Source of the DNA: Methanobrevibacter sp. TLL-48-HuF1
GTDB lineage: Archaea > Methanobacteriota > Methanobacteria > Methanobacteriales > Methanobacteriaceae
NCBI RefSeq assembly: GCF_023617305.1
Contig: NZ_CP081485.1
Location: 465,001 to 529,000 of the forward strand
DNA: 64,000 nt
Reading direction: 5' to 3'
This document shows, piece after piece, positions 1 through 64,000 of the stretch (position 1 is its first letter; every line of letters starts with the position of its first letter). The translations under genes and the position numbers were made by a program. The notes under the pieces were generated by a model. The model was not told the DNA's origin and did not search any database. It saw only the letters and a list, made by a program, of their open reading frames with translations.

Positions 1-238
1 CAACATAAATCAAATAATATATTAAAAAAGAATATTTAAACTAATAATTTAATTAAATACACAATATAATTCCAGAGAAATAATGAAAATTTTAAAACTT
101 AAATTGAAAAGTAAAATTAAAAAATCTCTTTTAAAATAAATAATTTAGAAAAAAAGTAAATATAGTATATAAATAAGCAAAGGTGATTACTAAGTAATAT
201 ATAAACTTACCTACTTATTTATAAATAAATAAAAAAAA
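1..238. other. AT-rich intergenic region at the left edge
   Basis: I see no open frame or RNA gene here. A TATA-like run (about 165-180) precedes a GGTGAT box near 182, but no start codon follows it at a useful distance. On the minus strand this is the sequence downstream of the first gene, with several T-runs suited to archaeal termination. Confidence 0.4.
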
Positions 239-1285
239 TTAAACATTTTTCTTACGAATAACTGAAATTATTCTTGTTAAACTTCTATGCATTTTAATTC
301 CATATTGTTCAACTAATTCAAAACCAACTTCAGCAATCATAGGATTTAAATCAACATAATGAGGGCTGGCCATACACAAATAGGCATCATCTTTCATATT
401 ATTATAAATTGAGTGGAAAAATTCATTGAAAATTTCATCACCATCAATATCACCAGTTGAAGTAGAAATCCCATAAGGCGGATCAGTAACTACGCTGTCT
501 ACCTTTTCATACATTTTAAGTTCACGTACATCAACGTTAAATGTTCTATAATCAGTTATTCCACAATAATCCAAATTAATGGCACTTCCATTTTTCATTT
601 TCCAGTTAACATCAGATCCCGCAACTTTACATCCAATTAATCCTGCTTCAATAAGTATTCCACCAGTTCCACAAAAAGGATCCAACAATAAATCTCCAGA
701 ATTAACCCTAGATAGGTTAACCATGCATCTGGCTAATTTCGGACTCATTGAACCAGGGTAGAAAAATGGCCTTTTATGAGGTTTTATTTCTTCAAAATGT
801 TTTTTATTAAGTTTAAATTTTTCAATGGATATGTAAATAGCATCTTCATGAGCAATTAATCTGATTAAGGAATCAGGTTTTTTTAGTTTTACTTTTACAT
901 TTTCACATTTAGATAAAATTAATGACCCTACTTTTCGCTCAATAGCTACTGTATCAATTGGAGAGTTGAATCTTTTTACTCTTACAGCAAAGTTTTCAGA
1001 AATATATCTGCTCCAGTCAATAGCTAAAATATCTTTTTCTAACTTATCTATGGAAGATTTAAGTATTACTTCATCTACTTCATGTGTGTATCCCAGTCTT
1101 CTTACAAATGTCTGATAATAGTCATCTAAGTTTTCATTGGAAATATCCGTTAATAGAATAAGGCCTTCAGTTATTTTGGAAATATTCAGTTCCATATTTT
1201 CACATTCAATAACTGCTTTTAGTTCTGCAAGAGGTAATTTATCATGTTCCTGAGATTGTATACATAGTAATTCCATTAACTTCAC
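239..1285 (-). CDS. tRNA (guanine-10-N2) methyltransferase, THUMP domain
   Basis: This 348-residue protein fits the archaeal Trm-G10/TIGR01177 family, which methylates the exocyclic N2 of G10 in tRNA using S-adenosylmethionine. What can be seen: an N-terminal half with the size of a THUMP RNA-binding region (about 50-160), a family-typical PGSMSPKLAR stretch at 177-186, the SAM-binding DPFCGTGG motif at 202-209 and the catalytic TDPPYG (N-methylase NPPY-type) motif at 267-272. The length is normal for the family. The ATG start has a clear AGGTGA ribosome site 5 bases upstream. It follows the PH-domain gene's 3' end by 21 bases but may be expressed alone. The exact target guanine is inferred from the family. 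Confidence 0.88.
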   Translation of the reverse strand: MKLMELLCIQSQEHDKLPLAELKAVIECENMELNISKITEGLILLTDISNENLDDYYQTFVRRLGYTHEVDEVILKSSIDKLEKDILAIDWSRYISENFAVRVKRFNSPIDTVAIERKVGSLILSKCENVKVKLKKPDSLIRLIAHEDAIYISIEKFKLNKKHFEEIKPHKRPFFYPGSMSPKLARCMVNLSRVNSGDLLLDPFCGTGGILIEAGLIGCKVAGSDVNWKMKNGSAINLDYCGITDYRTFNVDVRELKMYEKVDSVVTDPPYGISTSTGDIDGDEIFNEFFHSIYNNMKDDAYLCMASPHYVDLNPMIAEVGFELVEQYGIKMHRSLTRIISVIRKKNV

Positions 1286-1306
1286 CTAATCTTTTTTTAA
1301 AAAAAA

Positions 1307-2356
1307 TCATTTTTTAAATTTATCAAAATGTCTTCTAATGATGGTTTCTTTAGAATCTTTTGTATGAGTATCTATATCTTTTTCTTCAAATTTTGAATCT
1401 TGAGTGTCTGGATCATTATAATAAAGTTCAGCTTCATTTTCCCTATAGTAATCATCATCACCATATGAATAATCACCTATGCCTTCATTATAATAGCTCC
1501 TGCTTTGAGATCTGTTATCCATATTGTTAATAGCATTTTCAATATTTTCTTCTAAAGAATCTTCCATATAAGGTTCATATTCATAATTATGCCTTTTTTC
1601 TTCTTCAAAGTTTAATTCTTCAGGATAATATTCATAATCTCTAACAGGTTCTTTTTTATAATACTCCTGAGGTTCATAGTACTCGTTTTCATCATAGTAA
1701 TCTTCATCTAAATATTGCCTTCTTTTTGACAGACAGTCATTAGAAGGTTCATAATATCCATCATCAGAATAGTATTCATTTTGAGGTCTGTTTACAGAAA
1801 AATCATTTCTGGAATGTCTGCCTCTTAAATTATTCTGATTTGATATTCTTGAGAAAATTATGTTTTCAACTTCACTAACATTTGAAATATTAGCTAATTT
1901 CATTTGATTGTTATCATAAGCACTATAAACAGAAACTGTTCCAACATTTAATATTTTAGCTACAATACTTTGAGAGGTACTTACATCCTGAATTGTTCCA
2001 TAAGGCATGTAATTTTTTTTGGTGTATAAAACTCCTGATTTAATAATAATTCTTGAATCAGTTAAGATATACTCCATATAATACCAGTTGATTAACTGCC
2101 AAATTATATACAGAATAATAAAAAGTATAATTACAAAAAGTGCAATAGCTGCATACCTTGTTAAAGATAATTTAACATAAGATATTAAATATACTTGCAT
2201 TTCACCAATAAATGTAATAATCGGTGATGCAACAGATAAAACAACAATTAATAAAATAACTCCAAAAATAGCTTTTTTACATCCTAAAAGCATATTAGGT
2301 TTGGTTTGATAAATAGTTTTTTCATTAGTTATTTTATCATCTTTATTAAACAACAT
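1307..2356 (-). CDS. PH-domain (bPH2, YdbS/YdbT-like) membrane protein with acidic Tyr-rich tail
   Basis: 349 residues. Two hydrophobic segments (about 25-55 and 68-95) are followed by a short beta-rich region (about 96-170: ILTDSRIIIKSGVL, IQDVSTSQSIVAKILNVGTV), which matches the bacterial PH domain 2 signature of YdbS/YdbT-type membrane proteins of unknown function. The remainder (about 175-340) is low complexity, dominated by Tyr, Asp, Glu and Asn with repeated YYD/YYE groups, and should be disordered and strongly acidic. It probably faces the cytoplasm, as in other bPH2 proteins, but topology is inferred. There is no strong ribosome site before the ATG. Nothing in the context gives a function. 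Confidence 0.7.
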   Translation of the reverse strand: MLFNKDDKITNEKTIYQTKPNMLLGCKKAIFGVILLIVVLSVASPIITFIGEMQVYLISYVKLSLTRYAAIALFVIILFIILYIIWQLINWYYMEYILTDSRIIIKSGVLYTKKNYMPYGTIQDVSTSQSIVAKILNVGTVSVYSAYDNNQMKLANISNVSEVENIIFSRISNQNNLRGRHSRNDFSVNRPQNEYYSDDGYYEPSNDCLSKRRQYLDEDYYDENEYYEPQEYYKKEPVRDYEYYPEELNFEEEKRHNYEYEPYMEDSLEENIENAINNMDNRSQSRSYYNEGIGDYSYGDDDYYRENEAELYYNDPDTQDSKFEEKDIDTHTKDSKETIIRRHFDKFKK

Positions 2357-2414
2357 AATATTGTATTAGAATTTAATTTTAAATAAAGTTTTTTAAGAAA
2401 ATAAGATTTAAAAA

Positions 2415-2478
2415 GTAAGCCTCAGCTCGCCCATCATTCATCACATATCAGAGCTCATAGGGTTCATCATTGGCTTAC
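2415..2478 (-). ncRNA. C/D box guide sRNA (2'-O-methylation guide)
   Basis: On the minus strand this 64-nt element has every part of an archaeal C/D sRNA in order: a 7-bp terminal stem (GTAAGCC, 2472-2478, with GGCTTAC, 2415-2421), C box ATGATGA (2464-2470), a 12-nt guide (2452-2463), D' box CTGA (2448-2451), a 4-nt spacer, C' box TGATGA (2438-2443), a second 12-nt guide (2426-2437) and D box CTGA (2422-2425). It is much more GC-rich than its surroundings. By the D+5 rule the D' guide would direct methylation of the C in AGCTCATAGGGT and the D guide the second C in CTCGCCCATCAT. The sRNA starts 7 bases after the pan stop codon and may be processed from the pan mRNA. Confidence 0.88.
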
Positions 2479-2485
2479 ATATTAT

Positions 2486-3739
2486 TTAAGCAAACATCAC
2501 GCCTGCTTCTTTTATAAATTCATCGTCACGTTCTTTATCAAGAACTTTTTCCACAGCATCCATGAAATCAGTTACTGTAACTCTGTCTCTTTTTTCACGA
2601 ATAGCAAACATACCTGCTTCAGTACATACTGCTTTTAAATCAGCACCAGAAAGACCGTCAGTTAAACTGCTGAGCAAATCCAAGTCTGCTTCTTCATCTA
2701 AAGCCATGTTTTTAGTATGTATCTTTAAGATTTGTTTTCTTCCATCATCATTAGGAAGCGGAACTTCAATGAATCTGTCAAAACGACCAGGTCTTAATAA
2801 TGCAGGATCCAAAATATCCGGACGGTTTGTTGCTCCGATAATTCCAATATCCCCTCTAGATTCAAATCCGTCAAGTTCTGCAAGTAACTGCATTAAAGTT
2901 CTTTGAACCTCTCTATCTCCACTAGTGGAACTTTTAAGTCTTTTAGCTGCAACAGCATCAAGTTCATCAATGAAAATAATGGCAGGTGCTTTTTCCTTAG
3001 CTAATTCAAATACTTCACGAACAAGCCTTGCTCCTTCTCCAATGTATTTTTTAACAAATTCAGAAGCTACAATTTTGATAAACGTAGCATTTGTTTCATT
3101 AGCTACTGCTTTTGCAAGTAAAGTTTTACCTGTTCCAGGAGGTCCATATAATAATATTCCTTTAGGAGGGTCAATACCTATTTTTTCAAATAATTCTGGT
3201 TCTTTTAAAGGAAGTTCAACAGTTTCTTTAACTTCAATTATTTGATCTTCAAGTCCACCAATTTTATCATATGTAATATCAGGTTTTGTTTCAATTTCCA
3301 TTCCTGTAACATTTGCATCTTTTTCTGATGGTAAAACTTCTACAATACCAAAGGTTTGCTGATTTAGAGCAACTCTGGAACCTGGTACTAATAATTTTTC
3401 ATCTAAGAATTTTGAATAATTAACTAAAAAGCTAGGTCCGGTACTACTTTTAACAGTCATTCTGTGATCATCCAAAACTTCAGTAATAGTAGCTAAAACT
3501 AAAGGAGGTGATCTGAATCTCTCTACTTCAGAACGTAAGGATTTAGTTTCTCTTTCTAATCTGATTTTCTCATTTTCGATTAGAACTTTATCTTTTTCTA
3601 ATTTCCTAACTTTCCACATTAAATTACTTTTAGCTCTGGAGTTTTCTTCTTTTAATGAATCTATTTCTTCTTGCATTGATTCAACTTTCTCAACTAATTG
3701 TTCTTTTGAAGAATTCTCCAAATCATTAATATTATCCAT
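2486..3739 (-). CDS. pan: Proteasome-activating nucleotidase (PAN), AAA+ ATPase
   Basis: PAN is the hexameric ATPase that unfolds substrates and feeds them to the archaeal 20S proteasome. Visible features: an N-terminal coiled coil (about 10-75), an OB-fold region (about 80-145), Walker A GPPGTGKT (about 199-206), Walker [10 protein letters not shown] (about 254-262), an arginine-finger region (LLRPGRFDR) and a C-terminal AAA lid. It ends in MFA, where the usual HbYX docking tail has Tyr in the middle, so this is an HbFX variant. I chose the ATG at 3739 because a GGAG box lies 9 bases upstream; a TTG at 3754 in the same frame overlaps that box. The resulting 417 residues are normal. The gene is divergent from aMBF1. 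Confidence 0.95.
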
Positions 3740-3944
3740 AGGACTCATCTCCAATAATATTGATTGAAAATTTTTATAATTTCGACATCTATGTTACTTT
3801 AATAACCATTAGTAACATTAACATATTTAAATTTTATTATTATGCTATTTTACTAAATGATAATATTTAAAATTTATGGGAAATTAATTATATACATTAA
3901 CTGATAAATACTTAATTAATTAAATTAGGAAAAAACTGATTAAT
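3740..3944. promoter_or_regulatory. Divergent promoter region between pan and aMBF1
   Basis: A 205-bp gap separates the divergent starts. Facing pan (minus strand) a TTTAAATA box lies near 3825-3833; facing aMBF1 the sequence TTAATTATATACATTAA lies near 3885-3902, about 45-60 bases before the ATG. Both look like archaeal TATA elements, but in DNA this AT-rich the exact boxes are uncertain. Confidence 0.4.
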
Positions 3945-4427
3945 ATGGAATGCGAAATTTGTGGTAGACAAGTATCTGACAATCCTAAAAGAGCAAAAAT
4001 TGAAGGATCTGTCATGATTGTTTGTGATGAATGTGCTAAGCTTGGAAAAATACAAAAAGCACCTCCAAAACCAAAATTTAGAAAATCAAACAAACCTAAG
4101 AAAAATAAAAAAACAAGACAAAATTACTCTAAAGATGAACCAAAAGAAGAATTAATTGAAGATTTTAACATCAAAATTAGAAAAGCCAGAGAATCTAAAA
4201 ACTTATCAAGAGAAGAATTAGGTCAAAAAATCTATGAAAAAGTTTCTGTTATAAATAGAATTGAATCTGGTAAAATGATTCCAGATATAAGATTAACAAA
4301 AAAATTAGAAAATGCTTTAAATATTACTTTAATTGAGAATGTGGAAGAACTGGATTTAAGCAAGTACACAGGTAACTCTTCACAAGGCCGTACTCTCGGT
4401 AATGTTGTAAAAATTAAAAAAAGATAG
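3945..4427 (+). CDS. Multiprotein bridging factor aMBF1 (zinc ribbon plus HTH)
   Basis: A 160-residue homologue of archaeal MBF1, a conserved HTH protein linked to transcription or translation. The N-terminus carries a zinc ribbon with two Cys pairs (CEICG at 3-7, CDECAKLG near 28-35). A Lys/Pro-rich linker (about 40-75) follows, then a Cro/C1-type helix-turn-helix (about 78-135: IRKARESKNLSREELGQKI, INRIESGKMIPD). Length and order match the archaeal family. It ends exactly where the convergent DUF356 gene ends, and both stop codons lie in one hairpin terminator. Role in ribosome association is family knowledge, not visible here. Confidence 0.92.
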   Translation: MECEICGRQVSDNPKRAKIEGSVMIVCDECAKLGKIQKAPPKPKFRKSNKPKKNKKTRQNYSKDEPKEELIEDFNIKIRKARESKNLSREELGQKIYEKVSVINRIESGKMIPDIRLTKKLENALNITLIENVEELDLSKYTGNSSQGRTLGNVVKIKKR

Positions 4428-4447
4428 CTATTTGTTTGAATAGCTAT
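4424..4447. terminator. Bidirectional terminator hairpin holding both stop codons
   Basis: A perfect 9-bp stem ATAGCTATT/AATAGCTAT (4424-4432 with 4439-4447) with a 6-base loop. The TAG of aMBF1 (4425-4427) and the TAG of the convergent DUF356 gene (4428-4430) are both inside the left arm. T-rich sequence follows on the plus side and a T7 run follows on the minus side. Confidence 0.7.
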
Positions 4448-4862
4448 TTATTTTCTTATTCTCAATATGTTTTACTTTTCCTTTTAGTTTATAATCTATT
4501 TTTCCGCCATTTTTAGCTTTATGAGAATAATACCCTTTAAAATCAGGAGCATTATTTAATTTATTTTTTAATTGATTGAAAACATCATATTCATCACTAA
4601 CAACTACAACATGAGCTGGCGGATGAATTTTTTTAATTTGCATAATACTTAAAGTTATATCTTCTTTAACAAAAAAGGCAGTAGCAACTTTAGAACTAGT
4701 TCTGAGTTTAGAATTTAGAATCTTTTCAACTAATGAATCAGCAAATTTTGCATCAATTATTTTTGGTTTAGTTGCTAAATTTAAATTTCCATGTCTTTCC
4801 ATGTCCGCAATTGCATTTAGTAGTTTTGAATTGTTTTCTCCTCTTATTAAGACCAATGCCAT
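4428..4862 (-). CDS. DUF356 family protein
   Basis: A 144-residue soluble protein matching the methanogen-specific DUF356 family by its opening (MALVLIRGENNSKLLNAIAD), its central HPPAHVVVVSDE region and its size. No catalytic motif is evident. The alternating beta/alpha pattern and lack of a signal peptide suggest a small cytoplasmic domain, with a basic Lys-rich C-terminal tail (about 115-140). It is convergent with aMBF1 with no intergenic gap. Function is unknown and the context does not suggest one. Confidence 0.75.
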   Translation of the reverse strand: MALVLIRGENNSKLLNAIADMERHGNLNLATKPKIIDAKFADSLVEKILNSKLRTSSKVATAFFVKEDITLSIMQIKKIHPPAHVVVVSDEYDVFNQLKNKLNNAPDFKGYYSHKAKNGGKIDYKLKGKVKHIENKKINSYSNK

Positions 4863-4903
4863 AGTATCACTGTTTTAAAAAAAATAATTAATGGTGAAAA
4901 ATT

Positions 4904-6169
4904 TCACCGATTTTGGAACGATTTCAATAATCTACTTCTAAATACTACAAGCAATATTAAAATTACTCCAATTGCAGTTTGTACACTGCCTAAAATATTC
5001 AATATGCTTGCATCAACTGGTAAATCCCAAGATGGAGCTGATTTATCTCCATTTAATGCTGTGTAATATACACCAACTGCTTTAGAGTCTTTTTTAACAT
5101 TAATATCTTTAGGTTCTACATGATCGACCCCAACTAAAAGACCATTATTAATACCTTTGTTAATTGAAGTTGCAATAGCTGATGCATCATATCCATTTTT
5201 AGCAACTGATGCATCCACAATTTGTTTAGTCGTTGATGCAAGTCCAGGTTTTTCACTTCCATAAACTGAAACACTAACAGAGTCCGAAGTTACCGTAATT
5301 GCATTTCCCAATGCTTCATATGCATAAATTGTTGTTAACTCACCATTACATACCGGACAAACTTCATAATTCTCAGATGACGGATAACCTACAGACCATC
5401 CACAATCATCACAAGATTTTGAATAAACTTCATTCATCGGATAACCAGATTCATTTAAATCTTTAGGAGTGAACATATCACCAGTGGATAAACCAGATAC
5501 AAGGTTTACCGCACCCCCACCGTATTTTTCACCAGAATCATTAGCTACTTCACCCATAGCTTCAGAAACAATGGTTGTTGCTGGATATCCATCCCTAATC
5601 ATTTTTCCAATATTAATTGCAGTTTGTTTACGAACAGTATCTGCAGTACCATATAATGGGTTTCCTTCAGAATTCCTTAAGTGAATAATAGCTCCTTTTT
5701 GTCCTGGCTGTAAAGTAGCTATTCCACCAGAAGTTGAGGAATAAGGAGTTACAGTAATAGAACCATTACCATCTACAGTAACAACATATGCATCAAAAGA
5801 ACCTCCAATTGAAATACCCATTTCAGGACCCCCTACAATTAGACGAGCTCCCTGATATTTAGAGGCGATTGAAGCTGCAGAAGCTGCAGATGCATTGTTT
5901 TCAAGAGAAGCAACAGCGTTTACAACTGAATCCAACCTTGAGTCTGAACCACCAGTACCCCCTGAGAGAACCGCAAAATGATGTTCTTTAGACATTAAAA
6001 ATGTTGATTGGAACATGTTATCTGCAAAAGACATACTTCCAGCAGCCGCTCCATTTGGATCTTTACCAGTAGGATCAGTGATAACCATTACATTACAAGT
6101 AGCAGCCACACTACTTATACACATCATAAATATTATAAAGAAAATTATTGGTATACTCCACTTTTTCAA
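4904..6169 (-). CDS. Secreted, C-terminally anchored protein with a zinc ribbon
   Basis: 421 residues with a signal peptide (1-22), a long Ala/Gly/Ser-rich exported region, a CxxC...CxxC zinc ribbon (CDDCGW and CPVCNG, about 252-276) and a single C-terminal membrane helix (about 395-413) followed by Arg/Lys. I do not recognise the family. An exported zinc ribbon is unusual. The start is TTG at 6169, supported by an AGAGGGAT box just upstream; there is no better ATG. It lies 12 bases after a POTRA-like membrane protein and is probably co-transcribed with it, next to pseudomurein genes. An envelope role is inferred from context only. Confidence 0.55.
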   Translation of the reverse strand: MKKWSIPIIFFIIFMMCISSVAATCNVMVITDPTGKDPNGAAAGSMSFADNMFQSTFLMSKEHHFAVLSGGTGGSDSRLDSVVNAVASLENNASAASAASIASKYQGARLIVGGPEMGISIGGSFDAYVVTVDGNGSITVTPYSSTSGGIATLQPGQKGAIIHLRNSEGNPLYGTADTVRKQTAINIGKMIRDGYPATTIVSEAMGEVANDSGEKYGGGAVNLVSGLSTGDMFTPKDLNESGYPMNEVYSKSCDDCGWSVGYPSSENYEVCPVCNGELTTIYAYEALGNAITVTSDSVSVSVYGSEKPGLASTTKQIVDASVAKNGYDASAIATSINKGINNGLLVGVDHVEPKDINVKKDSKAVGVYYTALNGDKSAPSWDLPVDASILNILGSVQTAIGVILILLVVFRSRLLKSFQNR

Positions 6170-6181
6170 ACTATCCCTCTA

Positions 6182-6622
6182 TTAACCCTGATTTGTCGTA
6201 TTCTTTAATTCAACTGACGAGAAATCTTCAATAACGGTTACTGTAACAATACCTGTGTTTTTATCCACCTGAACATCTGCAGCAGAAATAGGTGCAACTG
6301 ATGTTCCCGGAACTGTTGACCGTTTTGCAAACTCTTGAGCCGTTTGTATCGCATCCTGCAGTGAAACTTCTTTTTTAGAAGTTTTTAAAATATCTCCATG
6401 AATTACACTACCGTCTCTTAAACCAGATTGCATAACATTAGATCTAATAATATCTACAGGTACAACATCATTACCTTTAACTATGATTCCAGAAATAGGG
6501 ACACCATCAGTAACTTCATCAGAGGACGCATAAGCAACATATGTTATTAAACGACCACAAAGAATCAAGATGAATGCTAATAATAAAATTATTAATGTAT
6601 CTCTTCTTATCTTTATAAACAT
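6182..6622 (-). CDS. Single-pass membrane protein with POTRA-like domain
   Basis: 146 residues: a short basic N-terminus, one membrane helix (about 9-32) and an external domain. From about 42 the pattern ISGIIVKGNDVVPVDII, then a helix, then residues ending DKNTGIVTVTVIEDF resembles a single POTRA domain, as in FtsQ/DivIB or BamA-type proteins, where a GN-containing strand opens the fold and a VxVxVxE strand closes it. This is pattern recognition, not a profile hit. The ATG has a GAGGAT box 8 bases upstream. It is the first gene of a pair with the zinc-ribbon surface protein and sits beside cell-wall precursor genes. It could instead be an unrelated secreted domain. Confidence 0.5.
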   Translation of the reverse strand: MFIKIRRDTLIILLLAFILILCGRLITYVAYASSDEVTDGVPISGIIVKGNDVVPVDIIRSNVMQSGLRDGSVIHGDILKTSKKEVSLQDAIQTAQEFAKRSTVPGTSVAPISAADVQVDKNTGIVTVTVIEDFSSVELKNTTNQG

Positions 6623-6705
6623 GTTTTTATCCTCTAAATTTTTCCATCAATAAGCAATAGAAAAATAAATTACATTTATTATATTAAAATTTTGTAATAT
6701 TTAAA

Positions 6706-8142
6706 TTATTTCCTTAAAATATTTTCCAAAAGACCTTCAGCAGGGTCCATTCCCTGTGCACCAATTAATAAAATAATATCCTTCGCATCAGCACACCTGT
6801 ATGTGTCTTTTAAACAGTCACATAAATTATCAAAATAATTATAATCAATATTATTCTGATTTAACACTTCAAAGAAAATTTCTCGCTCTTCATCTTCAAC
6901 AAAATTTAAATGGTCAACAACATCATTACTTGAAGATAAAACCAGCTTTATATTATCATTCATAGATTCCACCAATGCTTCAACATTCAATTTATTGATT
7001 TCCACGCCTCTTGAACCTCTGATAGAACATACAACATATAATGTTTGGTTTTTTGGAAGTAATTTATAAGTTTCCGCAATTGTAGCCTTTATACCGTCAG
7101 GATTATGTGCAAAATCATCTACAATTAACGGATTTTCATGAAGTTTTGAAAATCTTCTGTTTAATGGTCTGTAAGATTTTACCCCTTCAACAATGTTTTT
7201 GATATCAATATCTAAAGATATGCATGCTGCAACTGCAGATAAAATATTTTGAATAAAATGATGAGAAGTAAATGGCAAATCATTATTTTCCAAAATCAGA
7301 TTACCTTCATAAAAAATTCCATCATCATAATAAACATGAGGATTTTTTGAGTCGAATTTATTCATTGAACATAAAAATGGATTATTTGGAGTTAATTTCA
7401 TCACTAAATCATCATCATAATTCAATACTGTAACTCCATCTCCAATAGCATTAGGAACTTGATTTATTTCATCAAAAACCTCATCAATAGAGTTTACAAG
7501 CCCTATATGATCCATAGCTATATTAGTTATAACTCCAACACAGGGTTTAACTGCACTGGCCATCAGATATGCATGATGTTTCATTAAATTTCCAAGCCAA
7601 CCTTGAACTTCAGAAACTTCAATAACCAAATAGTCCAATTTTCCATTATTTTTAACTTCATCCGAAATTAATTTGGAAACCATCGGATCAATTAATGTAT
7701 TAAATTCTGATTCACTATCCGTATTCGTAAAAACATGTGATTCAGTATTTTTTAAAATATGGTAAATTAGATGAGAAGTTGTTGATTTTCCATTAGTGCC
7801 CGTTATAATAACATTTTTTGAATCAGGAGAAAATTTTTCAATTGTCCATTTAAGAGCATAAGCAGTAGCTAACTCTATTTTATCTACAATAATCAGTGGA
7901 AAATTTAATTCAATTGCTTTATCACAAGCTCCATCCTGAGGATTTTGAGTAATTAAACAGGCTAAATTTTTACTAGCTGCAATTTCAACACCTTTATCAT
8001 TAATTTTATGGCGTATTACAATATCTCCATCAATGGCATCATTTAAAAATGTAAATCTTCCTGTAAATCCTTCATCATCAAAAAAACTGTCTTTTCCAAT
8101 AATGTTGCCTTCAATAAAACTAGCTAAATCTTGTATAATCAT
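6706..8142 (-). CDS. Mur ligase family protein (pseudomurein peptide ligase)
   Basis: 478 residues with the three-domain Mur ligase layout: N-terminal domain (1-105), central ATPase with P-loop GTNGKST (about 119-125) and the NIAMDHIGLV segment (about 207-216), and a C-terminal domain containing DDFAHNPDGI (about 342-351), the counterpart of the MurC/D YAHxP motif. Mur ligases join an amino acid to a nucleotide- or lipid-linked carrier. Methanobacteriales use related enzymes to build the pseudomurein peptide, so that role is inferred. The ATG follows a GGTGA box. It lies 30 bases downstream of the MraY-like gene and should share its transcript. Confidence 0.85.
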   Translation of the reverse strand: MIIQDLASFIEGNIIGKDSFFDDEGFTGRFTFLNDAIDGDIVIRHKINDKGVEIAASKNLACLITQNPQDGACDKAIELNFPLIIVDKIELATAYALKWTIEKFSPDSKNVIITGTNGKSTTSHLIYHILKNTESHVFTNTDSESEFNTLIDPMVSKLISDEVKNNGKLDYLVIEVSEVQGWLGNLMKHHAYLMASAVKPCVGVITNIAMDHIGLVNSIDEVFDEINQVPNAIGDGVTVLNYDDDLVMKLTPNNPFLCSMNKFDSKNPHVYYDDGIFYEGNLILENNDLPFTSHHFIQNILSAVAACISLDIDIKNIVEGVKSYRPLNRRFSKLHENPLIVDDFAHNPDGIKATIAETYKLLPKNQTLYVVCSIRGSRGVEINKLNVEALVESMNDNIKLVLSSSNDVVDHLNFVEDEEREIFFEVLNQNNIDYNYFDNLCDCLKDTYRCADAKDIILLIGAQGMDPAEGLLENILRK

Positions 8143-8172
8143 ATAAAAATCACCAAAAAAGAAAAAGAAAAA

Positions 8173-9255
8173 TTAGAATATGTATAACTGAGCAAGAATT
8201 CCAATTACACATAATAACACAGTAACACCCCAATAGCTAAGTACAATCTTACGTTCAGACATACCATAATGATTTAATGTGTGATGTAACGGTTCAACAG
8301 GCAATTTAATAATATTTGCCCTATGTAACAAACTAACAACAACAGATGCTATTGGAACACCTAATGCAAGAACACCAAAGTATGGAATATCAGATATAAG
8401 AACAGCTGCAGCATAACCAGTACCTAATACAAATGATCCTGTATCTCCCATAAATATAGATGCTGGATATTTGTTAAATACTAAAAATCCTAAACATAAT
8501 CCAGTTAAAATTATGAATACTGGAATACCTGCCATATTTCCACATAAATATAAGTAACAGCAACAAGCAAAAGATGCAATACCTACAATTCCTGCAGCTA
8601 AACCATCCATTCCATCAATTAAATTCACACAATTAATACAACCTAAAATAGCTATTATAACTACTGGAAATGCCAATATTCCCAAATTAAATCCACCAAT
8701 TGTAGTTACAACCCCTGTTAAACCTAATAACACACCTAAAAGAATTTGACAAATGATTTTTTCAAGTTCACCAGGTTCTGTTTTAATTGGAACCTCCCCA
8801 ATAATTTCTACTTTGCCCTCTTCCACTAATTTATCAATTTCTTTTTTAGCTTTTGGAGTAGCTACTCTAACTTCTTCATTAGGCTCAACATCAAGTCTGC
8901 CTAAAGTAATTACCTCATCACAACAGTTTACAACAACTTTCTGAATTTCTTTAACCTTAAGACCAATTAAATCATCTAATAAACCTACAATACCTCCTGC
9001 AAGCATAATATAAGACATGATTAAAATTGGAGTATTATTATAATAAATAGCAATAATCAACAAAATTACAAATAAAAATGCAATACCCCCCATTGTAGGA
9101 GTACCGCTTTTATGTCTGTGTTCACTAACAATTGGATTATCTGCTATCCTTGCATTAAGTAATATTCTTTTAATGCAATATGTAAAAATTACCGCACCAA
9201 AAAATGTTATTAAAAAAAGAATTAACATATCTCCATTATTCATTTTACCACACAT
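8173..9255 (-). CDS. MraY-like (glycosyltransferase family 4) pseudomurein lipid transferase
   Basis: A 360-residue polytopic membrane protein of the MraY/WecA family, which transfers a sugar-phosphate from UDP onto a lipid-phosphate carrier. Diagnostic stretches: SGTPTMGG (about 50-57), GLLDDLIGL (about 90-98), NLIDGMDGLAAG (about 211-222), FMGDTGSF (about 268-275) and LHHTLNHYGM (about 324-333). Between the second Asp motif and the next membrane helix there is a hydrophilic stretch of about 60 residues (about 108-168) not found in bacterial MraY. A second ATG at codon 5 is possible. It has its own promoter and leads into the Mur ligase. The pseudomurein role is inferred from order and neighbours. 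Confidence 0.85.
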   Translation of the reverse strand: MCGKMNNGDMLILFLITFFGAVIFTYCIKRILLNARIADNPIVSEHRHKSGTPTMGGIAFLFVILLIIAIYYNNTPILIMSYIMLAGGIVGLLDDLIGLKVKEIQKVVVNCCDEVITLGRLDVEPNEEVRVATPKAKKEIDKLVEEGKVEIIGEVPIKTEPGELEKIICQILLGVLLGLTGVVTTIGGFNLGILAFPVVIIAILGCINCVNLIDGMDGLAAGIVGIASFACCCYLYLCGNMAGIPVFIILTGLCLGFLVFNKYPASIFMGDTGSFVLGTGYAAAVLISDIPYFGVLALGVPIASVVVSLLHRANIIKLPVEPLHHTLNHYGMSERKIVLSYWGVTVLLCVIGILAQLYIF

Positions 9256-9288
9256 AAATTATGTATCATATTAATTTTATTCTTACTG

Positions 9289-9299
9289 TTATATAAAAT
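9289..9299 (-). promoter_or_regulatory. TATA box for the MraY-Mur ligase operon
   Basis: On the minus strand ATTTTATATAA lies about 35-45 bases before the MraY-like start codon, the distance expected for an archaeal TATA element with a short leader. This separates the MraY/Mur ligase pair from the upstream ATP-grasp gene. Confidence 0.5.
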
Positions 9300-9324
9300 T
9301 AATTTAATGGTGTTTAAGTTATTA

Positions 9325-10428
9325 TTAAATCAAATCTTTAACATATTTGTCTAATTGCTCTTTTGAATTTGCCCTAACTGTAATTCTCTGATATCCTTCA
9401 GGTCCATGAACCACACAATCATTATTTTTAAAGGATTTTAAAGGTTCATTTAAAGCCGGACCTTCATAATGTCCAATAGGAATTTCAGTAGCATAATAAT
9501 ATTCTAATTTGTCCTGAATGTCTTTAATAGAAAATTTACCTGATGCCATATTTACTAATTCACATAAAGAATTAACTCCGCAGGTAGCTGTTGTTAAATA
9601 TCTGGTTCCATTTGGTCTTGTGTTAACTTCAATAGCATATAATTGCTGTTCCTGTTTTGAAAACATGAAATCCATTTCAAAAATACCGTCAGAAGCTAAA
9701 TTTTTAGCTACTTTATATGCAGTTCTTTGAATAAGATTATTATCTAATCCTTCAACTAAACAAGGAGCAGTTTTAACCTTATTTAAAGGATGAATTCCTT
9801 CCAAAGTTGTTTCACCTTTATAAATTGGAGATAAAGGCATATATTCACCATTATACCCTAATACTTCAATAGAAATCTCAGAACCTTCAATGAATTTTTC
9901 GCATAAAGCCTGGTCGAACTTTTCAAAGTACTTTTTAACATCATCTAAAGAATTAGCTACTTTAATATCTTTTCCTCCTTGCCCTTGACCCTGCTTTAAA
10001 ACAACTGGAAATTCCATTTCCAATTTACTTTCAAAATTATCCTTAGTTAATATCTGATATTGTGGAGTAGCTACGCCAATTTCATTATAGAACTCTTTTG
10101 TTTTAATTTTATCAGAAGTTAAACTAACCGCACGAACATTTGCTGCTATTACTGGAATATCCGTTTCAGCTTCAAGTTCTTCTTTCATTTTAGCTACTTC
10201 TATTAATGGTGGATCAATACCAATTAATGGTACAACCGCGTCTACATTCTGACTGATGGCTATTTGTTTTGGACTGTCCATACCTCTAGGTACAATAAAA
10301 ACTTGATCAGGCAAATCCAGATTTATAGCATCTTCATTAGATTCAGTAATTATACTTTCAATACCATTTTCTCTAACATAATAATCTATATCATCATACA
10401 ATCTTGAACCAATAAATAAAATTTTCAT
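9325..10428 (-). CDS. CarB-like ATP-grasp ligase, likely pseudomurein-linked
   Basis: 367 residues of the ATP-grasp superfamily, most like one synthetase half of carbamoyl-phosphate synthase large chain. Seen: N-terminal Rossmann-like domain (1-95), the ATP-binding segment FPVVLKQGQGQGGKDI (about 140-155), and the metal site EMDFMFS...AIEVNTRPNG (about 250-275). It is far shorter than CarB, so it is not carbamoyl-phosphate synthase. CarB-like ATP-grasp genes are reported beside MraY- and Mur-type genes in pseudomurein producers, so a peptide-bond-forming wall role is likely but inferred. The ATG overlaps the TGA of the hydrogenase maturation protease gene (ATGA), so the two are translationally coupled. 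Confidence 0.75.
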   Translation of the reverse strand: MKILFIGSRLYDDIDYYVRENGIESIITESNEDAINLDLPDQVFIVPRGMDSPKQIAISQNVDAVVPLIGIDPPLIEVAKMKEELEAETDIPVIAANVRAVSLTSDKIKTKEFYNEIGVATPQYQILTKDNFESKLEMEFPVVLKQGQGQGGKDIKVANSLDDVKKYFEKFDQALCEKFIEGSEISIEVLGYNGEYMPLSPIYKGETTLEGIHPLNKVKTAPCLVEGLDNNLIQRTAYKVAKNLASDGIFEMDFMFSKQEQQLYAIEVNTRPNGTRYLTTATCGVNSLCELVNMASGKFSIKDIQDKLEYYYATEIPIGHYEGPALNEPLKSFKNNDCVVHGPEGYQRITVRANSKEQLDKYVKDLI

Positions 10429-10898
10429 AAAATCTCCTTTAAAATATTTATAAACTTATAAGCTCCCTTCTGAACTACTGGGGTTGGCATATCTGAATAA
10501 TCCATAGATTCAGGTTCAATACCAACAAATATTATCTTAAAATCATTATCTCGCTCTAAATATTTAACAAAATATGATAAAGACATTGAATGAGTTGAAA
10601 TTCCAATATTGACAAAATCATCCTTGTCTACAATTTTAAATTCCCCTGGCCTGCACCCCATCAAACATGCATCAACAAGAATTACATGTGACGGCTTTTC
10701 TTTTCTGATTTTACCTGTGAAATTCTCAGGAACTGTTTGACCATCAATAATTATTAAATCAGAATTTTCCAAATCTTTTAATTCATTAATTATAAAAGGT
10801 CCTACACCATCATCACATTTAAGCTCGTTTCCAATTCCCAATATAATTAACTTTTCTTTATTTTTTAAAAATTCTTCCAGTTCTCTTTTAAATGAAAT
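10425..10898 (-). CDS. Hydrogenase maturation protease (HycI/HyaD family)
   Basis: This peptidase clips the C-terminus of a [NiFe] hydrogenase large subunit after nickel insertion. Motifs: GIGNELKCDDGVGPFI with the metal-binding acidic residue, VDACLMGCRPGEF, and STHSMSLSYF with the second metal ligand His. The only ATG/GTG/TTG in the right area is TTG at 10841, but starting there removes the first beta strand (KLIIL before GIGN) that the family needs. The frame stays open upstream with family-like sequence, and an AGGTGAT box sits before an ATT codon at 10896-10898, so I place the start there tentatively; the conservative start is 10841. It overlaps the ATP-grasp start by 4 bases. Confidence 0.8.
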   Translation of the reverse strand: MSFKRELEEFLKNKEKLIILGIGNELKCDDGVGPFIINELKDLENSDLIIIDGQTVPENFTGKIRKEKPSHVILVDACLMGCRPGEFKIVDKDDFVNIGISTHSMSLSYFVKYLERDNDFKIIFVGIEPESMDYSDMPTPVVQKGAYKFINILKEIL

Positions 10899-10906
10899 AA
10901 AATCAC

Positions 10907-11674
10907 CTAATAATAATTTGCTTCAATAGTTCCAATTCCTTTTCCCATAATATATTTTAATTTAACATTAATTAAATCATTGCATTTTACATTTTTTTCA
11001 TTTAAAGGAATTAACAGAGGTGGGTTTAACATTGGCGTAGGTCCACAAACCAAATTATCGTTAAGCTTAGTAACAGTTGTAATTTTCAATCCATTAACTG
11101 AAGAATCTTTTTTAGCCTTTAAAGTTATGACTTTTTCAAAATTAGGATTTATTTCATTTAGAAAATTAATCTCATCATAAATAACCGGCTTTGATAAAAT
11201 TTCACAAGAAACATCTTCATCATAATGAATATAATCTCGCTCCAGGTGTGCAAGTTCTATAATATTAATAATACCCTGGGGAATTATTCTGCCATCCTCT
11301 TTTAGATAATTTCTTACATGATTCAATACTGGAACTTCTTCTTCATCAATAAGAGCAGTATCTAACATTTCACAAACAATTAAATCAGATTTTTTAGAAA
11401 AATTATAATTAAAAACATCTTCATTAATAACTTTAATATTTTTAAAGTTTTCTAAATTTTTTTTAGCACATATACTAGCTTTAACATCTTGTTCAATAGC
11501 TATTATTTCTTTAAAATAAGAATTTAAGAAAAAAGATAAAATTCCACTTCCACATCCTAAATCATAAGCTAATTCCTGATTGACAGATAAATCTTCAATA
11601 GCTTCGTAAAATGCTGAAATTCTTTCTTCATCTTTCAATAAATCAAAATGGTAATGAGTTGTTTTAAATTTCAT
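10907..11674 (-). CDS. SAM-dependent methyltransferase, PRMT-like
   Basis: 255 residues with a class I methyltransferase core: motif I AYDLGCGSGILS (about 36-47), the acidic ribose-binding residue in IIAIEQD (about 57-63) and IVCEMLDTALIDEEEVP (about 98-114), which resembles the double-E region of protein arginine methyltransferase-like proteins. The C-terminal 110 residues form a beta-rich domain, also PRMT-like. Substrate is unknown. The gene sits 15 bases after nikR and just upstream of the hydrogenase protease, whose proposed start lies within 10 bases of its stop codon, so it is likely in the same operon. Confidence 0.65.
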   Translation of the reverse strand: MKFKTTHYHFDLLKDEERISAFYEAIEDLSVNQELAYDLGCGSGILSFFLNSYFKEIIAIEQDVKASICAKKNLENFKNIKVINEDVFNYNFSKKSDLIVCEMLDTALIDEEEVPVLNHVRNYLKEDGRIIPQGIINIIELAHLERDYIHYDEDVSCEILSKPVIYDEINFLNEINPNFEKVITLKAKKDSSVNGLKITTVTKLNDNLVCGPTPMLNPPLLIPLNEKNVKCNDLINVKLKYIMGKGIGTIEANYY

Positions 11675-11689
11675 GTGAAAAAAATAAAA

Positions 11690-12133
11690 TTAATGGTGAT
11701 GATTATGTTCATGATCAGGATCACTAAACTCTTCACCATTAGCAGTAGTTGTGAGTTTTACGTGTTCTACTCCTTTAAGTCTCATTATTTTATCAGTTAA
11801 CTCACGAATTTCACTAATATCCCCATTAACAACAACAATTTCCATACAATATTTTTCAGTCATATGAAGGTGCATATTCATGTTAATTTCATTTCTGAAA
11901 CTGTGTTGAATATCTGCAAGATTTTCCATAACTCCAGTATAATGATGATCATAAATAATAGTAATAATTCCAATTCTTTCTCCTTCCATCTCATTCATCC
12001 ATTGATGTCTTACAATATAATCCTGAAGAGCATCACGAATACCTTTTGAACGAGATTGATAACCTCTTTCTTTTAAAACTTCATCAAAATCAGCCAATAA
12101 TTTTTTTGGTAATGACATACTTATTCTCATCAT
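11690..12133 (-). CDS. nikR: Nickel-responsive transcriptional regulator NikR
   Basis: NikR is a ribbon-helix-helix repressor that binds DNA when loaded with nickel. Seen: N-terminal RHH domain (MRISMSLPKKLLADFDEVL, then QSRSKGIRDAL), and an ACT-like nickel domain with the HHY, HLH and downstream Cys (KYC) ligands. The C-terminus ends in a His-rich tail (DPDHEHNHHH) that could bind extra metal. I start at ATG 12133, because the upstream in-frame TTG (12154) adds seven non-family residues; ATG 12130 is equally possible. No operator palindrome is obvious upstream. Likely targets, such as nickel transport, are not in this window, but a hydrogenase maturation gene is two genes downstream. Confidence 0.93.
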   Translation of the reverse strand: MMRISMSLPKKLLADFDEVLKERGYQSRSKGIRDALQDYIVRHQWMNEMEGERIGIITIIYDHHYTGVMENLADIQHSFRNEINMNMHLHMTEKYCMEIVVVNGDISEIRELTDKIMRLKGVEHVKLTTTANGEEFSDPDHEHNHHH

Positions 12134-12230
12134 AGTAAAAACCGTCCACAACAAAGTGATTTAAATATAATATTAAACTTAAAATATATAAATGTTATGA
12201 AAAAATAAGAAATTTATATTACTATATTTC

Positions 12231-12698
12231 TTATTCAACAAGTAAATAATACTCCCCATCTTCTTTTTTAATGGGTTTTAGAAGGTTTTTATTTTCCAGA
12301 GATAAAATAATATGATACATTTTAAAATTAGAAAGTTTTAAATCACCATATAACAAATGGCCTTCTAAAGTATACTTAGAAACCAAATTCTTATCATCAA
12401 CTAACTCTTTAATTAGATTATAAGATTCTTTTTCTTTAATATTCAGTTCAATCTTTTCAACATCTTTTTTAGATTTAACCGCATTAATCTCTTTATTAGA
12501 AATAGTTAACTTAACACTGCCACCATTAAACTCAATTAGATTCTTTTCAGATAATGTGTTTAAAATTTGAACCAAATCATATTCATGAAATCCTAATTCC
12601 TCTTTTAAAAGTTTAATAGGTACTCCTTCAGAATATTCAGGATTAAATATTTCTACCTGATTTAAAACAACTTCCTCTTTTTTTGTAATTGTAATCAT
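12231..12698 (-). CDS. Winged-helix-like hypothetical protein
   Basis: 155 residues, no signal peptide or membrane segment. Two similar halves each look like a short winged-helix unit: GVPIKLLKEELGFHEYDLVQILNTLSEKNLIE (about 25-56) and a second copy ending YHIILSLENKNLLKPIKK (about 127-144). A Lys/Glu-rich linker joins them. It may bind DNA or RNA, but I do not recognise the family. It stands alone between nikR and a long AT-rich gap. Confidence 0.5.
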   Translation of the reverse strand: MITITKKEEVVLNQVEIFNPEYSEGVPIKLLKEELGFHEYDLVQILNTLSEKNLIEFNGGSVKLTISNKEINAVKSKKDVEKIELNIKEKESYNLIKELVDDKNLVSKYTLEGHLLYGDLKLSNFKMYHIILSLENKNLLKPIKKEDGEYYLLVE

Positions 12699-12829
12699 AA
12701 ATAATCTATTTATATTATAATAATTATCATTTTTAAAATTTTTGAAAACACATTATTATTAAAAAACACAAAGAAAAATTTGTTTCGAAATTATATTAAT
12801 ACTTTTCAAAATTTTAATATTAATTAAGT

Positions 12830-12853
12830 AATACTTTTTTATAAAAAAGTATT
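12830..12853. repeat. Perfect 24-bp palindrome
   Basis: AATACTTTTTTA (12830-12841) is followed directly by its exact reverse complement TAAAAAAGTATT (12842-12853). It lies about 130 bases upstream of the winged-helix protein gene. It could be a protein-binding operator or a fold-back terminator; the lack of a loop favours a DNA site. Confidence 0.5.
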
Positions 12854-13049
12854 TATAATATGAAAAATAATGTAAATATAGGTTTGAAGTAAAAACATAT
12901 TCAAAATTATTAAACATATATAACTATTCTGTCTTTTAATTACCCTCCTCTTTTTTACTTCGAACTATCTCTTTTTAAGAAAAACTGCTAATTTTTAATT
13001 TAAAAAATTGTTGAAAGATTAAAAGAATAATTTATTAACTTTAAATGCT

Positions 13050-13081
13050 AAAAAAAGAATTTTTGAAAAAAATTAAAAAAA
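13050..13081 (-). terminator. Oligo-T terminator of the secreted peptidase gene
   Basis: On the minus strand, 35-65 bases after the stop codon, there are T-runs of 7, 7, 5 and 7. The same arrangement, with a shared AAAAATTCTTTTTT core, recurs downstream of the DUF5654 gene at 15079-15111. T-runs alone terminate archaeal RNA polymerase. Confidence 0.55.
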
Positions 13082-13115
13082 GGAATTAGATTTAAAATAA
13101 AAAACTCATAAATCA

Positions 13116-14948
13116 TTAAATTAAGTTATTATACTGCAACAATGCTTTCATCATATTGAATGATTTATCCACACTTCCAGCAGCAATCGTACCATGAGGT
13201 GTTAATACTTCACATGTAACAGATGGAATACCCCTTAAATTAACTGTATCCTCCATAGCTCCACCATATTCTTTACCTGCAATATCATATATTAATTTAG
13301 AGTAACCTGTTTTTTTAGAAATAAAATCAGCTATTTTTGCACTTTCAGATAAGGGAGAATAAGAACCCATAGCTACATCCTTTCCAGGATCACCGTTAGG
13401 TTGAGTACAATGGAAATCACCATAATTATCACATTTTAATGAACATATTAATTCCACTACATTATTTGATATAGTTCCCGGAACATTTGCTTTTGAATTT
13501 AAATTAACATTATTATAATTCCTAACATTACTAGCAGTTGCTTTTGGTTGGATAAATGGAATGATATGTACAGTACCTTTAATTGGATTGCTTTCCAAAT
13601 AACTTATTAACTTTAACACAGCTACTTGAGAAGATAACTCTGATCCATGAATACCTGCAGTAATAAATACCACATTTCCAATTCCGCCTTTAAAAGTAAT
13701 CCAAGGTGTGCCTGATTTTGCAGAATTAATGACTTGATTGATTAATTCTGAGTTAGGTAAATTATTTTTTATTAAAGAGTTTTTAGTAACATCTGCACCA
13801 GTATTCCAATTTAAAGTTGTTAACGAACAATCATTTTTAACAATATACTTATTACTGCTGCACATATTATCAGCATAATAAGTTATAATATAATTTCCGG
13901 CAGGATTATTTAAATTAATTGTTGCAATTCCTTTATCATCAGTATAGGCAGTTAAAATTTGGCCTGCAACATTGAATTTAATTAACTTATTACATACGGG
14001 ATTTCCTGTAGAATCTACAAAATTAACCGAAACATTAACTGGATTTCCATAAGTTGAAGAAATATCCTCCCCTGATATTCTACTTAAAACCTTTATTTTA
14101 TTACCCATTTCCAAATTATCATAATAAGCAGTTAATATATACTCCCCGGGATTTAAATTAATATCTAATTTTGCTATTCCTAAATTATTTGTAGTTTTAT
14201 AATAAAATACACCATTAATATTCATTTTAACTGTTTTATTAATTAAAGGATTGCCAGATTTATCTAAAACCTTAACTAAATATTGAGAATCATTTTTGTA
14301 ATATTTAACCAAATCCTTACCCTCTAAAAATGACAATACTGTAATATTATAACCAGTTGCAAGATTATCATACATTAATGTAATAATATACTTTCCAGGG
14401 CGTAAATTAATATTTAATTTACCTAAACCCAACTCATCAGTATTTTTATGATAAAACACACCATTAATATTTAAAGTTACCTTTGCATTAGAAACAGTTC
14501 CGCCTGTAGATTTATTTAAAACTTTAAATACAAACTGAGAATCATTTTGATAATATTTAACCAAATCCTTACTCTCCAAAAATGACAATACAGTGATATT
14601 ATTTTTAACAGTTGTATTTTTATAAGAAGTAGTAATTGAATACTTGCCAGGCATTAAATGAATATTAAGTTTTCCATTTCCATAGCTGTCTGTAACTCTA
14701 GTGTAATTTTTACCTCCAACATTTAAATTAACAGTACAATCTTTAGAAGGCAAATTATTTTCTTTTACATTAAATTCAAATTGTGAATCATTTTGATAAT
14801 ATTTAACCAAATCATAAGTAGTAATTTTGACATTATCATTTGTAATCAAATTATTATCTAAACTAGTGTCATTATCCTGAGCAAAACAAGTATTTAAACA
14901 AAATAATAACAAAATTAAAATTAAAACTAAAAAATATCTTTTTTTCAT
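13116..14948 (-). CDS. Secreted Ig-repeat protein with AstE/M14-type metallopeptidase domain
   Basis: 610 residues: signal peptide (1-23), four Ig-like repeats of about 75-85 residues (DLVKYYQNDSQF ... GKLNINLRPGKYIIT) of the type common in Methanobrevibacter surface proteins, then a C-terminal domain (about 385-610) like succinylglutamate desuccinylase/aspartoacylase, an M14 relative. The domain keeps the zinc site GIHGSE (His, Glu) and GDFHCTQPNG (third His) and the catalytic-Glu region VTCEVLTPHG. A secreted enzyme of this type could trim a cell-wall peptide or a dietary peptide; neither is shown. I start at ATG 14948, which has GAGG 9 bases upstream and gives a proper signal peptide; the longer frame adds 13 odd residues. 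Confidence 0.75.
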   Translation of the reverse strand: MKKRYFLVLILILLLFCLNTCFAQDNDTSLDNNLITNDNVKITTYDLVKYYQNDSQFEFNVKENNLPSKDCTVNLNVGGKNYTRVTDSYGNGKLNIHLMPGKYSITTSYKNTTVKNNITVLSFLESKDLVKYYQNDSQFVFKVLNKSTGGTVSNAKVTLNINGVFYHKNTDELGLGKLNINLRPGKYIITLMYDNLATGYNITVLSFLEGKDLVKYYKNDSQYLVKVLDKSGNPLINKTVKMNINGVFYYKTTNNLGIAKLDINLNPGEYILTAYYDNLEMGNKIKVLSRISGEDISSTYGNPVNVSVNFVDSTGNPVCNKLIKFNVAGQILTAYTDDKGIATINLNNPAGNYIITYYADNMCSSNKYIVKNDCSLTTLNWNTGADVTKNSLIKNNLPNSELINQVINSAKSGTPWITFKGGIGNVVFITAGIHGSELSSQVAVLKLISYLESNPIKGTVHIIPFIQPKATASNVRNYNNVNLNSKANVPGTISNNVVELICSLKCDNYGDFHCTQPNGDPGKDVAMGSYSPLSESAKIADFISKKTGYSKLIYDIAGKEYGGAMEDTVNLRGIPSVTCEVLTPHGTIAAGSVDKSFNMMKALLQYNNLI

Positions 14949-15078
14949 AATATAATTCCTCAATGCTGTAATTATACTTAAACACACAAATTAAGTATAC
15001 CTACAATAAGTTCATTCTATCATTGGCACTATTTAAATTATAAGGGACAATAAAATGATTCATCTAAAAAAACAATAC

Positions 15079-15111
15079 AAAAAAGAATTTTTGGAAAAAA
15101 AATAAAAAAGG
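15079..15111 (-). terminator. Oligo-T terminator of the DUF5654 gene
   Basis: On the minus strand, T-runs of 6, 8 and 6 lie 5-37 bases after the stop codon. The core is nearly the same as the terminator at 13050-13081, suggesting a repeated terminator cassette. Confidence 0.5.
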
Positions 15112-15115
15112 ATAT

Positions 15116-15364
15116 TTAGTCTTTATCAAGATCAATACCCATTTTTCCAGCAATTCTTGCAAGTAATACAGTAACAACTACAGCAACAATAGTTACAATA
15201 ACTGCATATATTAATAATCCAGTTACTGCACCTCCAGCAGTGTAAAATTCTTCAATTAATTTTTGTATTGCTTCATTCCAAGCTAAACCTGCAACAAATG
15301 CAAATGCTGTAGTAATTAATGTTAACATAGTTTCCATTATCATTTTGCTTATTTCACTATCCAT
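15116..15364 (-). CDS. DUF5654 family small membrane protein
   Basis: 82 residues with two predicted membrane helices (about 10-30 and 43-68) separated by a short amphipathic stretch (LAWNEAIQKLIEEF), which resembles the DUF5654 family. It ends in charged residues (KMGIDLDKD). The start is ATG 15364, with AGGTGA 5 bases upstream; two earlier in-frame codons overlap that box. Function unknown. Neighbours do not help. Confidence 0.65.
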   Translation of the reverse strand: MDSEISKMIMETMLTLITTAFAFVAGLAWNEAIQKLIEEFYTAGGAVTGLLIYAVIVTIVAVVVTVLLARIAGKMGIDLDKD

Positions 15365-15597
15365 AATCATCACCTTATTTATTATTTATAAAATTTTTAT
15401 GAATAATGATAAAATATTAATATTTATTAAATTTATTGTACAAAACATGTATTAAAAAACTTTTAAGTATACATTTTACATTATTCCATATAATATCTTA
15501 AGTTTATTTTATTTAAATCTATTTTAAAAAATTAATTAGTTTTCCTTAGAATACAAAACTAAAAAATTTAAATAATTCAACTATAAAATTAACATAT

Positions 15598-16149
15598 ATG
15601 AAAGCAACAGACATATTTCAAGATTTACGCAATATTTCATCAAAAGAAAGAATAACAAAAACTGAATTATTAAAACTCTTAAAAAAATATTGCAAAATAA
15701 TTTCACCCTATGACCTAATGCTTGCAACAGCTAGAATGAGGGAAGAAGGAAAATATGTTCAAGCTAATTATCGTGAAAAATACTTGGAAGTTTATGTAAA
15801 ATACTTCATCATGCGTGTAAAGGAAATACTTGACAATAACAATTATATAGATAAAGATATTGATAAAGAAAGTTTTGATAAATCATTTAATTTATTAAAA
15901 CATCAGTTTGAAAAAGAAAGAAATTACACAATAGAAGAAGATAAGTTTCCTTTAATTTATATTATTGTTGCTCTTTATACAACATTTATTTTGGAAGAGC
16001 CTATTCATCCGGTTGGAAGTGAATTTCCTGGAAGTTTAAAAGTAGAAGAAAAAAATGGAGAATATTACTGTCCAGTTAAAGACAAACAAAAAGACAATGA
16101 AAATGCTATTTGTAATTTATGTCTAGCTGAACAGACCCCTGGAATTTAA
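15598..16149 (+). CDS. DUF2115 family protein (UPF0305)
   Basis: 183 residues, cytoplasmic and helical. It matches the methanogen DUF2115/UPF0305 family by size, by the central YREKYLEVYVKYFIMRV region and by the C-terminal EPIHPVGSEFPG segment followed by a Cys cluster (YYCPVKDKQ ... AICNLCLAEQTPGI), which may bind a metal. No ribosome site is visible before the ATG, so the mRNA may be nearly leaderless. Its stop codon overlaps the stop of the convergent glutamate synthase gene by 4 bases. Confidence 0.75.
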   Translation: MKATDIFQDLRNISSKERITKTELLKLLKKYCKIISPYDLMLATARMREEGKYVQANYREKYLEVYVKYFIMRVKEILDNNNYIDKDIDKESFDKSFNLLKHQFEKERNYTIEEDKFPLIYIIVALYTTFILEEPIHPVGSEFPGSLKVEEKNGEYYCPVKDKQKDNENAICNLCLAEQTPGI

Positions 16150-17642
16150 TTTTTTCTGTTTTCAGAACCTGCCATTGGAACACCAGTTAAAGCTGATGCT
16201 TCCATTGTTAAGGCCCTTAAGTTTTGTTTTTCCAATTTTGTAATATGTGTGTTTCCCGCCTGTTGAACAAGCATACATGCCTCATCAGTCATTGCATTTA
16301 TATAATTAGCTACTGCTTTACCCATTTCCTTGTAATCAATCCTGTGTCTTAATGATAAATCCTGTGTAGCTATTCCTTTACTACAGTTACCTTTATAACA
16401 CATTTGACAGACCCTACAGCCTATAGAAATTAATGCAGCTGTTGCAATATATACTGCATCTGCTCCAAGAGCCAATGCTTTAGCCAAATCTGCTCCAGAA
16501 CGAATTCCTCCAGCAGCTACCAAACTTACATCTTCTCTCAAGTTAATTTCTTTTAATGCCTGATCTGCTTCTACAATAGCTGCAAGTGATGGAATACCTG
16601 AATGTTCCATAATAACATCCGGTCCTGCTCCAGTTCCTCCCTGCATACCATCTACAACAATTATATCTGCTCCACCTTTAGCTGCAATTTTTACATCAGA
16701 AGCTACTTTACCTGAAGCAAATTTAACAATAATCGGAACTTTCCAGTCAGTAATTTCACGTAATTGGGAAATTTTCATGCTTAAATCTTCAGGACCTACA
16801 ATATCCATGTGTCTTGCAGGTGATAGAGCATCAGACCCCACGGGGATTTTTCTGATTCTGGAAACTTCAGCAGTTACTTTTTCACCAAGCAAGTGACCAC
16901 CCATTCCGGATTTTGCTCCCTGACCAATTTTGATTTCAACTGCATCTCCCTGTTTAAGATAATCTGCAGAAACACCAAATCTTCCAGATGCATATTGTGC
17001 TATAAGTTTATCAGCCAGTTCACGTTCTTCAGGAAGCATTCCTCCTTCCCCTGTGTTTGTTACAGTTCCTGCAAGTGAAGAACCAATAGCTAGTGCCATT
17101 TTTGCTTCTTTACTTAATGCACCGAAAGACATAGCTCCAATCATCACAGGAGTATCTAATTTTAAAGGATTTTCAGCATATCTATCTCCTAATACAACAT
17201 CAGTTCCACATGGTTCCCTATATTTATCAATAGGAGGTCTTGATACTTGCGCAGGTATTACCACCAAATCATCAAAGTCTGGAATTTTTCTTAAAGCACC
17301 AGTACTTCTGATTTTATATGATGCTGATTGAGCTTTTCTCACTATTTCTACAACATCCGGGAACCCCCATGCTTCTCTTGCATCCTGCGGAATTGCATTT
17401 ACTTCAATAGCTCTATTCGGACACATTTCCAAACAAATTCTACATCCAACACATTTTTCCTGATTTAATGGATATGGTTCACCCTGAATAATTTCATAAA
17501 CTCCGTGAGGACAATTATTATAACATGAGAAACACTTTCCACAGATTTTTTCATCCCGGTCATCACACAAATACCAACAACAACCAGGTCTTCCAAAGTT
17601 TTTCTTACATAAAACTGGATTTCTCTCTACTCTATATGGCAT
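16146..17642 (-). CDS. Archaeal glutamate synthase, FMN/ferredoxin domain subunit (GltB2-like)
   Basis: This subunit carries the synthase site that makes glutamate from 2-oxoglutarate and ammonia. Seen: an N-terminal Cys cluster (CCWYLCDD...CGKCFSCYNNCP, about 20-47), a ferredoxin cluster CVGCRICLEMCP (about 64-75), then a TIM-barrel FMN domain with the [3Fe-4S]-type Cys set CRVCQMCYKGNCSKGIAT (about 414-431) and GGTGAGP (about 337-343). Bacterial GltB has these domains fused to the amidotransferase and GXGXG parts; here they are three genes. Start ATG 17642 follows GGGAGGGAAG; the frame extends five codons upstream through that box. It is the last gene of the operon. Confidence 0.9.
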   Translation of the reverse strand: MPYRVERNPVLCKKNFGRPGCCWYLCDDRDEKICGKCFSCYNNCPHGVYEIIQGEPYPLNQEKCVGCRICLEMCPNRAIEVNAIPQDAREAWGFPDVVEIVRKAQSASYKIRSTGALRKIPDFDDLVVIPAQVSRPPIDKYREPCGTDVVLGDRYAENPLKLDTPVMIGAMSFGALSKEAKMALAIGSSLAGTVTNTGEGGMLPEERELADKLIAQYASGRFGVSADYLKQGDAVEIKIGQGAKSGMGGHLLGEKVTAEVSRIRKIPVGSDALSPARHMDIVGPEDLSMKISQLREITDWKVPIIVKFASGKVASDVKIAAKGGADIIVVDGMQGGTGAGPDVIMEHSGIPSLAAIVEADQALKEINLREDVSLVAAGGIRSGADLAKALALGADAVYIATAALISIGCRVCQMCYKGNCSKGIATQDLSLRHRIDYKEMGKAVANYINAMTDEACMLVQQAGNTHITKLEKQNLRALTMEASALTGVPMAGSENRKN

Positions 17643-17661
17643 ATACTTCCCTCCCATTCAA

Positions 17662-18336
17662 TTAATGACCGTAAAATGGCCTTGCACTTTCTGGAACTAT
17701 TTTTTTAAATTCGTCATATTCATCTTCTTTTAAATCAAAATCATATTTTTCCAATAACTCTTTTAATTCAAGTTTATCTTCCCATGTTAATTCGTCAATT
17801 TTAGCATTATATCCTAAGCTTTTAACTTCCCCTTTAACATAGATTACACCACGAATAATAGATTCTGCAACATCTTCTCCCACATCACCTAAGATAACCA
17901 TACGGCCACCCATCATGAATATTCCAGTCATAAATCCGGAATTTCCACCAATGACAATAGTGCCGTTTTTCATGATTTCTCCAGTCCTTGAACCTACTGA
18001 TTTACGAACAACAACTGTTCCCCCATAGATTCCCTGTCCTGCTCCATCACCAGCTGATCCTTCAACAACTACTTCACCATCAGTTAAATTATCTCCAACA
18101 AACCAGCCAGCATTACCGTTAATTTTAATTTTCGGACCATCACACATTGTTCCTGTGAAATAACCTACAGAACCATCCAATTCAATGTTAACTTCATCAG
18201 TCACTCCTGCAACCAAATAATGCATTGCATTAGGATTTTTAATAAGTATTTTATCATAATCTTTTGCAGACTCTTTAACTTGTGAATTTAATTCACGTGG
18301 AGAAAGTGATGCTGCATCTAATTCTTTTATTTTCAT
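17662..18336 (-). CDS. GXGXG-domain glutamate synthase subunit (GltB3-like)
   Basis: 224 residues matching the GXGXG right-handed beta-helix domain found at the C-terminus of glutamate synthase large subunits and in formylmethanofuran dehydrogenase subunit C. The core shows repeated G-x-x-G turns (DGSVGYFTGTMCDG, NGNAGWFVGDNLTDG, GSAGDGAGQGIYGG, GGNSGFMTGIFMMGG). Context, between an amidotransferase and the FMN subunit, decides for glutamate synthase. Start ATG 18336 follows an AAGGGTTGG box; an upstream TTG adds three residues. It is 12 bases from the upstream gene and 19 from the next. Confidence 0.87.
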   Translation of the reverse strand: MKIKELDAASLSPRELNSQVKESAKDYDKILIKNPNAMHYLVAGVTDEVNIELDGSVGYFTGTMCDGPKIKINGNAGWFVGDNLTDGEVVVEGSAGDGAGQGIYGGTVVVRKSVGSRTGEIMKNGTIVIGGNSGFMTGIFMMGGRMVILGDVGEDVAESIIRGVIYVKGEVKSLGYNAKIDELTWEDKLELKELLEKYDFDLKEDEYDEFKKIVPESARPFYGH

Positions 18337-18348
18337 TAAAACCAACCC

Positions 18349-19266
18349 TTAAATTTCATACACCATTACTTCACCAGGAGAAATTTGTTCAATATTTTGA
18401 GTATCAACAACTTCCCTTAAAGATACTTCTTCAGATGCAATTGCAAAAACATCATCAGTCTCTGCCATTACTCCCGGACGTAATCCTAATTTATCTTTAG
18501 CTATTCCAATACCATTTGGAGTTCCTATAATATAAGAAAACGGACCATCCATATCTTCTACAGATTGTTCCAGTGCTTCTTCTAAAGAATAACCCGTATC
18601 TAATTTATCTGCAATATAATGAACTAAACACTCAGTATCATTAAATGTTTCAAATACATGGCCTTTTCTTTCTAATGGATCTCTAATGTTCCAATAATTT
18701 GTAATTTGACCATTGTGGACAACAGAAACATCTTTAACAATATAAGTTTCAAATGGATGTGCATGGTATCTGTCTACACCACTTTCTGTTGAAAACCTTG
18801 TATGGCCTATAGCATGAGTTCCTTTAACCTCACGTACATCGTACCTTTCTGCAATATCCAATACAGAACCTACATCCTTAATCATTTCAAAATCCTGACT
18901 TCCATTAATTACAATAACATCATCAATTGTATCAACAGTTGATATAAGTGGTTTAAGTTCTGAAAAGTTATCTAATTGAACTTTACATTTATAAATAAAT
19001 GAATCTCCAACAGATGGAAGAACTTCATCACCCTGAATTGGAGTTACAAAGTTTATTGTATCTTTTACTGTTTCTAATAATCTTGGTTGTTCTTTTACTT
19101 GGATTTTTAAGATGTATTCATCATCTTTAAGACCAGTTCCACCATAAATTGAATAACCTGCAGAATCAGGACCTCTATGCTGAAGTTGATGGAGCATATT
19201 GGTCATATCATTACCTGCACAATGTAATTTTTTATCTTTATAAACTATACCAGCTATTCCGCACAA
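18349..19266 (-). CDS. Class II glutamine amidotransferase, glutamate synthase subunit (GltB1-like)
   Basis: 305 residues. It begins MCGIAGIV, so Cys2 becomes the N-terminal nucleophile after Met removal, as in all class II amidotransferases. HAIGHTRFSTESG supplies the substrate Arg and HNGQITNYWNIR the oxyanion Asn/Gly. A less conserved insert (about 70-130) lies between these parts. The start codon is TTG, fixed by the Cys2 requirement and by GGAGG 7 bases upstream. The protein should supply ammonia from glutamine to the FMN subunit encoded downstream. Its first 13 bases overlap the end of pdxT. Confidence 0.88.
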   Translation of the reverse strand: MCGIAGIVYKDKKLHCAGNDMTNMLHQLQHRGPDSAGYSIYGGTGLKDDEYILKIQVKEQPRLLETVKDTINFVTPIQGDEVLPSVGDSFIYKCKVQLDNFSELKPLISTVDTIDDVIVINGSQDFEMIKDVGSVLDIAERYDVREVKGTHAIGHTRFSTESGVDRYHAHPFETYIVKDVSVVHNGQITNYWNIRDPLERKGHVFETFNDTECLVHYIADKLDTGYSLEEALEQSVEDMDGPFSYIIGTPNGIGIAKDKLGLRPGVMAETDDVFAIASEEVSLREVVDTQNIEQISPGEVMVYEI

Positions 19267-19841
19267 TTTAAAACCTCCTTTATAAAATATTCATGAATTC
19301 GAGTATCATCAGTTAATTCCGGATGAAATGCAATAGCTATATTATGTCCTTGCTGAATAGCTACTATCTCATCATCCAATTCAGATAAAACTTTAATATC
19401 TTCTTTAGTCTTATCATAATCATCAAGTGACGGCGCTCTAATGAAAACTCCCAAATAATCCTCCCCTAAAATAGAAATTGGACTTTCAAATGAATCTACT
19501 TGTCTTCCAAATGCATTCCTTTTAACTGAAATGTCCATAATTCCCAATAACGGTTGATCAAAATCAGTTTTTTTACCAAGCAAAACCATTCCTGCACAAG
19601 TTCCAAAAACAGGAATCTTGTTATCTTTAATAACTTTATCTATCCCTCTTTCTTTGATGATTTTTCCTATTACAGTACTTTCACCACCAGAAATGATTAC
19701 ACCATCACAGTTAGCTACTTCATCAGCATACCTTACAGAAATTGCTTCTGCTTCAATACCCATATTTTCAATAGCTTTCTTTGTAATGTCGTAATGTTCA
19801 CTTACGGCACCTTGTAAATTTAGTATTCCTATTGTAATCAT
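19254..19841 (-). CDS. pdxT: Pyridoxal 5'-phosphate synthase glutaminase subunit PdxT
   Basis: 195 residues of the class I (triad) amidotransferase family. PdxT gives ammonia to PdxS for vitamin B6 synthesis. Seen: ILNLQGAVSEH at the N-terminus, GGESTVIGK (about 46-54), the nucleophile motif GTCAGMVLLG (about 77-86), RNAFGRQVDSF and the catalytic FHPELTDD near the end. No pdxS is nearby. Start ATG 19841 matches the family; the upstream GTG adds three residues. It is first in the operon with the split glutamate synthase and overlaps the next gene by 13 bases. Confidence 0.93.
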   Translation of the reverse strand: MITIGILNLQGAVSEHYDITKKAIENMGIEAEAISVRYADEVANCDGVIISGGESTVIGKIIKERGIDKVIKDNKIPVFGTCAGMVLLGKKTDFDQPLLGIMDISVKRNAFGRQVDSFESPISILGEDYLGVFIRAPSLDDYDKTKEDIKVLSELDDEIVAIQQGHNIAIAFHPELTDDTRIHEYFIKEVLNCAE

Positions 19842-20091
19842 ATAACTCACTAACCATTCTAAACAATTATTTTAAAAAAATAGCAGTAATTCTAAAAGTT
19901 ATAGTAAAATTATTAAGATATAGAATATTTGCTAATATAATATTTATCCTTTCATATTATATAAATGTAGTGGAAAACTACTTCCGACCAAAAAATTTTC
20001 TGAAAAAAAGTAACTATAAAAATATAAATTTAAACAATATTCAAAAAAAGTGGTAAAAAAAGGGAAAAAATGAAGAAAATAACAAAATTAG

Positions 20092-20559
20092 TTATTCATT
20101 TTTAATGCTATTTATTGCATTTACAGCACCGGCTCTAACATAACCGCTTTCATCTTCTAAAAGTGCTTCAAGTGGTTCAATAGCTGCATCGTCTTTTAAG
20201 TTTCCTAAAGCCCAGGCAGCCGCACCTCTTACCCTCCAATCTTCATCATCTAAAATTTCAATTAAAGGATCAACAGCTAACTGTCCCATACGACTTAAAG
20301 CAGTAGAAGCTTCTCTTCTAACTAATTTATTATTATCCCTTAAAGTTAAGATTAAAGCATTGATGGATTTGGGATAAGACATAGCACCTAAAATTTTTGC
20401 TGCATTTAAACGAATATTTTTCTTCCTATGGGATAATGCAGATATTAAAGCATCTACTGATTCTTCCCCCATCATTTCCAATTCACCAGCAGTCGCTTCA
20501 ACAACAAATTCATCTTGGTCATTTAAATCTTCAATTAATTCTTCAACAGATTTTGACAT
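20092..20559 (-). CDS. HEAT-repeat (PBS lyase-like) protein
   Basis: 155 residues made of about five 31-residue HEAT repeats, each ending in a motif like VDALISALSHRKKNIRLNAA or VDPLIEILDDEDWRVRGAAA. Such proteins form a curved helical scaffold for protein contacts; the partner is unknown. It is soluble and has no extra domain. Start ATG 20559 has GAGG 7 bases upstream; an ATG two codons earlier overlaps the box. Downstream T-runs near 20045-20075 suit termination. Confidence 0.8.
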   Translation of the reverse strand: MSKSVEELIEDLNDQDEFVVEATAGELEMMGEESVDALISALSHRKKNIRLNAAKILGAMSYPKSINALILTLRDNNKLVRREASTALSRMGQLAVDPLIEILDDEDWRVRGAAAWALGNLKDDAAIEPLEALLEDESGYVRAGAVNAINSIKNE

Positions 20560-20664
20560 AAACATTCCTCACTATATTTAATATAACTGTAAACATATAA
20601 TAGTTATATCTAACTATATAAATATATTTCGAAAATATACGAACAAAATTAAATAAGTGAAATA

Positions 20665-21666
20665 ATGTACAAAATTGCAATAATACCAGGAGATGGAATT
20701 GGAAAAGAAGTAATGGAATCTGGCGAATATCTGCTAGACAAACTTGATTTGAATTTCAGTTTTGAATATGGTGAAGCCGGTTTTGAATGTTACAACAAAA
20801 ATGGAGTTACATTACCTGAAGAAACCATTAAAATAGCTAAAAAATCAGATGCAACATTGTTTGGAGCTAGTACAAGCACACCAGGCCAACCAAGCCCAAT
20901 TATAAATCTTAGAAAAGAACTTGATGTTTATGCAAATTTAAGGCCAATAAAATCCTACAAAGGAGTCAGATCAATACAGGACAATATTGATTTCCTAATA
21001 GTTCGTGAAAATACTGAAGGACTCTATAGCCAAGTTGAATATGAACAAGACAATAAACTAATTGCTCAAAGAATCATTACACGAAAAGCTAGTGAAAAAA
21101 TAGCTAAAGTTGCTTTTGAACAATGCATAGCCAAACAAAAAGAAAAAGTAACCTGCGTACATAAAAGCAATGTCTTAAAAAAAACTGATGGAATATTTAA
21201 AGAAAGCTTTTACAAAATAGCTGAAAATTACCCGAATATTGAAAGCAATGATTTTTATGTTGATGCAGCGGCAATGTATCTTATTACCCGGCCCCAAAAC
21301 TTTGATGTGATTGTAACCAGCAATCTGTTTGGAGATATTCTATCTGATGAAGGTGCAGGTCTTGTAGGTGGACTTGGACTTGCTCCTTCAGGAAACATTG
21401 GAGATGAACACGGATTATTTGAACCTGTTCATGGATCTGCACCAGATATTGCAGGAAAAGGCATAGCCAATCCATGTTCCATGATTTTAACAATAGCTAT
21501 GATGCTGGATTACTTAAAAGAATATGAGATAAGCAATAAAATAAATAAAGCTGTTGAAAATGTTGTAAGTGCCAGCAAAACATTAACTCCTGATTTAGGT
21601 GGAAATAGCACTACAGCAGAACTTACTGAAGCTATCGTGCATGAAATACTTGAAGGTGACTACTAA
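20665..21666 (+). CDS. Isocitrate/isopropylmalate-type dehydrogenase (LeuB or AksF)
   Basis: 333 residues of the NAD(P)-dependent beta-decarboxylating dehydrogenase family. Seen: GDGIGKEV (about 8-15), the substrate region LRKELDVYANLRP (about 92-104), REN-TEGLY (about 123-131), the metal Asp segment NLFGDILSDEGAGLVGGLG and the NAD loop EPVHGSAPDIAGKGIANP. The family includes 3-isopropylmalate (leucine), homoisocitrate (coenzyme B) and isocitrate dehydrogenases. Methanogens carry both LeuB and AksF and I cannot separate them by eye. The next gene starts one base after the stop codon, so the two are co-translated. Confidence 0.83.
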   Translation: MYKIAIIPGDGIGKEVMESGEYLLDKLDLNFSFEYGEAGFECYNKNGVTLPEETIKIAKKSDATLFGASTSTPGQPSPIINLRKELDVYANLRPIKSYKGVRSIQDNIDFLIVRENTEGLYSQVEYEQDNKLIAQRIITRKASEKIAKVAFEQCIAKQKEKVTCVHKSNVLKKTDGIFKESFYKIAENYPNIESNDFYVDAAAMYLITRPQNFDVIVTSNLFGDILSDEGAGLVGGLGLAPSGNIGDEHGLFEPVHGSAPDIAGKGIANPCSMILTIAMMLDYLKEYEISNKINKAVENVVSASKTLTPDLGGNSTTAELTEAIVHEILEGDY

Positions 21667-23145
21667 ATGCTTAATATAACTACATTTCTTGATGCAAATG
21701 CTTGCAGATTAGATAAAAATGTTTTATACAATCCAAAATCTAATGAAAAATACAATTCCCGTGAAATATTAGCAATAACTTCAGAAATTGCTCGTGACCT
21801 AAAAAATTGCAGCATTAAAAAAGGAGACAGAGTTTTAATATATTTAAATAACTCAACCAGCTATTTATTCTCATTATTTGCAATTTGGAGACTTGGAGCT
21901 ATAGCTATTCCAACAAACAGAGTATTTACTCCTCATGAACTTGAATACATCATTGATGATTCGCAGGCAAAATTAATGATTACTGATGAAGATGCAAAAG
22001 ATATTGTTGATTTAGACAAATATATTCCAAAAAATATTGAAAATTATAAAAATGGAGAAATTTTACCTGCAGAGCCTACAGATTGGGATGATTTATGTCA
22101 GTTACAGTACACTTCAGGAACAACAGGTCAACCAAAAGGGGCCATGCTTACTCATGGAAATTATTTCACTGCAATCCATAATGAATGTGATGTATTAACA
22201 TTAAAACAAGACGATGTTTACATGGGAATATATCCAATGGCTCATGTAGGATTATCATGGGCAATAGCTGCACTTAGAGCAGGAGCTTATTACATCATGG
22301 TAGAGCAATTTAATTTAGATGAATATCTTGAATTATGCCAACAAGAAAATGTTACTGTTCTAACAGGAATGCCTCCTGTAATACACTCCCTGACAAGATT
22401 AGAAACAGGTGCTGAAAAACAGTTAAAAACTGTACGTGAAATAATAAGCGGAGGTGGACCGCTACACAGAAAAATCTGGAAACAATTCCATGAAAAATAC
22501 GGCATTCCAATAATTAATGCTTACGGATTATCTGAAACAATTGTAATTGGAACCGGGACTGTTATCAGACCAGAGGATTATAGAACTGCAGACAGATTTG
22601 AAAGTGTTGGACATCCAGTTTGTTTTTCAGAAGTTAAAATTGTTGATGAACATGACTACACCAAAGAGCTTGAAAAATACGAACACGGTGAAATTGCACT
22701 AAGAGGTCCTGCAGTAGCTAAAGGTTATTGGAGACGTGAAGTATCTACAAAAGAATCATTTTTAGAAGATGGGTGGTTTTTAACAGGAGATATCGGATAT
22801 CTTGATGATGATAATCGTTTGTTCATTACAGACCGTAAAAAAGACATGATTGTGATGAGCGGATGGAAAATTTATCCAACAGAAGTAGAAGAAATTCTAA
22901 TCAAATATCCCGAAGTAAAAGAAATAGCTATTTTCAGTATTCCTGATTGTCATCGCGGAGAATTACCTGTAGCTGCAGTAGTTTGGGAAAATAAAGAAGA
23001 CAACGAAGGTTTAATTAGCTATGCACGTGAAAATCTTTCAAGATATAAAGTGCCAAGAAAAATATTTAGCCTAAAAGAGCTTCCAAGAGTTAATGGATGG
23101 AAACTGCTTAGAAGAAAATTAAGAGAAGAATATAATCATTTATAG
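21667..23145 (+). CDS. AMP-forming acyl-CoA synthetase/ligase
   Basis: 492 residues of the ANL superfamily (acyl-AMP then acyl-CoA formation). Seen: P-loop-like YTSGTTGQPKGAML (about 154-167), NAYGLSETI (about 283-291), the hinge GWFLTGDIGYLDDDNRLFITDRKKDMI (in pieces, about 374-400) and the C-terminal catalytic Lys in NGWKLLRRKL. Length is normal for medium-chain acyl-CoA ligases. The carboxylic acid substrate cannot be told. It starts directly after the dehydrogenase stop codon with AGGTGA 7 bases upstream, inside the previous gene. Confidence 0.85.
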   Translation: MLNITTFLDANACRLDKNVLYNPKSNEKYNSREILAITSEIARDLKNCSIKKGDRVLIYLNNSTSYLFSLFAIWRLGAIAIPTNRVFTPHELEYIIDDSQAKLMITDEDAKDIVDLDKYIPKNIENYKNGEILPAEPTDWDDLCQLQYTSGTTGQPKGAMLTHGNYFTAIHNECDVLTLKQDDVYMGIYPMAHVGLSWAIAALRAGAYYIMVEQFNLDEYLELCQQENVTVLTGMPPVIHSLTRLETGAEKQLKTVREIISGGGPLHRKIWKQFHEKYGIPIINAYGLSETIVIGTGTVIRPEDYRTADRFESVGHPVCFSEVKIVDEHDYTKELEKYEHGEIALRGPAVAKGYWRREVSTKESFLEDGWFLTGDIGYLDDDNRLFITDRKKDMIVMSGWKIYPTEVEEILIKYPEVKEIAIFSIPDCHRGELPVAAVVWENKEDNEGLISYARENLSRYKVPRKIFSLKELPRVNGWKLLRRKLREEYNHL

Positions 23146-23176
23146 ATTATATTCCATTTATTTTTTAAAATAAGAA

Positions 23177-24055
23177 CTATTTATAAATCATAGTTCCAAT
23201 ACCGTTTTTTGTGAAAATTTCAAGTAAAAGAGAATGTTTTTTACGTCCATCAATTATATGGCAGGATTTAACACCATCTTCAATTGCTTTAACACATGTT
23301 TCAATTTTTGGAATCATTCCTCCAGAAATAACTCCCTGTTCAATTAAATCCGGCACTTCATCTATTTTTATTCTTTGAATTAATGAGTTCTGATCATTAG
23401 GATCTCTTAAAACTCCCGGAACATCAGTTAAAATTATTAACTTTTCAGCATCAACAGAACTGGCTATTTCACCAGCTGCAGTATCTGCATTTAAATTTAA
23501 ACTTGATCCATCATCAGCTATACCAACAGGAGAGATAACTGGAATATAATTGTTTTTTAAAAACATTTCAAGCAAATCTGTATTGATGCAATCAATTTCT
23601 CCCACAAGACCTAAATCAATTTCTTCTTCCCCACCAGATTCACTGGTAACTTTACTAACTGGTTTTTTATGAGCAAAAATCAATCTGCTGTCTTTACCAG
23701 ATAAACTGATACCTTTTCCATCATGATAAGAAATTTGAGAAACAATATCCGTACTTATTTTACCGACTAAAACCATTTCAATAATTTCCATAGTTTCTTC
23801 ATCAGTAACCCTTAATCCTTTAATAAATTTAGGTTCTTTACCTAACTTGTCCATAGATCTAGATATTTCCGGACCTCCACCATGAACAATAAGTGGTTCC
23901 ATACCTACATATTTTAAAAGAACAGTATCTCTAACTGTAGAAGACATTGCATCTTCATCTATCATAGCATGCCCTCCATACTTAATCAGAATCTTTTTTT
24001 CATGGAATTTTTTAATATAAGGTAAAGCCTCAACTAAAATATTTACGTCCTTCAT
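23177..24055 (-). CDS. argB: Acetylglutamate kinase ArgB
   Basis: 292 residues of the amino-acid kinase family. ArgB phosphorylates N-acetylglutamate in arginine synthesis. Seen: [11 protein letters not shown] (about 20-30) with the catalytic Lys, [12 protein letters not shown] (about 53-64), [12 protein letters not shown] (about 187-198), and the C-terminal [10 protein letters not shown] segment. Length is typical. It is convergent with the acyl-CoA ligase gene. argJ, the partner in the cyclic acetyl-transfer route, lies 3 kb away on the same strand. Confidence 0.94.
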
Positions 24056-24198
24056 TTAATCACTACAATAATTATTTTACTTAATACTTTATTAAATCTT
24101 TGGAATTCTTCATTTTTAAAAAAAATCAATTTTAATAAATATCTGAATTTTATCATTCAAAACATATGAAAAAAAGTTTCTTCTAAAAAAATTTATAT

Positions 24199-24303
24199 TT
24201 AAATCGGAGTTCCACAGAACGGACAAACTGCATCTCCTGCATCAACCATCTCACCACAAACTGGGCAGATTACAGTAAACTCATCGTCCTCTTCTTCACA
24301 CAT
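24199..24303 (-). CDS. Small zinc-ribbon protein (34 residues)
   Basis: An acidic start (MCEEEDDEFTV) is followed by two Cys pairs, CPVCG and CPFCG, 11 residues apart: a minimal zinc ribbon, probably acting as a small adaptor or chaperone. Too short for most gene callers, but its ATG overlaps the stop of the TarJ-like gene (TAATG), which argues that it is translated by coupling. It ends the methyltransferase-TarI-TarJ operon. No function can be assigned. Confidence 0.7.
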   Translation of the reverse strand: MCEEEDDEFTVICPVCGEMVDAGDAVCPFCGTPI

Positions 24304-25322
24304 TATTTATCCCACACCAACACTGTTTTTCCAAAACCTGAGATATAATCTTTGTCAAAAGCTTCTTTTAAATCATTTAATGATTTTACAGTTACAACTT
24401 CACCAATTAACTTATCTAATGAATCAAATAATTTAGGGTTGTTTTTAAGTATTTCAACTACTTTCAAGAAGTCTTTATGTTCACTTCTACTTATTCCCTG
24501 AATTGTTAATCCTTTTTCCAAAACCAATCTCGTATTAATCGGAATAGGATATTCGCTTACTCCAAATAAGATTACTGATCCCTGAGGATTTATTGTATTT
24601 ATTATCTGATCAATAGCTGCCTGTGATGCATTTGATCCAACACACTCAAATCCATGGTCAACAGCTAAATCGTCTGGAACCTCATGGAATTTATAGGTTT
24701 TATCAGCAAATGAAAATAAGTTTAGATTTTCACCATGTTTTCCAATAACTATAACTTCACTTTCAGGATAGAACTCTTTTAGAAACAGAGCCATAATATA
24801 TCCCAAGTTTCCGTCTCCCCAAACACCAAATCTGTTTTTGTGTTTAATAGCTATTTTTTCAAATCTGTCTATTCCATGACAGATTACTGAAATTAATTCT
24901 ATAAATGCTGATATTTTCAAATTAAAATTATCCGGTAGTTTAACTAGTCTGTCTGGATTTAGTTGAATTAAATCACTTGTAAATCCATCAAAACCGCTGC
25001 CTCTAAATTTTGATGACGGCAAGTAATTAGCTGATATGTAATCATCTTTTTTTGTTGGAGTATTTGGTATCATTACAACATTATCTCCAACATTGAAGCT
25101 CCCTGTATTGTCAAATACCACTTCCCCAACTCCTTCATGAATTAGAGCCATTGGCAATTTTTCTTCAAGAACATCACTTGCTCTTTTACCCTGATAATAT
25201 CTCTGATCAGCTTGACAAATTGACAGATATGTTGGCCTTACAATTACATCATCTATGTTAATCTCTTCTATAGCTTCTTCAAAGAATTTTGGAGCTACTA
25301 ATCTGTAAATAATATTAATCAT
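24303..25322 (-). CDS. tarJ: TarJ-like ribulose-5-phosphate reductase (zinc alcohol dehydrogenase family)
   Basis: 339 residues. The sequence follows the bacterial TarJ pattern through its whole length: YLSICQADQRYYQG, LPMALIHEGVGEVVFDN, NVVMIPNTPTKKDDY, SSKFRGSGFDGF, FGVWGDGNLGYI, FECVGSNASQAAIDQ, ILFGVSEYPIPINTRLVLEKG. TarJ reduces D-ribulose 5-phosphate to D-ribitol 5-phosphate with NADPH, and TarI makes CDP-ribitol from it for wall teichoic acid in Gram-positive bacteria. The gene overlaps the end of the TarI-like gene by 8 bases. Start ATG 25322 matches the family (MIN-type); an in-frame ATG at 25331 is possible. The polymer that would receive ribitol phosphate is unknown here. Confidence 0.85.
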   Translation of the reverse strand: MINIIYRLVAPKFFEEAIEEINIDDVIVRPTYLSICQADQRYYQGKRASDVLEEKLPMALIHEGVGEVVFDNTGSFNVGDNVVMIPNTPTKKDDYISANYLPSSKFRGSGFDGFTSDLIQLNPDRLVKLPDNFNLKISAFIELISVICHGIDRFEKIAIKHKNRFGVWGDGNLGYIMALFLKEFYPESEVIVIGKHGENLNLFSFADKTYKFHEVPDDLAVDHGFECVGSNASQAAIDQIINTINPQGSVILFGVSEYPIPINTRLVLEKGLTIQGISRSEHKDFLKVVEILKNNPKLFDSLDKLIGEVVTVKSLNDLKEAFDKDYISGFGKTVLVWDK

Positions 25323-26025
25323 TTTTATCATTTAGAATCGTATTAGCCAATTTCAAATCATAAGGATATGTAATTTTAATATTTGTTACATCTCCTTTAA
25401 CAAGAGATACATCAACACCTTTTAAAACAAATATTTTAGCAGCATCTGTAAGTATCTCCTTTTCATCATCACTTAAATCATCAATTAAAGAATTCAACTT
25501 ATTAATTTTAAATGTTTGCGGAGTTTGACCCTGATAAAAATAATCCCGGATTGGAATATTTTTAATAACTTTACCGTCTCTACTTTCTACAATTGTATCT
25601 GTAGCCGGAATTACTGTATCACAGGCTCCACATTCTTTTGCAGCTTTAATATTGTCCCGAATAATTCTATGAGTTACAAATGGACGAACAGAATCATGAG
25701 TTATAATTATGGAATCATCATCAACATCATGATTTTCATTAATATAATCAATACTGTTTTTTAAAGTGTCATTTCTAGTTTCTCCACCTTCAATCACAAC
25801 CACTTTATCATTATTTGGAATATATTCTTCAATTAGATACTTAGTGTGATTTATAAAATTTTGTGGAGTTAAAACTATCACTTCATCAATTTCATCAATA
25901 ATTACAAATTTTTCAATTGTGTGGATTAAAATAGGCCTATCTCCTAAATTTAAAAATTGTTTAGGAGTATCTGTGTCCCCCATTCTTGATCCGATTCCAC
26001 CTGCCAATATAGCTACAAAAATCAT
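25315..26025 (-). CDS. tarI: TarI/IspD-family cytidylyltransferase, likely ribitol-5-phosphate
   Basis: 236 residues of the IspD/TarI nucleotidyltransferase family. Seen: LAGGIGSRMGDTDTPKQF (CTP loop, 7-24), HTIEKF, EGGETRNDTLKNSI, ITHDSVRPF, YQGQTPQTFKI and TAAKIFVLKGVDVSLVKGD. Archaea make isoprenoids by the mevalonate route and have no use for IspD. The overlapping TarJ-like gene makes ribitol-5-phosphate cytidylyltransferase the best call. The product would be CDP-ribitol. The start lies 6 bases after the methyltransferase stop, so they form one operon. Confidence 0.85.
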   Translation of the reverse strand: MIFVAILAGGIGSRMGDTDTPKQFLNLGDRPILIHTIEKFVIIDEIDEVIVLTPQNFINHTKYLIEEYIPNNDKVVVIEGGETRNDTLKNSIDYINENHDVDDDSIIITHDSVRPFVTHRIIRDNIKAAKECGACDTVIPATDTIVESRDGKVIKNIPIRDYFYQGQTPQTFKINKLNSLIDDLSDDEKEILTDAAKIFVLKGVDVSLVKGDVTNIKITYPYDLKLANTILNDKND

Positions 26026-26031
26026 TTTTAA

Positions 26032-26649
26032 CTACTCTTTTTCAAATATTATTAAATAATGAGATTTACCTTCAGGAATATCTTCCCCAATTTCTTCATT
26101 TAAATAAGTCATTTTAAGACCATGTGCTGAGAATAATTCCTGCAAATCTTCTGGAGAACTCCTAATAACTGTTGGAGGTCCATTTTTAACATCCTGTTTT
26201 TTATAATCCATAATAGCTATTCTTCCACCATCGGTTTTAATTACTCTAGCTAATTCATCCACTGCCTCATCTAAAGTTCTTGTAGCTTTAAAACCATGGA
26301 AAACATTAACCATCAAAATAACATCCAATGTTTCATCATCCAAATCAATATGTTCAGCAATATTAGATACAATTGGAATTAAGTTATCTGCATTGTTTTC
26401 TTGTTTGTATTTAAGCATATCCTCAATAGACGGTTCATACATATCTAAAGCATAAACACATCCATCAGTAATGTATTCTTCCAATGCTTTAATAGCTACA
26501 TGACCATCCCCACAGCCTGCATCCATAAAGTTCTCACTACCTGTGAGATTTAATTCATCTAAAAATTCGTTAGCATCAAGGAATTTTTCACTAGTCATAC
26601 CTTGAATTCTATGGCCATTTGCCGGCATCATCATTTTCTTTTTACCCAT
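26032..26649 (-). CDS. Class I SAM-dependent methyltransferase
   Basis: 205 residues with a standard class I core: motif I FMDAGCGDGHVAI (about 40-52), the acidic residue in VYALDMYEPS (about 65-74), IVSNIAEHIDLDDETLDVILM (in pieces) and IAIMDYKKQD. It resembles ubiquinone/menaquinone-type and arsenite-type small methyltransferases, but substrate is unknown. It is the first gene of the methyltransferase-TarI-TarJ-zinc ribbon operon, so its substrate might belong to the same envelope pathway; that is inference from order alone. Confidence 0.7.
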   Translation of the reverse strand: MGKKKMMMPANGHRIQGMTSEKFLDANEFLDELNLTGSENFMDAGCGDGHVAIKALEEYITDGCVYALDMYEPSIEDMLKYKQENNADNLIPIVSNIAEHIDLDDETLDVILMVNVFHGFKATRTLDEAVDELARVIKTDGGRIAIMDYKKQDVKNGPPTVIRSSPEDLQELFSAHGLKMTYLNEEIGEDIPEGKSHYLIIFEKE

Positions 26650-26756
26650 AATACCACATCTTATAGTATATGAGTAATAATCTTTAAAAAATAGTATATA
26701 ATTTTTTCTAAGTAAAAATAAGCTTAAAATTTAAAAAAAGTTATGAAAAAAGAGGA

Positions 26757-26861
26757 TTATTTTTTCCAGGTTTGTTTAACTCCTCTTCCTCTTTTACTAC
26801 CAGGTTTGGTATAACTTCTTTTTGCTCTTGTTCTTTTATTGGTTCCTTTAACTTTTGCCAT
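26757..26861 (-). CDS. Very basic 34-residue protein
   Basis: Begins MAKVKGTNKRTRAKR and ends GRGVKQTWKK, with about 15 Lys/Arg in 34 residues. The ATG has a GGGGAT box 6 bases upstream and the stop is followed by T-runs on the minus strand, so it looks like a real stand-alone gene. The composition is that of a small ribosome- or nucleic-acid-binding protein. I do not recognise the family with confidence. Confidence 0.65.
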   Translation of the reverse strand: MAKVKGTNKRTRAKRSYTKPGSKRGRGVKQTWKK

Positions 26862-27015
26862 AATCATATCCCCATTAAATTTATTTAATAAATTAAAATC
26901 AAACAATATAACTATAATAGTTAAAATTTGATTCAATATCAGTTTAATCGAAAATCAAAAATAGAATTTCTATAACATAAAAATATTTACTTCTTAAAGT
27001 ATTTATATCTTTTCT

Positions 27016-28236
27016 TTAAGTGGTATATTCAGCATTGATTTTCACATAATCATAACTTAAATCACATCCCCATGCTGTAGCTTCAGCTTCACCTTTATTA
27101 AGATTAACATTAACAATAACCTCTTCACCAAGCATAATTTTCTCAGCTCTCAAAAGATTATCCGTTCCTTCAAAAGCAAGGATTTTTCCATCCTTTACAA
27201 GATCAACTTCATCATTTTTATTAGCTATAGCTATTGTTACTGTATCTGCACTTACATCTGCTCCAGAATAACCAATTGCTGAGACTATTCTTCCCCAATT
27301 TGGATCACCACCAAATACTGCAGATTTGAATAAAGGAGAAGTTACAATTGCTTTTGCAGCCAATCTGGATTCATCAATATTTTTAGCTCCATAAATATTA
27401 GCTTCTATAACTTTAGATGCTCCTTCACCATCTTTAACCATTTTTTTAGCCAAATCAATACACAGATATTCAAGTGCTTTTTGGAAATTCGGATCAATTT
27501 CACCATCATGAACTATATTAACTCCAGATGCTTTATTTGCCATAAGTAAACAGGTGTCATTTGTACTTTCATCACCATCAACAACAATCATGTTAAAACT
27601 TTTATTGACAGCTATTTTAAGAGCTTTATTAATGTCTTTACTTTCCATTATTCCGTCAGTTACAATAAATGACAGCATAGTTCCCATATTTGGAGCAATC
27701 ATTCCACTACCTTTTGTAATTCCTGCAATTTTTACTTTTTGACCATTGGTTAATGTAACTTCAAGAGCACATTGTTTTGGAATTTTATCAGTAGTCATAA
27801 TAGCATTTGCAGCAGCTAATGAATCTTCAGGTTTATTTCCAAGATTAGAAAATACTTTAGAAGCTACATCAGTTATAATATCCAAAGGCATTTTACGGCC
27901 AATAACTCCAGTTGAAGAAATAGCTATTTCATCTTCAGGAATATTCAGTTCTTTAGAAACCAATTCAACCAATGATTTACAGTCTTCTATTCCCTGATTG
28001 CCTGTAAAACAATTAGCATTTCCACTGTTGACAAATACTGCTGAAACTTTTCCATTTTCAATAACTTTTTTAGTATATATAACAGGAGCTGCAACAATTT
28101 TATTTGATGTAAATACAGCAGAAGCATCACTATTTTCACATACAATAACTGCAACACCATATTTTCCTTCTTTAGCACCTGCTACCTTAATATTATCAAT
28201 AACTGACAATCCACCATCAAGTTCTTTAAATATCAT
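27016..28236 (-). CDS. argJ: Glutamate N-acetyltransferase/ornithine acetyltransferase ArgJ
   Basis: 406 residues. ArgJ moves the acetyl group from acetylornithine to glutamate and may also make acetylglutamate from acetyl-CoA. The self-cleavage site is visible: KGSGMIAPNMGTMLSFIVTD, where the Thr in GTML becomes the N-terminal nucleophile of the beta chain. DGDESTNDT and GGDPNWGRI are further signatures. I place the start at ATG 28236 with GGGATT upstream; the longer frame (to 28269) adds 11 non-family residues and overlaps the upstream gene. It stands 25 bases after a small membrane protein gene. Confidence 0.93.
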   Translation of the reverse strand: MIFKELDGGLSVIDNIKVAGAKEGKYGVAVIVCENSDASAVFTSNKIVAAPVIYTKKVIENGKVSAVFVNSGNANCFTGNQGIEDCKSLVELVSKELNIPEDEIAISSTGVIGRKMPLDIITDVASKVFSNLGNKPEDSLAAANAIMTTDKIPKQCALEVTLTNGQKVKIAGITKGSGMIAPNMGTMLSFIVTDGIMESKDINKALKIAVNKSFNMIVVDGDESTNDTCLLMANKASGVNIVHDGEIDPNFQKALEYLCIDLAKKMVKDGEGASKVIEANIYGAKNIDESRLAAKAIVTSPLFKSAVFGGDPNWGRIVSAIGYSGADVSADTVTIAIANKNDEVDLVKDGKILAFEGTDNLLRAEKIMLGEEVIVNVNLNKGEAEATAWGCDLSYDYVKINAEYTT

Positions 28237-28261
28237 AATAATCCCATTATAAAAAAATAAA

Positions 28262-28531
28262 TTAGTCATTAGTTGAATAATCTAAGTTTGATTCACCCTT
28301 TTCAAGGTAATTTGACTCATCTATTTCTGAATCATAAACAATATCACTGTTTGTATCATTTATATTTGTAGTCATTTCATGAGTAACATTTTCAACGTGT
28401 GTTGTGTTATTAGCCACATCATCACCATCATCTGAAATAACCATAGATACACCAATACCTGCACCTACACAAAAAGCAATTAATGCTATAACCATAAACA
28501 CAACAAGTGTTCCATCGTTTTTAGACGCCAC
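28262..28531 (-). CDS. Small membrane-anchored acidic protein
   Basis: 89 residues: short N-terminus, one membrane helix (about 9-32) and an acidic Asp/Asn/Thr-rich outside region (SDDGDDVANNTTHVENVTHE...). The start is GTG 28531 with AAGGGAT 5 bases upstream. No family recognised; the Asn-Xaa-Thr sites (NNT, NVT, NDT) could be N-glycosylated if external. It lies upstream of argJ with little space but no clear functional link. Confidence 0.55.
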   Translation of the reverse strand: MASKNDGTLVVFMVIALIAFCVGAGIGVSMVISDDGDDVANNTTHVENVTHEMTTNINDTNSDIVYDSEIDESNYLEKGESNLDYSTND

Positions 28532-28583
28532 TTTAATCCCTTTCTTTTAATTAATTTTTTAATAAACTACTCTTATTTAAACA

Positions 28584-29786
28584 TTAAGATAATAGTGCAT
28601 AAACAAGTGCCAATACTATTCCAATAAAACTAAACATTCCTAAACCGAATATAGATAAAACATAAACAAATATAAACACAAATGCAAATATTCCAATTAA
28701 TTTACCTTTTTGATTTTCAATCAAATCTATAATTGTTCTTGAAAATTCAGAAGGAATATTGTAAGCATATAACCCATTAGCTAATTCAAATACAACTAAT
28801 GATAATGGAGATGTTGAATTTAAACTATCAACTAATTGAGCTCTCTCACCCGCTTCTCTCCTACTTCTGCCAATTCCTGCTCTGATTTTTGCACCATTAT
28901 CCAATGCAAACCAAGCAGAATCGAGTCCTGCACGAATAGCTAAATCTTTTGATGGGAATCTAGCTATAAAATCATCACCACCTTCCCTATAACCTTCTAA
29001 TTCACCTTCACATTCAGTTTCAATAAAATTTTTAATTCCTGTCATTAATTCAACAAGTTTATTTCTACCATTTTTACTGATAAAACCAGTTGAGTCTATT
29101 AAATCAATGAATAAATAATTTTGAAATTCTTTAGGTTCAGATTGCATTAATTTAAATGGTTCATCAAATACAAGTGCGTATTCCCCACCAAGCTTAGTAA
29201 ATGCAACTCCGGGAAAATTTCCAACATTTTGAGTATAATTAATTGAACGCTCAATAGAAGCAGCTCCAGTCATACCAACTGCAGAAATAATTGGAACACC
29301 TTTTTCTAATCCAATTCCAATAATTTCAATAGCTACCCTTATTGCATCATTTTTACTTAACATTCTTGCAACAAGTTCTGTAGAGCTCTTTTCAACTATC
29401 AGTCCTTTTTCATTTTCAATTATTTTAACAAATATATTAATTAAATTAGAAGGATGCGGAAGCTCAACATAGAAGTAACGATCACTACCCATAATAATGT
29501 TACTTACAAGTGCATATTCTTCAACTTTATTTTCAGCTGCTTTTAGTTCATAAAAATTATATTCTTCTGGAAGATTTTCTACACCAACATCCCGTTTAAG
29601 ATTTTCTAAAATACTTTCAGAGGTAATTTCAGCTTTTTCAAGTTCAAAAAGAATAGTTTGAGTATAATTAAATAGCTCCACATATTCAGTTTCAACAGAA
29701 TTTGTCGGAAAAAACTTAGTTCCAACACTAATTGGATTAAGTTTTGTAGATAGCTTAATAATTTCCTTAGTTAAGCTATTAACCAT
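28584..29786 (-). CDS. Tail-anchored protein with GGDD/class III cyclase-like palm domain
   Basis: 400 residues. The first 220 show no motif I know. Residues about 222-310 look like a nucleotidyl-cyclase/GGDEF-type palm: FIDLIDSTGF (226-235, two Asp), a helix, then YREGGDDFIARF (266-277), DLAIRAGLDSAWFAL and IRAGIGRSRREAGERAQ (301-317). The layout is that of class III cyclases (metal Asp, then GD/GGD, then an Ala-rich helix) as much as GGDEF. Two hydrophobic segments (about 362-400) form a C-terminal membrane anchor, so the domain should face the cytoplasm. It overlaps the NYN gene by 8 bases; ATG has GGAGG upstream. Enzyme activity is inference. Confidence 0.6.
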   Translation of the reverse strand: MVNSLTKEIIKLSTKLNPISVGTKFFPTNSVETEYVELFNYTQTILFELEKAEITSESILENLKRDVGVENLPEEYNFYELKAAENKVEEYALVSNIIMGSDRYFYVELPHPSNLINIFVKIIENEKGLIVEKSSTELVARMLSKNDAIRVAIEIIGIGLEKGVPIISAVGMTGAASIERSINYTQNVGNFPGVAFTKLGGEYALVFDEPFKLMQSEPKEFQNYLFIDLIDSTGFISKNGRNKLVELMTGIKNFIETECEGELEGYREGGDDFIARFPSKDLAIRAGLDSAWFALDNGAKIRAGIGRSRREAGERAQLVDSLNSTSPLSLVVFELANGLYAYNIPSEFSRTIIDLIENQKGKLIGIFAFVFIFVYVLSIFGLGMFSFIGIVLALVYALLS

Positions 29787-30804
29787 CCAAACCTCCTCCT
29801 TTTTCTAGCTCAATCTCAAAATCTCCCGGTTTTTCTAAAAGCATGTCTGGTTTAACAGAAACAAATGGAAATTTCCAAGACCCCAGCCTTCCAGCTATAG
29901 TACTGGCAATGTTTCTTGAATTTTTCTTAATAAATACTTCATCATGAGTACTTACACGAACAAGAACATTATAAGGAGCATGTTCAGTAACTTCATCAGC
30001 TAACATTATATTTAACTCAAAAGTGCCCGGTTTTGTAAATAAATCGTTACGAACAGCTATTAATGGTTTTTTCTCAAGTCTTAACCTGTCAGCAACGGTA
30101 ACAGATATATTGCCCGCATTTTTAACAGCTAATTTGTAATCTTTTGGATGAACCAATACAAAAATAACATAAGGAGCAGCTACTTCCACATCATCAACCA
30201 TGTCTACAATCTTGTTAAACATAGGTATCTTAGAAAAAACCTTTTCCAGTTTAGAACTGGCATCATTATCACTATCTATACGAATAATAGCCTGTTTAGC
30301 AATGTTTAATGGTGAAATTTCCAAACCTTCTTTCCCAGTATAAACTTCCCATCTTTTAAAGTTTAATTCCTTAATAATTTCATCAGATATATGTTGCAAA
30401 ATGTTTTTATCCTTTTTAGGTGATTTAGGTTTTCCAAATGTAACTCTGCCATTTTCTATTACAAAAGGAATCCTCATAGAATTAATATTTTTAAATTCTG
30501 CAGCATAATCTCTGAATTTGTCATTAGATAAAATTTTAGCTTTTTCATTATGGGCAATGTTAAGAATAAAATGATCTGCATCATTACCTGCCGGAACTTC
30601 TTCTACATTTTCACTTTCCAACAATTTTTCAAATTTTTCTTTATCATCAATGTCATGACGAAGTGATGCGTCAGCAATTATTACAAATTCATCACCACTT
30701 TCTTCTAAAGATTTAACCGCAGCTAAAATATTGGACATTTGAGGCTGTGAATTTTCATTTTTTGTACTATATGCAACATTTGAAGCATCAACAACAACTT
30801 TCAC
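29779..30804 (-). CDS. NYN/PIN-like nuclease domain protein with duplicated C-terminal module
   Basis: 341 residues. The N-terminal 125 (VVVDASNVAYSTKNE, then FVIIADASLRHDID, then PAGNDADHFILNIA and ILSNDKFRDYA) have the ordered Asp residues of NYN/Zc3h12a-like PIN-fold ribonucleases. The C-terminal part contains two tandem copies of a 66-residue module, 210-275 and 276-341, both starting APY and sharing NI..T-A-RL...K.P...V..D....KPG.FE. The start is GTG 30804 with GGTGAT upstream. The downstream gene overlaps by 8 bases, so the nuclease-like and cyclase-like proteins are made together. RNA target unknown. Confidence 0.65.
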   Translation of the reverse strand: MKVVVDASNVAYSTKNENSQPQMSNILAAVKSLEESGDEFVIIADASLRHDIDDKEKFEKLLESENVEEVPAGNDADHFILNIAHNEKAKILSNDKFRDYAAEFKNINSMRIPFVIENGRVTFGKPKSPKKDKNILQHISDEIIKELNFKRWEVYTGKEGLEISPLNIAKQAIIRIDSDNDASSKLEKVFSKIPMFNKIVDMVDDVEVAAPYVIFVLVHPKDYKLAVKNAGNISVTVADRLRLEKKPLIAVRNDLFTKPGTFELNIMLADEVTEHAPYNVLVRVSTHDEVFIKKNSRNIASTIAGRLGSWKFPFVSVKPDMLLEKPGDFEIELEKGGGLDG

Positions 30805-30879
30805 ATTATCACCTAAAATTTATTTAATTAATATTTATATTATTTGTAAATTTTATATTTAAATTTAATTAAGAGTTAA

Positions 30880-31623
30880 CTAAATGCTATTTCTTGGATA
30901 TTCTCCAAATAAAAACCTTTCCCCATCAACTTTATTAAGAAATATCCTAATTGTATCTTCAGTAATTTCATATACATTATATGAATTTTTATCATTACCT
31001 CTAAGCTTATTAGAAGATAATGACCCTGCATTAACAAATAAAGTATTATTCATTTTCCAAATATTTGGAACATGTTTATGTCCTGCAAGTACCAAATCAA
31101 CTTCATGATCAGTTAATGTTTTAAGAACATCTCCAGCATCAGTTAATACATTACGCTCTCTACCAGTTTTTGGAATGGGAATTACATGATGATGAAGAGC
31201 CACAATACTAAACAACTCATCAATAACACATTGATCCAATTGATGTTCCATCCAAAGATGCTGCGGCCTGCCAATATTCCCACTTGATATATCTGGAGAA
31301 CTGCTGTCTAATCCTACAACTACAAATTCATCATCTTTTGTAAGTTTCCAACTACATTCACCAATTAACTCTTCAAAAGTCTCATAACCTAAATTACGAG
31401 CATCATGGTTTCCAGGTACTGCAAATAACGGTGCATCAAACATTCCCAAATATTTGGTAGCTTGAACAAATTCATTATAATAACCATTATTAGTCAAATC
31501 ACCTGTTAATATTATCATGTCTGGATTTATGGCATTTATTTCAGCTACAGCTTTTATAAAAACATCTTCATCAAATCCCAATTCACTAACATGCAAATCA
31601 GAAATATGTACAATAAGAGGCAT
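30880..31623 (-). CDS. Metallophosphoesterase, CpdA/Icc-like
   Basis: 247 residues of the calcineurin-like family with all metal motifs: HISDLHVSE (D-x-H, 5-13), LTGDLTNNG (about 40-48), PGNHDARN (about 70-77), ALHHHVIPIP (about 142-151) and LAGHKHVPN (about 179-187). This set is typical of class III cyclic-nucleotide phosphodiesterases (CpdA), but family members also act on other phosphodiesters. It lies 75 bases upstream of the NYN/GGDD pair on the same strand, which makes a nucleotide-signal role worth testing. NAC precedes it by 9 bases. Confidence 0.8.
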   Translation of the reverse strand: MPLIVHISDLHVSELGFDEDVFIKAVAEINAINPDMIILTGDLTNNGYYNEFVQATKYLGMFDAPLFAVPGNHDARNLGYETFEELIGECSWKLTKDDEFVVVGLDSSSPDISSGNIGRPQHLWMEHQLDQCVIDELFSIVALHHHVIPIPKTGRERNVLTDAGDVLKTLTDHEVDLVLAGHKHVPNIWKMNNTLFVNAGSLSSNKLRGNDKNSYNVYEITEDTIRIFLNKVDGERFLFGEYPRNSI

Positions 31624-31632
31624 ATTATTATC

Positions 31633-31983
31633 CTATTGAGTTAATTTTAAGATAGCTTCTGCAAGATCGCCGTTAGTCTCTTCCAAAGCTGCTTTTGCTT
31701 CATCTTCAGACACTTTTGCCTGATTAGCTACCATTTCAATATCTTCATCAGGAATAACAAGTTCTTCATCAACTGTTACCTCATGTGCTTTACCAGTTAC
31801 TTGATAAGTTTCTTGACCCATTACATTCATCAAACTTACTTCAGCATTTGGAATGACTAATTCTTTATCTTCTAAACGGATTATGACTTCTTTGACCCCT
31901 TTAAGGTCTTTCATGTCCATACCCATCTTTTTCATTTGTCTTTCCATTTTTTTCATCTGTTTTGCATTCATACCAGGTATCAT
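31633..31983 (-). CDS. nac: Nascent polypeptide-associated complex protein (archaeal NAC)
   Basis: 116 residues: an N-terminal Met/Lys-rich helix (MNAKQMKKMERQMKKMG) that contacts the ribosome, the NAC barrel (VKEVIIRLEDKELVIPNAEVS ... TYQVTGK, in pieces about 28-65) and a C-terminal UBA domain (about 78-116). Archaeal NAC is a homodimer that binds nascent chains at the exit tunnel. Length and order are exactly those of the family. ATG has GAGGAT upstream. It starts the transcript leading to the phosphoesterase. Confidence 0.93.
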   Translation of the reverse strand: MIPGMNAKQMKKMERQMKKMGMDMKDLKGVKEVIIRLEDKELVIPNAEVSLMNVMGQETYQVTGKAHEVTVDEELVIPDEDIEMVANQAKVSEDEAKAALEETNGDLAEAILKLTQ

Positions 31984-32142
31984 AATATTATCCTCATTAA
32001 TTTAATTATTAGTAAATATCTATGTTTTTTAATATTATTAAAATTAATTATAGAATTCACAATTATGCAAACATAACCTTTATCTATATAACATATATAA
32101 AATAACATATTTAACGAATATTAAATAATGAAGGAGTAAATT

Positions 32143-33567
32143 ATGAAAGTTTTGTTTGTTAACCCGCCACAAACTGCTTCTAAATATAAATTTATGGGAG
32201 TAATAGCTCCACCATTAGGTATTGCATACATGGCTGGAGTACTGCAAGAAAACAATGTTGATGTTGAAATACTTGATGCTTCTGCAGAAGATATGGATTT
32301 TAAAGATGTTGAAAATGAACTGCTTAAAAGAAAACCTGATTTAGTAGCTCTAACTGCACTTACTCCAACAATAGGAAGAGCGCTTGAAACTGCACAGGTA
32401 GTTAAAGAAACCCTTCCAGACTCAATAGTTGTAATAGGAGGATATCATCCTACATTTAATTTTATAGAAACCTTAAAAGATGAAAATATAGATATTGTAA
32501 TTAGAGGTGAAGGAGAATACATCATGTTAAATCTAGTGCAGACTCTAGAAAATCAGAGCAGCTTACATGATGTTGAAGGAATTGTATTTGAAGACAAATA
32601 CTCAAAAGAAATTGTAATAACTCCTGAAGCTCCGCTGATAGAAGATTTAGACAAACTTCCATTTCCTGCACTAAATTTATTGCCAATGGACAAATACCGT
32701 CTATTAGACATGGATACCCATATGACCACTATGATTACAACTAGAGGATGTCCTATGCAGTGTTCTTTTTGCTCATCAGCTGCAATGCATGGAAGAAAAA
32801 TTCGGGAAAGAAGTGTAGAAAACATTGTTGATGAAATAGAACATCTGAAAACAGATTATAATATTGACACAATAGCATTTATGGATGATACTTTTACTTT
32901 AAAAAAACGAAAAGTAATGGCAATTTGTGATGAGATATTAAAAAGAAATATTAAAATCATGTGGGGATGTACATCACGTGTAGACACTTTAGACGAAGAA
33001 GTATTAAAAAAAATGAAAGAAGCGGGATGTATTACAATATTTATAGGCGTAGAATCAGCAGATCAGCAACAATTAGACCGTATGTGCAAAAACACCACTA
33101 TAACAAAAATTGAAAATGCATTTAAAATTGCGCATAAACTAAAAATAAGAACAATAGCTTCAGTAGCTTTAGGTATGCCTGGAGATACTAAAGAAATTAT
33201 GAATAAAACAATTAAATTTGTCCATAAACTTAAACCGAATTATGCAATATACAGTTTAGCGACTCCTTACCCCGGAACAAAATTCTATAAGGAATCTTTT
33301 GAAAAAAATCTTATAAAAATAAAAGACTGGTCTAAATATACTTTAATAACCCCAATTTTAGAAACAGTAGACTGTTCATTAAAAGATATGAGAAAAATTC
33401 AGGCAAAAGCATTTATTAAATTTTATTTAAGGCCACATTATATAATAAAACAGTTTTTACAGGACGGTCCTTACCTTTTAAAAACAATCTTTGGAGTAAT
33501 AAAAACTGCACTATCAAAAACTCCTGCAAATACAGATTACAATAAAAAAGAATTAAAAAATATGTGA
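32143..33567 (+). CDS. B12-binding-domain radical SAM protein
   Basis: 474 residues: an N-terminal cobalamin-binding Rossmann domain (about 1-135, with IAPPLGIAYMAG and VVIGGYHPTF), a radical SAM domain with the cluster motif TTRGCPMQCSFCSS (about 200-213, CxxxCxxC), FMDDTFTLKK and IGVESADQQQLDRM, and a C-terminal helical part. It belongs to the large BchE/HpnJ-like class that methylates, cyclises or rearranges substrates. Substrate unknown. It is monocistronic, with AAGGAGT before the ATG. Confidence 0.85.
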   Translation: MKVLFVNPPQTASKYKFMGVIAPPLGIAYMAGVLQENNVDVEILDASAEDMDFKDVENELLKRKPDLVALTALTPTIGRALETAQVVKETLPDSIVVIGGYHPTFNFIETLKDENIDIVIRGEGEYIMLNLVQTLENQSSLHDVEGIVFEDKYSKEIVITPEAPLIEDLDKLPFPALNLLPMDKYRLLDMDTHMTTMITTRGCPMQCSFCSSAAMHGRKIRERSVENIVDEIEHLKTDYNIDTIAFMDDTFTLKKRKVMAICDEILKRNIKIMWGCTSRVDTLDEEVLKKMKEAGCITIFIGVESADQQQLDRMCKNTTITKIENAFKIAHKLKIRTIASVALGMPGDTKEIMNKTIKFVHKLKPNYAIYSLATPYPGTKFYKESFEKNLIKIKDWSKYTLITPILETVDCSLKDMRKIQAKAFIKFYLRPHYIIKQFLQDGPYLLKTIFGVIKTALSKTPANTDYNKKELKNM

Positions 33568-34080
33568 TTTTTAAAAATAATTTTTTTGGTGAACATTAAA
33601 TAACAAAATTACATATTTTTTTATCAACACCAGTAATAAAATAGTTTAAAATAATTTTCAAAATGGAGATTAAATTTAAGAAATGTGTTTGAATTTTCTA
33701 ATTTGACATATTAATTGGGAGGTAATGTTAATTTCTATTGTCAATTGGCGAAAATAATTAAACTATTTTTTACCAGCATCTGAAATAAGAAATAATTATC
33801 AAGAATTTATTAACTACATCAAACACCACAAATTGAAATTAATGTTAAGGGGATTTTTCAATTTTTCGTCAGAATGTCGTACAATAATTAATTTAGTGTT
33901 AAACACCAATATTAGCAGAAATTTAATAACAATTGAATATAGCCAATAACCTTGAAATAATCATCACTTACAAAACAATGTAATGTATAGTTTACACTGT
34001 GTAATATATCCTTTACATCTTATGACATATATATTTTACTATTTTGAAAAAATAAAAAAAAATAAAAAAGAGAACAGGTA
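33568..34080. other. 513-bp intergenic region with a decayed reading frame
   Basis: I find no intact gene. The middle (33725-33949) holds a broken frame that resembles a Phd/YefM-type antitoxin, listed separately. T-runs near 34050-34075 on the minus strand probably end the symporter transcript. The rest is plain AT-rich sequence. Confidence 0.45.
33725..33949 (+). pseudogene. Possible remnant of a Phd/YefM-type antitoxin gene
   Basis: ATG 33725 follows GGGAGG, reads ten codons to a TAA (33755-33757) and then stays open to 33949. The second part reads LNYFLPASEIRNNYQEF followed by a hydrophobic strand-like segment, which resembles the xVSExRNNxxE start of Phd/YefM antitoxins. No toxin frame follows. 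The match is short and by eye, so it may be chance. Confidence 0.25.
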
Positions 34081-34194
34081 TTAATAATCCCTATTCCAGT
34101 ATACAATCCCATAGATTATACATAATAAAGTGGATAAAATGATTAATACATAAACACCCCAAATCCAAGGGTCCTCAATTCCTAAAACCATCAT
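34081..34194 (-). CDS. Symporter small accessory protein (37 residues)
   Basis: A single membrane helix (about 14-32) with the opening GIEDPWIWGVYVL and ending YGIVYWNRDY. This matches the small accessory peptides encoded after sodium:solute symporters in methanogens and some bacteria (GxEDPW...W.Y.L pattern). Its first ATG overlaps the symporter TGA (ATGA), so it is translationally coupled. T-runs follow downstream. It probably stabilises or regulates the transporter; that role is family inference. Confidence 0.82.
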   Translation of the reverse strand: MMVLGIEDPWIWGVYVLIILSTLLCIIYGIVYWNRDY

Positions 34195-35804
34195 TGTACC
34201 CCACTTCCTTTATTATCAATATCTTCAAATGCTTTATCAATAATTTCCTGAGCTGGAGGTTTTGTAAGTAAACTAACAACTAATGTAAATATAGCAGAAA
34301 TAGGAACTGCTATTAACATTACATCAATATAAGGCCATGGCATAGCCGGCAATAAAGTTGCACAACCAAATATTGCCTTACACAATCCTAAACCTTTAGC
34401 TGTTTTTGCAAATACAAAGAGTAACCAGAATAAACTAACAACTGTTCCAGAAACAATTCCTGCAATAGCACCTTTAGTAGTAATTCCTTTCCAATACAAT
34501 GCACCTAAAAACACAGGTAAAAATGCAGCAGCACAAATTTCAAAGAATAAACTTGTTCCAAGAGCAATAATACTTCCCGGAAGAGAAAATGCCAATATTA
34601 AAGCTAAAATAATGGCTATAAGAATACCAATTCTTGTAACTGTAATCTGATCTGCTTTTTGTTTAGCTTTATTTCTTAAAGTACCATAAATATCTACACC
34701 AAATGCAGTTCCCTGAGTATGAAGCTGAGAACTGATTGTAGACATAGCTGCAGCTAATAATGACAATAAGAAAATATACACAAACCATTCAGGCAGTGCC
34801 ATTGTAATAAATGTCGGAATAACTTTATCAACATTTCCACCAACAACATCTACAGCAATCTTTCCCAATTTATCAAAGAAATATACATTAGAAAGTGATC
34901 CTACAATATAAGCTGTAGTTGGCATTATTGCAATAAATAATCCTCCAACAAGAACAGATCTGTTTAATTCCTTATCAGATTTAACAGTCATGAATCTTAC
35001 AATCAATTGCGGTTGAGCTAATACTCCAATACCTACACCAATAAGAGTAGATGAAACTAAACTCCACCAAAATGGTGAACCAAATTCCGGGAATGTCGTC
35101 CAACCCGTTCCTCCAGTAGCTGTAGCACTAGCTGGATATAAGCTTACCATATCTGTTAATGCTGTGTTTGCATGAGTTACACCACCTAACAACCAATAAA
35201 CAAATCCAAGTAAAAATACCATTGCACAAACCATAATTACGCCCTGCAATGCATCAGTATACATTACTCCCTTAATACCTCCAAAGAATACATAGAATGT
35301 AATTATAATTGCCAATATAAATAATGATATTCCAAAATCAATCATTAAAGAAGATTCCAAGAACCTTGCAGCTCCAATAAGAACTACAGCTGCATAAAGA
35401 GGCATGGCACAAAAAATAATTAATCCTGACAAATAATGAATACATTTACTGTTAAAACGTTTACCTAAGAACTCCGGAAATGTTAAAGAACCTAAACTGT
35501 GTCCCATTCTACGAGTTCTTTTACCTAAAAATACAAAAGCTATGAATATTCCCACAATTATATTTAAAAATGCTAACCAAAGAACACTCATACCATATTC
35601 ACCAGCAACTCCTCCAAAACCAATGATAGCTGCTGTCGAAATAAATGTTGCACCATAACTTAAAGCCATGATTGCAGGATTTGTATCCTTTCCACCTATC
35701 ATAAAATCCTCGGAGGATTCTGTTTCTTTCCATGCATAATAACCTACATATACTAAAGCAAAAATGTAAATTATAAATACAATCGCTAAAATCATAATGT
35801 CCAT
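34191..35804 (-). CDS. Sodium:solute symporter (SSS family)
   Basis: 537 residues with about 13 membrane helices, of the SSS (PutP/PanF-like) family. Seen: SYGATFISTAAIIGFGGVAG near helix 1 (in pieces, about 49-68), the GGIKGVMYTDALQGVIM signature (about 177-193) and the Ser/Thr-rich sodium site region LLAAAMSTISSQLHTQG (about 353-369). Substrate is uncertain: proline, pantothenate or carboxylates are all possible. Placement beside a phenylacetate-CoA-ligase-like gene and the IOR genes might point to an aryl or organic acid, but the genes are divergent. A small accessory peptide follows. Confidence 0.85.
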   Translation of the reverse strand: MDIMILAIVFIIYIFALVYVGYYAWKETESSEDFMIGGKDTNPAIMALSYGATFISTAAIIGFGGVAGEYGMSVLWLAFLNIIVGIFIAFVFLGKRTRRMGHSLGSLTFPEFLGKRFNSKCIHYLSGLIIFCAMPLYAAVVLIGAARFLESSLMIDFGISLFILAIIITFYVFFGGIKGVMYTDALQGVIMVCAMVFLLGFVYWLLGGVTHANTALTDMVSLYPASATATGGTGWTTFPEFGSPFWWSLVSSTLIGVGIGVLAQPQLIVRFMTVKSDKELNRSVLVGGLFIAIMPTTAYIVGSLSNVYFFDKLGKIAVDVVGGNVDKVIPTFITMALPEWFVYIFLLSLLAAAMSTISSQLHTQGTAFGVDIYGTLRNKAKQKADQITVTRIGILIAIILALILAFSLPGSIIALGTSLFFEICAAAFLPVFLGALYWKGITTKGAIAGIVSGTVVSLFWLLFVFAKTAKGLGLCKAIFGCATLLPAMPWPYIDVMLIAVPISAIFTLVVSLLTKPPAQEIIDKAFEDIDNKGSGVQ

Positions 35805-35920
35805 AATTTAAACTCCAGATATATTAAAAAAAATTAATATATGATTAAATTTTTAATATGAATAGTTATATATAATTTTATATTAAAAATTAGAACAAAG
35901 AATATTTAACAAGTGATACA

Positions 35921-37222
35921 ATGGTATGGAACAAAGAAGCCGAATGTATGAGTAAAGAAGAAAAAGAAAAATTACAGTTAGAAAGATTACAACAAACTGT
36001 TAAATTAGCTTATAATAATGTTTCATTTTATAAAGAAAAATTTGATGAAGCTGGTATCACCCCAGAATACATAAAAACATTGAAAGATATTGAAAAAATC
36101 CCATTTACAACAAAAGACGATTTAAGAGCAGCTTATCCATTTGGTTTATTTGCTGTTCCTTACGAAGAAATTGTAGAAATTCATGCATCTTCAGGAACAA
36201 GCGGAAAACCAACAGTTACCGGATACACTAAAGAAGATCTGGATATCTGGTCAGAATGTATTGCACGCGGTCTTGGAATGGTAGGTGTTGAAAAAGAATA
36301 CATTATTCAAAATGCATTCGGATACGGATTATTTACCGGAGGATTCGGTATTCACCACGGAGCTCAAAAATTTGGAGCAATAACAGTACCAATCTCTGCA
36401 GGAAACACAAAAAGACAGCTTGAAACTATGAAAGACTTTCAAAGTGATGTTATAACCTGTACACCTTCATATGCAATGTATCTTGGAGAAAGTCTTGAAG
36501 GGTCTGACATTAATTTGGAAGATATTAATTTAAAAATAGGAATTCACGGAGCTGAAATGTGGACCGAAGAAATGAGACATAAAATTGAAGATACATTAAA
36601 CATTAAAGCATACAATATTTATGGTCTAACTGAAATTATGGGTCCTGGAGTAGCTCAGGAATGTATCGAACAAAATGGTATGCATATTCAAGATGATCAT
36701 TTCTATCCTGAAATTATTAATCCAAAAACTGGAGAAACCCTAAAAGCAGGACAGAAAGGGGAACTTGTATTAACTACACTTACCAAAACTGGAATACCAA
36801 TTTTAAGATTCAGAACAAAAGATTTAACCTCATTAATCATAGAAGAATGTGCATGTGGAAGAACCAGTGTAAGAATGAGTAGAATTACCGGTAGAAGCGA
36901 TGACATGTTAAAAATCAGAGGAGTTATGGTTTTCCCATCACAAATCGAAAAGGCTTTACTTAAAATTAAAGGAGCAAGTCCAAACTACTTAATTAAAGTA
37001 ACAAGACCTGATACTTTAGATGAAGTTGAAGTTAAAGTAGAAGCTACTAAAGAATTATTCTCTGATGAAATGAAAGAAATGGAAAAAACTGAGGCAATGA
37101 TTGTAAAATCCATTAAAAGTGAAACTGGATTAAGAGTTAATGTAACTTTATGTGAACCAGAATCATTACCAAGAAGTGAAGGAAAATCTGTAAGAGTTAT
37201 TGATGAAAGAAACTTTGAATAA
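35921..37222 (+). CDS. Phenylacetate-CoA ligase-like protein (PaaK family)
   Basis: 433 residues of the PaaK branch of the ANL superfamily. Seen: [16 protein letters not shown] (about 87-102), [11 protein letters not shown] (about 228-238), LRFRTKDL (about 293-300), [19 protein letters not shown] (about 322-340) and a C-terminal domain with NVTLCEP...RSEGKSVRV. It activates aryl acetates as CoA thioesters. In methanogens such ligases accompany indolepyruvate oxidoreductase, whose aryl-acyl-CoA products they can form or use; iorBA are 1.2 kb away. It is 9 bases upstream of an ACT-domain gene in the same operon. Confidence 0.85.
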
Positions 37223-37231
37223 GGTGAAAGC

Positions 37232-37663
37232 ATGGTAGTAAAACAAATATCTGTATTTATAGAAAACAAAGAAGGAAGAATGAAAAAAGCTATTAATACA
37301 TTAGCTCAGGAAAACATAAACATACGTGCACTTTCAATAGCTGATACAACAAAATACGGAATCTTAAGATTAATCGTTTCAGACAATAAAAAAGCTATTG
37401 AAGCATTGGAAAAAGACGGATTCATTGTAAAAGAAAATGATGTCATTATTGTGGCAGTTCCAGATGAACCAAACGGATTGAACTCTACATTAGCTATATT
37501 TGATGAAAAAGGTATTAATTTAGATTACCTCTATGCATTTGTAAGTTCAAAAACAGAAAAAGCTATTGTAGTAATGAGATTGAAAAATATGGATGAATCA
37601 ATTACTCTTTTAAAAGATAGTGATGCACACATTCTGGAAAAAAAAGATATAGAAGATTTATAG
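37232..37663 (+). CDS. Tandem ACT-domain protein
   Basis: 143 residues forming two ACT domains (1-70: VKQISVFIENKEGRMKKAI ...; 71-143: DEPNGLNSTLAIFDEKGINLDYLYA ...). ACT domains bind amino acids. Proteins of this size next to phenylacetate-CoA ligase and IOR genes are thought to sense aromatic amino acids, as in the bacterial ACT-PaaK pairs. The start has GGTGAAAGC before ATG. It ends in a shared terminator hairpin with the convergent gene. Confidence 0.82.
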   Translation: MVVKQISVFIENKEGRMKKAINTLAQENINIRALSIADTTKYGILRLIVSDNKKAIEALEKDGFIVKENDVIIVAVPDEPNGLNSTLAIFDEKGINLDYLYAFVSSKTEKAIVVMRLKNMDESITLLKDSDAHILEKKDIEDL

Positions 37664-37682
37664 AAAAGACCTCCTCTTTTCT
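37662..37682. terminator. Bidirectional terminator hairpin between convergent genes
   Basis: An 8-bp perfect stem AGAAAAGA/TCTTTTCT (37662-37669 with 37675-37682), loop CCTCC. It covers the TAG of the ACT gene and the last base of the TAA of the minus-strand gene. Confidence 0.6.
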
Positions 37683-38005
37683 TAATCTTCTTCAGTTAAA
37701 ACAATTTCAATACATTCTTCAACAAAATAATAGGAATCATCCACTTCTTTTAAAGTTTTAGCTTTTTCAGTTAACTCATGTGATTCCAGCAAATGCATGA
37801 AATCGTTGAAAAACAAATTCCACTCGTCCTGTTCATCCTCATCACAATAACTAGTATTTAACCTGATATCTGCAGGATTATCAGACCAGTCAACACCATC
37901 ATAAAATTCCTGAGCTTCAATATTGCCATCTTCATCATAATCAATAGCCATTGAAAGCTCAAACTTTTTAGTTCCTGCTTCTTTAGATAATTTGAATTCC
38001 GGCAT
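37682..38005 (-). CDS. Hypothetical acidic protein
   Basis: 107 residues, acidic, without membrane segments or signal peptide; it contains DYDEDGNIEAQEFYDGVD (about 23-40), which superficially resembles a calcium-loop sequence but lacks a paired EF-hand. I do not recognise the family. Start ATG 38005 is chosen because GGAGG lies 8 bases upstream; the longer frame adds six residues through the box. It lies 26 bases after another small hypothetical and is probably co-transcribed with it and perhaps with iorBA. Confidence 0.5.
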   Translation of the reverse strand: MPEFKLSKEAGTKKFELSMAIDYDEDGNIEAQEFYDGVDWSDNPADIRLNTSYCDEDEQDEWNLFFNDFMHLLESHELTEKAKTLKEVDDSYYFVEECIEIVLTEED

Positions 38006-38031
38006 TTTGAAAACCTCCATCAATAATATTT

Positions 38032-38310
38032 TTAAAATTCTTTTAACAATGATGCAATATCTGCTTTAGAATAACCTAACCTAACAAATAAACTTTTAAC
38101 AGGTTCTGTTTCAGGAACAACACCAAGTTCTGACCATCTTTTAAAATCATTATGCAATATACTGTTTATTAAAAGCTGAATAGTGATTAAATCATCACTT
38201 TTAATAGCTACAAAAGCATCTTCATCTTTAAAAACATTTTCAGGATCAATTAAAGTGACATTTCCTGTTTTATCCTTTTTTAATATAGCATTATCAATTT
38301 TATAAGGCAT
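38032..38310 (-). CDS. Small hypothetical protein
   Basis: 92 residues, cytoplasmic. It opens MPYKIDNAILKKDKTGNV and ends SKADIASLLKEF. The last 45 residues look helical. No family recognised. Start ATG 38310 with GAGG 9 bases upstream; the longer frame begins on a TTG that touches the box. It follows iorB by 50-60 bases, so it might be part of that transcript. Confidence 0.5.
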   Translation of the reverse strand: MPYKIDNAILKKDKTGNVTLIDPENVFKDEDAFVAIKSDDLITIQLLINSILHNDFKRWSELGVVPETEPVKSLFVRLGYSKADIASLLKEF

Positions 38311-38370
38311 GTATAACAACCTCTTTTTAGTACTTACTTAATATTAATTAATTTATAATAATTTAAATAT

Positions 38371-38955
38371 TTAACCTTTAATCCAATTATAACCACTTTC
38401 AATAGCTTTTAAGTTTAATTCATGAAATTTTGGTTTTAAATTATTTTTCATAGCTGCAATAACAGATTCTTTAGAAAGTGGAAATTTATCATCTGCAGTT
38501 ACTGCCCCCAATAAAACCATGTTTAAAGCCAATACATTTCCAGCATCAATAGCTAATTTAGTTCCATCAATAGGAAGGACATGTTTGAAATTTTCTTTTA
38601 AAACCTCAGTAATATTAGCTACACCAGGATAAGGTTTATCTGATGAAGCTGGAACAATAGGATGAGTGTTAAATACTATTTTAGTATCATCATTTACTTT
38701 ATTTAATCCCCTTATAGTTTCTATAGGCTCAAATGAAAGCAACATATCTGCACCATGTTCCGGAATAATTGAACTGTTATAATCACCTATTTTTAATTCT
38801 GTAGAAACAGAACCTCCCCTTTGAGACATTCCATGAATTTCACTCATGACTACATTTAATCCCTGATTCATTGCAGCTTCTCCAATAATTACAGAGGTTT
38901 TAATAATTCCCTGACCTCCAACACCACAAATATAAATATTATAATGATTATCCAT
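38371..38955 (-). CDS. iorB: Indolepyruvate:ferredoxin oxidoreductase beta subunit IorB
   Basis: 194 residues of the gamma/beta-type domain of 2-oxoacid:ferredoxin oxidoreductases: YICGVGGQGIIKTSVIIGEAA (in pieces, 8-28), SEIHGMSQRGGSVSTELKIG (about 38-57) and DMLLSFEPIETIR. With IorA it oxidises aryl pyruvates from aromatic amino acid transamination to aryl-acyl-CoA and reduces ferredoxin; methanogens may run it in reverse to assimilate aryl acids. It starts 2 bases after the iorA stop. Confidence 0.92.
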   Translation of the reverse strand: MDNHYNIYICGVGGQGIIKTSVIIGEAAMNQGLNVVMSEIHGMSQRGGSVSTELKIGDYNSSIIPEHGADMLLSFEPIETIRGLNKVNDDTKIVFNTHPIVPASSDKPYPGVANITEVLKENFKHVLPIDGTKLAIDAGNVLALNMVLLGAVTADDKFPLSKESVIAAMKNNLKPKFHELNLKAIESGYNWIKG

Positions 38956-38957
38956 AT

Positions 38958-40856
38958 TTATTCACCTCTTCCAGCTTCTAAGGCACCATATTTACAAACT
39001 TGGATACAAACCCCACAGCCATCACACATGGATTTATCAATAGTTATTTTTCCACTATCTTTTGAAATAGCAGGGCATGCAAGTTCACTTACACATTTAT
39101 TACATCCATTACAATTAGAATCAATGTAATTTACTGGTGGTTTTCTAGTTTTACCTTTAATTAAAGTACATGGAGCTTTAGCTATAATTACACAAACCTC
39201 ATCACGTTCCAAAGCTTCCTTATATGTTTTAATTACCTGATCCAAGTTTAACGGATTGATTACACGAACATAATTGCAGCCACAAGCTAAAGCCAGTTTA
39301 CGTATGGAAATTTCAGGTGCATCATCCCCCATTCCGTCAACAGGAATTCCCGGGTTTGGCTGACCTCCAGTCATAGCTGTAATTCTATTATCCAATACAG
39401 TTAAAATAAAATTATTTTTATTGTGAACTGCATTTATTAAAGGTGATATTCCACTATGGAAAAATGTTGAGTCTCCAATGAAACTAATTACCTTTTGGTC
39501 AGTAGCTATTGAAAATCCGCAGCCGTCTCCTACACTAGATCCCATAGACAACAGGTAATCTGCTGCATTGTAAGGAGGATTAATTCCTAAAGTATAACAT
39601 CCAATATCTGATGCAAATACAGCATCTTTAAGAGGAATTCCCAAGTCTTCCAATGCTTTATTTACTCCGTAATACATTGCCCTGTGAGGACATCCTGCAC
39701 AAAGTACTGGAGCCCTGGAAGGAATTTCTTCCTGCAATTTAAGTAAAGTATCAGAATAATCATTATTATCTTCTTCAATGAAATTCAAATATTTATTAAA
39801 ACCATCAGCCACAATATCAGAATTAAATTCATGGTATACAGGAAATGTTCCATCTAATTTACCATGAACAACAGTATTTAAATTATTTTTACCAATAGCT
39901 ACTAATGTATCTTTTTCTATAATCGGATCTACCTCTTCCACAATAAAGACTTCATCATAATCTTTTACAAAATCAGCTACTTTATCATAAGGAAAAGGAT
40001 ATGAAAATCCAAGTTTTAAAACATCAATATCTAAATTATTATACCTGATTACATCATAAGCATAATTATAAGCACTGCTTGAAGCAATAACACAATATTT
40101 TTTATTTTGGCTGAAATCAGATTCAACATTAAAATCAGAATCATTGGTTATTTTATTAATTTCATCCATTTTTTCCACGAGTTCAACATGCATATCTTTT
40201 GCAAATGCAGGAACTGGAACAAATTGTGCAGGATTTTTCTTGAAAAATCCTTTTTTCCAATGAGTTTCACCATCTGAAGAATTATCTGCTGTTTCACCAA
40301 ATTCAACAACACCTCTCATATGAGATACACGAGTGGTTGTTCTTACAATAACCGGTAATTTAAACTGTTCAGATAAATCAAAAGCATATTTAACCATATC
40401 TTTAACTTCTTGACAATTAGAAGGTTCTAAAATAGGCACATTTGCTAAACGTCCGTAATTACGAGTATCCTGTTCATTTTGAGATGAAAAAAGTGACGGA
40501 TCATCTGCTGATAAAATAACCATACCGCCATTTACTCCACTATAAGCAGTTGTCATAAATGAATCGCTGGCTACATTCATACCTACATGTTTCATGAAAG
40601 TAAATGAACGTAATCCAGATGCTGCTGCAGTAGCTGCAACTTCCATAGCTACTTTTTCATTTGTAGAAAACTCAAAATAAATATTAGCATCTTTAGCCAA
40701 TCCAGACAAAACATTTCCAATCTCTGATGAAGGAGTACCCGGATAAGTAGCTGCAACAGAAACACCAGCTTCTATAACTCCCCTTACAGCTGCTTCATTA
40801 CCTAACAAAAATTGTTTATCACCAGGTTTCCCTGTTACTAATTCTTTTAAGTTCAT
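38958..40856 (-). CDS. iorA: Indolepyruvate:ferredoxin oxidoreductase alpha subunit IorA
   Basis: 632 residues: pyrimidine domain (1-190, with AAVRGVIEAGVSVAATYPGTP), thiamine pyrophosphate domain (about 385-560, with GDSTFFHSGISPLINAVHNK and DNRITAMTGG), and a C-terminal ferredoxin domain with CNGCNKCVSELACP (about 578-591) and CDGCGVCIQVCK (about 613-624), sites for two [4Fe-4S] clusters. The first cluster motif has a wider gap before the fourth Cys, as is normal for IorA. Full length. It is transcribed divergently from tfrB with iorB behind it. Confidence 0.93.
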   Translation of the reverse strand: MNLKELVTGKPGDKQFLLGNEAAVRGVIEAGVSVAATYPGTPSSEIGNVLSGLAKDANIYFEFSTNEKVAMEVAATAAASGLRSFTFMKHVGMNVASDSFMTTAYSGVNGGMVILSADDPSLFSSQNEQDTRNYGRLANVPILEPSNCQEVKDMVKYAFDLSEQFKLPVIVRTTTRVSHMRGVVEFGETADNSSDGETHWKKGFFKKNPAQFVPVPAFAKDMHVELVEKMDEINKITNDSDFNVESDFSQNKKYCVIASSSAYNYAYDVIRYNNLDIDVLKLGFSYPFPYDKVADFVKDYDEVFIVEEVDPIIEKDTLVAIGKNNLNTVVHGKLDGTFPVYHEFNSDIVADGFNKYLNFIEEDNNDYSDTLLKLQEEIPSRAPVLCAGCPHRAMYYGVNKALEDLGIPLKDAVFASDIGCYTLGINPPYNAADYLLSMGSSVGDGCGFSIATDQKVISFIGDSTFFHSGISPLINAVHNKNNFILTVLDNRITAMTGGQPNPGIPVDGMGDDAPEISIRKLALACGCNYVRVINPLNLDQVIKTYKEALERDEVCVIIAKAPCTLIKGKTRKPPVNYIDSNCNGCNKCVSELACPAISKDSGKITIDKSMCDGCGVCIQVCKYGALEAGRGE

Positions 40857-40971
40857 TATTTATTTCCTCAAATAATTTAAAAATCTAATAAAATATATAA
40901 TATAATAGGTTTAGATATAATATAAATATTATACTTATTTTATATTTGATTATGACTAAAGGGGTAAAGTA
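40857..40971. promoter_or_regulatory. Divergent promoter region of iorAB and tfrB
   Basis: 115 bp between divergent starts, almost pure A/T. TATA-like boxes: ATATAAATA near 40918-40927 for tfrB, and TTATATATTTTATTAG (minus strand, near 40886-40901) for iorA. The two core promoters must nearly touch, so a regulator could act on both. Ribosome sites are AGGGGTAAAG (tfrB) and GAGGAAATAA (iorA). Confidence 0.4.
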
Positions 40972-42453
40972 ATGATTAAAGTGTATGTATCAAGGTTTGA
41001 CAGAGAAGTGGACAGTGAACCTCATTTAGAGTGTTATGAAATAGAACAGACACCTCAAATGAAAGTTTTAGATGCCATTAATGCAATTAATGAAAAATAT
41101 GATGCTGACATTAGTATTAGAAGTTCCTGCAGAGCCGGACAATGCGGGTCCTGCGGAATATTATTTAATGGGAATGGAGCTCTTGCATGTCAAAAAGATA
41201 TAAAGGACGGTGCAATAATTGAACCTCAAAATTTTCCAGTAATTAAAGATTTAATTGTTGATAAAAGCCAAATAGAACAGGAAGTAAAAGATTTGCAACT
41301 TTCTTTAAATCCTCAAAGATATGACAGTGATTTAAATGAAAATCTAACTCCAGAAAATATTAAAAACACTAAAAAAGTTAGAAGTTGTATTGAATGTTAT
41401 TCCTGTCTTGCAACCTGTCCTGTTGTAAAATTCATTAAAACAAAATTTGGCGGACCTTACATAATGAGATACCTTTCCAAATTTGAATCAGACCCAAGAG
41501 ATGAATTTGACAGACTTGATGAAAGTTTAAAAGAAGGATTATATAAATGTACCAGTTGCGGAAAGTGTAAGGCTGTTTGTCCTAAAGATATAAACACCTT
41601 TGGAGATGCAATTGAACGTTTAAGGGAAATTGCATGTAAAGAAGGTAAAGGACCGCTTCCGGAGCATATTGCATTTAAAGAAAATATAGAAAAAACAGGA
41701 AGATCAATTAAAGCTGAAGGGCAAAGTTTTATTGAACAGGTTAAAAATGACAACGGTTCAAAAATAGCATTATTTACCGGATGTATGGTAGATAATAAAT
41801 TACACCACATCGGAGAAGCATTAATTGATGTACTTGAAGCTAATGGAATAACCATAGATATTCCTGAAGGACAGGTATGCTGCGGTTCACCATTAATAAG
41901 AACCGGTCAGACAGACATGGTTCAGGAACTTGTTGATAAAAACAATGAAGTTTTTAAAGATTATGATACTGTACTTACCATTTGTGCAGGCTGCGGTTCC
42001 ACTCTTAAAAATGACCATCCGAAATATGGATCCGATCTAAATGTAATGGACATCAGTGAATTTCTAGTAGATAAATTGGATACTGACAAAATGAATGAAC
42101 TGAACACAACAGTAACCTGGCATGACCCATGTCATTTAGGCAGAGGCCAAGGCATCAAAGGTCAACCTCGTGATATTCTTGAACAGATTCCGGGAGTTAC
42201 ATTTAAAGAGATGAAATATCCATGTCAATGCTGTGGAGCTGGAGGAGGAATAAAAGCAGGCCAACCTGAAATTGCTATGACCCTTGCAAAAGAAAAAGCA
42301 AAAATGATTGAAGATACAGGTGCAGAATCAGTAATTACAATCTGTCCGTTCTGTCAGTACAACATCCAGGATGGATTGGACGCTATTGACCGTGAAGATA
42401 TAAAAGCTATGAACATAATTGAGCTATTACAACTAGCTTATCAAAAAGATTAG
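40972..42453 (+). CDS. tfrB: Thiol:fumarate reductase (CoM/CoB) iron-sulfur subunit TfrB
   Basis: 493 residues: an N-terminal [2Fe-2S] domain (SSCRAGQCGSCG, about 48-59), two [4Fe-4S] clusters (CIECYSCLATCP about 139-150; CTSCGKCKAVCP about 196-207) and two CCG domains like heterodisulfide reductase HdrB (CCGSPLIRTG about 302-311; CCGAGGGIKAG about 420-430). TfrB with TfrA reduces fumarate using coenzymes M and B and releases heterodisulfide CoM-S-S-CoB. tfrA is not in the window. Length is normal for Methanobacteriales TfrB. Confidence 0.92.
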   Translation: MIKVYVSRFDREVDSEPHLECYEIEQTPQMKVLDAINAINEKYDADISIRSSCRAGQCGSCGILFNGNGALACQKDIKDGAIIEPQNFPVIKDLIVDKSQIEQEVKDLQLSLNPQRYDSDLNENLTPENIKNTKKVRSCIECYSCLATCPVVKFIKTKFGGPYIMRYLSKFESDPRDEFDRLDESLKEGLYKCTSCGKCKAVCPKDINTFGDAIERLREIACKEGKGPLPEHIAFKENIEKTGRSIKAEGQSFIEQVKNDNGSKIALFTGCMVDNKLHHIGEALIDVLEANGITIDIPEGQVCCGSPLIRTGQTDMVQELVDKNNEVFKDYDTVLTICAGCGSTLKNDHPKYGSDLNVMDISEFLVDKLDTDKMNELNTTVTWHDPCHLGRGQGIKGQPRDILEQIPGVTFKEMKYPCQCCGAGGGIKAGQPEIAMTLAKEKAKMIEDTGAESVITICPFCQYNIQDGLDAIDREDIKAMNIIELLQLAYQKD

Positions 42454-42464
42454 ATAAATAGGGG

Positions 42465-43370
42465 TTGATTAAAATAGGAGATACAGCTGTAAGTGAAGAA
42501 AAAATAGTTGAAACTAATTTAAATTCACCGGAAGTTAAAGAAAAAACCAAAACTGAAAAAAAATCAACCTCTTTGAAAAAATCAAAATCTAAAAAACAGT
42601 CAAGAGGAATAAAAATAGCCAAAGGTCCTGAAGAGGACGCTGAAAAGGAATTAAGCAATTTCAAAAATAATATTTATATTGTTTTTGTAGAATGTGAAAC
42701 CCCCGGAAATATCGGTTTTCTTGCAAGAACTATGGCAAATTTCGGACTGAAGAATTTGGTTCTTATCAATCCGCCTACTTTAACCCCAGAAGCATTTTAT
42801 CAGGCAACACATGGAAAATACATTGTGGATAATGCTAAAATATACAATACTCTTGATGAATTCTATCAAAGCCAAAGAATAGACTTTAAAGTAGCTTCAA
42901 CTGGTGTAGCTGGCGGAAGTTACAATCTCTCAAGAATACCAGTAAGACCTGAAAATCTTGGAAAAAACATCAATACAAATAATAAAACAGCTATTCTATT
43001 TGGAAGGGAAGGAAACGGACTTACAAATGAAGAAATTGACGAATGTGACATTTGTGTTTCAATTCCAACAGACCCTACATACCCTATTTTAAACATATCT
43101 CATGCAGCAGCTATTATTTTCTATGAATTATTTAAAAATATGCATGAATACCCTGTTGAAGGTCTAGAAGAAAGTACAGCTATTGAAAAAGAATATGTAT
43201 TGAAAGACATGTATGATTTAATTGACAGCTTAGATATTCCAGAACACAAAAAGAAAAATGGGCTTAAATCATTTAAAAACATTATTAATAGAGCATATAT
43301 TACAGGCCGAGAAGCTCACACCTTAAAAGGAATTTTAAGACGTTTAAAAATGAAAATAGGTAAACAATAA
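42465..43370 (+). CDS. TrmJ-like SPOUT tRNA 2'-O-methyltransferase with basic N-terminal extension
   Basis: 301 residues. The first 60 are Lys/Ser/Glu-rich and probably disordered. From about 65 it has the SpoU signatures IVFVECETPGNIGFLARTMA (motif 1, about 67-86), AILFGREGNGLTNEEI (motif 2, about 174-189) and ILNISHAAAIIFYEL (motif 3, about 206-220), forming a SAM-binding trefoil knot. TrmJ methylates the ribose of residue 32 in tRNA; other targets are possible. The only normal start in frame is TTG 42465, 11 bases after tfrB. A GGAG box lies inside the frame near codon 5, so the true start may be further in. Confidence 0.8.
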   Translation: MIKIGDTAVSEEKIVETNLNSPEVKEKTKTEKKSTSLKKSKSKKQSRGIKIAKGPEEDAEKELSNFKNNIYIVFVECETPGNIGFLARTMANFGLKNLVLINPPTLTPEAFYQATHGKYIVDNAKIYNTLDEFYQSQRIDFKVASTGVAGGSYNLSRIPVRPENLGKNINTNNKTAILFGREGNGLTNEEIDECDICVSIPTDPTYPILNISHAAAIIFYELFKNMHEYPVEGLEESTAIEKEYVLKDMYDLIDSLDIPEHKKKNGLKSFKNIINRAYITGREAHTLKGILRRLKMKIGKQ

Positions 43371-43436
43371 GAAAAATTAGCTTTGCAGACAAAGTATATT
43401 TGCAGTAAAATATATTTTCAATTGGAGATTCTGAAT

Positions 43437-43749
43437 AACTAACAAGCAAAAACATACTGTTGTTTATGGAAAGCAATAGCCCTACTCAGATGACAAAATT
43501 CACAAATTAAATAGTGTGGAAATAGTTATCGGCGATTCAAAATGTATAAACTGCATGAAATGCTTAAATGAGATATGTATAGCTGATGCCATTAATTTTA
43601 AAGATGAAAAAATTCAAATTAACCAAAATAAATGTAGAGGCTACGGACTCAGTGTTAATACTTGTAAACAAAATGCTATTACTTTAAAATACGATGATAA
43701 ATCAACTGATTCCATAGTTAACAGATTATATAATTTAGTTGAACTTTAA
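43437..43749 (+). pseudogene. Decayed ferredoxin-domain gene
   Basis: A GTG-started frame (43516-43749, 77 codons) has one intact [4Fe-4S] motif (CINCMKCLNEIC, residues 10-21), but the second is ruined: CRGYGLSVNTC lacks the two middle Cys. The same frame continues upstream with coding-like sequence (KHTVVYGKQ, stop, PYSDDKIHKLNSV) broken by TAG near 43471 and TGA near 43435. So the gene was longer and has lost its 5' part. The original protein is not identified. Alternatively the 77-residue part is still expressed as a small one-cluster ferredoxin. Confidence 0.55.
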
Positions 43750-44035
43750 AAACTAAATATAAACTATTTTTTACAAAATACACTTTCCTTAAAAGACAAA
43801 GCTAAGTTAAAATATTTTAAAAAGATTTTTATAATTGTAATTGAAGAAATATAAATGTATAATAAAAATTTATGAATATTATTAAAATAAAATAAAAAAG
43901 ATTCTTTTTATTATGAACAAAAATTAAATTAATCACTTATTTATTCAAAGAAAATAAAAATAATCTGGAATTAATACTTAATTTAAACAATTATTTTGTC
44001 AAAAAAGAGTTTTTTTTAAAGTTAAAGGAGATAAA
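43750..44035. other. AT-rich gap upstream of the uracil permease
   Basis: 286 bp with no gene that I can support. It should hold the uraA promoter and leader; the ribosome site AAAGGAG is 5 bases before the ATG. No riboswitch-like structure is apparent. Confidence 0.4.
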
Positions 44036-45322
44036 ATGAGTGAAAATAGTAATATGCTATTAGGCGTTAAAGACAAGCCTCCCGTAGTAAACTGGATTTT
44101 ACTTGCTATTCAACACGTATGTGCTATGTTTGGAGCTACAATTTTAGTACCAATCGTTGTAAATACCACCGTTGGATCAGATGTCTTGTCAATACCTGTA
44201 GCTCTCGTCACCTCTGGTATAGGTACCCTTATTTACATTGCATGTACTAGAGGAAGAAGTCCTGTTTACCTAGGAAGTTCATTTGCATTTATTGCACCTA
44301 TGGTAGCAGGATATGCAATAGCTGGAAAAGCCAGTGTTTTTACAGCTATCGTTTTTGTAGGATTAATGTATGTAATAATATCAACTATAATCAGAATAGT
44401 TGGTAAAAAATGGATAGATAAAGTATTGCCACCAGTTGTTGTTGGACCTATGATTATGATTATTGGTTTATCACTTGCACCAACGGCAATTGAAGAAATA
44501 GGTATAAATGCCGCCAGCGTTCCAATGACCAACCTAATTATTGCATTTGTCGCATTTTTAAGTACTGCAATATTGGCTGTAAGAGGAAAAGGATTATTAA
44601 GAGTTATTCCATTTTTAATTGGAATTATAATTGGTTACATTACAGCAGCAATTCTTGGAGTAGTTGACTTTTCAGGAGTTGCAAGTGCACATATTATTGA
44701 AATGCCTGCATTCTACATACCATTTATTGATTATAATCTTAATTTTGGAGCTATGCTTACAATTGTTCCAATTGCTCTTGTAACTATGGTGGAACATGTT
44801 GGAGACCACAAAGTATTAAGTGAAATTATTGGAAGAGACCTCCTTCAAGATCCAGGTCTTGACAGAACTCTCTTAGGTGATGGTATAGCTACTACTGTTG
44901 CAGCACTTCTTGGTGGGCCTGCAAACACAACCTACGGAGAAAATACTTCTGTTGTAGGTATGACTAGAGTTGCTTCTGTTTATGTAATTGGACTTGCAGC
45001 TATTATAGCTATTATCTTTGCATTTTCAGGACATTTAACTGCACTGTTAACTGCAATTCCATCCCCTGTTCTTGGTGGTATTTCTATTCTTCTTTACGGA
45101 TTCATTAGTGTAAACGGTCTTAAAATTTTAATCCACAACCATGTTGATTTTACAAACACTAAAAATGTAGTTGTTGCAGCTACAATGTTAGTTTTAGGAT
45201 TAGGTGGAGCTACATTATCTATTACATACGGAGATTTATCCTTAGCTATTTCTGGTATGTCTTTAGCAGCAATCATTGGAATCATCCTTAACTTATGTAT
45301 TCCGGAGGAAAAACATGAATGA
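44036..45322 (+). CDS. uraA: Uracil permease UraA (NCS2 family)
   Basis: 428 residues, about 14 membrane segments, NCS2 nucleobase:cation symporter. Seen: WILLAIQHVCAMFGATILVP (helix 1, about 20-39, with the QH motif), VEHVGDHKVLSEIIGRDLL (about 253-271, with the substrate Glu/His region) and GGPANTTYGENTSVVGMTR (about 294-312, NCS2 signature). Uracil import is supported by the overlapping upp gene downstream. Confidence 0.93.
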   Translation: MSENSNMLLGVKDKPPVVNWILLAIQHVCAMFGATILVPIVVNTTVGSDVLSIPVALVTSGIGTLIYIACTRGRSPVYLGSSFAFIAPMVAGYAIAGKASVFTAIVFVGLMYVIISTIIRIVGKKWIDKVLPPVVVGPMIMIIGLSLAPTAIEEIGINAASVPMTNLIIAFVAFLSTAILAVRGKGLLRVIPFLIGIIIGYITAAILGVVDFSGVASAHIIEMPAFYIPFIDYNLNFGAMLTIVPIALVTMVEHVGDHKVLSEIIGRDLLQDPGLDRTLLGDGIATTVAALLGGPANTTYGENTSVVGMTRVASVYVIGLAAIIAIIFAFSGHLTALLTAIPSPVLGGISILLYGFISVNGLKILIHNHVDFTNTKNVVVAATMLVLGLGGATLSITYGDLSLAISGMSLAAIIGIILNLCIPEEKHE

Positions 45323-45941
45323 AATAGTTCTTAACCATCCATTAATAACCCATAAATTAGGTATTTTAAGAGATATACATACCGGAACTAAAGAATTTCG
45401 TGAATTAATTACAGAAATTTCCACACTTCTTTGTTATGAAGCAACTAAAGATGCGAAATTGGAAAAAACAACAATTGAAACCCCACTTGAAAAAATGGAA
45501 ACTGGCAAATTAAACGAAGATAATTATGCCATTGTACCAATTTTAAGAGCAGGAATGGGTATGCTTGACGGAATTATAAATGTAATTCCAAATGCAAAAG
45601 TAGGTCATATTGGTCTTTACAGAGATGAAGAAACATTTCAACCTATTGAATACTACTTTAAAATGCCTGAAAATATTGAAGGCAGAGAAGTATTAATTAT
45701 TGACCCAATGCTTGCAACAGGTGGAAGTGCATCTGCAACTATTTCAAGACTTAAAGAAGAGGGAGTTCAAAAAATCAAACTTTTATGTGTTGTTGCAGCT
45801 CCTGAAGGAATCAATTTAATTGAAAAAGACCATCCGGATGTTCAAATTTACTGTGCAACAGTTGATAGAACTTTAAATGAAACCGCATACATATTACCAG
45901 GTCTTGGAGATGCTGGTGACAGAGTATACGGTACAAAATAA
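45315..45941 (+). CDS. upp: Uracil phosphoribosyltransferase Upp
   Basis: 208 residues. It converts uracil and PRPP to UMP. Seen: HPLITHKLGILRD at the N-terminus, PILRAGMGMLDGI (about 75-87), the PRPP loop IIDPMLATGGSA (about 130-141) and the C-terminal uracil site YILPGLGDAGDR. Start ATG 45315 has GGAGG 5 bases upstream; the frame is open further back but only through uraA. It overlaps uraA by 8 bases and ends at a hairpin terminator. Confidence 0.95.
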   Translation: MNEIVLNHPLITHKLGILRDIHTGTKEFRELITEISTLLCYEATKDAKLEKTTIETPLEKMETGKLNEDNYAIVPILRAGMGMLDGIINVIPNAKVGHIGLYRDEETFQPIEYYFKMPENIEGREVLIIDPMLATGGSASATISRLKEEGVQKIKLLCVVAAPEGINLIEKDHPDVQIYCATVDRTLNETAYILPGLGDAGDRVYGTK

Positions 45942-45967
45942 TACTATGAATTACTCATAGTATTTTT
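45941..45967 (+). terminator. Terminator hairpin after upp
   Basis: A 9-bp perfect stem ATACTATGA/TCATAGTAT (45941-45949 with 45955-45963), 5-base loop, followed by a T-run. It begins on the last base of the upp stop codon. Confidence 0.75.
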
Positions 45968-46481
45968 ACTTCTTTTTTTGAATCTGTAAAATTTTATAAA
46001 ATTATTTGTTTTTTCTGTCCATCTTTACATGGATAGTCTAAAAAGATTAGAATTTAATAATAACCAAAGTATTTAAATTCATCACTATTAATTGTTTCAT
46101 AGGATTTTTGTTTGCCTATCTGATTAAGTGATGAAACACTTTAATTCCAAAGTAAAAATAGTTTATCAATTGTATTTTCAAAATTAAATTGCTTATTTAG
46201 TCTTTCTGAAATAATTTTTTTAGAAACCATTTTTCTTCAAAAAAAGTTTTAAATTGGATTTTATAGAGCTGTTGAAGACTGATTTAATTTGTTTAATTAT
46301 AATATAATACACATCTCATTTATTAAAGTATTTTATTTTTTTAACTATTAAAATTCAAATTAAATAAAAATTAGGAAGAATTTCATCAAAACAAAAGTCC
46401 AATTGTAAAAAAAATAAAAAATAATTAAGCCTATAAAATTTTACAGACTCCTTTTTTAAAAAATGAGAAGAAATTAACTTC
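45942..46481. other. 540-bp intergenic region with inverted repeats
   Basis: No gene is supported on either strand. Besides the upp terminator it contains a pair of perfect 16-bp inverted repeats 433 bp apart (45983-45998 and 46432-46447) and a nested stem structure (46078-46135). It may be the husk of a mobile or duplicated segment. The right end carries T-runs for the minus-strand membrane protein gene. Confidence 0.4.
45983..46447. repeat. Region bounded by 16-bp inverted repeats
   Basis: TCTGTAAAATTTTATA (45983-45998) reappears as its exact reverse complement at 46432-46447. Part of it (TAAAATTTTA) is itself a palindrome, so only the outer six bases add weight. No target-site duplication flanks the pair and no transposase frame lies between. 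Confidence 0.35.
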
Positions 46482-47270
46482 TCAAAAAATATTTTGAAAT
46501 ATTAAAAATATACCATAACCTATGAAAATTAATATTAAATAAATAACCGATCCTTTTTTATAACCTTGTACAGTTCTAAGATTAACTGAAATCATATTAT
46601 CCAAAATATCTGGAGACGCTATGAATATTTGAGTTAAAAAAGAAAATAAAAAATACAATACTGCCCAAATTAATGGATAAGTACCATAAATCAAACTAAT
46701 TAAAATAGTCCTTATTGAAAATTCAAGACCTGCCATTGCATTAAGCTGACCCAGTACGAAATAAAATGGAGGGCAATAATCTAATTGTTTAGGCGTGACA
46801 ATTATCTTATTTTCATAAGCATCAATCCTTAAAAACATCAAAATAAATGGGATAGGCATGGCAATGAGAAAAGCTGTTGCTACAATCATATTACCATAAT
46901 GCAAACCCATTACAAAGAAAAGTATAGAAAATAATGGGGCGGCTGTTGTAATTAAAACAATAGCTGCTTTATAAGACATTCCCTCATTTCTTCCAGGAAC
47001 AATGTAGTATCCATCATAGCCCAAACCATATTTTTCATCAATCCATTCTCTTTTATATATAACCATACTAAATAAAAAAGAAAACACACTATTTGCCAAT
47101 AAAATCATAATAAGTTCATTAAAGCTCCATTTAAACAATACCTTCATTAAACCAAATAATAAACAACCAATCAATAAACCTACCAAAAAAATATAAATTG
47201 AATATCCCTTGAGTTCATCATTAGGTATTTTGTCCCAACGACGAAATGCAAATCTAAAAATATTTTTCAA
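46482..47270 (-). CDS. Polytopic membrane protein of unknown function
   Basis: 262 residues with about six membrane helices (near 18-40, 50-70, 95-115, 120-145, 175-210 and 240-258) and a Lys/Arg-rich N-terminus (MKNIFRFAFRRWDKIP). No family recognised. I choose TTG 47270 because GGGGAG lies 7 bases upstream; an ATG at 47285 is in frame but sits before that box. It starts about 20 bases after the stop of the very large secreted protein and is almost surely in its operon, so the two may work together, for example in export, anchoring or protection. Confidence 0.55.
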   Translation of the reverse strand: MKNIFRFAFRRWDKIPNDELKGYSIYIFLVGLLIGCLLFGLMKVLFKWSFNELIMILLANSVFSFLFSMVIYKREWIDEKYGLGYDGYYIVPGRNEGMSYKAAIVLITTAAPLFSILFFVMGLHYGNMIVATAFLIAMPIPFILMFLRIDAYENKIIVTPKQLDYCPPFYFVLGQLNAMAGLEFSIRTILISLIYGTYPLIWAVLYFLFSFLTQIFIASPDILDNMISVNLRTVQGYKKGSVIYLILIFIGYGIFLIFQNIF

Positions 47271-47291
47271 AATAACACTCCCCATTCATTT

Positions 47292-50200
47292 TTATGAATT
47301 ATCATCAATAATTTCCTGCACAAAACTTGGGAAAACATCCCATTTAGCAACATCTTTAATTTTTTCTATGAACGGCACATCATATAAATTTTTCAAAATT
47401 AAATCTTTAACTCCAAATCGAATAAATTTCTTTTCAAAGGTTACATAAACACTTTGAAAAATAGGTTTACACACATAATAAACATCCACTTTTTTAATAG
47501 CATATCTAATAATATTTTCGCCTAATTTAATATCTCCCCCAACCAAAGGTAAACACCAAGCCATAACTGAATCAAATACAAAAAAAGCGTAATCAACAGA
47601 TGACACATCATCATCAAATAAACCATCTGCATAAGCCAATATAAATTCACCAATACCCGCTATAGCTATAGCTAAAAATGCCAATTCAGGAGAACTAAAC
47701 ATTACAGCTGCAAAAAGCAATATCGCACCTATGGAAATTATTTCACTACCTACACATCCTATTGCTGTGGATATAATGAAATCTTCCCAATCAAAACCAA
47801 TACTATTAATTGCATCAGTAATATTATTATCTGCTTCTTTAATCTCATTTATCCCTTGTATAACCCCATTAGTAAAATTACCCACAGAATCTAAATATTT
47901 ACTTTCCAAAGAACTTATATTTAATAAATTATAACCATATTCTCTTGCATCCTCAGTTATATTATTATGATAACAAGGCATAGCACAAATCAAACTATCC
48001 GAAAGCATAGCATCTCGAACAATACCTGTAACTTTATCTAAAATTAAAAACATTCCTTTTTGATCATTTTTAAAAATCAAATATTTGTCATTAACTAAAA
48101 TATCCCATGAATTGTTATTTAAAAAATCAACAATCATAGATAATGTAACTGTTCCAATTTTAGTATTATTCCATATGAAAGTTCCAACCATCTGTTCAAT
48201 AATACTGTAGCTAAAAGAACATGCAAACCGGAAATTCCAAATATTAGCATCATTTCCTTGAACTTTCATACCCATACCATGATCAGATTCACCAGTAATA
48301 TATACATACCTATAATCATTACACATAGAGAAAGCTACTGGAGAAATTCTACTCCAACTTACATTATAATAATTAGCAAATTTATCCGCCAACTTATCAT
48401 GCTCATAAATTACAAGTAAAGCTGATAAAAATGATCCATATGATGCCTTCATTTCTCCAACAGGCAATAATTCCCCATAATCTAACCAATATTTTAATTG
48501 ATAATCTGACATTTTTGATTTAACAAAAGCAAAACTACGTAACCCCTCATAACCAATGTCTAAATTATTTTCATCAATTAAATTATCATAATAAATAAAG
48601 CTAATCCTATGAATAGTATTATCTAAAAACTTTAAGTTATATTTTTCTTTTTCATCTTCAAAGTGTATTGTTGGTGCATCATCACCACCATATCTCACAT
48701 CAAACCCAATTGCATCCATAAATAAAAAATAATTTTTTAAAATAAATTCAGTTTCATCCTCTGTCAAATAATAATATGATTTAACTGTTTGTAATGAATA
48801 TAATGTCAAATTAAGTTTTTCAGAATCATTTAACTTTAAAAGTTCCAAATCAGCTAATAAACTATTAAATTTTGAAATTGCATCAAAAACAACATTACGA
48901 TAATTATTTTTATACATCAAATAATATTTATTGACAATATTAATTGATTTAACAATTTCTCCATTCACTATAATATCAATTGCTCCATGAAACTTTGATG
49001 TTTCACGCCAAACAACACTAAACCACATTATATCAGAAATATAATCAAAGTTATCACTATACAAAACAGATTTATTAGTGTTAATATCAATTGCAGTAGA
49101 TGAAATCAGATACTCCACAGAAGGACAACTAGATATATTAATGTTTACAGAGCTGAAATCTAATAATCCACTGAAAGTTACAAAATTATTAACATATTCC
49201 TTACTTAAATTCACGTAAATTGTTGCTTCACCATCTTTTAAAAAAGAGGTTACTATTTGATTTCCATAACTAAAATAGACTTTGAGATTGTCTGGAATAT
49301 GGCCTAAATTAGATATATCCTGATATTTATTATTAAAATTTAAATTAATAACAAGTTTTGCAGAATCTAAAATATTATTTTTAATAAAATAAGATTTATA
49401 ATCAACACTTAAAATAATCCATGAATCTAATGTAAAATTAGCGTTAGGAGAAATATAAATATTATAACGATGCTTTTTATCATTAGATGTTATATTTGGA
49501 TTATTAGTCCCCCACCAATTATTATTTATATTCAAACTTGTTTTTTCATCACAATAAAAATCAAATTGACCATTATCAAATATACGATTTAAATATAAAA
49601 AACTATTATTGTTCTCATAGTCAACATAAACCCCATATTCCATATTATATTCAATATTATTAGTATAAATACGAGATGTAGTTACATTAGATAATAATAA
49701 ACCATCTTTATTACCAAACAAATGATTATTAGTAATTGAAGAGTTAGACAAATCATAGCATGAAAAACCCTGCATAAAATTAGAAATATTATTTCCACTA
49801 ACTGTAATATTATATCCTCTAACAGTAATTCCTGTACCCTTATTTCTATATCCGTAGATAGTATTATCTAAAATTTCAATATTTGAATTTACTGCAACAG
49901 ATTCCAAATTAATACCCCACATTATCAAATGAATGGAATCAATATTAGCATCTAAATTTATATAATTCTTTTTTATAATCATATTATTAGAATAACTTAA
50001 CTGTATCCCCAAAGGACGATAAAGAGATAATGGAAAAATATTTTCTTCCACATTTACATCATTGTTATAAATTAATCCATTATTAACATGATTACAATCA
50101 ATAGAGCGCAAGACTTTGTTAAAATAATTATTTTCAATTGCAAAATTAGACACATTATACAATTTAATACCACATCCAGAATTGATTATTGAAAATCCTT

Positions 50201-52148
50201 CAATAATACTTCCATTAACATTAAAAATATTAATCACTGGATGTTCTTTATCAATAGGATTTATAATAACTGATTCAGAAACTGCCCTTAAATATAATGA
50301 TTTATTAATTACGATATTCTCATTATACTCTCCAGAATTTACTTCAATTACATCCCCATTTTTTGTAAAATTATCATCAATTGCCTCTTGAATACTATTA
50401 AAACCCCTACAATTATTTAAATTTCCAACTTTGGAAAAAATATAATTAACAATCGATACATTACTACAATGCCCAGCATGATCTTTTGCAAAAAATTTCA
50501 AAGAAGTAGTTGAAGAAATAGAAAAAGGACCAACATATTTAATTCCATTAATCATAGGATTAGAACCATTAGTTGTATAAAAAATAACTGGATTATTATC
50601 TACATCATCATAAGCTTTTAATTTAACTGAAAATGAATTAGAATAAACCCCCGAACTATAATTTGACCAAACAACAGGTACTTCAGTGTCTGTTTTATTG
50701 ATAAAAATATTATAACATTCATGATTAACTTTTACACCATCAAAAGAATAATAAACATCCCTTACTCCAGCATTCAAATTAAAGCTTACTTTTTCTAATT
50801 TTTCATGCCATTTAACATTATCAAAACTATATTTAATAACAGTAAGGTCATCAGCAAATATCGAAACTTTCAAACGTGATACATTATAATTACCTCCTTT
50901 AGGAGTTATAAAATAATTTCCATAAGTACTATTTAAATTACTGCCAATGACAATCTTATTTCCAACTTGATACCTATCATAACAAGTAGTAATTATATAT
51001 TCACCAACTAATAATGAGATACTCAATCTAGCAATTCCATAATTATCAGTTGTCTTATTATAAAAAACACCATTAACATTAAAAGAAACAATTTTATTGG
51101 ATAATGGTTTTCCTTGACCATCTAAAATTTTAGCCCTAAATTTACTACCATCTTTATAATTCATTGTCAAATTATGAGTTATTAACGTCGGTAAAATATA
51201 AATTTTATTTGAAGTAGAATCACCATTAAATGAAATAGTAATTATATACTCACCAGGCAACAACATGATTTTTAAGGTAGCATAACCATTATCATCACTA
51301 CATCTAGTATAAAACACACCATTAATATTAAATGTCACATTTTCATGTATAGCAGGATATCCCTGATTATTTAAAACTTTAACTGAAAAATGAGAAGAAT
51401 TTCCACAATATTTTATTAAATCATGATTTTCAACAATCAATGATTTAATTATTAAGTTAAACGCCTTTTCTTCATTATTATATGGATTATATGCAGTTAA
51501 AATATAATTCCCCGGTAGCAAATTAATATTTAATTTAGCAACTCCACTATCATTAGTTTTACGAGTATAAAAAACACCACTAACATTAAAAGTAACATTG
51601 GTATTAGTTAAATAAGATCCATTACCTTTTAAAAATGTTGCATAAAATTGCGTACCATTTCTAAACATTTTGACTAAATCATTACCAATAATTGTTGATT
51701 TAATATGAACCCACGAATACACCGAAATATTATTAAAATAAGTAGTCACCGTATAATTTCCAACAGACAAACCACAACCAATATCAGTTTTTCCAAAATT
51801 ATTAGTTATTCTAGTATAATTAACACCATTCATATTAATAATTACTGTTTGATTAGCTAATGGCCTATTATTACAATCTTTTAATGTGATATTTATGCGA
51901 GAACCATCCCTACAAAACATTGAAACATTATCAACAGTTAAAACAAAATTAGAATCATTAAAATTTTGAATATTATTATTTTCTTGACTAACTGAAAAAT
52001 CGCCATAATTATCATCAAGAGACATATTTTCTTCAAAATTTGAAATATTATTTATATAATCATCTGTTTCAGCATTAACTAAATTCAATCCCAATAAGAA
52101 ACAAAAAAGCACAAATATACATACAATAAATCTCTTTTTAATCAACAT
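47292..52148 (-). CDS. Large secreted adhesin-like protein, Ig-like repeats plus beta-helix
   Basis: 1618 residues. Signal peptide (1-25), four Ig-like repeats of about 85 residues (MNGVNYTRITNNFG ..., NVSGVFYTRKTND ..., NINGVFYTRCSDD ..., NVNGVFYNKTTDN ...; about 55-400), a chitobiase C-terminal-like domain (VIFYTTNGSNPMINGIKY, about 525-545), a parallel beta-helix with NosD-like turns (about 590-930), a unique region (about 930-1430) and a C-terminal part with strongly hydrophobic segments (about 1465-1530). ATG 52148 has AAGGT 8 bases upstream; the TTG at 52163 overlaps that box. Methanobrevibacter uses such proteins at the cell surface; the ligand is unknown. The C-terminal hydrophobic domain is unusual for an adhesin. 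Confidence 0.7.
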   Translation of the reverse strand: MLIKKRFIVCIFVLFCFLLGLNLVNAETDDYINNISNFEENMSLDDNYGDFSVSQENNNIQNFNDSNFVLTVDNVSMFCRDGSRINITLKDCNNRPLANQTVIINMNGVNYTRITNNFGKTDIGCGLSVGNYTVTTYFNNISVYSWVHIKSTIIGNDLVKMFRNGTQFYATFLKGNGSYLTNTNVTFNVSGVFYTRKTNDSGVAKLNINLLPGNYILTAYNPYNNEEKAFNLIIKSLIVENHDLIKYCGNSSHFSVKVLNNQGYPAIHENVTFNINGVFYTRCSDDNGYATLKIMLLPGEYIITISFNGDSTSNKIYILPTLITHNLTMNYKDGSKFRAKILDGQGKPLSNKIVSFNVNGVFYNKTTDNYGIARLSISLLVGEYIITTCYDRYQVGNKIVIGSNLNSTYGNYFITPKGGNYNVSRLKVSIFADDLTVIKYSFDNVKWHEKLEKVSFNLNAGVRDVYYSFDGVKVNHECYNIFINKTDTEVPVVWSNYSSGVYSNSFSVKLKAYDDVDNNPVIFYTTNGSNPMINGIKYVGPFSISSTTSLKFFAKDHAGHCSNVSIVNYIFSKVGNLNNCRGFNSIQEAIDDNFTKNGDVIEVNSGEYNENIVINKSLYLRAVSESVIINPIDKEHPVINIFNVNGSIIEGFSIINSGCGIKLYNVSNFAIENNYFNKVLRSIDCNHVNNGLIYNNDVNVEENIFPLSLYRPLGIQLSYSNNMIIKKNYINLDANIDSIHLIMWGINLESVAVNSNIEILDNTIYGYRNKGTGITVRGYNITVSGNNISNFMQGFSCYDLSNSSITNNHLFGNKDGLLLSNVTTSRIYTNNIEYNMEYGVYVDYENNNSFLYLNRIFDNGQFDFYCDEKTSLNINNNWWGTNNPNITSNDKKHRYNIYISPNANFTLDSWIILSVDYKSYFIKNNILDSAKLVINLNFNNKYQDISNLGHIPDNLKVYFSYGNQIVTSFLKDGEATIYVNLSKEYVNNFVTFSGLLDFSSVNINISSCPSVEYLISSTAIDINTNKSVLYSDNFDYISDIMWFSVVWRETSKFHGAIDIIVNGEIVKSINIVNKYYLMYKNNYRNVVFDAISKFNSLLADLELLKLNDSEKLNLTLYSLQTVKSYYYLTEDETEFILKNYFLFMDAIGFDVRYGGDDAPTIHFEDEKEKYNLKFLDNTIHRISFIYYDNLIDENNLDIGYEGLRSFAFVKSKMSDYQLKYWLDYGELLPVGEMKASYGSFLSALLVIYEHDKLADKFANYYNVSWSRISPVAFSMCNDYRYVYITGESDHGMGMKVQGNDANIWNFRFACSFSYSIIEQMVGTFIWNNTKIGTVTLSMIVDFLNNNSWDILVNDKYLIFKNDQKGMFLILDKVTGIVRDAMLSDSLICAMPCYHNNITEDAREYGYNLLNISSLESKYLDSVGNFTNGVIQGINEIKEADNNITDAINSIGFDWEDFIISTAIGCVGSEIISIGAILLFAAVMFSSPELAFLAIAIAGIGEFILAYADGLFDDDVSSVDYAFFVFDSVMAWCLPLVGGDIKLGENIIRYAIKKVDVYYVCKPIFQSVYVTFEKKFIRFGVKDLILKNLYDVPFIEKIKDVAKWDVFPSFVQEIIDDNS

Positions 52149-52422
52149 ACATAATACCTTCAAATAATAATAAACATATAACTTATATATAAAACTTTTT
52201 TAAATTAATTTAAATTACATCAAAAAAATAAATAATCAAATTAATGAAATTTAAATAATCAACAAACCACTAAACTTAGCTAATCAATACTTTAAACCAA
52301 TAATAAATAAGCTATAAAAAATATAATTTTGTAAATAATAATATTCAAAATCTATAAATTCAAAAACTTAAAAAATAATAACCCACAAAAATATATTATA
52401 TTAATTTTGTTTGTGTGAAAAA

Positions 52423-53007
52423 ATGGCTATTTTAAGTGATAAAACCATAAAAGAATATCTTGAAGAAGGCAAAATTGTAATTGATCCTTTGAAGGATGAA
52501 CAGCAAATCCAACCTTCATCAGTAGATATGAGATTAGGAGACGAGTTTAAAGTCTTTAAGGTAATTAGAAAACCTTATATTGACCCAAAAGATGAAGAAG
52601 ATATTGCAGAATACATGGAATCAAGTACCGTTCCTGAAGATGAAGCATTTATAATCCACCCAAATGAATTTGCACTAGCTACAACACAGGAATATGTTAA
52701 AGTGCCTGATGACTTAGTAGCTAGAGTTGAAGGCCGTTCAAGTATGGGAAGACTTGGTGTTACAATGCACGTTACCGCAGGATATGTTGATCCTGGTTTT
52801 GAAGGTAGAATAACCTTGGAAATATCCAATATCGGAGCAATGCCTGTTGCACTTTATCCCGGTCAAAGAGTATGCCAATTAGTATTTGAAACTATGACTA
52901 CTCCTGCCGAGTTACCTTATGGTCATCCGAAAAGAAATAGCAAATATATGAATCAATTGAAACCTGAATCTAGCAGAGTTAAACTAGATTATGAATTAAA
53001 AAAATAA
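52423..53007 (+). CDS. dcd: dCTP deaminase (possibly bifunctional dCTP deaminase/dUTPase)
   Basis: 194 residues of the Dcd/Dut trimeric family. Seen: IQPSSVDMRLGDEF (about 27-40), VEGRSSMGRLGVTMH (about 104-118), the catalytic Glu in GYVDPGFEGRITLEISN (about 123-139) and the C-terminal Gln/Tyr region. It deaminates dCTP toward dUMP; some archaeal enzymes also hydrolyse the dUTP product and the sequence alone does not decide. ATG 52423 matches the family start. It lies 15 bases before glyS, so the two may be co-transcribed. Confidence 0.92.
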   Translation: MAILSDKTIKEYLEEGKIVIDPLKDEQQIQPSSVDMRLGDEFKVFKVIRKPYIDPKDEEDIAEYMESSTVPEDEAFIIHPNEFALATTQEYVKVPDDLVARVEGRSSMGRLGVTMHVTAGYVDPGFEGRITLEISNIGAMPVALYPGQRVCQLVFETMTTPAELPYGHPKRNSKYMNQLKPESSRVKLDYELKK

Positions 53008-53022
53008 TGGAAGTTAATACTT

Positions 53023-54717
53023 ATGAATCATGACAAAATGACAAATATCAGTGCAAAAAGAGGATTTTTATGGCCATCTTTTGAAATATATTCCGGAGTT
53101 TCAGGATTTACAGATTATGGACCTCTTGGAGCTAGTTTAAAAAATAATATAATGCAAAAATGGAGAAAACAGTATGTTTCCGGAGAAGGGTTTTATGAAA
53201 TAGAAGGTCCTACTGTAATGCCTAAAGAAGTTTTAAAAGCATCAGGACATGTTGATAACTTTACAGATCCAATGACCAAATGTGAAGAATGCGGAGAAGT
53301 ATTTAGAGCAGACCACATTATTGAAGAAGTTATTGGTGAAGATGTAGAAAGTCTGGAAAATGAAGAGCTCGACCAAATCGTTATTGACAACAGCATCAAA
53401 TGTCCGGAATGTGGCGGAAAGCTTTCCAATATCTGGAATTACAATTTAATGTTTAAAACCATGATTGGAGCTAAAGGTGATAAAGTAGGTTATATGAGAC
53501 CAGAAACAGCTCAGGGAATTTTTATATTATTCAAACGTCTTGAAAGATTCTTTAGAGGTAAACTTCCGTTTGGAGTTGTTCAACTTGGAAAAGCATACAG
53601 AAACGAAATTTCACCTAGACAGGGAGTTATTCGTCTAAGGGAATTCACACAAGCAGAAGCTGAAATATTTTTAAATCCTAAAGACAAAACCACTCCTAAA
53701 TTCAGTCAGATAGCTGATGAAGTTTTATGCTTAAATTCCCAGGATGTTCAAATAAATAACAGTGAACCTTTAGAAATCACTGCCCGTGAAGCGCTTGACA
53801 AAGGAATTGTAGCTAATGAAATGTTAATTTATCAATTATATTTAGCTAGAAAATTCTTAAATGAAATTGGTATTCCCAATGATGTTTTAAGATTCAGACA
53901 ACACTTACCTGGAGAAATGGCTCATTATGCTCTTGACTGCTGGGATGTTGAAGTTAAAACTGACAAATATGGCTGGGTTGAAATAATCGGAATAGCTGAT
54001 AGGGGAGATTACGACTTAACATCACACAGCAAATACAGTAATGATGATTTAAATGTATTTATTGAATATGATGAACCTAAAACAGTGAAAAAAACCGTTG
54101 TAAAACCTAATTTATCCAAATTCGGACCAATATTTAAAGGAGATTCCCCTAAAGTAAAACAGGCTATTGAAGAAGCTGATGTAGATGAAATTAAACAGGC
54201 TATTGAAAATGATGGAAAATATGTAGTTAGTCTGGATAAAGATTATGAGTTAACTCCTGATTTGCTGCTTTTTGAAGATGTTGAAGAGGAAATTTCCGGT
54301 GAAAAAATAGTTCCTCATGTTATTGAACCTTCATTTGGTATTGACCGTATTCTTTACTCTGTTTTATTACATTCATTTAAAGAAACAGAAAACAAAGATT
54401 ACTTTAAATTTGCACCTTCTGTTGCACCTGTTCAAGTGGGAATTTATCCTCTTGTAAACAAAGAAGGCCCTCGTGAAATAGCTATTGAAATAACTGATAA
54501 ATTAAGAAATGCTGGATTTAAAGTTGAATATGATGTAAGTGGAACAATCGGTAAAAGATATGCTAGAGCAGATGAAATTGGTATTCCTCTTGCAATAACT
54601 GTTGATTTTGATAGTTTGGAAGACAATAAAGTAACTATAAGAAACAGAGATAGTGAAGCTCAAGAAAGAATAGCTATTGATGAAATAAAAGATTATCTGG
54701 AAGAATATTATAAATGA
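53023..54717 (+). CDS. glyS: Glycyl-tRNA synthetase (class II, archaeal/eukaryotic type)
   Basis: 564 residues. Seen: KRGFLWPSFEIYSGVSGFTDYGPLG (in pieces, motif-1 region, about 13-37), a zinc-like Cys set (CEECGEVF about 88-95; CPECGGKL about 127-134), motif 2 with RNEISPRQGVIRLREFTQAE (in pieces, about 195-214), motif 3 VIEPSFGIDRIL (about 426-437) and the anticodon-binding domain (about 465-564). Full length for the alpha2 archaeal form. Confidence 0.95.
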   Translation: MNHDKMTNISAKRGFLWPSFEIYSGVSGFTDYGPLGASLKNNIMQKWRKQYVSGEGFYEIEGPTVMPKEVLKASGHVDNFTDPMTKCEECGEVFRADHIIEEVIGEDVESLENEELDQIVIDNSIKCPECGGKLSNIWNYNLMFKTMIGAKGDKVGYMRPETAQGIFILFKRLERFFRGKLPFGVVQLGKAYRNEISPRQGVIRLREFTQAEAEIFLNPKDKTTPKFSQIADEVLCLNSQDVQINNSEPLEITAREALDKGIVANEMLIYQLYLARKFLNEIGIPNDVLRFRQHLPGEMAHYALDCWDVEVKTDKYGWVEIIGIADRGDYDLTSHSKYSNDDLNVFIEYDEPKTVKKTVVKPNLSKFGPIFKGDSPKVKQAIEEADVDEIKQAIENDGKYVVSLDKDYELTPDLLLFEDVEEEISGEKIVPHVIEPSFGIDRILYSVLLHSFKETENKDYFKFAPSVAPVQVGIYPLVNKEGPREIAIEITDKLRNAGFKVEYDVSGTIGKRYARADEIGIPLAITVDFDSLEDNKVTIRNRDSEAQERIAIDEIKDYLEEYYK

Positions 54718-54734
54718 GTAAAAAATACTCATTT
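54712..54734. terminator. Bidirectional terminator hairpin, glyS and DUF1724 gene
   Basis: A 9-bp perfect stem AAATGAGTA/TACTCATTT (54712-54720 with 54726-54734) with an A5 loop. The glyS TGA (54715-54717) lies in the left arm and the TGA of the convergent regulator (54729-54731) in the right arm. Confidence 0.7.
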
Positions 54735-55520
54735 ATTTATCTTATTTTTAAAGTTTTCAAATAGATTTTCACCCCATTCAATACATTCTTCTTTTTTAGA
54801 AGTTATTATTCTGTTCTGGTCAAAATTTCCATCTTCCTTAAAAAGGCCAAGAATCATTACTTTATCTGTTACAACCAATAAAAAATTATTTTCAATATTA
54901 AAAGTAGACATTTCTACATTGTCATTTTCCAGATTCAAGAAATATTCAAAGTTTTCCTTAATGTTTTGAGGAATTATTATTTCAATATGCCTGTTCTCAT
55001 CAATTAAATCATTTATATATTTATTAAAATCCCCATAGAAAAAAGGAAAAACACATTTCAAACCGCAGGCTTCTTTTAATGCATGCTGAATTATATTATA
55101 AGCCCTATAAATATCTTTTTCATTGGATTCAACTAAAATAGCCCTTCCAAGCAAATACAATTGAGCTATTGAATTTTCAGGAATCATGTCTACAATATGA
55201 GCATCTAAAATATTAAAAAACCTATTAAATAAGTTTATTGTATCTTTTAATTCCAGAATATTAGTTATATAAAGTTCAGTTGTATTTGAGATATAATAGA
55301 GATTTCCGCTTCTATAAACAAAACCTCCCAATTCCAGTCCAAACATATTGCTTGATATTGAGCTATAACTTAATCCTGTAGTTTTATTAATATCTTTCAT
55401 ATTCAACGGTTGTTCATATAAAGTTGCTAAGATTTTTAACCTTACTAAAGAGTTTGTTATATATTTAATTTCTTCAGATACTGTTTCATAGTTTTCCATA
55501 CATTTTTGATTTTCATTCAC
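54729..55520 (-). CDS. DUF1724/FilR1-type winged-helix transcriptional regulator
   Basis: 263 residues: an N-terminal ArsR-like winged helix (about 12-80: LVRLKILATLYEQPLNMKDI, GLSYSSISSNMFGLE) and a C-terminal domain (about 120-250) typical of methanogen DUF1724 regulators such as FilR1. The frame is open back to 55817, but that part lies over the divergent TatD-like gene. GTG 55520 with GGTGAT 4 bases upstream gives the normal family length, so I use it. It may regulate the divergent gene across the 194-bp gap; the signal is unknown. Confidence 0.82.
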   Translation of the reverse strand: MNENQKCMENYETVSEEIKYITNSLVRLKILATLYEQPLNMKDINKTTGLSYSSISSNMFGLELGGFVYRSGNLYYISNTTELYITNILELKDTINLFNRFFNILDAHIVDMIPENSIAQLYLLGRAILVESNEKDIYRAYNIIQHALKEACGLKCVFPFFYGDFNKYINDLIDENRHIEIIIPQNIKENFEYFLNLENDNVEMSTFNIENNFLLVVTDKVMILGLFKEDGNFDQNRIITSKKEECIEWGENLFENFKNKINK

Positions 55521-55714
55521 AGATATCACCAAAAAGAGTATTACTAGCAAAGATATTTTTAATACTAAAAAAATATAAAAACTCTCAAAGTGAGAAAATG
55601 TGTAAAATAACACATAAGAAAAATATAAAAATAATAACTCTGAAGCATTAATTTTTTTAAGAGAGACAACCATAATATTAATCACAAAATAGACATTATA
55701 AGAAAGTGATTGAA

Positions 55715-56470
55715 ATGATTGACACACATATGCATGGAGATTCAAGAAGTAGTGAAGATTTTGGTGAAATGTATTTATCTGGAATAGATGCTGCAATAAC
55801 CTGTGCTTTCTACCCATACAAGTTAAATAATGAAAGCACTCTTTTAAATCATTTGGAAAGAATTCTCAACTATGACACCAAAAGAGCTAAAGAATATGGC
55901 CTTGATTTAAAAGTCGCTTTAGGAATCCATCCTGCAAATACAAGTGTAAATCCGGAATTAATATACGAAAACCTTTACAAATGGATTGAAAACAAACAGA
56001 TAGTAGCTATTGGAGAAATAGGTCTTGAAGATTTAACAGATAGTGAAATATCCATCTTTAAAAAACAGTTAGATATTGGTGAAGAAACTAAATCAAAAGT
56101 TATTGTTCACACACCACGTAAAAATAAAAAAGAAGTCTTAAAAGTCATTCAGGATATTGTACCTCAACATATTGACCCAAAATTAGTTGTTATTGACCAT
56201 ATAAACCAAAATGTAGTTGAAGATGTAATTGACAAAGATTACACTTTAGGATTAACAGTACAGCCTCAAAAAATGGACAAAGAAGAAGCAATAGCTATAT
56301 TGGATGAATATGGATTTGACAAATTTCTGTTAAATAGTGACATCAGCAATAAACCCTCTGATCCACTATCTGTTCCAAAAACAGTACGTGAACTCGAAAA
56401 ATTAGGATATAAAAAAACAGAAATAGGGAAAGTAGCATTTAAAAATGCTGAAAAATTCTTTAAAATATAA
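55715..56470 (+). CDS. TatD-related metal-dependent hydrolase
   Basis: 251 residues, amidohydrolase/TatD-like TIM barrel. Metal ligands: IDTHMHGDSR (2-11, HxH), VALGIHPAN (about 66-74), AIGEIGLED (about 94-102, Glu), VIVHTPRKN (about 127-135) and VIDHINQN, with a final Asp in LLNSDISN (about 208-215). TatD family enzymes are DNases or peptidases, but archaeal members like this may have other substrates. ATG 55715; a GTG three codons upstream is less family-like. It is convergent with sepF. Confidence 0.82.
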   Translation: MIDTHMHGDSRSSEDFGEMYLSGIDAAITCAFYPYKLNNESTLLNHLERILNYDTKRAKEYGLDLKVALGIHPANTSVNPELIYENLYKWIENKQIVAIGEIGLEDLTDSEISIFKKQLDIGEETKSKVIVHTPRKNKKEVLKVIQDIVPQHIDPKLVVIDHINQNVVEDVIDKDYTLGLTVQPQKMDKEEAIAILDEYGFDKFLLNSDISNKPSDPLSVPKTVRELEKLGYKKTEIGKVAFKNAEKFFKI

Positions 56471-56478
56471 GAATTTTT
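56451..56478. terminator. Terminator hairpin between TatD-like gene and sepF
   Basis: A 10-bp perfect stem AAAAATTCTT/AAGAATTTTT (56451-56460 with 56469-56478), 8-base loop. The TAA of the TatD-like gene (56468-56470) begins in the loop and the stem ends one base before the sepF stop codon. It can act in both directions. Confidence 0.65.
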
Positions 56479-56928
56479 CTACTTTCTAACTAAACTAACT
56501 CCTTTTGGAGCTATAATAATTAAATTTTTATCATTGCAACGGGAAAGTAAAAGTGCTTCTGCACCATAATTACTTCTCATTTGTTTGATTTTTTCACCGG
56601 CAAGTTTGAAATTAGCCGGACTTTCTTTTTCTAAAAAAGATAAATCTAAAATAACAGGATTACTTTCTTCAAGAACTTGATCTACAACATAATTAATATC
56701 ATCAATAGTTTTTGGCCTTATTAACATTATTTCATAGAAAGACTGTTCCGGAGAAATAGACACATCATCATAATAGCTATGACTGCTTAAATCTGAAGCA
56801 TTATTATTTGACATTCTAAAGTCACTAGAATGAGTGCTTGGCCTTCTATAATTATTTGGCTGTTTGTTATGTAAAGATGTATTTTCTTCAAAACCTAAAC
56901 TTCTTTTTAAAGCATCAGTAAAACCCAT
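56479..56928 (-). CDS. sepF: Cell division protein SepF
   Basis: 149 residues. SepF anchors FtsZ to the membrane in archaea; the M. smithii protein has been studied. Seen: an N-terminal amphipathic helix (MGFTDALKRSLGF) that inserts into membrane, a Ser/Asn-rich linker (about 18-62) and the globular SepF domain (about 63-149: YEIMLIRPKTIDDINYVVDQ ... VILDLSFLEK ... LIIIAPKGVSLVRK). Length is typical. It follows a DUF1611 gene by 5 bases. Confidence 0.92.
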   Translation of the reverse strand: MGFTDALKRSLGFEENTSLHNKQPNNYRRPSTHSSDFRMSNNNASDLSSHSYYDDVSISPEQSFYEIMLIRPKTIDDINYVVDQVLEESNPVILDLSFLEKESPANFKLAGEKIKQMRSNYGAEALLLSRCNDKNLIIIAPKGVSLVRK

Positions 56929-56933
56929 TTAAA

Positions 56934-57983
56934 TTACTCTCCTAAATAATCAAGTATAGCATCTAATAATTTTGAAGCACCATTGTTATAAACATCCTCT
57001 ACAGGTAAGTCATATTTATGTTCAAAGTATTCAGTATCCAAATCCAATTCTGCATTTTTAAGATTAATTGAAATTCCCACAACTTTTGTAGGTTCAACAG
57101 CTTCAATAGCTTTAATTTCTTCTTCAATGCCTCTAGGTTCCCTGTATGGGTGGTTTGGTCTGTGTCCAATAATAACTGCATCAGGAGCTGCACCAATCAA
57201 AATAGCTGCAGATAAACCTCTTGGATGAGGATTTCCTTTTTCAGTTAAACTAGATTGACCTTCAATGAAAATAATATCCGGTTTTTTAGTTTCTTCAACA
57301 TATTTAATTGCAGACAATACTGCTGCAGGAACATCCATAGCAGATAAACTTCCTGCTCTAAAATTAAATTCTGTAGGTTCCTCAAGACCCATTTCATCAG
57401 TGGAAATAACTGCTGAAGTTAAACCTCTTTGAGTAGCTGCAATTCCTAATTTTTTGGAAGTAGTTCTTTTACCGCATTCCTGAGAAGTTCCTCCAACAAA
57501 GATTACCGGAGCTTTAGGTTCATAGGATATTTTTGGTAAAACTTCACAGGATTTTTCAGGAGCTATTCCTGCTATTTTTTCAACAACATCTAACCTAGGA
57601 CCTATTTCTTTGATAATTAAATCTTTTGAATCAGCAAATTTTTTTAAAGAAATATTGTCTTCAATAGATAATGATCTAAATGAAGTTATAACATTTAAAC
57701 CAGCATCAATAGCTTGAACAGCATATTTAATAGCTGAACCTTCAGCTCCAATAGGCAACATAATAACAAGAGAGTTTGCAGAAGTTTCACTTAAACATTC
57801 ATCCAAACTGCCTGAAACAGTTTTACCACAAAACTGAGTTCCTTGTTTGTTAACATCATCATCTATAAAGCCAACTGCTTCAATACCTTCAAGATTGGAG
57901 AATTTCTCACCACCTCCACCACAACCAACAACAATGAATGGATTCAAATCTTGAAGTTCTTTAACAGAATCTACTGAATACAA
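56934..57983 (-). CDS. DUF1611 family P-loop protein
   Basis: 349 residues: an N-terminal Rossmann-like domain (about 1-110, [11 protein letters not shown]) and a C-terminal P-loop-type domain (about 155-349) with [38 protein letters not shown] and [12 protein letters not shown]. The family is DUF1611, whose members have been linked to D-amino-acid or N-acyl-glutamate chemistry. I do not assign an activity. A GTG at 57992 lies inside the AGGAGTGAT box, so the start is probably TTG 57983, 5 bases after it. It is in one operon with sepF; a wall-related role is possible but unproved. Confidence 0.75.
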
Positions 57984-58192
57984 AAATATCACTCCTATAA
58001 CTTATAATTTATAACAACTGTGTAACAAAATAATCTTAATTTTTTATAAAAACTTTATTAAAAAAAGATTTTCAAAAAAAATTATAATCTATTTATTAAT
58101 TATTGATTTTCTTATTATTAAAAGATAATGTTTTTATAAATTAAATATGTTAATTATTATATAACTATTAAAAAGAATAGGAGACTACCAAC

Positions 58193-59137
58193 ATGAGAAA
58201 ACCTTATGTTATATTAATTGGAAGTGCCTCTGGAATTGGGAAATCAACAATAGCTGCAGAATTAGCTAAACAATTAAACATAAAACATTTAATAGAAAGT
58301 GATTTCATACGTGCTGTAGTTAGAGGAATTATTGGAAAGGAATATGCTCCAGCACTCCACAATTCATCTTATGAAGCATATAAAAGCCTACGAAACAAGT
58401 CAAAATATGACAACTATGAGGAACTGGTGGCGGCTGGTTTTGATGAACACGCATCATATGTTATTCCTGCTTTAGAAAAGGTAATTCAGCGAGCAATTAC
58501 AGACTTTGATGACATTATAATTGAAGGAGTGCATTTAGTTCCTGGATTAATTGATATTGAACAATTCTACGAAGATGCAAATATTTATTTCTTTATATTA
58601 TCATCAGATGAAGAAGCACATAAAGAAAGATTTGTTAAAAGAGCAATTCAAATACATAGAGGTGGAAAACAATTAGAATTCTTTAAAGAAAACAGAATAA
58701 TCCACAACCACCTAATATCTCAGGCTGAAAAATTCAATGCAATAACAGTCAATACTGAAAATATTAATAATACATTGTCCAAACTACTTAAAACAATAAA
58801 ACAAACCTGTAAAACTGTATGTTTAACTAATAGTGTTGATGAATTAGAAGATGTAGTTGACATCATCATAAAACAGAATAACAGCAGCATAACAAAAATC
58901 GTGTACAAATTAGGAGGCTTTAAAGATTCATTAGTTAAAACTGTTAATATTTCAGATTCTGATGAAGCAACCAAATTTATTAAAAGCATTAATGAAAACA
59001 AAGAGAAAAAAGAAGATTTAAATAAATTATATGCTCTGTCAAAGTACAGAAAATTTACTGTCTGTGCACCTGACGATAATAGTTTAAATAATATCATTGA
59101 AGAATTAACAAAAAGAGGATTTGTTTATAATGAATGA
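58193..59137 (+). CDS. 2-Phosphoglycerate kinase
   Basis: 314 residues with a P-loop GSASGIGKSTIAAEL (about 10-24), ESDFIRAVVRGII (about 38-50), a zeta-toxin/shikimate-kinase-like fold and IEGVHLVPGLID (about 114-125). It matches the archaeal 2-phosphoglycerate kinase family, which makes 2,3-bisphosphoglycerate on the way to cyclic 2,3-diphosphoglycerate, the solute and phosphate store of Methanobacteriales. Residues 200-314 are a second, less conserved domain. The zinc-finger gene overlaps its end by 8 bases. Confidence 0.82.
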   Translation: MRKPYVILIGSASGIGKSTIAAELAKQLNIKHLIESDFIRAVVRGIIGKEYAPALHNSSYEAYKSLRNKSKYDNYEELVAAGFDEHASYVIPALEKVIQRAITDFDDIIIEGVHLVPGLIDIEQFYEDANIYFFILSSDEEAHKERFVKRAIQIHRGGKQLEFFKENRIIHNHLISQAEKFNAITVNTENINNTLSKLLKTIKQTCKTVCLTNSVDELEDVVDIIIKQNNSSITKIVYKLGGFKDSLVKTVNISDSDEATKFIKSINENKEKKEDLNKLYALSKYRKFTVCAPDDNSLNNIIEELTKRGFVYNE

Positions 59138-59711
59138 AGCAGAAATTAATGAAATGAGTATCAAATGTCCGGCATGCAACACTGAGAATGTGGCTAAATC
59201 TATAATGAAAGAAATTGAAATACCACACTTCGGAAAGGTTTTAGAAACAACTATTATTTGTGATTCTTGCGGATTTAAACATAGTGATATTATAGCACTT
59301 GAACATAATGATCCTGCAAAATATGTTTTAAAAATAAATAAAGATAATTTATCTACCAGAATTGTCCGATCACAGTCAGCAACTGTGTCCATTCCAGAAC
59401 TTGGCGTTAAAGTGGAACCGGGTCCAAAATCAGAAGGATATGTAACTAATGTTGAAGGAGTAATCACCCGATTTGAAGATGCAGTAAAACAGGCACTTCA
59501 TCTATTTAATGACAATACTTCTCAAAAAAATGCACAGTTAGTTTTAAATGATTTAAAAAGCCTTGTAAATGGAGAAAAAACAGCCACTTTAATTATTGAA
59601 GATCCCTTTGGTCAGAGTAATGTTGTAAGTGATGATGTTGAAATATTAGACATTCCCGAAGAGGAATTAAAATTATTAAAAACAGGTTTTAGTATTATTG
59701 AAGATAATTAA
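59130..59711 (+). CDS. ZPR1 zinc-finger domain protein
   Basis: 193 residues: one C4 zinc finger (CPACNTEN at about 11-18 and CDSCGFKHSD at about 44-53) and a double-stranded beta-helix domain (LSTRIVRSQSATVSIPELGV..., about 76-115). Archaeal ZPR1 has one finger-plus-helix unit where the eukaryotic protein, which acts in elongation-factor biogenesis, has two. ATG 59130 is preferred, with GAGG upstream; a TTG at 59121 is weaker. It overlaps the kinase gene by 8 bases. Confidence 0.87.
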   Translation: MNEAEINEMSIKCPACNTENVAKSIMKEIEIPHFGKVLETTIICDSCGFKHSDIIALEHNDPAKYVLKINKDNLSTRIVRSQSATVSIPELGVKVEPGPKSEGYVTNVEGVITRFEDAVKQALHLFNDNTSQKNAQLVLNDLKSLVNGEKTATLIIEDPFGQSNVVSDDVEILDIPEEELKLLKTGFSIIEDN

Positions 59712-59715
59712 AAAA

Positions 59716-59736
59716 GGAAGAGTTTATTCTTCTTCC
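59716..59736. terminator. Short hairpin between the ZPR1 gene and the coiled-coil protein gene
   Basis: GGAAGA (59716-59721) pairs with TCTTCC (59731-59736), loop 9 bases, just after the ZPR1 stop and covering the end of the convergent gene. It is weaker than the other shared hairpins in the window. Confidence 0.4.
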
Positions 59737-60167
59737 TCAGTTTCTTCATCATCATGTGCTAAAAAGCTACTTAAATCGTCTTCTTCAGCAACATCTTTTA
59801 ATTTTAAAGTTCTTTGAACATCCATAGCTAATGCATTACAATCTGCTTTAATAGCTTCTAAATGTAATAATATTCTTTCTTTTTCTTGATTAATCCTTGT
59901 AATGTTGGTATATGGATAAGTAGATTCTTTAAGCATTTCATACTCAATAGTAGTATAAGGATAATCATTTAATTGTTTACATACATTTTTAAGAACTTCA
60001 CCTAAGAATTTGTTCATTTCTACTTTTACTCTTTCCCTGATCATTTTGTCATCATCAAGATTTTCTTTCATTAAACGAACAACTTCTGCTTTAGCGAAAG
60101 GTAATTTTTCTTCATCTTCTTCTATAAATTCTTCGCTTGTTTCTTCAATCATTTCTTCATCAGACAT
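59724..60167 (-). CDS. Histone-fold-like protein with C-terminal coiled coil
   Basis: 147 residues. After an acidic start (1-20), residues about 21-68 ([19 protein letters not shown], then [19 protein letters not shown]) look like a histone fold: a short first helix after LPFA, a turn, then a long central helix. Residues about 75-125 form one long amphipathic helix ([29 protein letters not shown], in pieces), and the tail is acidic (DDEETEEEE). Standard archaeal histones are about 67 residues, so this would be a variant or a relative that does not bind DNA. ATG has AGGTGAAATT upstream. The fold call is by eye. Confidence 0.55.
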
Positions 60168-60429
60168 AATTTCACCTCATAACATTTAATATTGAGTAAA
60201 AACAGTAATTTTTAATAAAAAATCATCAATACATCAATATCTAGATATATATTTGTTAAAAGTCCTATTTAAAACTATTGATAATTTAAGAATTTTGAAT
60301 TATTTTTTTAATACTTTTATTAAAAAACATTAAAATAATTGATGCAAAAATCAATAATTCTTATAGTTTAAAATTTTTAAAAAATCCTTTTAAAAAAATA
60401 AAAAATAGTAGCCAAATAGCTACTTTAAA
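60168..60429. other. Intergenic region upstream of the histone-like gene
   Basis: 262 bp. The left part should contain the promoter of the minus-strand histone-fold-like gene, with TATA-like ATATATAT near 60245 and about 70 bases of leader. The right part ends in the adhesin terminator. A TTGATGA near 60216 lacks any paired D box, so I do not call an sRNA. Confidence 0.4.
60390..60423 (-). terminator. Terminator after the LPKTG adhesin gene
   Basis: On the minus strand, stem GTAGC/GCTAC with the full inverted sequence at 60408-60423 is followed by T6 and T7 runs (60390-60407). It lies 7 bases after the stop codon. Confidence 0.65.
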
Positions 60430-63400
60430 TTATCTTTTCTTTGAAATTTTAATAGGTAAAAATCCAATTGAAATCATTGAAACTAAAATTAACAATACAA
60501 TCGGCAAACCTGTTTTTGGCAATACAATACTTGTTAAAGCCTGTACCTGTGTTAAACTCTCTAATTTTGAAACAATGGATTTTTGAAGTGAATCTTTAGT
60601 TAAAATTGGAGAATGGATATTATTTACAATATTTTCTAATTTTTTCATAGTTTTTTCACTTACAAAAACACTTGCACAATCATGATTATTGGATTTATCA
60701 TAATCAAAAGTATCCGATGAAACAACAACAGTATTTTCAAATTTACCGCAATTATTTGCAACGGCATTAATAGTTAACAGAGATTTTTCACCATTAGCTA
60801 ATGAACCAATAGTTAAAACATTGGTTTCATTATTGAAATTACCTTTAGTAGTCTCAAATGAAATTAACTTTAAATTAGAGTTTAATAATTCATTTACCTT
60901 AATATTTTCAGCATTATCTGGCCCATTATTTGTAATTTCAATTAAATAAGTAATTAAATCACCTAATTTAACTTCCTGTTTTGATACTGATTTTTCAATA
61001 GCTAAATCTGCAGCAGGTTTAACATTAATTGACTTTTCATAATTATTGTTAGTTAAATTATTGTCTTTTTCATTGCCTCTGACTTTAACAACATTTGTAA
61101 TGTTTCCTGTTTTGACAATTTTAGAGACAATATCCAATTGCAATTCTTCACCAACATCTAAGTTGCCAATATCCCATATACCACTTACAGGATTATAAAC
61201 TCCTTTAGATGGATTAGATGAAATATATTCAACAGCATTTGGAAGCAAATCATTAACCACAACACCAGTAGCTGCATTTGGCCCATTGTTTGAAACAATT
61301 ATTGTCCATTTAATTAAATCATTATAATTAGGATTTGAATTGTTAATTAATTTAATAACTGACAAATCAGCTACTTTAATTACATCAACAGATTCATTAT
61401 CATGATTATTTGATTCATTCCAATCATATTGTGTAGAATTGACACTGACTAAGTTTAGAATTTTCCCAGATTTATTAACTTTACAGTAAATATCCAATGT
61501 TTCATTAATCATAGGTGCTAATGAATCAATAGTCCAAATACCAGATTCAACATCATAGTTTCCTTTTGATAAGCTAGATTTTACAAATATTAACCCTTCA
61601 TCCAATAAATCTTTAACCTGGACATTAATAGCCACATCAGGACCATTATTTGAAACAACAACTGACCATTTAATTATTTCACCAAAGTCAGGAGTCCTAT
61701 TGTTTACATATTTTTTAACAAAAAGATCAACACTTGAATTAACCTCAATGCTTTTATTTGCAATATTATTAGTTAAATCATAATCATATTCATTTCCAGA
61801 TACATTAGCTATATTAACAAGCTTTCCAGTTTTATTAACAAAACAGATTATTGTTAATTCCTTTGTCTGATTAGCAAGTAATTGGCCGACATTCCAAGTT
61901 CCATTAAATGATTTATCCATAGCAATTAATCCATCAGGCAAAATATCACAAACAACAACACCAGTTGCAGTATCTGGACCATTATTAGTAATCCTTAAAG
62001 TCCATTCAACTAAAGAATTAAATTTAGGATTAGTATCATTAACTAATTTTTCAATAGCCAAATCAGCGCATACATCAATATCAATAGAATTATTATCATA
62101 GTTATTACTTAAATTCCAATCATATTCATTTCCAGACACATTAGCCACATTCATTATTTTTCCAGTTTTATTAACTAACGTTACAATATCGATAGAAATA
62201 GATTTGCCACTTTCTAAAGTTCCAATATTCCATAAACCAGATTTTACATCATAATTTCCAGTACTGGAAAGATAAATCAAATCTCTAGAAAGCAGATCAC
62301 AAACAATAACATCTGTAGCTTTATCAGGACCATTATTAGTAACTCTTAAAGTCCATTTAACTAAAGAATTGAATTTAGGATTAGTATCATTAACTAATTT
62401 TTCAATAGCTAAATCTGCTGATGGATTAACATTAAGACCTGCTGAATCATTATTGTTTTTTAAATTCCAATCATATTCGTTTCCAGACACACTAGCTTCA
62501 TTTATAAAAGTTCCCGTTTTATTAACTAAAGTTTTTATATTAATTGTTTTAGATTCACCGATGTTAAGAGATCCAATATTTAAAATACCTGTTTTTTTAT
62601 TGTATTTTTCATCATCACAGTTCAAAATAATTAAACCATCAGGAATTAAGTCTTTTAATTTAATTCCAGTTCCAATATTAGGACCATTATTTGTAATCTT
62701 TAATGTCCATATTACCACATCCCCATAATTAGCATCAATCAAATTAGAACTTTTATTTACTTGAAGATCCGCTTTAGGATAAACACTGAAATAGGTAACA
62801 TTTGTAATATATTTGTAGTAAGTATCTTCAAAATGGGTTGCACTAACTTTATATTTTCCAGGCTTTAAATTTTCCAGGACATTTGAAACATAACCTTTAA
62901 AATCAGATTTTAAAGTTTTATTAAATATTACAGACCCGTCTTCATAAGTTACAGTTAATAAAACATCCATATTATATTCCCTACTGTCCTGATATAATTT
63001 TCCATTATCTACAGCTCCTAAAATAGGAGTTTCACCATTTACTTTAATTTTATCCTGTTTTGCATTATTATAAATTGCATTTGAAACAAATAAATCATTA
63101 TATTTAGCTATATTATTTCCGCCAAATATAGTAGCTGAAATTTCACAATTTTCACCATAATAAATATTTTTAGCAGAAATTGGCAAAGCATAAACCCATG
63201 CTTGATTTTCTGCCATTGCATTATCTGAAATAACACAGTTTAAACCAGATTTATCATAATAAATAGCACTTCCATTTCTTGCTACATTGTTATTAAATGT
63301 ATTTTTATTAATAGTAGCTGCAGAACTATTTATATAAATAGCTCCACCTAACCCGTCATCTAATTTTTTAACATCAGGAATAGCTTCATTAGCTATAAAT

Positions 63401-64000
63401 GAAGAATCTACAACAGTTGTTTTATATCCATTAATATAAACCGCACCGCCATTTACATTAGCTATGTTCTTATTAAAATCAACGTCATCAATAGTGACTG
63501 TTTTAGCTATAATATTAACAGCGCCACCATTTACTGATGCAACATTTTTATTAAATGTAGATTTTTGAATTTCAATATTTTTACCTTTTAATTGAACAGC
63601 ACCACCATAAGGAGCATTATTTTGCTCAAAATTACAGTTAGCCACTTTTAAATTCATATCCATATCTATATAACCTGTACTTAATGCACCACCATAAAGT
63701 TTTGCAGAGTTGTTTATAAAAAAACAATCCTTAATATTACCTGATGCATGATAAGTTAATGCTCCACCCTGATCTGCAGAGTTATTAATAAATTTACAAT
63801 TTTGATAAGTTATTCCCGCTCTAACACAACCTGCTCCACCATGAGAGTTATTTAAATTATGTGCAATGGCTTCATTGTTAATAAAATTACAATTTACAAC
63901 ATTAGAATAAATATTGTATTCATCACGACCAATTTGAATCGCACCACCATATGATTTATGATTAGTGATTGGTTTGACTTTATTAGATACGAAATTACAA
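60430..64000 (-). CDS. Adhesin-like surface protein, beta-helix plus six DUF11 repeats and LPKTG anchor (5' end outside window)
   Basis: The frame is open to the right edge at 64000, so at least 1189 residues are present and the N-terminus with signal peptide is missing; the ATG at 63663 is internal. Order seen: a beta-helix region with many NN-A-GGA turns (64000 to about 63100), of the type in probable polymorphic/adhesin-like proteins; a linker with an Ig-like domain (about 63050-62790); six DUF11 repeats of about 117 residues (62773-60660), each starting ADL and containing WTL-ITNNGP; and the C-terminus LPKTG (60508-60522), a hydrophobic helix and KISKKR. The tail is a sortase sorting signal. 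Function: probable attachment to host or partner cells. Confidence 0.8.
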   Translation of the reverse strand, partial: CNFVSNKVKPITNHKSYGGAIQIGRDEYNIYSNVVNCNFINNEAIAHNLNNSHGGAGCVRAGITYQNCKFINNSADQGGALTYHASGNIKDCFFINNSAKLYGGALSTGYIDMDMNLKVANCNFEQNNAPYGGAVQLKGKNIEIQKSTFNKNVASVNGGAVNIIAKTVTIDDVDFNKNIANVNGGAVYINGYKTTVVDSSFIANEAIPDVKKLDDGLGGAIYINSSAATINKNTFNNNVARNGSAIYYDKSGLNCVISDNAMAENQAWVYALPISAKNIYYGENCEISATIFGGNNIAKYNDLFVSNAIYNNAKQDKIKVNGETPILGAVDNGKLYQDSREYNMDVLLTVTYEDGSVIFNKTLKSDFKGYVSNVLENLKPGKYKVSATHFEDTYYKYITNVTYFSVYPKADLQVNKSSNLIDANYGDVVIWTLKITNNGPNIGTGIKLKDLIPDGLIILNCDDEKYNKKTGILNIGSLNIGESKTINIKTLVNKTGTFINEASVSGNEYDWNLKNNNDSAGLNVNPSADLAIEKLVNDTNPKFNSLVKWTLRVTNNGPDKATDVIVCDLLSRDLIYLSSTGNYDVKSGLWNIGTLESGKSISIDIVTLVNKTGKIMNVANVSGNEYDWNLSNNYDNNSIDIDVCADLAIEKLVNDTNPKFNSLVEWTLRITNNGPDTATGVVVCDILPDGLIAMDKSFNGTWNVGQLLANQTKELTIICFVNKTGKLVNIANVSGNEYDYDLTNNIANKSIEVNSSVDLFVKKYVNNRTPDFGEIIKWSVVVSNNGPDVAINVQVKDLLDEGLIFVKSSLSKGNYDVESGIWTIDSLAPMINETLDIYCKVNKSGKILNLVSVNSTQYDWNESNNHDNESVDVIKVADLSVIKLINNSNPNYNDLIKWTIIVSNNGPNAATGVVVNDLLPNAVEYISSNPSKGVYNPVSGIWDIGNLDVGEELQLDIVSKIVKTGNITNVVKVRGNEKDNNLTNNNYEKSINVKPAADLAIEKSVSKQEVKLGDLITYLIEITNNGPDNAENIKVNELLNSNLKLISFETTKGNFNNETNVLTIGSLANGEKSLLTINAVANNCGKFENTVVVSSDTFDYDKSNNHDCASVFVSEKTMKKLENIVNNIHSPILTKDSLQKSIVSKLESLTQVQALTSIVLPKTGLPIVLLILVSMISIGFLPIKISKKR
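60660..62773 (-). repeat. Six tandem DUF11 repeats
   Basis: Six units of about 350 bp begin (ADL/VDL codons) near 62773, 62420, 62070, 61735, 61370 and 61010 on the minus strand. Units 2 and 3 are recent copies: an 89-base stretch at 61976-62064 differs from 62327-62415 at only about five positions, exactly 351 bp (117 codons) away. Recombination between units could change the repeat number. Confidence 0.75.

Follow-up and report, generated by a model that had tools for sequence, protein, structure and literature searches.

Directly downstream of the gene for the proteasome-activating nucleotidase (pan) of Methanobrevibacter sp. TLL-48-HuF1, the minus strand of the window (the whole stretch of 64,000 nucleotides that was analysed) contains a complete box C/D sRNA gene of 64 nt, terminal stem included, at positions 2478-2415 (467415-467478 of the contig). 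The observations as a whole are best explained, with high confidence, by an sRNA, probably derived from the pan transcript, that would guide the 2'-O-methylation of the wobble C34 of pre-tRNA-Met with its first guide and most likely of C2558 of the 23S rRNA with its second one. Read 5' to 3' on the minus strand, the gene is composed of the 5' arm of the terminal stem, GTAAGCC (2472-2478), a single A, box C (ATGATGA, 2464-2470), a D' guide of 12 nt, ACCCTATGAGCT (2452-2463), box D' (CTGA, 2448-2451), the spacer TAT (2445-2447), box C' (GTGATGA, 2438-2444), a D guide of 12 nt, ATGATGGGCGAG (2426-2437), box D (CTGA, 2422-2425) and the 3' arm of the stem, GGCTTAC (2415-2421), which pairs with the 5' arm. 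The original prediction of four boxes in order, two 12-nt guides and a 7-bp stem was thus right to the base when the sequence was read directly. The order of the boxes (C, D', C', D), guides of about 10-12 nt and a short D'-C' spacer, 3 nt here, are the characteristics of archaeal box C/D sRNAs, as is a host with fibrillarin and Nop5; both proteins are encoded in this genome by adjacent genes (PF01269, 284.3 bits, and PF01798, 216 bits). L7Ae has been called universal in archaea (PMC5539422), and the sRNA would assemble with L7Ae, Nop5 and fibrillarin.

A strict descriptor (the four boxes and their spacing, with the stem left out) matched once in the window and in none of 300 dinucleotide-preserving shuffles of it, and a looser descriptor gave the same result (one match and 0/300). 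Genome-wide, a search with the half descriptor TGATGA-N9-14-CTGA-N2-12-TGATGA, which is blind to sRNAs with variant boxes, gives three matches, of which only the sRNA next to pan is completed by a D box. The other two were discarded because they lack this box; one is located inside an open frame of 214 codons. A protein-coding reading of 2415-2478 was also discarded, as no listed ORF of at least 60 aa covers it, and so was an attenuator, as no intrinsic-terminator-like stem is present in 2200-4000. It had been anticipated that annotation pipelines would overlook an sRNA of this kind, and this holds for Rfam-type annotation, since no Rfam family matches the sRNA at gathering scores. Below these scores 46 matches were listed, all of them to C/D-box families and with agreement mostly in the boxes; the best one was sR1 (41.8 bits against a threshold of 45, E 6.8e-10), while sR41 reached 24.8 bits against 54 and sR49 15.2 against 50, so the sRNA belongs to none of these three families. 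Taken together with its conservation, described below, the stretch is strongly supported as a box C/D guide RNA, and it is almost certainly a real and functional guide RNA of a known kind.

The target of the D' guide is very probably the wobble C34 of tRNA-Met before the intron is removed. The tRNA genes of the genome were located with RF00005 (33 matches) and read with ARAGORN, which gave 33 distinct tRNA sequences in the loci fetched. The guide forms 12/12 pairs (eleven Watson-Crick and one G-U) with GGCUCAUAGGGU of the pre-tRNA-Met, and its base five positions from box D' (N+5) faces C34 of the CAU anticodon. This site scores 10.0/10, and the next best among the 33 distinct tRNAs scores 5.0. 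The tRNA-Met gene (G000:C1:846895-847004 of the same genome) is separate from the sRNA gene and contains a 36-nt intron after position 37; the pairing comprises eight exon bases and four intron bases (GGGU). The first eight bases, GGCUCAUA, are also present in the tRNA-Met after splicing and in both remaining CAU tRNAs that were read, whose next four bases stay unpaired, and the mature tRNA was rejected as a target because it forms only 8/12 pairs. As the four intron bases are needed for full pairing, the intron would supply the specificity among CAU tRNAs: the pairs with GGGU would single out the pre-tRNA-Met from the two other CAU tRNAs that share GGCUCAUA. The dependence on the intron also implies that methylation should precede splicing. 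A C34 at N+5, a pairing that extends into the intron and an sRNA encoded outside the tRNA gene are all found here, as in guides for Cm34 of tRNA-Met, and the intron-bearing tRNA-Met is considered the elongator by its likeness to known archaeal genes (PMC2584109).

This target is also present in the relatives. In a pattern search, GGCTCATAGGG or GACTCATAGGG was found in 55 of the 60 genomes of the genus, and the five without a match are at most 84% complete; one of the target patterns used, GRCTCATAGGG, detects the GGCTCATAGGG form. Twenty of the genus loci were fetched, and ARAGORN identified 19 as intron-bearing tRNA-Met, the twentieth being an unrelated GACTCATAGGG. Among the more distant groups of relatives, three of four f3 loci are tRNA-Met and the fourth lies at a contig end, and the f4 relative has the same tRNA body, yet ARAGORN assigned another intron and anticodon to it. 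The f2 relatives are uninformative on the tRNA target, because control matches to the target pattern were about as many as the real ones.

The core of the sRNA was searched with blastn in 100 genomes, namely its own and those of relatives. It is present at E <1e-20 in 58 of the 60 genomes of the genus, its own included (the two without it are 77% and 89% complete), and at E 1.1e-15 or better in all 12 genomes of the same order and likewise in the only other genome from the class; four of the 27 genomes labelled as the same domain have partial core matches with E below 1e-4. Of 151 genomes of the class, 135 contain the exact two-guide pattern, as do 88 of the 91 good ones (completeness of 90% or more and contamination of 5% or less); three of the 16 genomes without an exact match are well assembled. 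In all, 88 loci from 88 genomes were read, 63 of them obtained with blastn (50 of the 58 genus matches and all 13 from the order and class) and 25 first returned by the two-guide pattern, and the full anatomy of the sRNA is present in every one. The pattern that returned the 25 already contains most of the guide sequence, so conservation is fairly counted over the 63 blastn loci. Boxes C and C' read RTGATGA and boxes D' and D read CTGA in 63/63. The D' guide is identical in 62 of the 63, the remaining one differing at the outermost base only. In the D guide, none of the 63 departs from the ten inner bases, TGATGGGCGA, and changes are confined to its first and last base.

The comparison of the pan 3' region among relatives, which had been proposed as a check, thus found the C/D boxes retained in every blastn locus, but it contradicted the expectation that boxes would be conserved and spacers variable, as conservation is equally high in guides and boxes. 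Guides held fixed in this way point to fixed targets. The D'-C' spacer is 3 nt long in 77/88 loci (range 3-7 nt). In an ungapped comparison of 46 of the 49 same-genus loci (three were left out because of another spacer length or a contig end), mean identity to the window was 62% for the 14 nt before box C, 60% for the 33 nt after the 3' stem, 85% for the spacer and 100% for the D guide, which the selection of loci left free. The terminal stem, counted over the 86 loci with full flanks (two of the 88 are at contig ends), is maintained by compensatory change. Pairs 1-3 are nearly invariant, with one unpaired cell, and pair 7 is unpaired in 12 loci; pairs 4-6 vary and are still paired in 82-85 of the 86. 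Pair 4 is A-T in 61 loci, G-C in 16, G-T in 8 and unpaired in 1; pair 5 is A-T in 54, T-A in 22, C-G in 4, T-G in 4 and unpaired in 2; pair 6 is T-A in 57, A-T in 21, G-T in 4 and unpaired in 4.

The D guide has no site in the tRNAs (best score 4.0/10 among the 33 distinct ones), and it most likely directs the 2'-O-methylation of C2558 of the 23S rRNA, in the stem that closes the A-loop. When it was compared with 13 rRNA regions from 12 distant archaeal genomes, the best site was UUCGCCCAUYAA, or a near relative of it, beside the A-loop in ten regions, and this site was equal best in the other three. Four of the distant genomes with rRNA carry the guide themselves (G073, G083, G093 and G095), and in these no other site of the rRNA region scores as high as the A-loop stem, which pairs with the whole guide core, with no or one G-U. 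The base at N+5 is C2558 in E. coli numbering: in the E. coli record it is position 2548 of a 2894-nt annotation, to which ten was added to align the A-loop U2552, the full length of this 23S rRNA being presumably 2904. The N+5 rule for the methylated base is that given in PMC4644070. In five genomes, among them one that is not known to carry the guide, 500 trials each with shuffled D guides attained the observed A-loop score 14, 15, 7, 3 and 2 times, so complementarity alone is moderate evidence. A stronger sign for this target comes from G083, where an sRNA combines the same D guide core with a D' guide matching a site at U2552, six bases from C2558 (10/10 core Watson-Crick pairs). The partners of the same D guide in G093 and G092 showed no convincing rRNA site; as no rRNA of G092 itself was found, its guide was scored on that of other genomes.

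The target in the organism's own class is an extrapolation from these distant archaea, as the 23S rRNA of the class was not found: RF02540 and a 16S pattern had no match in the organism's own genome, and none was obtained in 73 genomes of the class (G000-G072) with either the target pattern or a universal pattern for 23S rRNA. A Methanobacteriales 16S primer pattern retrieved seven stretches from the genome contigs, including a Methanobrevibacter contig whose first bases already belong to the 16S rRNA, and in viral contigs there were nine matches by chance outside rRNA. One viral contig, IMG/VR UViG_3300009564_000091, opens with a 23S-like stretch (about 1-120) that could be a chimera or a captured fragment.

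The same sRNA, with the same tRNA-Met target, could instead have a D guide directed to the decoding region of the 16S rRNA, or a D guide with no fixed target, a possibility that we consider improbable but the most serious of the alternatives. Of the 13 rRNA regions, 12 hold the 16S site ACCGCCCGUC(A/G), which in all of these pairs with guide positions 3-11 and forms one or two G-U, and the base at N+5 is one that we take to be C1402 in E. coli numbering. The same pairing occurs in the one Methanobrevibacter 16S rRNA that was read, so that, unlike the 23S site, it has been observed in a member of the presumed genus. However, the A at guide position 2, which is invariant in the 63 blastn loci, faces a C there, and in the four distant carriers of the guide the A-loop outscores the 16S site (9.5-10.0 against 7.0); another 23S site reaches 8.0 in G083. 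The association of the D guide with a second guide for U2552 in G083 also argues for the A-loop, since both guides would act on the same loop. The G083 sRNA (about 1025-1085 of its locus) is in itself worth recording, with two guides that fit U2552 and C2558, overlapping sites six bases apart in one A-loop. The archaeal A-loop (helix 92) is known as a hot spot of methylation, with U2552 predicted as a site in five species and C2556 in two (PMC4644070); C2558 was not found as a site in the main text of that paper.

The pan gene (2486-3754, minus strand) is identified by NCBIfam TIGR01242 (628.8 bits against a cut-off of 500) and is the upstream neighbour, and likely the host transcript, of the sRNA. 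Its stop codon ends at 2486 and seven bases (2485-2479) separate it from the sRNA, in agreement with the distance originally given. The tie to a proteasome gene that was proposed from this proximity stands as far as genomic linkage is concerned. With pan as a tblastn query, the gene was found upstream and on the same strand in all 63 blastn loci, and in a second set of loci, with five genomes common to both, it was found in 29 of 30; the contig of the thirtieth starts within pan, 85 bases before the match, and the apparent last codons of pan are visible. All 88 loci read therefore have the sRNA behind pan in the same orientation, one of them judged by the C-terminal tail of pan only. Between the pan stop codon and box C there are 14-38 nt in the 63 blastn loci and up to 287 nt in other genera of the family, where an own promoter is therefore possible. 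A run of at least six T within 45 nt after the sRNA is present in 44 of 48 genus loci and in 94 of 2000 random stretches, a soft control because random stretches of the same loci include coding DNA; in the window the longest run after the sRNA has five T (2410-2414, minus strand) and may mark the end of transcription of a pan-sRNA unit. It is plausible, as the simplest reading, that the sRNA is trimmed from a pan-sRNA transcript, that is, from the 3' UTR of the pan mRNA, at whose end it would probably be cut or trimmed. Most archaeal C/D sRNAs have no promoter of their own, and many are located at gene ends (PMC7994747).

The gene directly downstream of the sRNA (1307-2356, minus strand) encodes a bPH_2-domain protein with a long acidic tyrosine-rich tail, and the second gene after pan, likewise on the minus strand (239-1285), encodes a THUMP-domain methyltransferase of family TIGR01177 that probably modifies RNA. 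The gene for the multiprotein bridging factor aMBF1 (3945-4427, plus strand, TIGR00270) is divergent to pan.

The linkage to pan in 88 loci, together with the downstream T run, would also be compatible with an element whose main role is in cis: a kink-turn of the pan 3' UTR, bound by L7Ae, that affects mRNA stability or 3' end formation and for which guiding is secondary. L7Ae binds kink-turns in many RNAs, and the title of PMC5539422 suggests a role in translational regulation. Such an element needs no invariant guides, though, whereas both guides are conserved and the D' guide matches the pre-tRNA-Met; its distance from pan varies between 14 and 287 nt, and G073, which is not a member of the class, has both guides although the 2.2-kb locus of its sRNA contains no pan, making this alternative very unlikely. 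A chance resemblance or a decayed, functionless sRNA gene would fit the failure to reach any Rfam gathering score, but it can be practically dismissed against the 0/300 shuffles, the class-wide conservation and the covarying stem.

The preferred reading, a guide for pre-tRNA-Met and probably the A-loop, has parallels in known systems. The methylation of C34 in an intron-bearing tRNA-Met guided by an sRNA outside the intron has been described, with sR49 predicted for it in Pyrococcus, 18 candidates for guides of tRNA-Met are reported in a supplementary list, and the pairing of the guide uses the intron, which means that methylation must precede splicing (PMC2584109). A guide from Haloferax volcanii was reported by Joardar et al. 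in 2011 (cited in PMC4033218 and PMC6601510, and named sR-tMet in PMC4033218); like the present sRNA, it is a box C/D RNA for Cm34 of the elongator pre-tRNA-Met. Halobacteria, however, have more degenerate boxes and a D'-C' distance of 19-21 nt, against 4-10 in other orders (PMC2584109), whereas the present sRNA has consensus boxes and a D'-C' gap of 3. The Rfam consensus of sR41 contains GCCCUAUGAG before its last CUGA, of which nine bases are equal to the present D' guide, but its Met-like guide is the second one and that of the present sRNA is the first; sR41 has been given another target (PMC2584109). The guide encoded in the tRNA-Trp intron (Cm34 and Um39) likewise methylates the wobble C of an intron-bearing pre-tRNA, although it is located inside the intron of its own target and the present sRNA is separate. 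In human cells, SNORD97 and SCARNA97 direct box C/D RNPs to C34 of the elongator tRNA-Met (PMC6601510), but these are eukaryotic and two RNPs cooperate, unlike the present sRNA.

The tRNA-Trp type seems to be present in this genome too: the intron of its tRNA-Trp(CCA), near 1288721 of G000:C1, contains GTGATGA-TCAATTGGAGTA-CTGA, a candidate intron guide that fits GACUCCAGUUGU of its own tRNA with C34 at N+5 (9.5/10, the best of 33 tRNAs).

As the mechanism of Cm34 guides is already known, the present sRNA is a new or unlisted member of them, and a relative of it may already be among the 18 candidates of PMC2584109. No earlier report in Methanobrevibacter or in connection with pan was found among the top-ranked open-licence papers. 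What sets it apart from the known guides is the frozen partner guide that fits the A-loop, the class-wide place behind pan and the existence of swapped relatives. The latter are found in G073 and G095, two genera of one distant family, in which a single sRNA has both guides, the one for the A-loop preceding that for tRNA-Met. Both genomes also have an intron-bearing tRNA-Met with CGCTCATAGGGA, and the inner ten pairs of the Met guide form in both, the first pair being C-G in G095 as well. The swapped order looks as if the gene had undergone a circular permutation; there is precedent in Nanoarchaeum for permuted as well as circular C/D sRNAs (PMC3491384), and the swapped relatives provide a clean example of permutation of a guide RNA gene. 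According to the review PMC7994747, the second guide of tRNA-directed sRNAs of Pyrobaculum has no target, and a frozen second guide that fits the A-loop in distant carriers offers a testable case against that statement.

It is conceivable, though unlikely in our estimate, that one RNP deliberately couples the wobble mark of tRNA-Met with one in the ribosomal A-loop, which receives the CCA end of the tRNA, as an ancient unit tied to pan. Within that reading, the guide pair would be ancient and selected as a unit because both guides are frozen across the class and occur swapped in a distant family, and, if it were true, the place behind pan would tie the supply of the guide to the proteasome transcript. 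For the organism itself, its own tRNAs show how an intron can act as an address that separates one CAU tRNA from the two others, and the Methanobacteria gain a clear and near-invariant guide for the wobble position of tRNA-Met.
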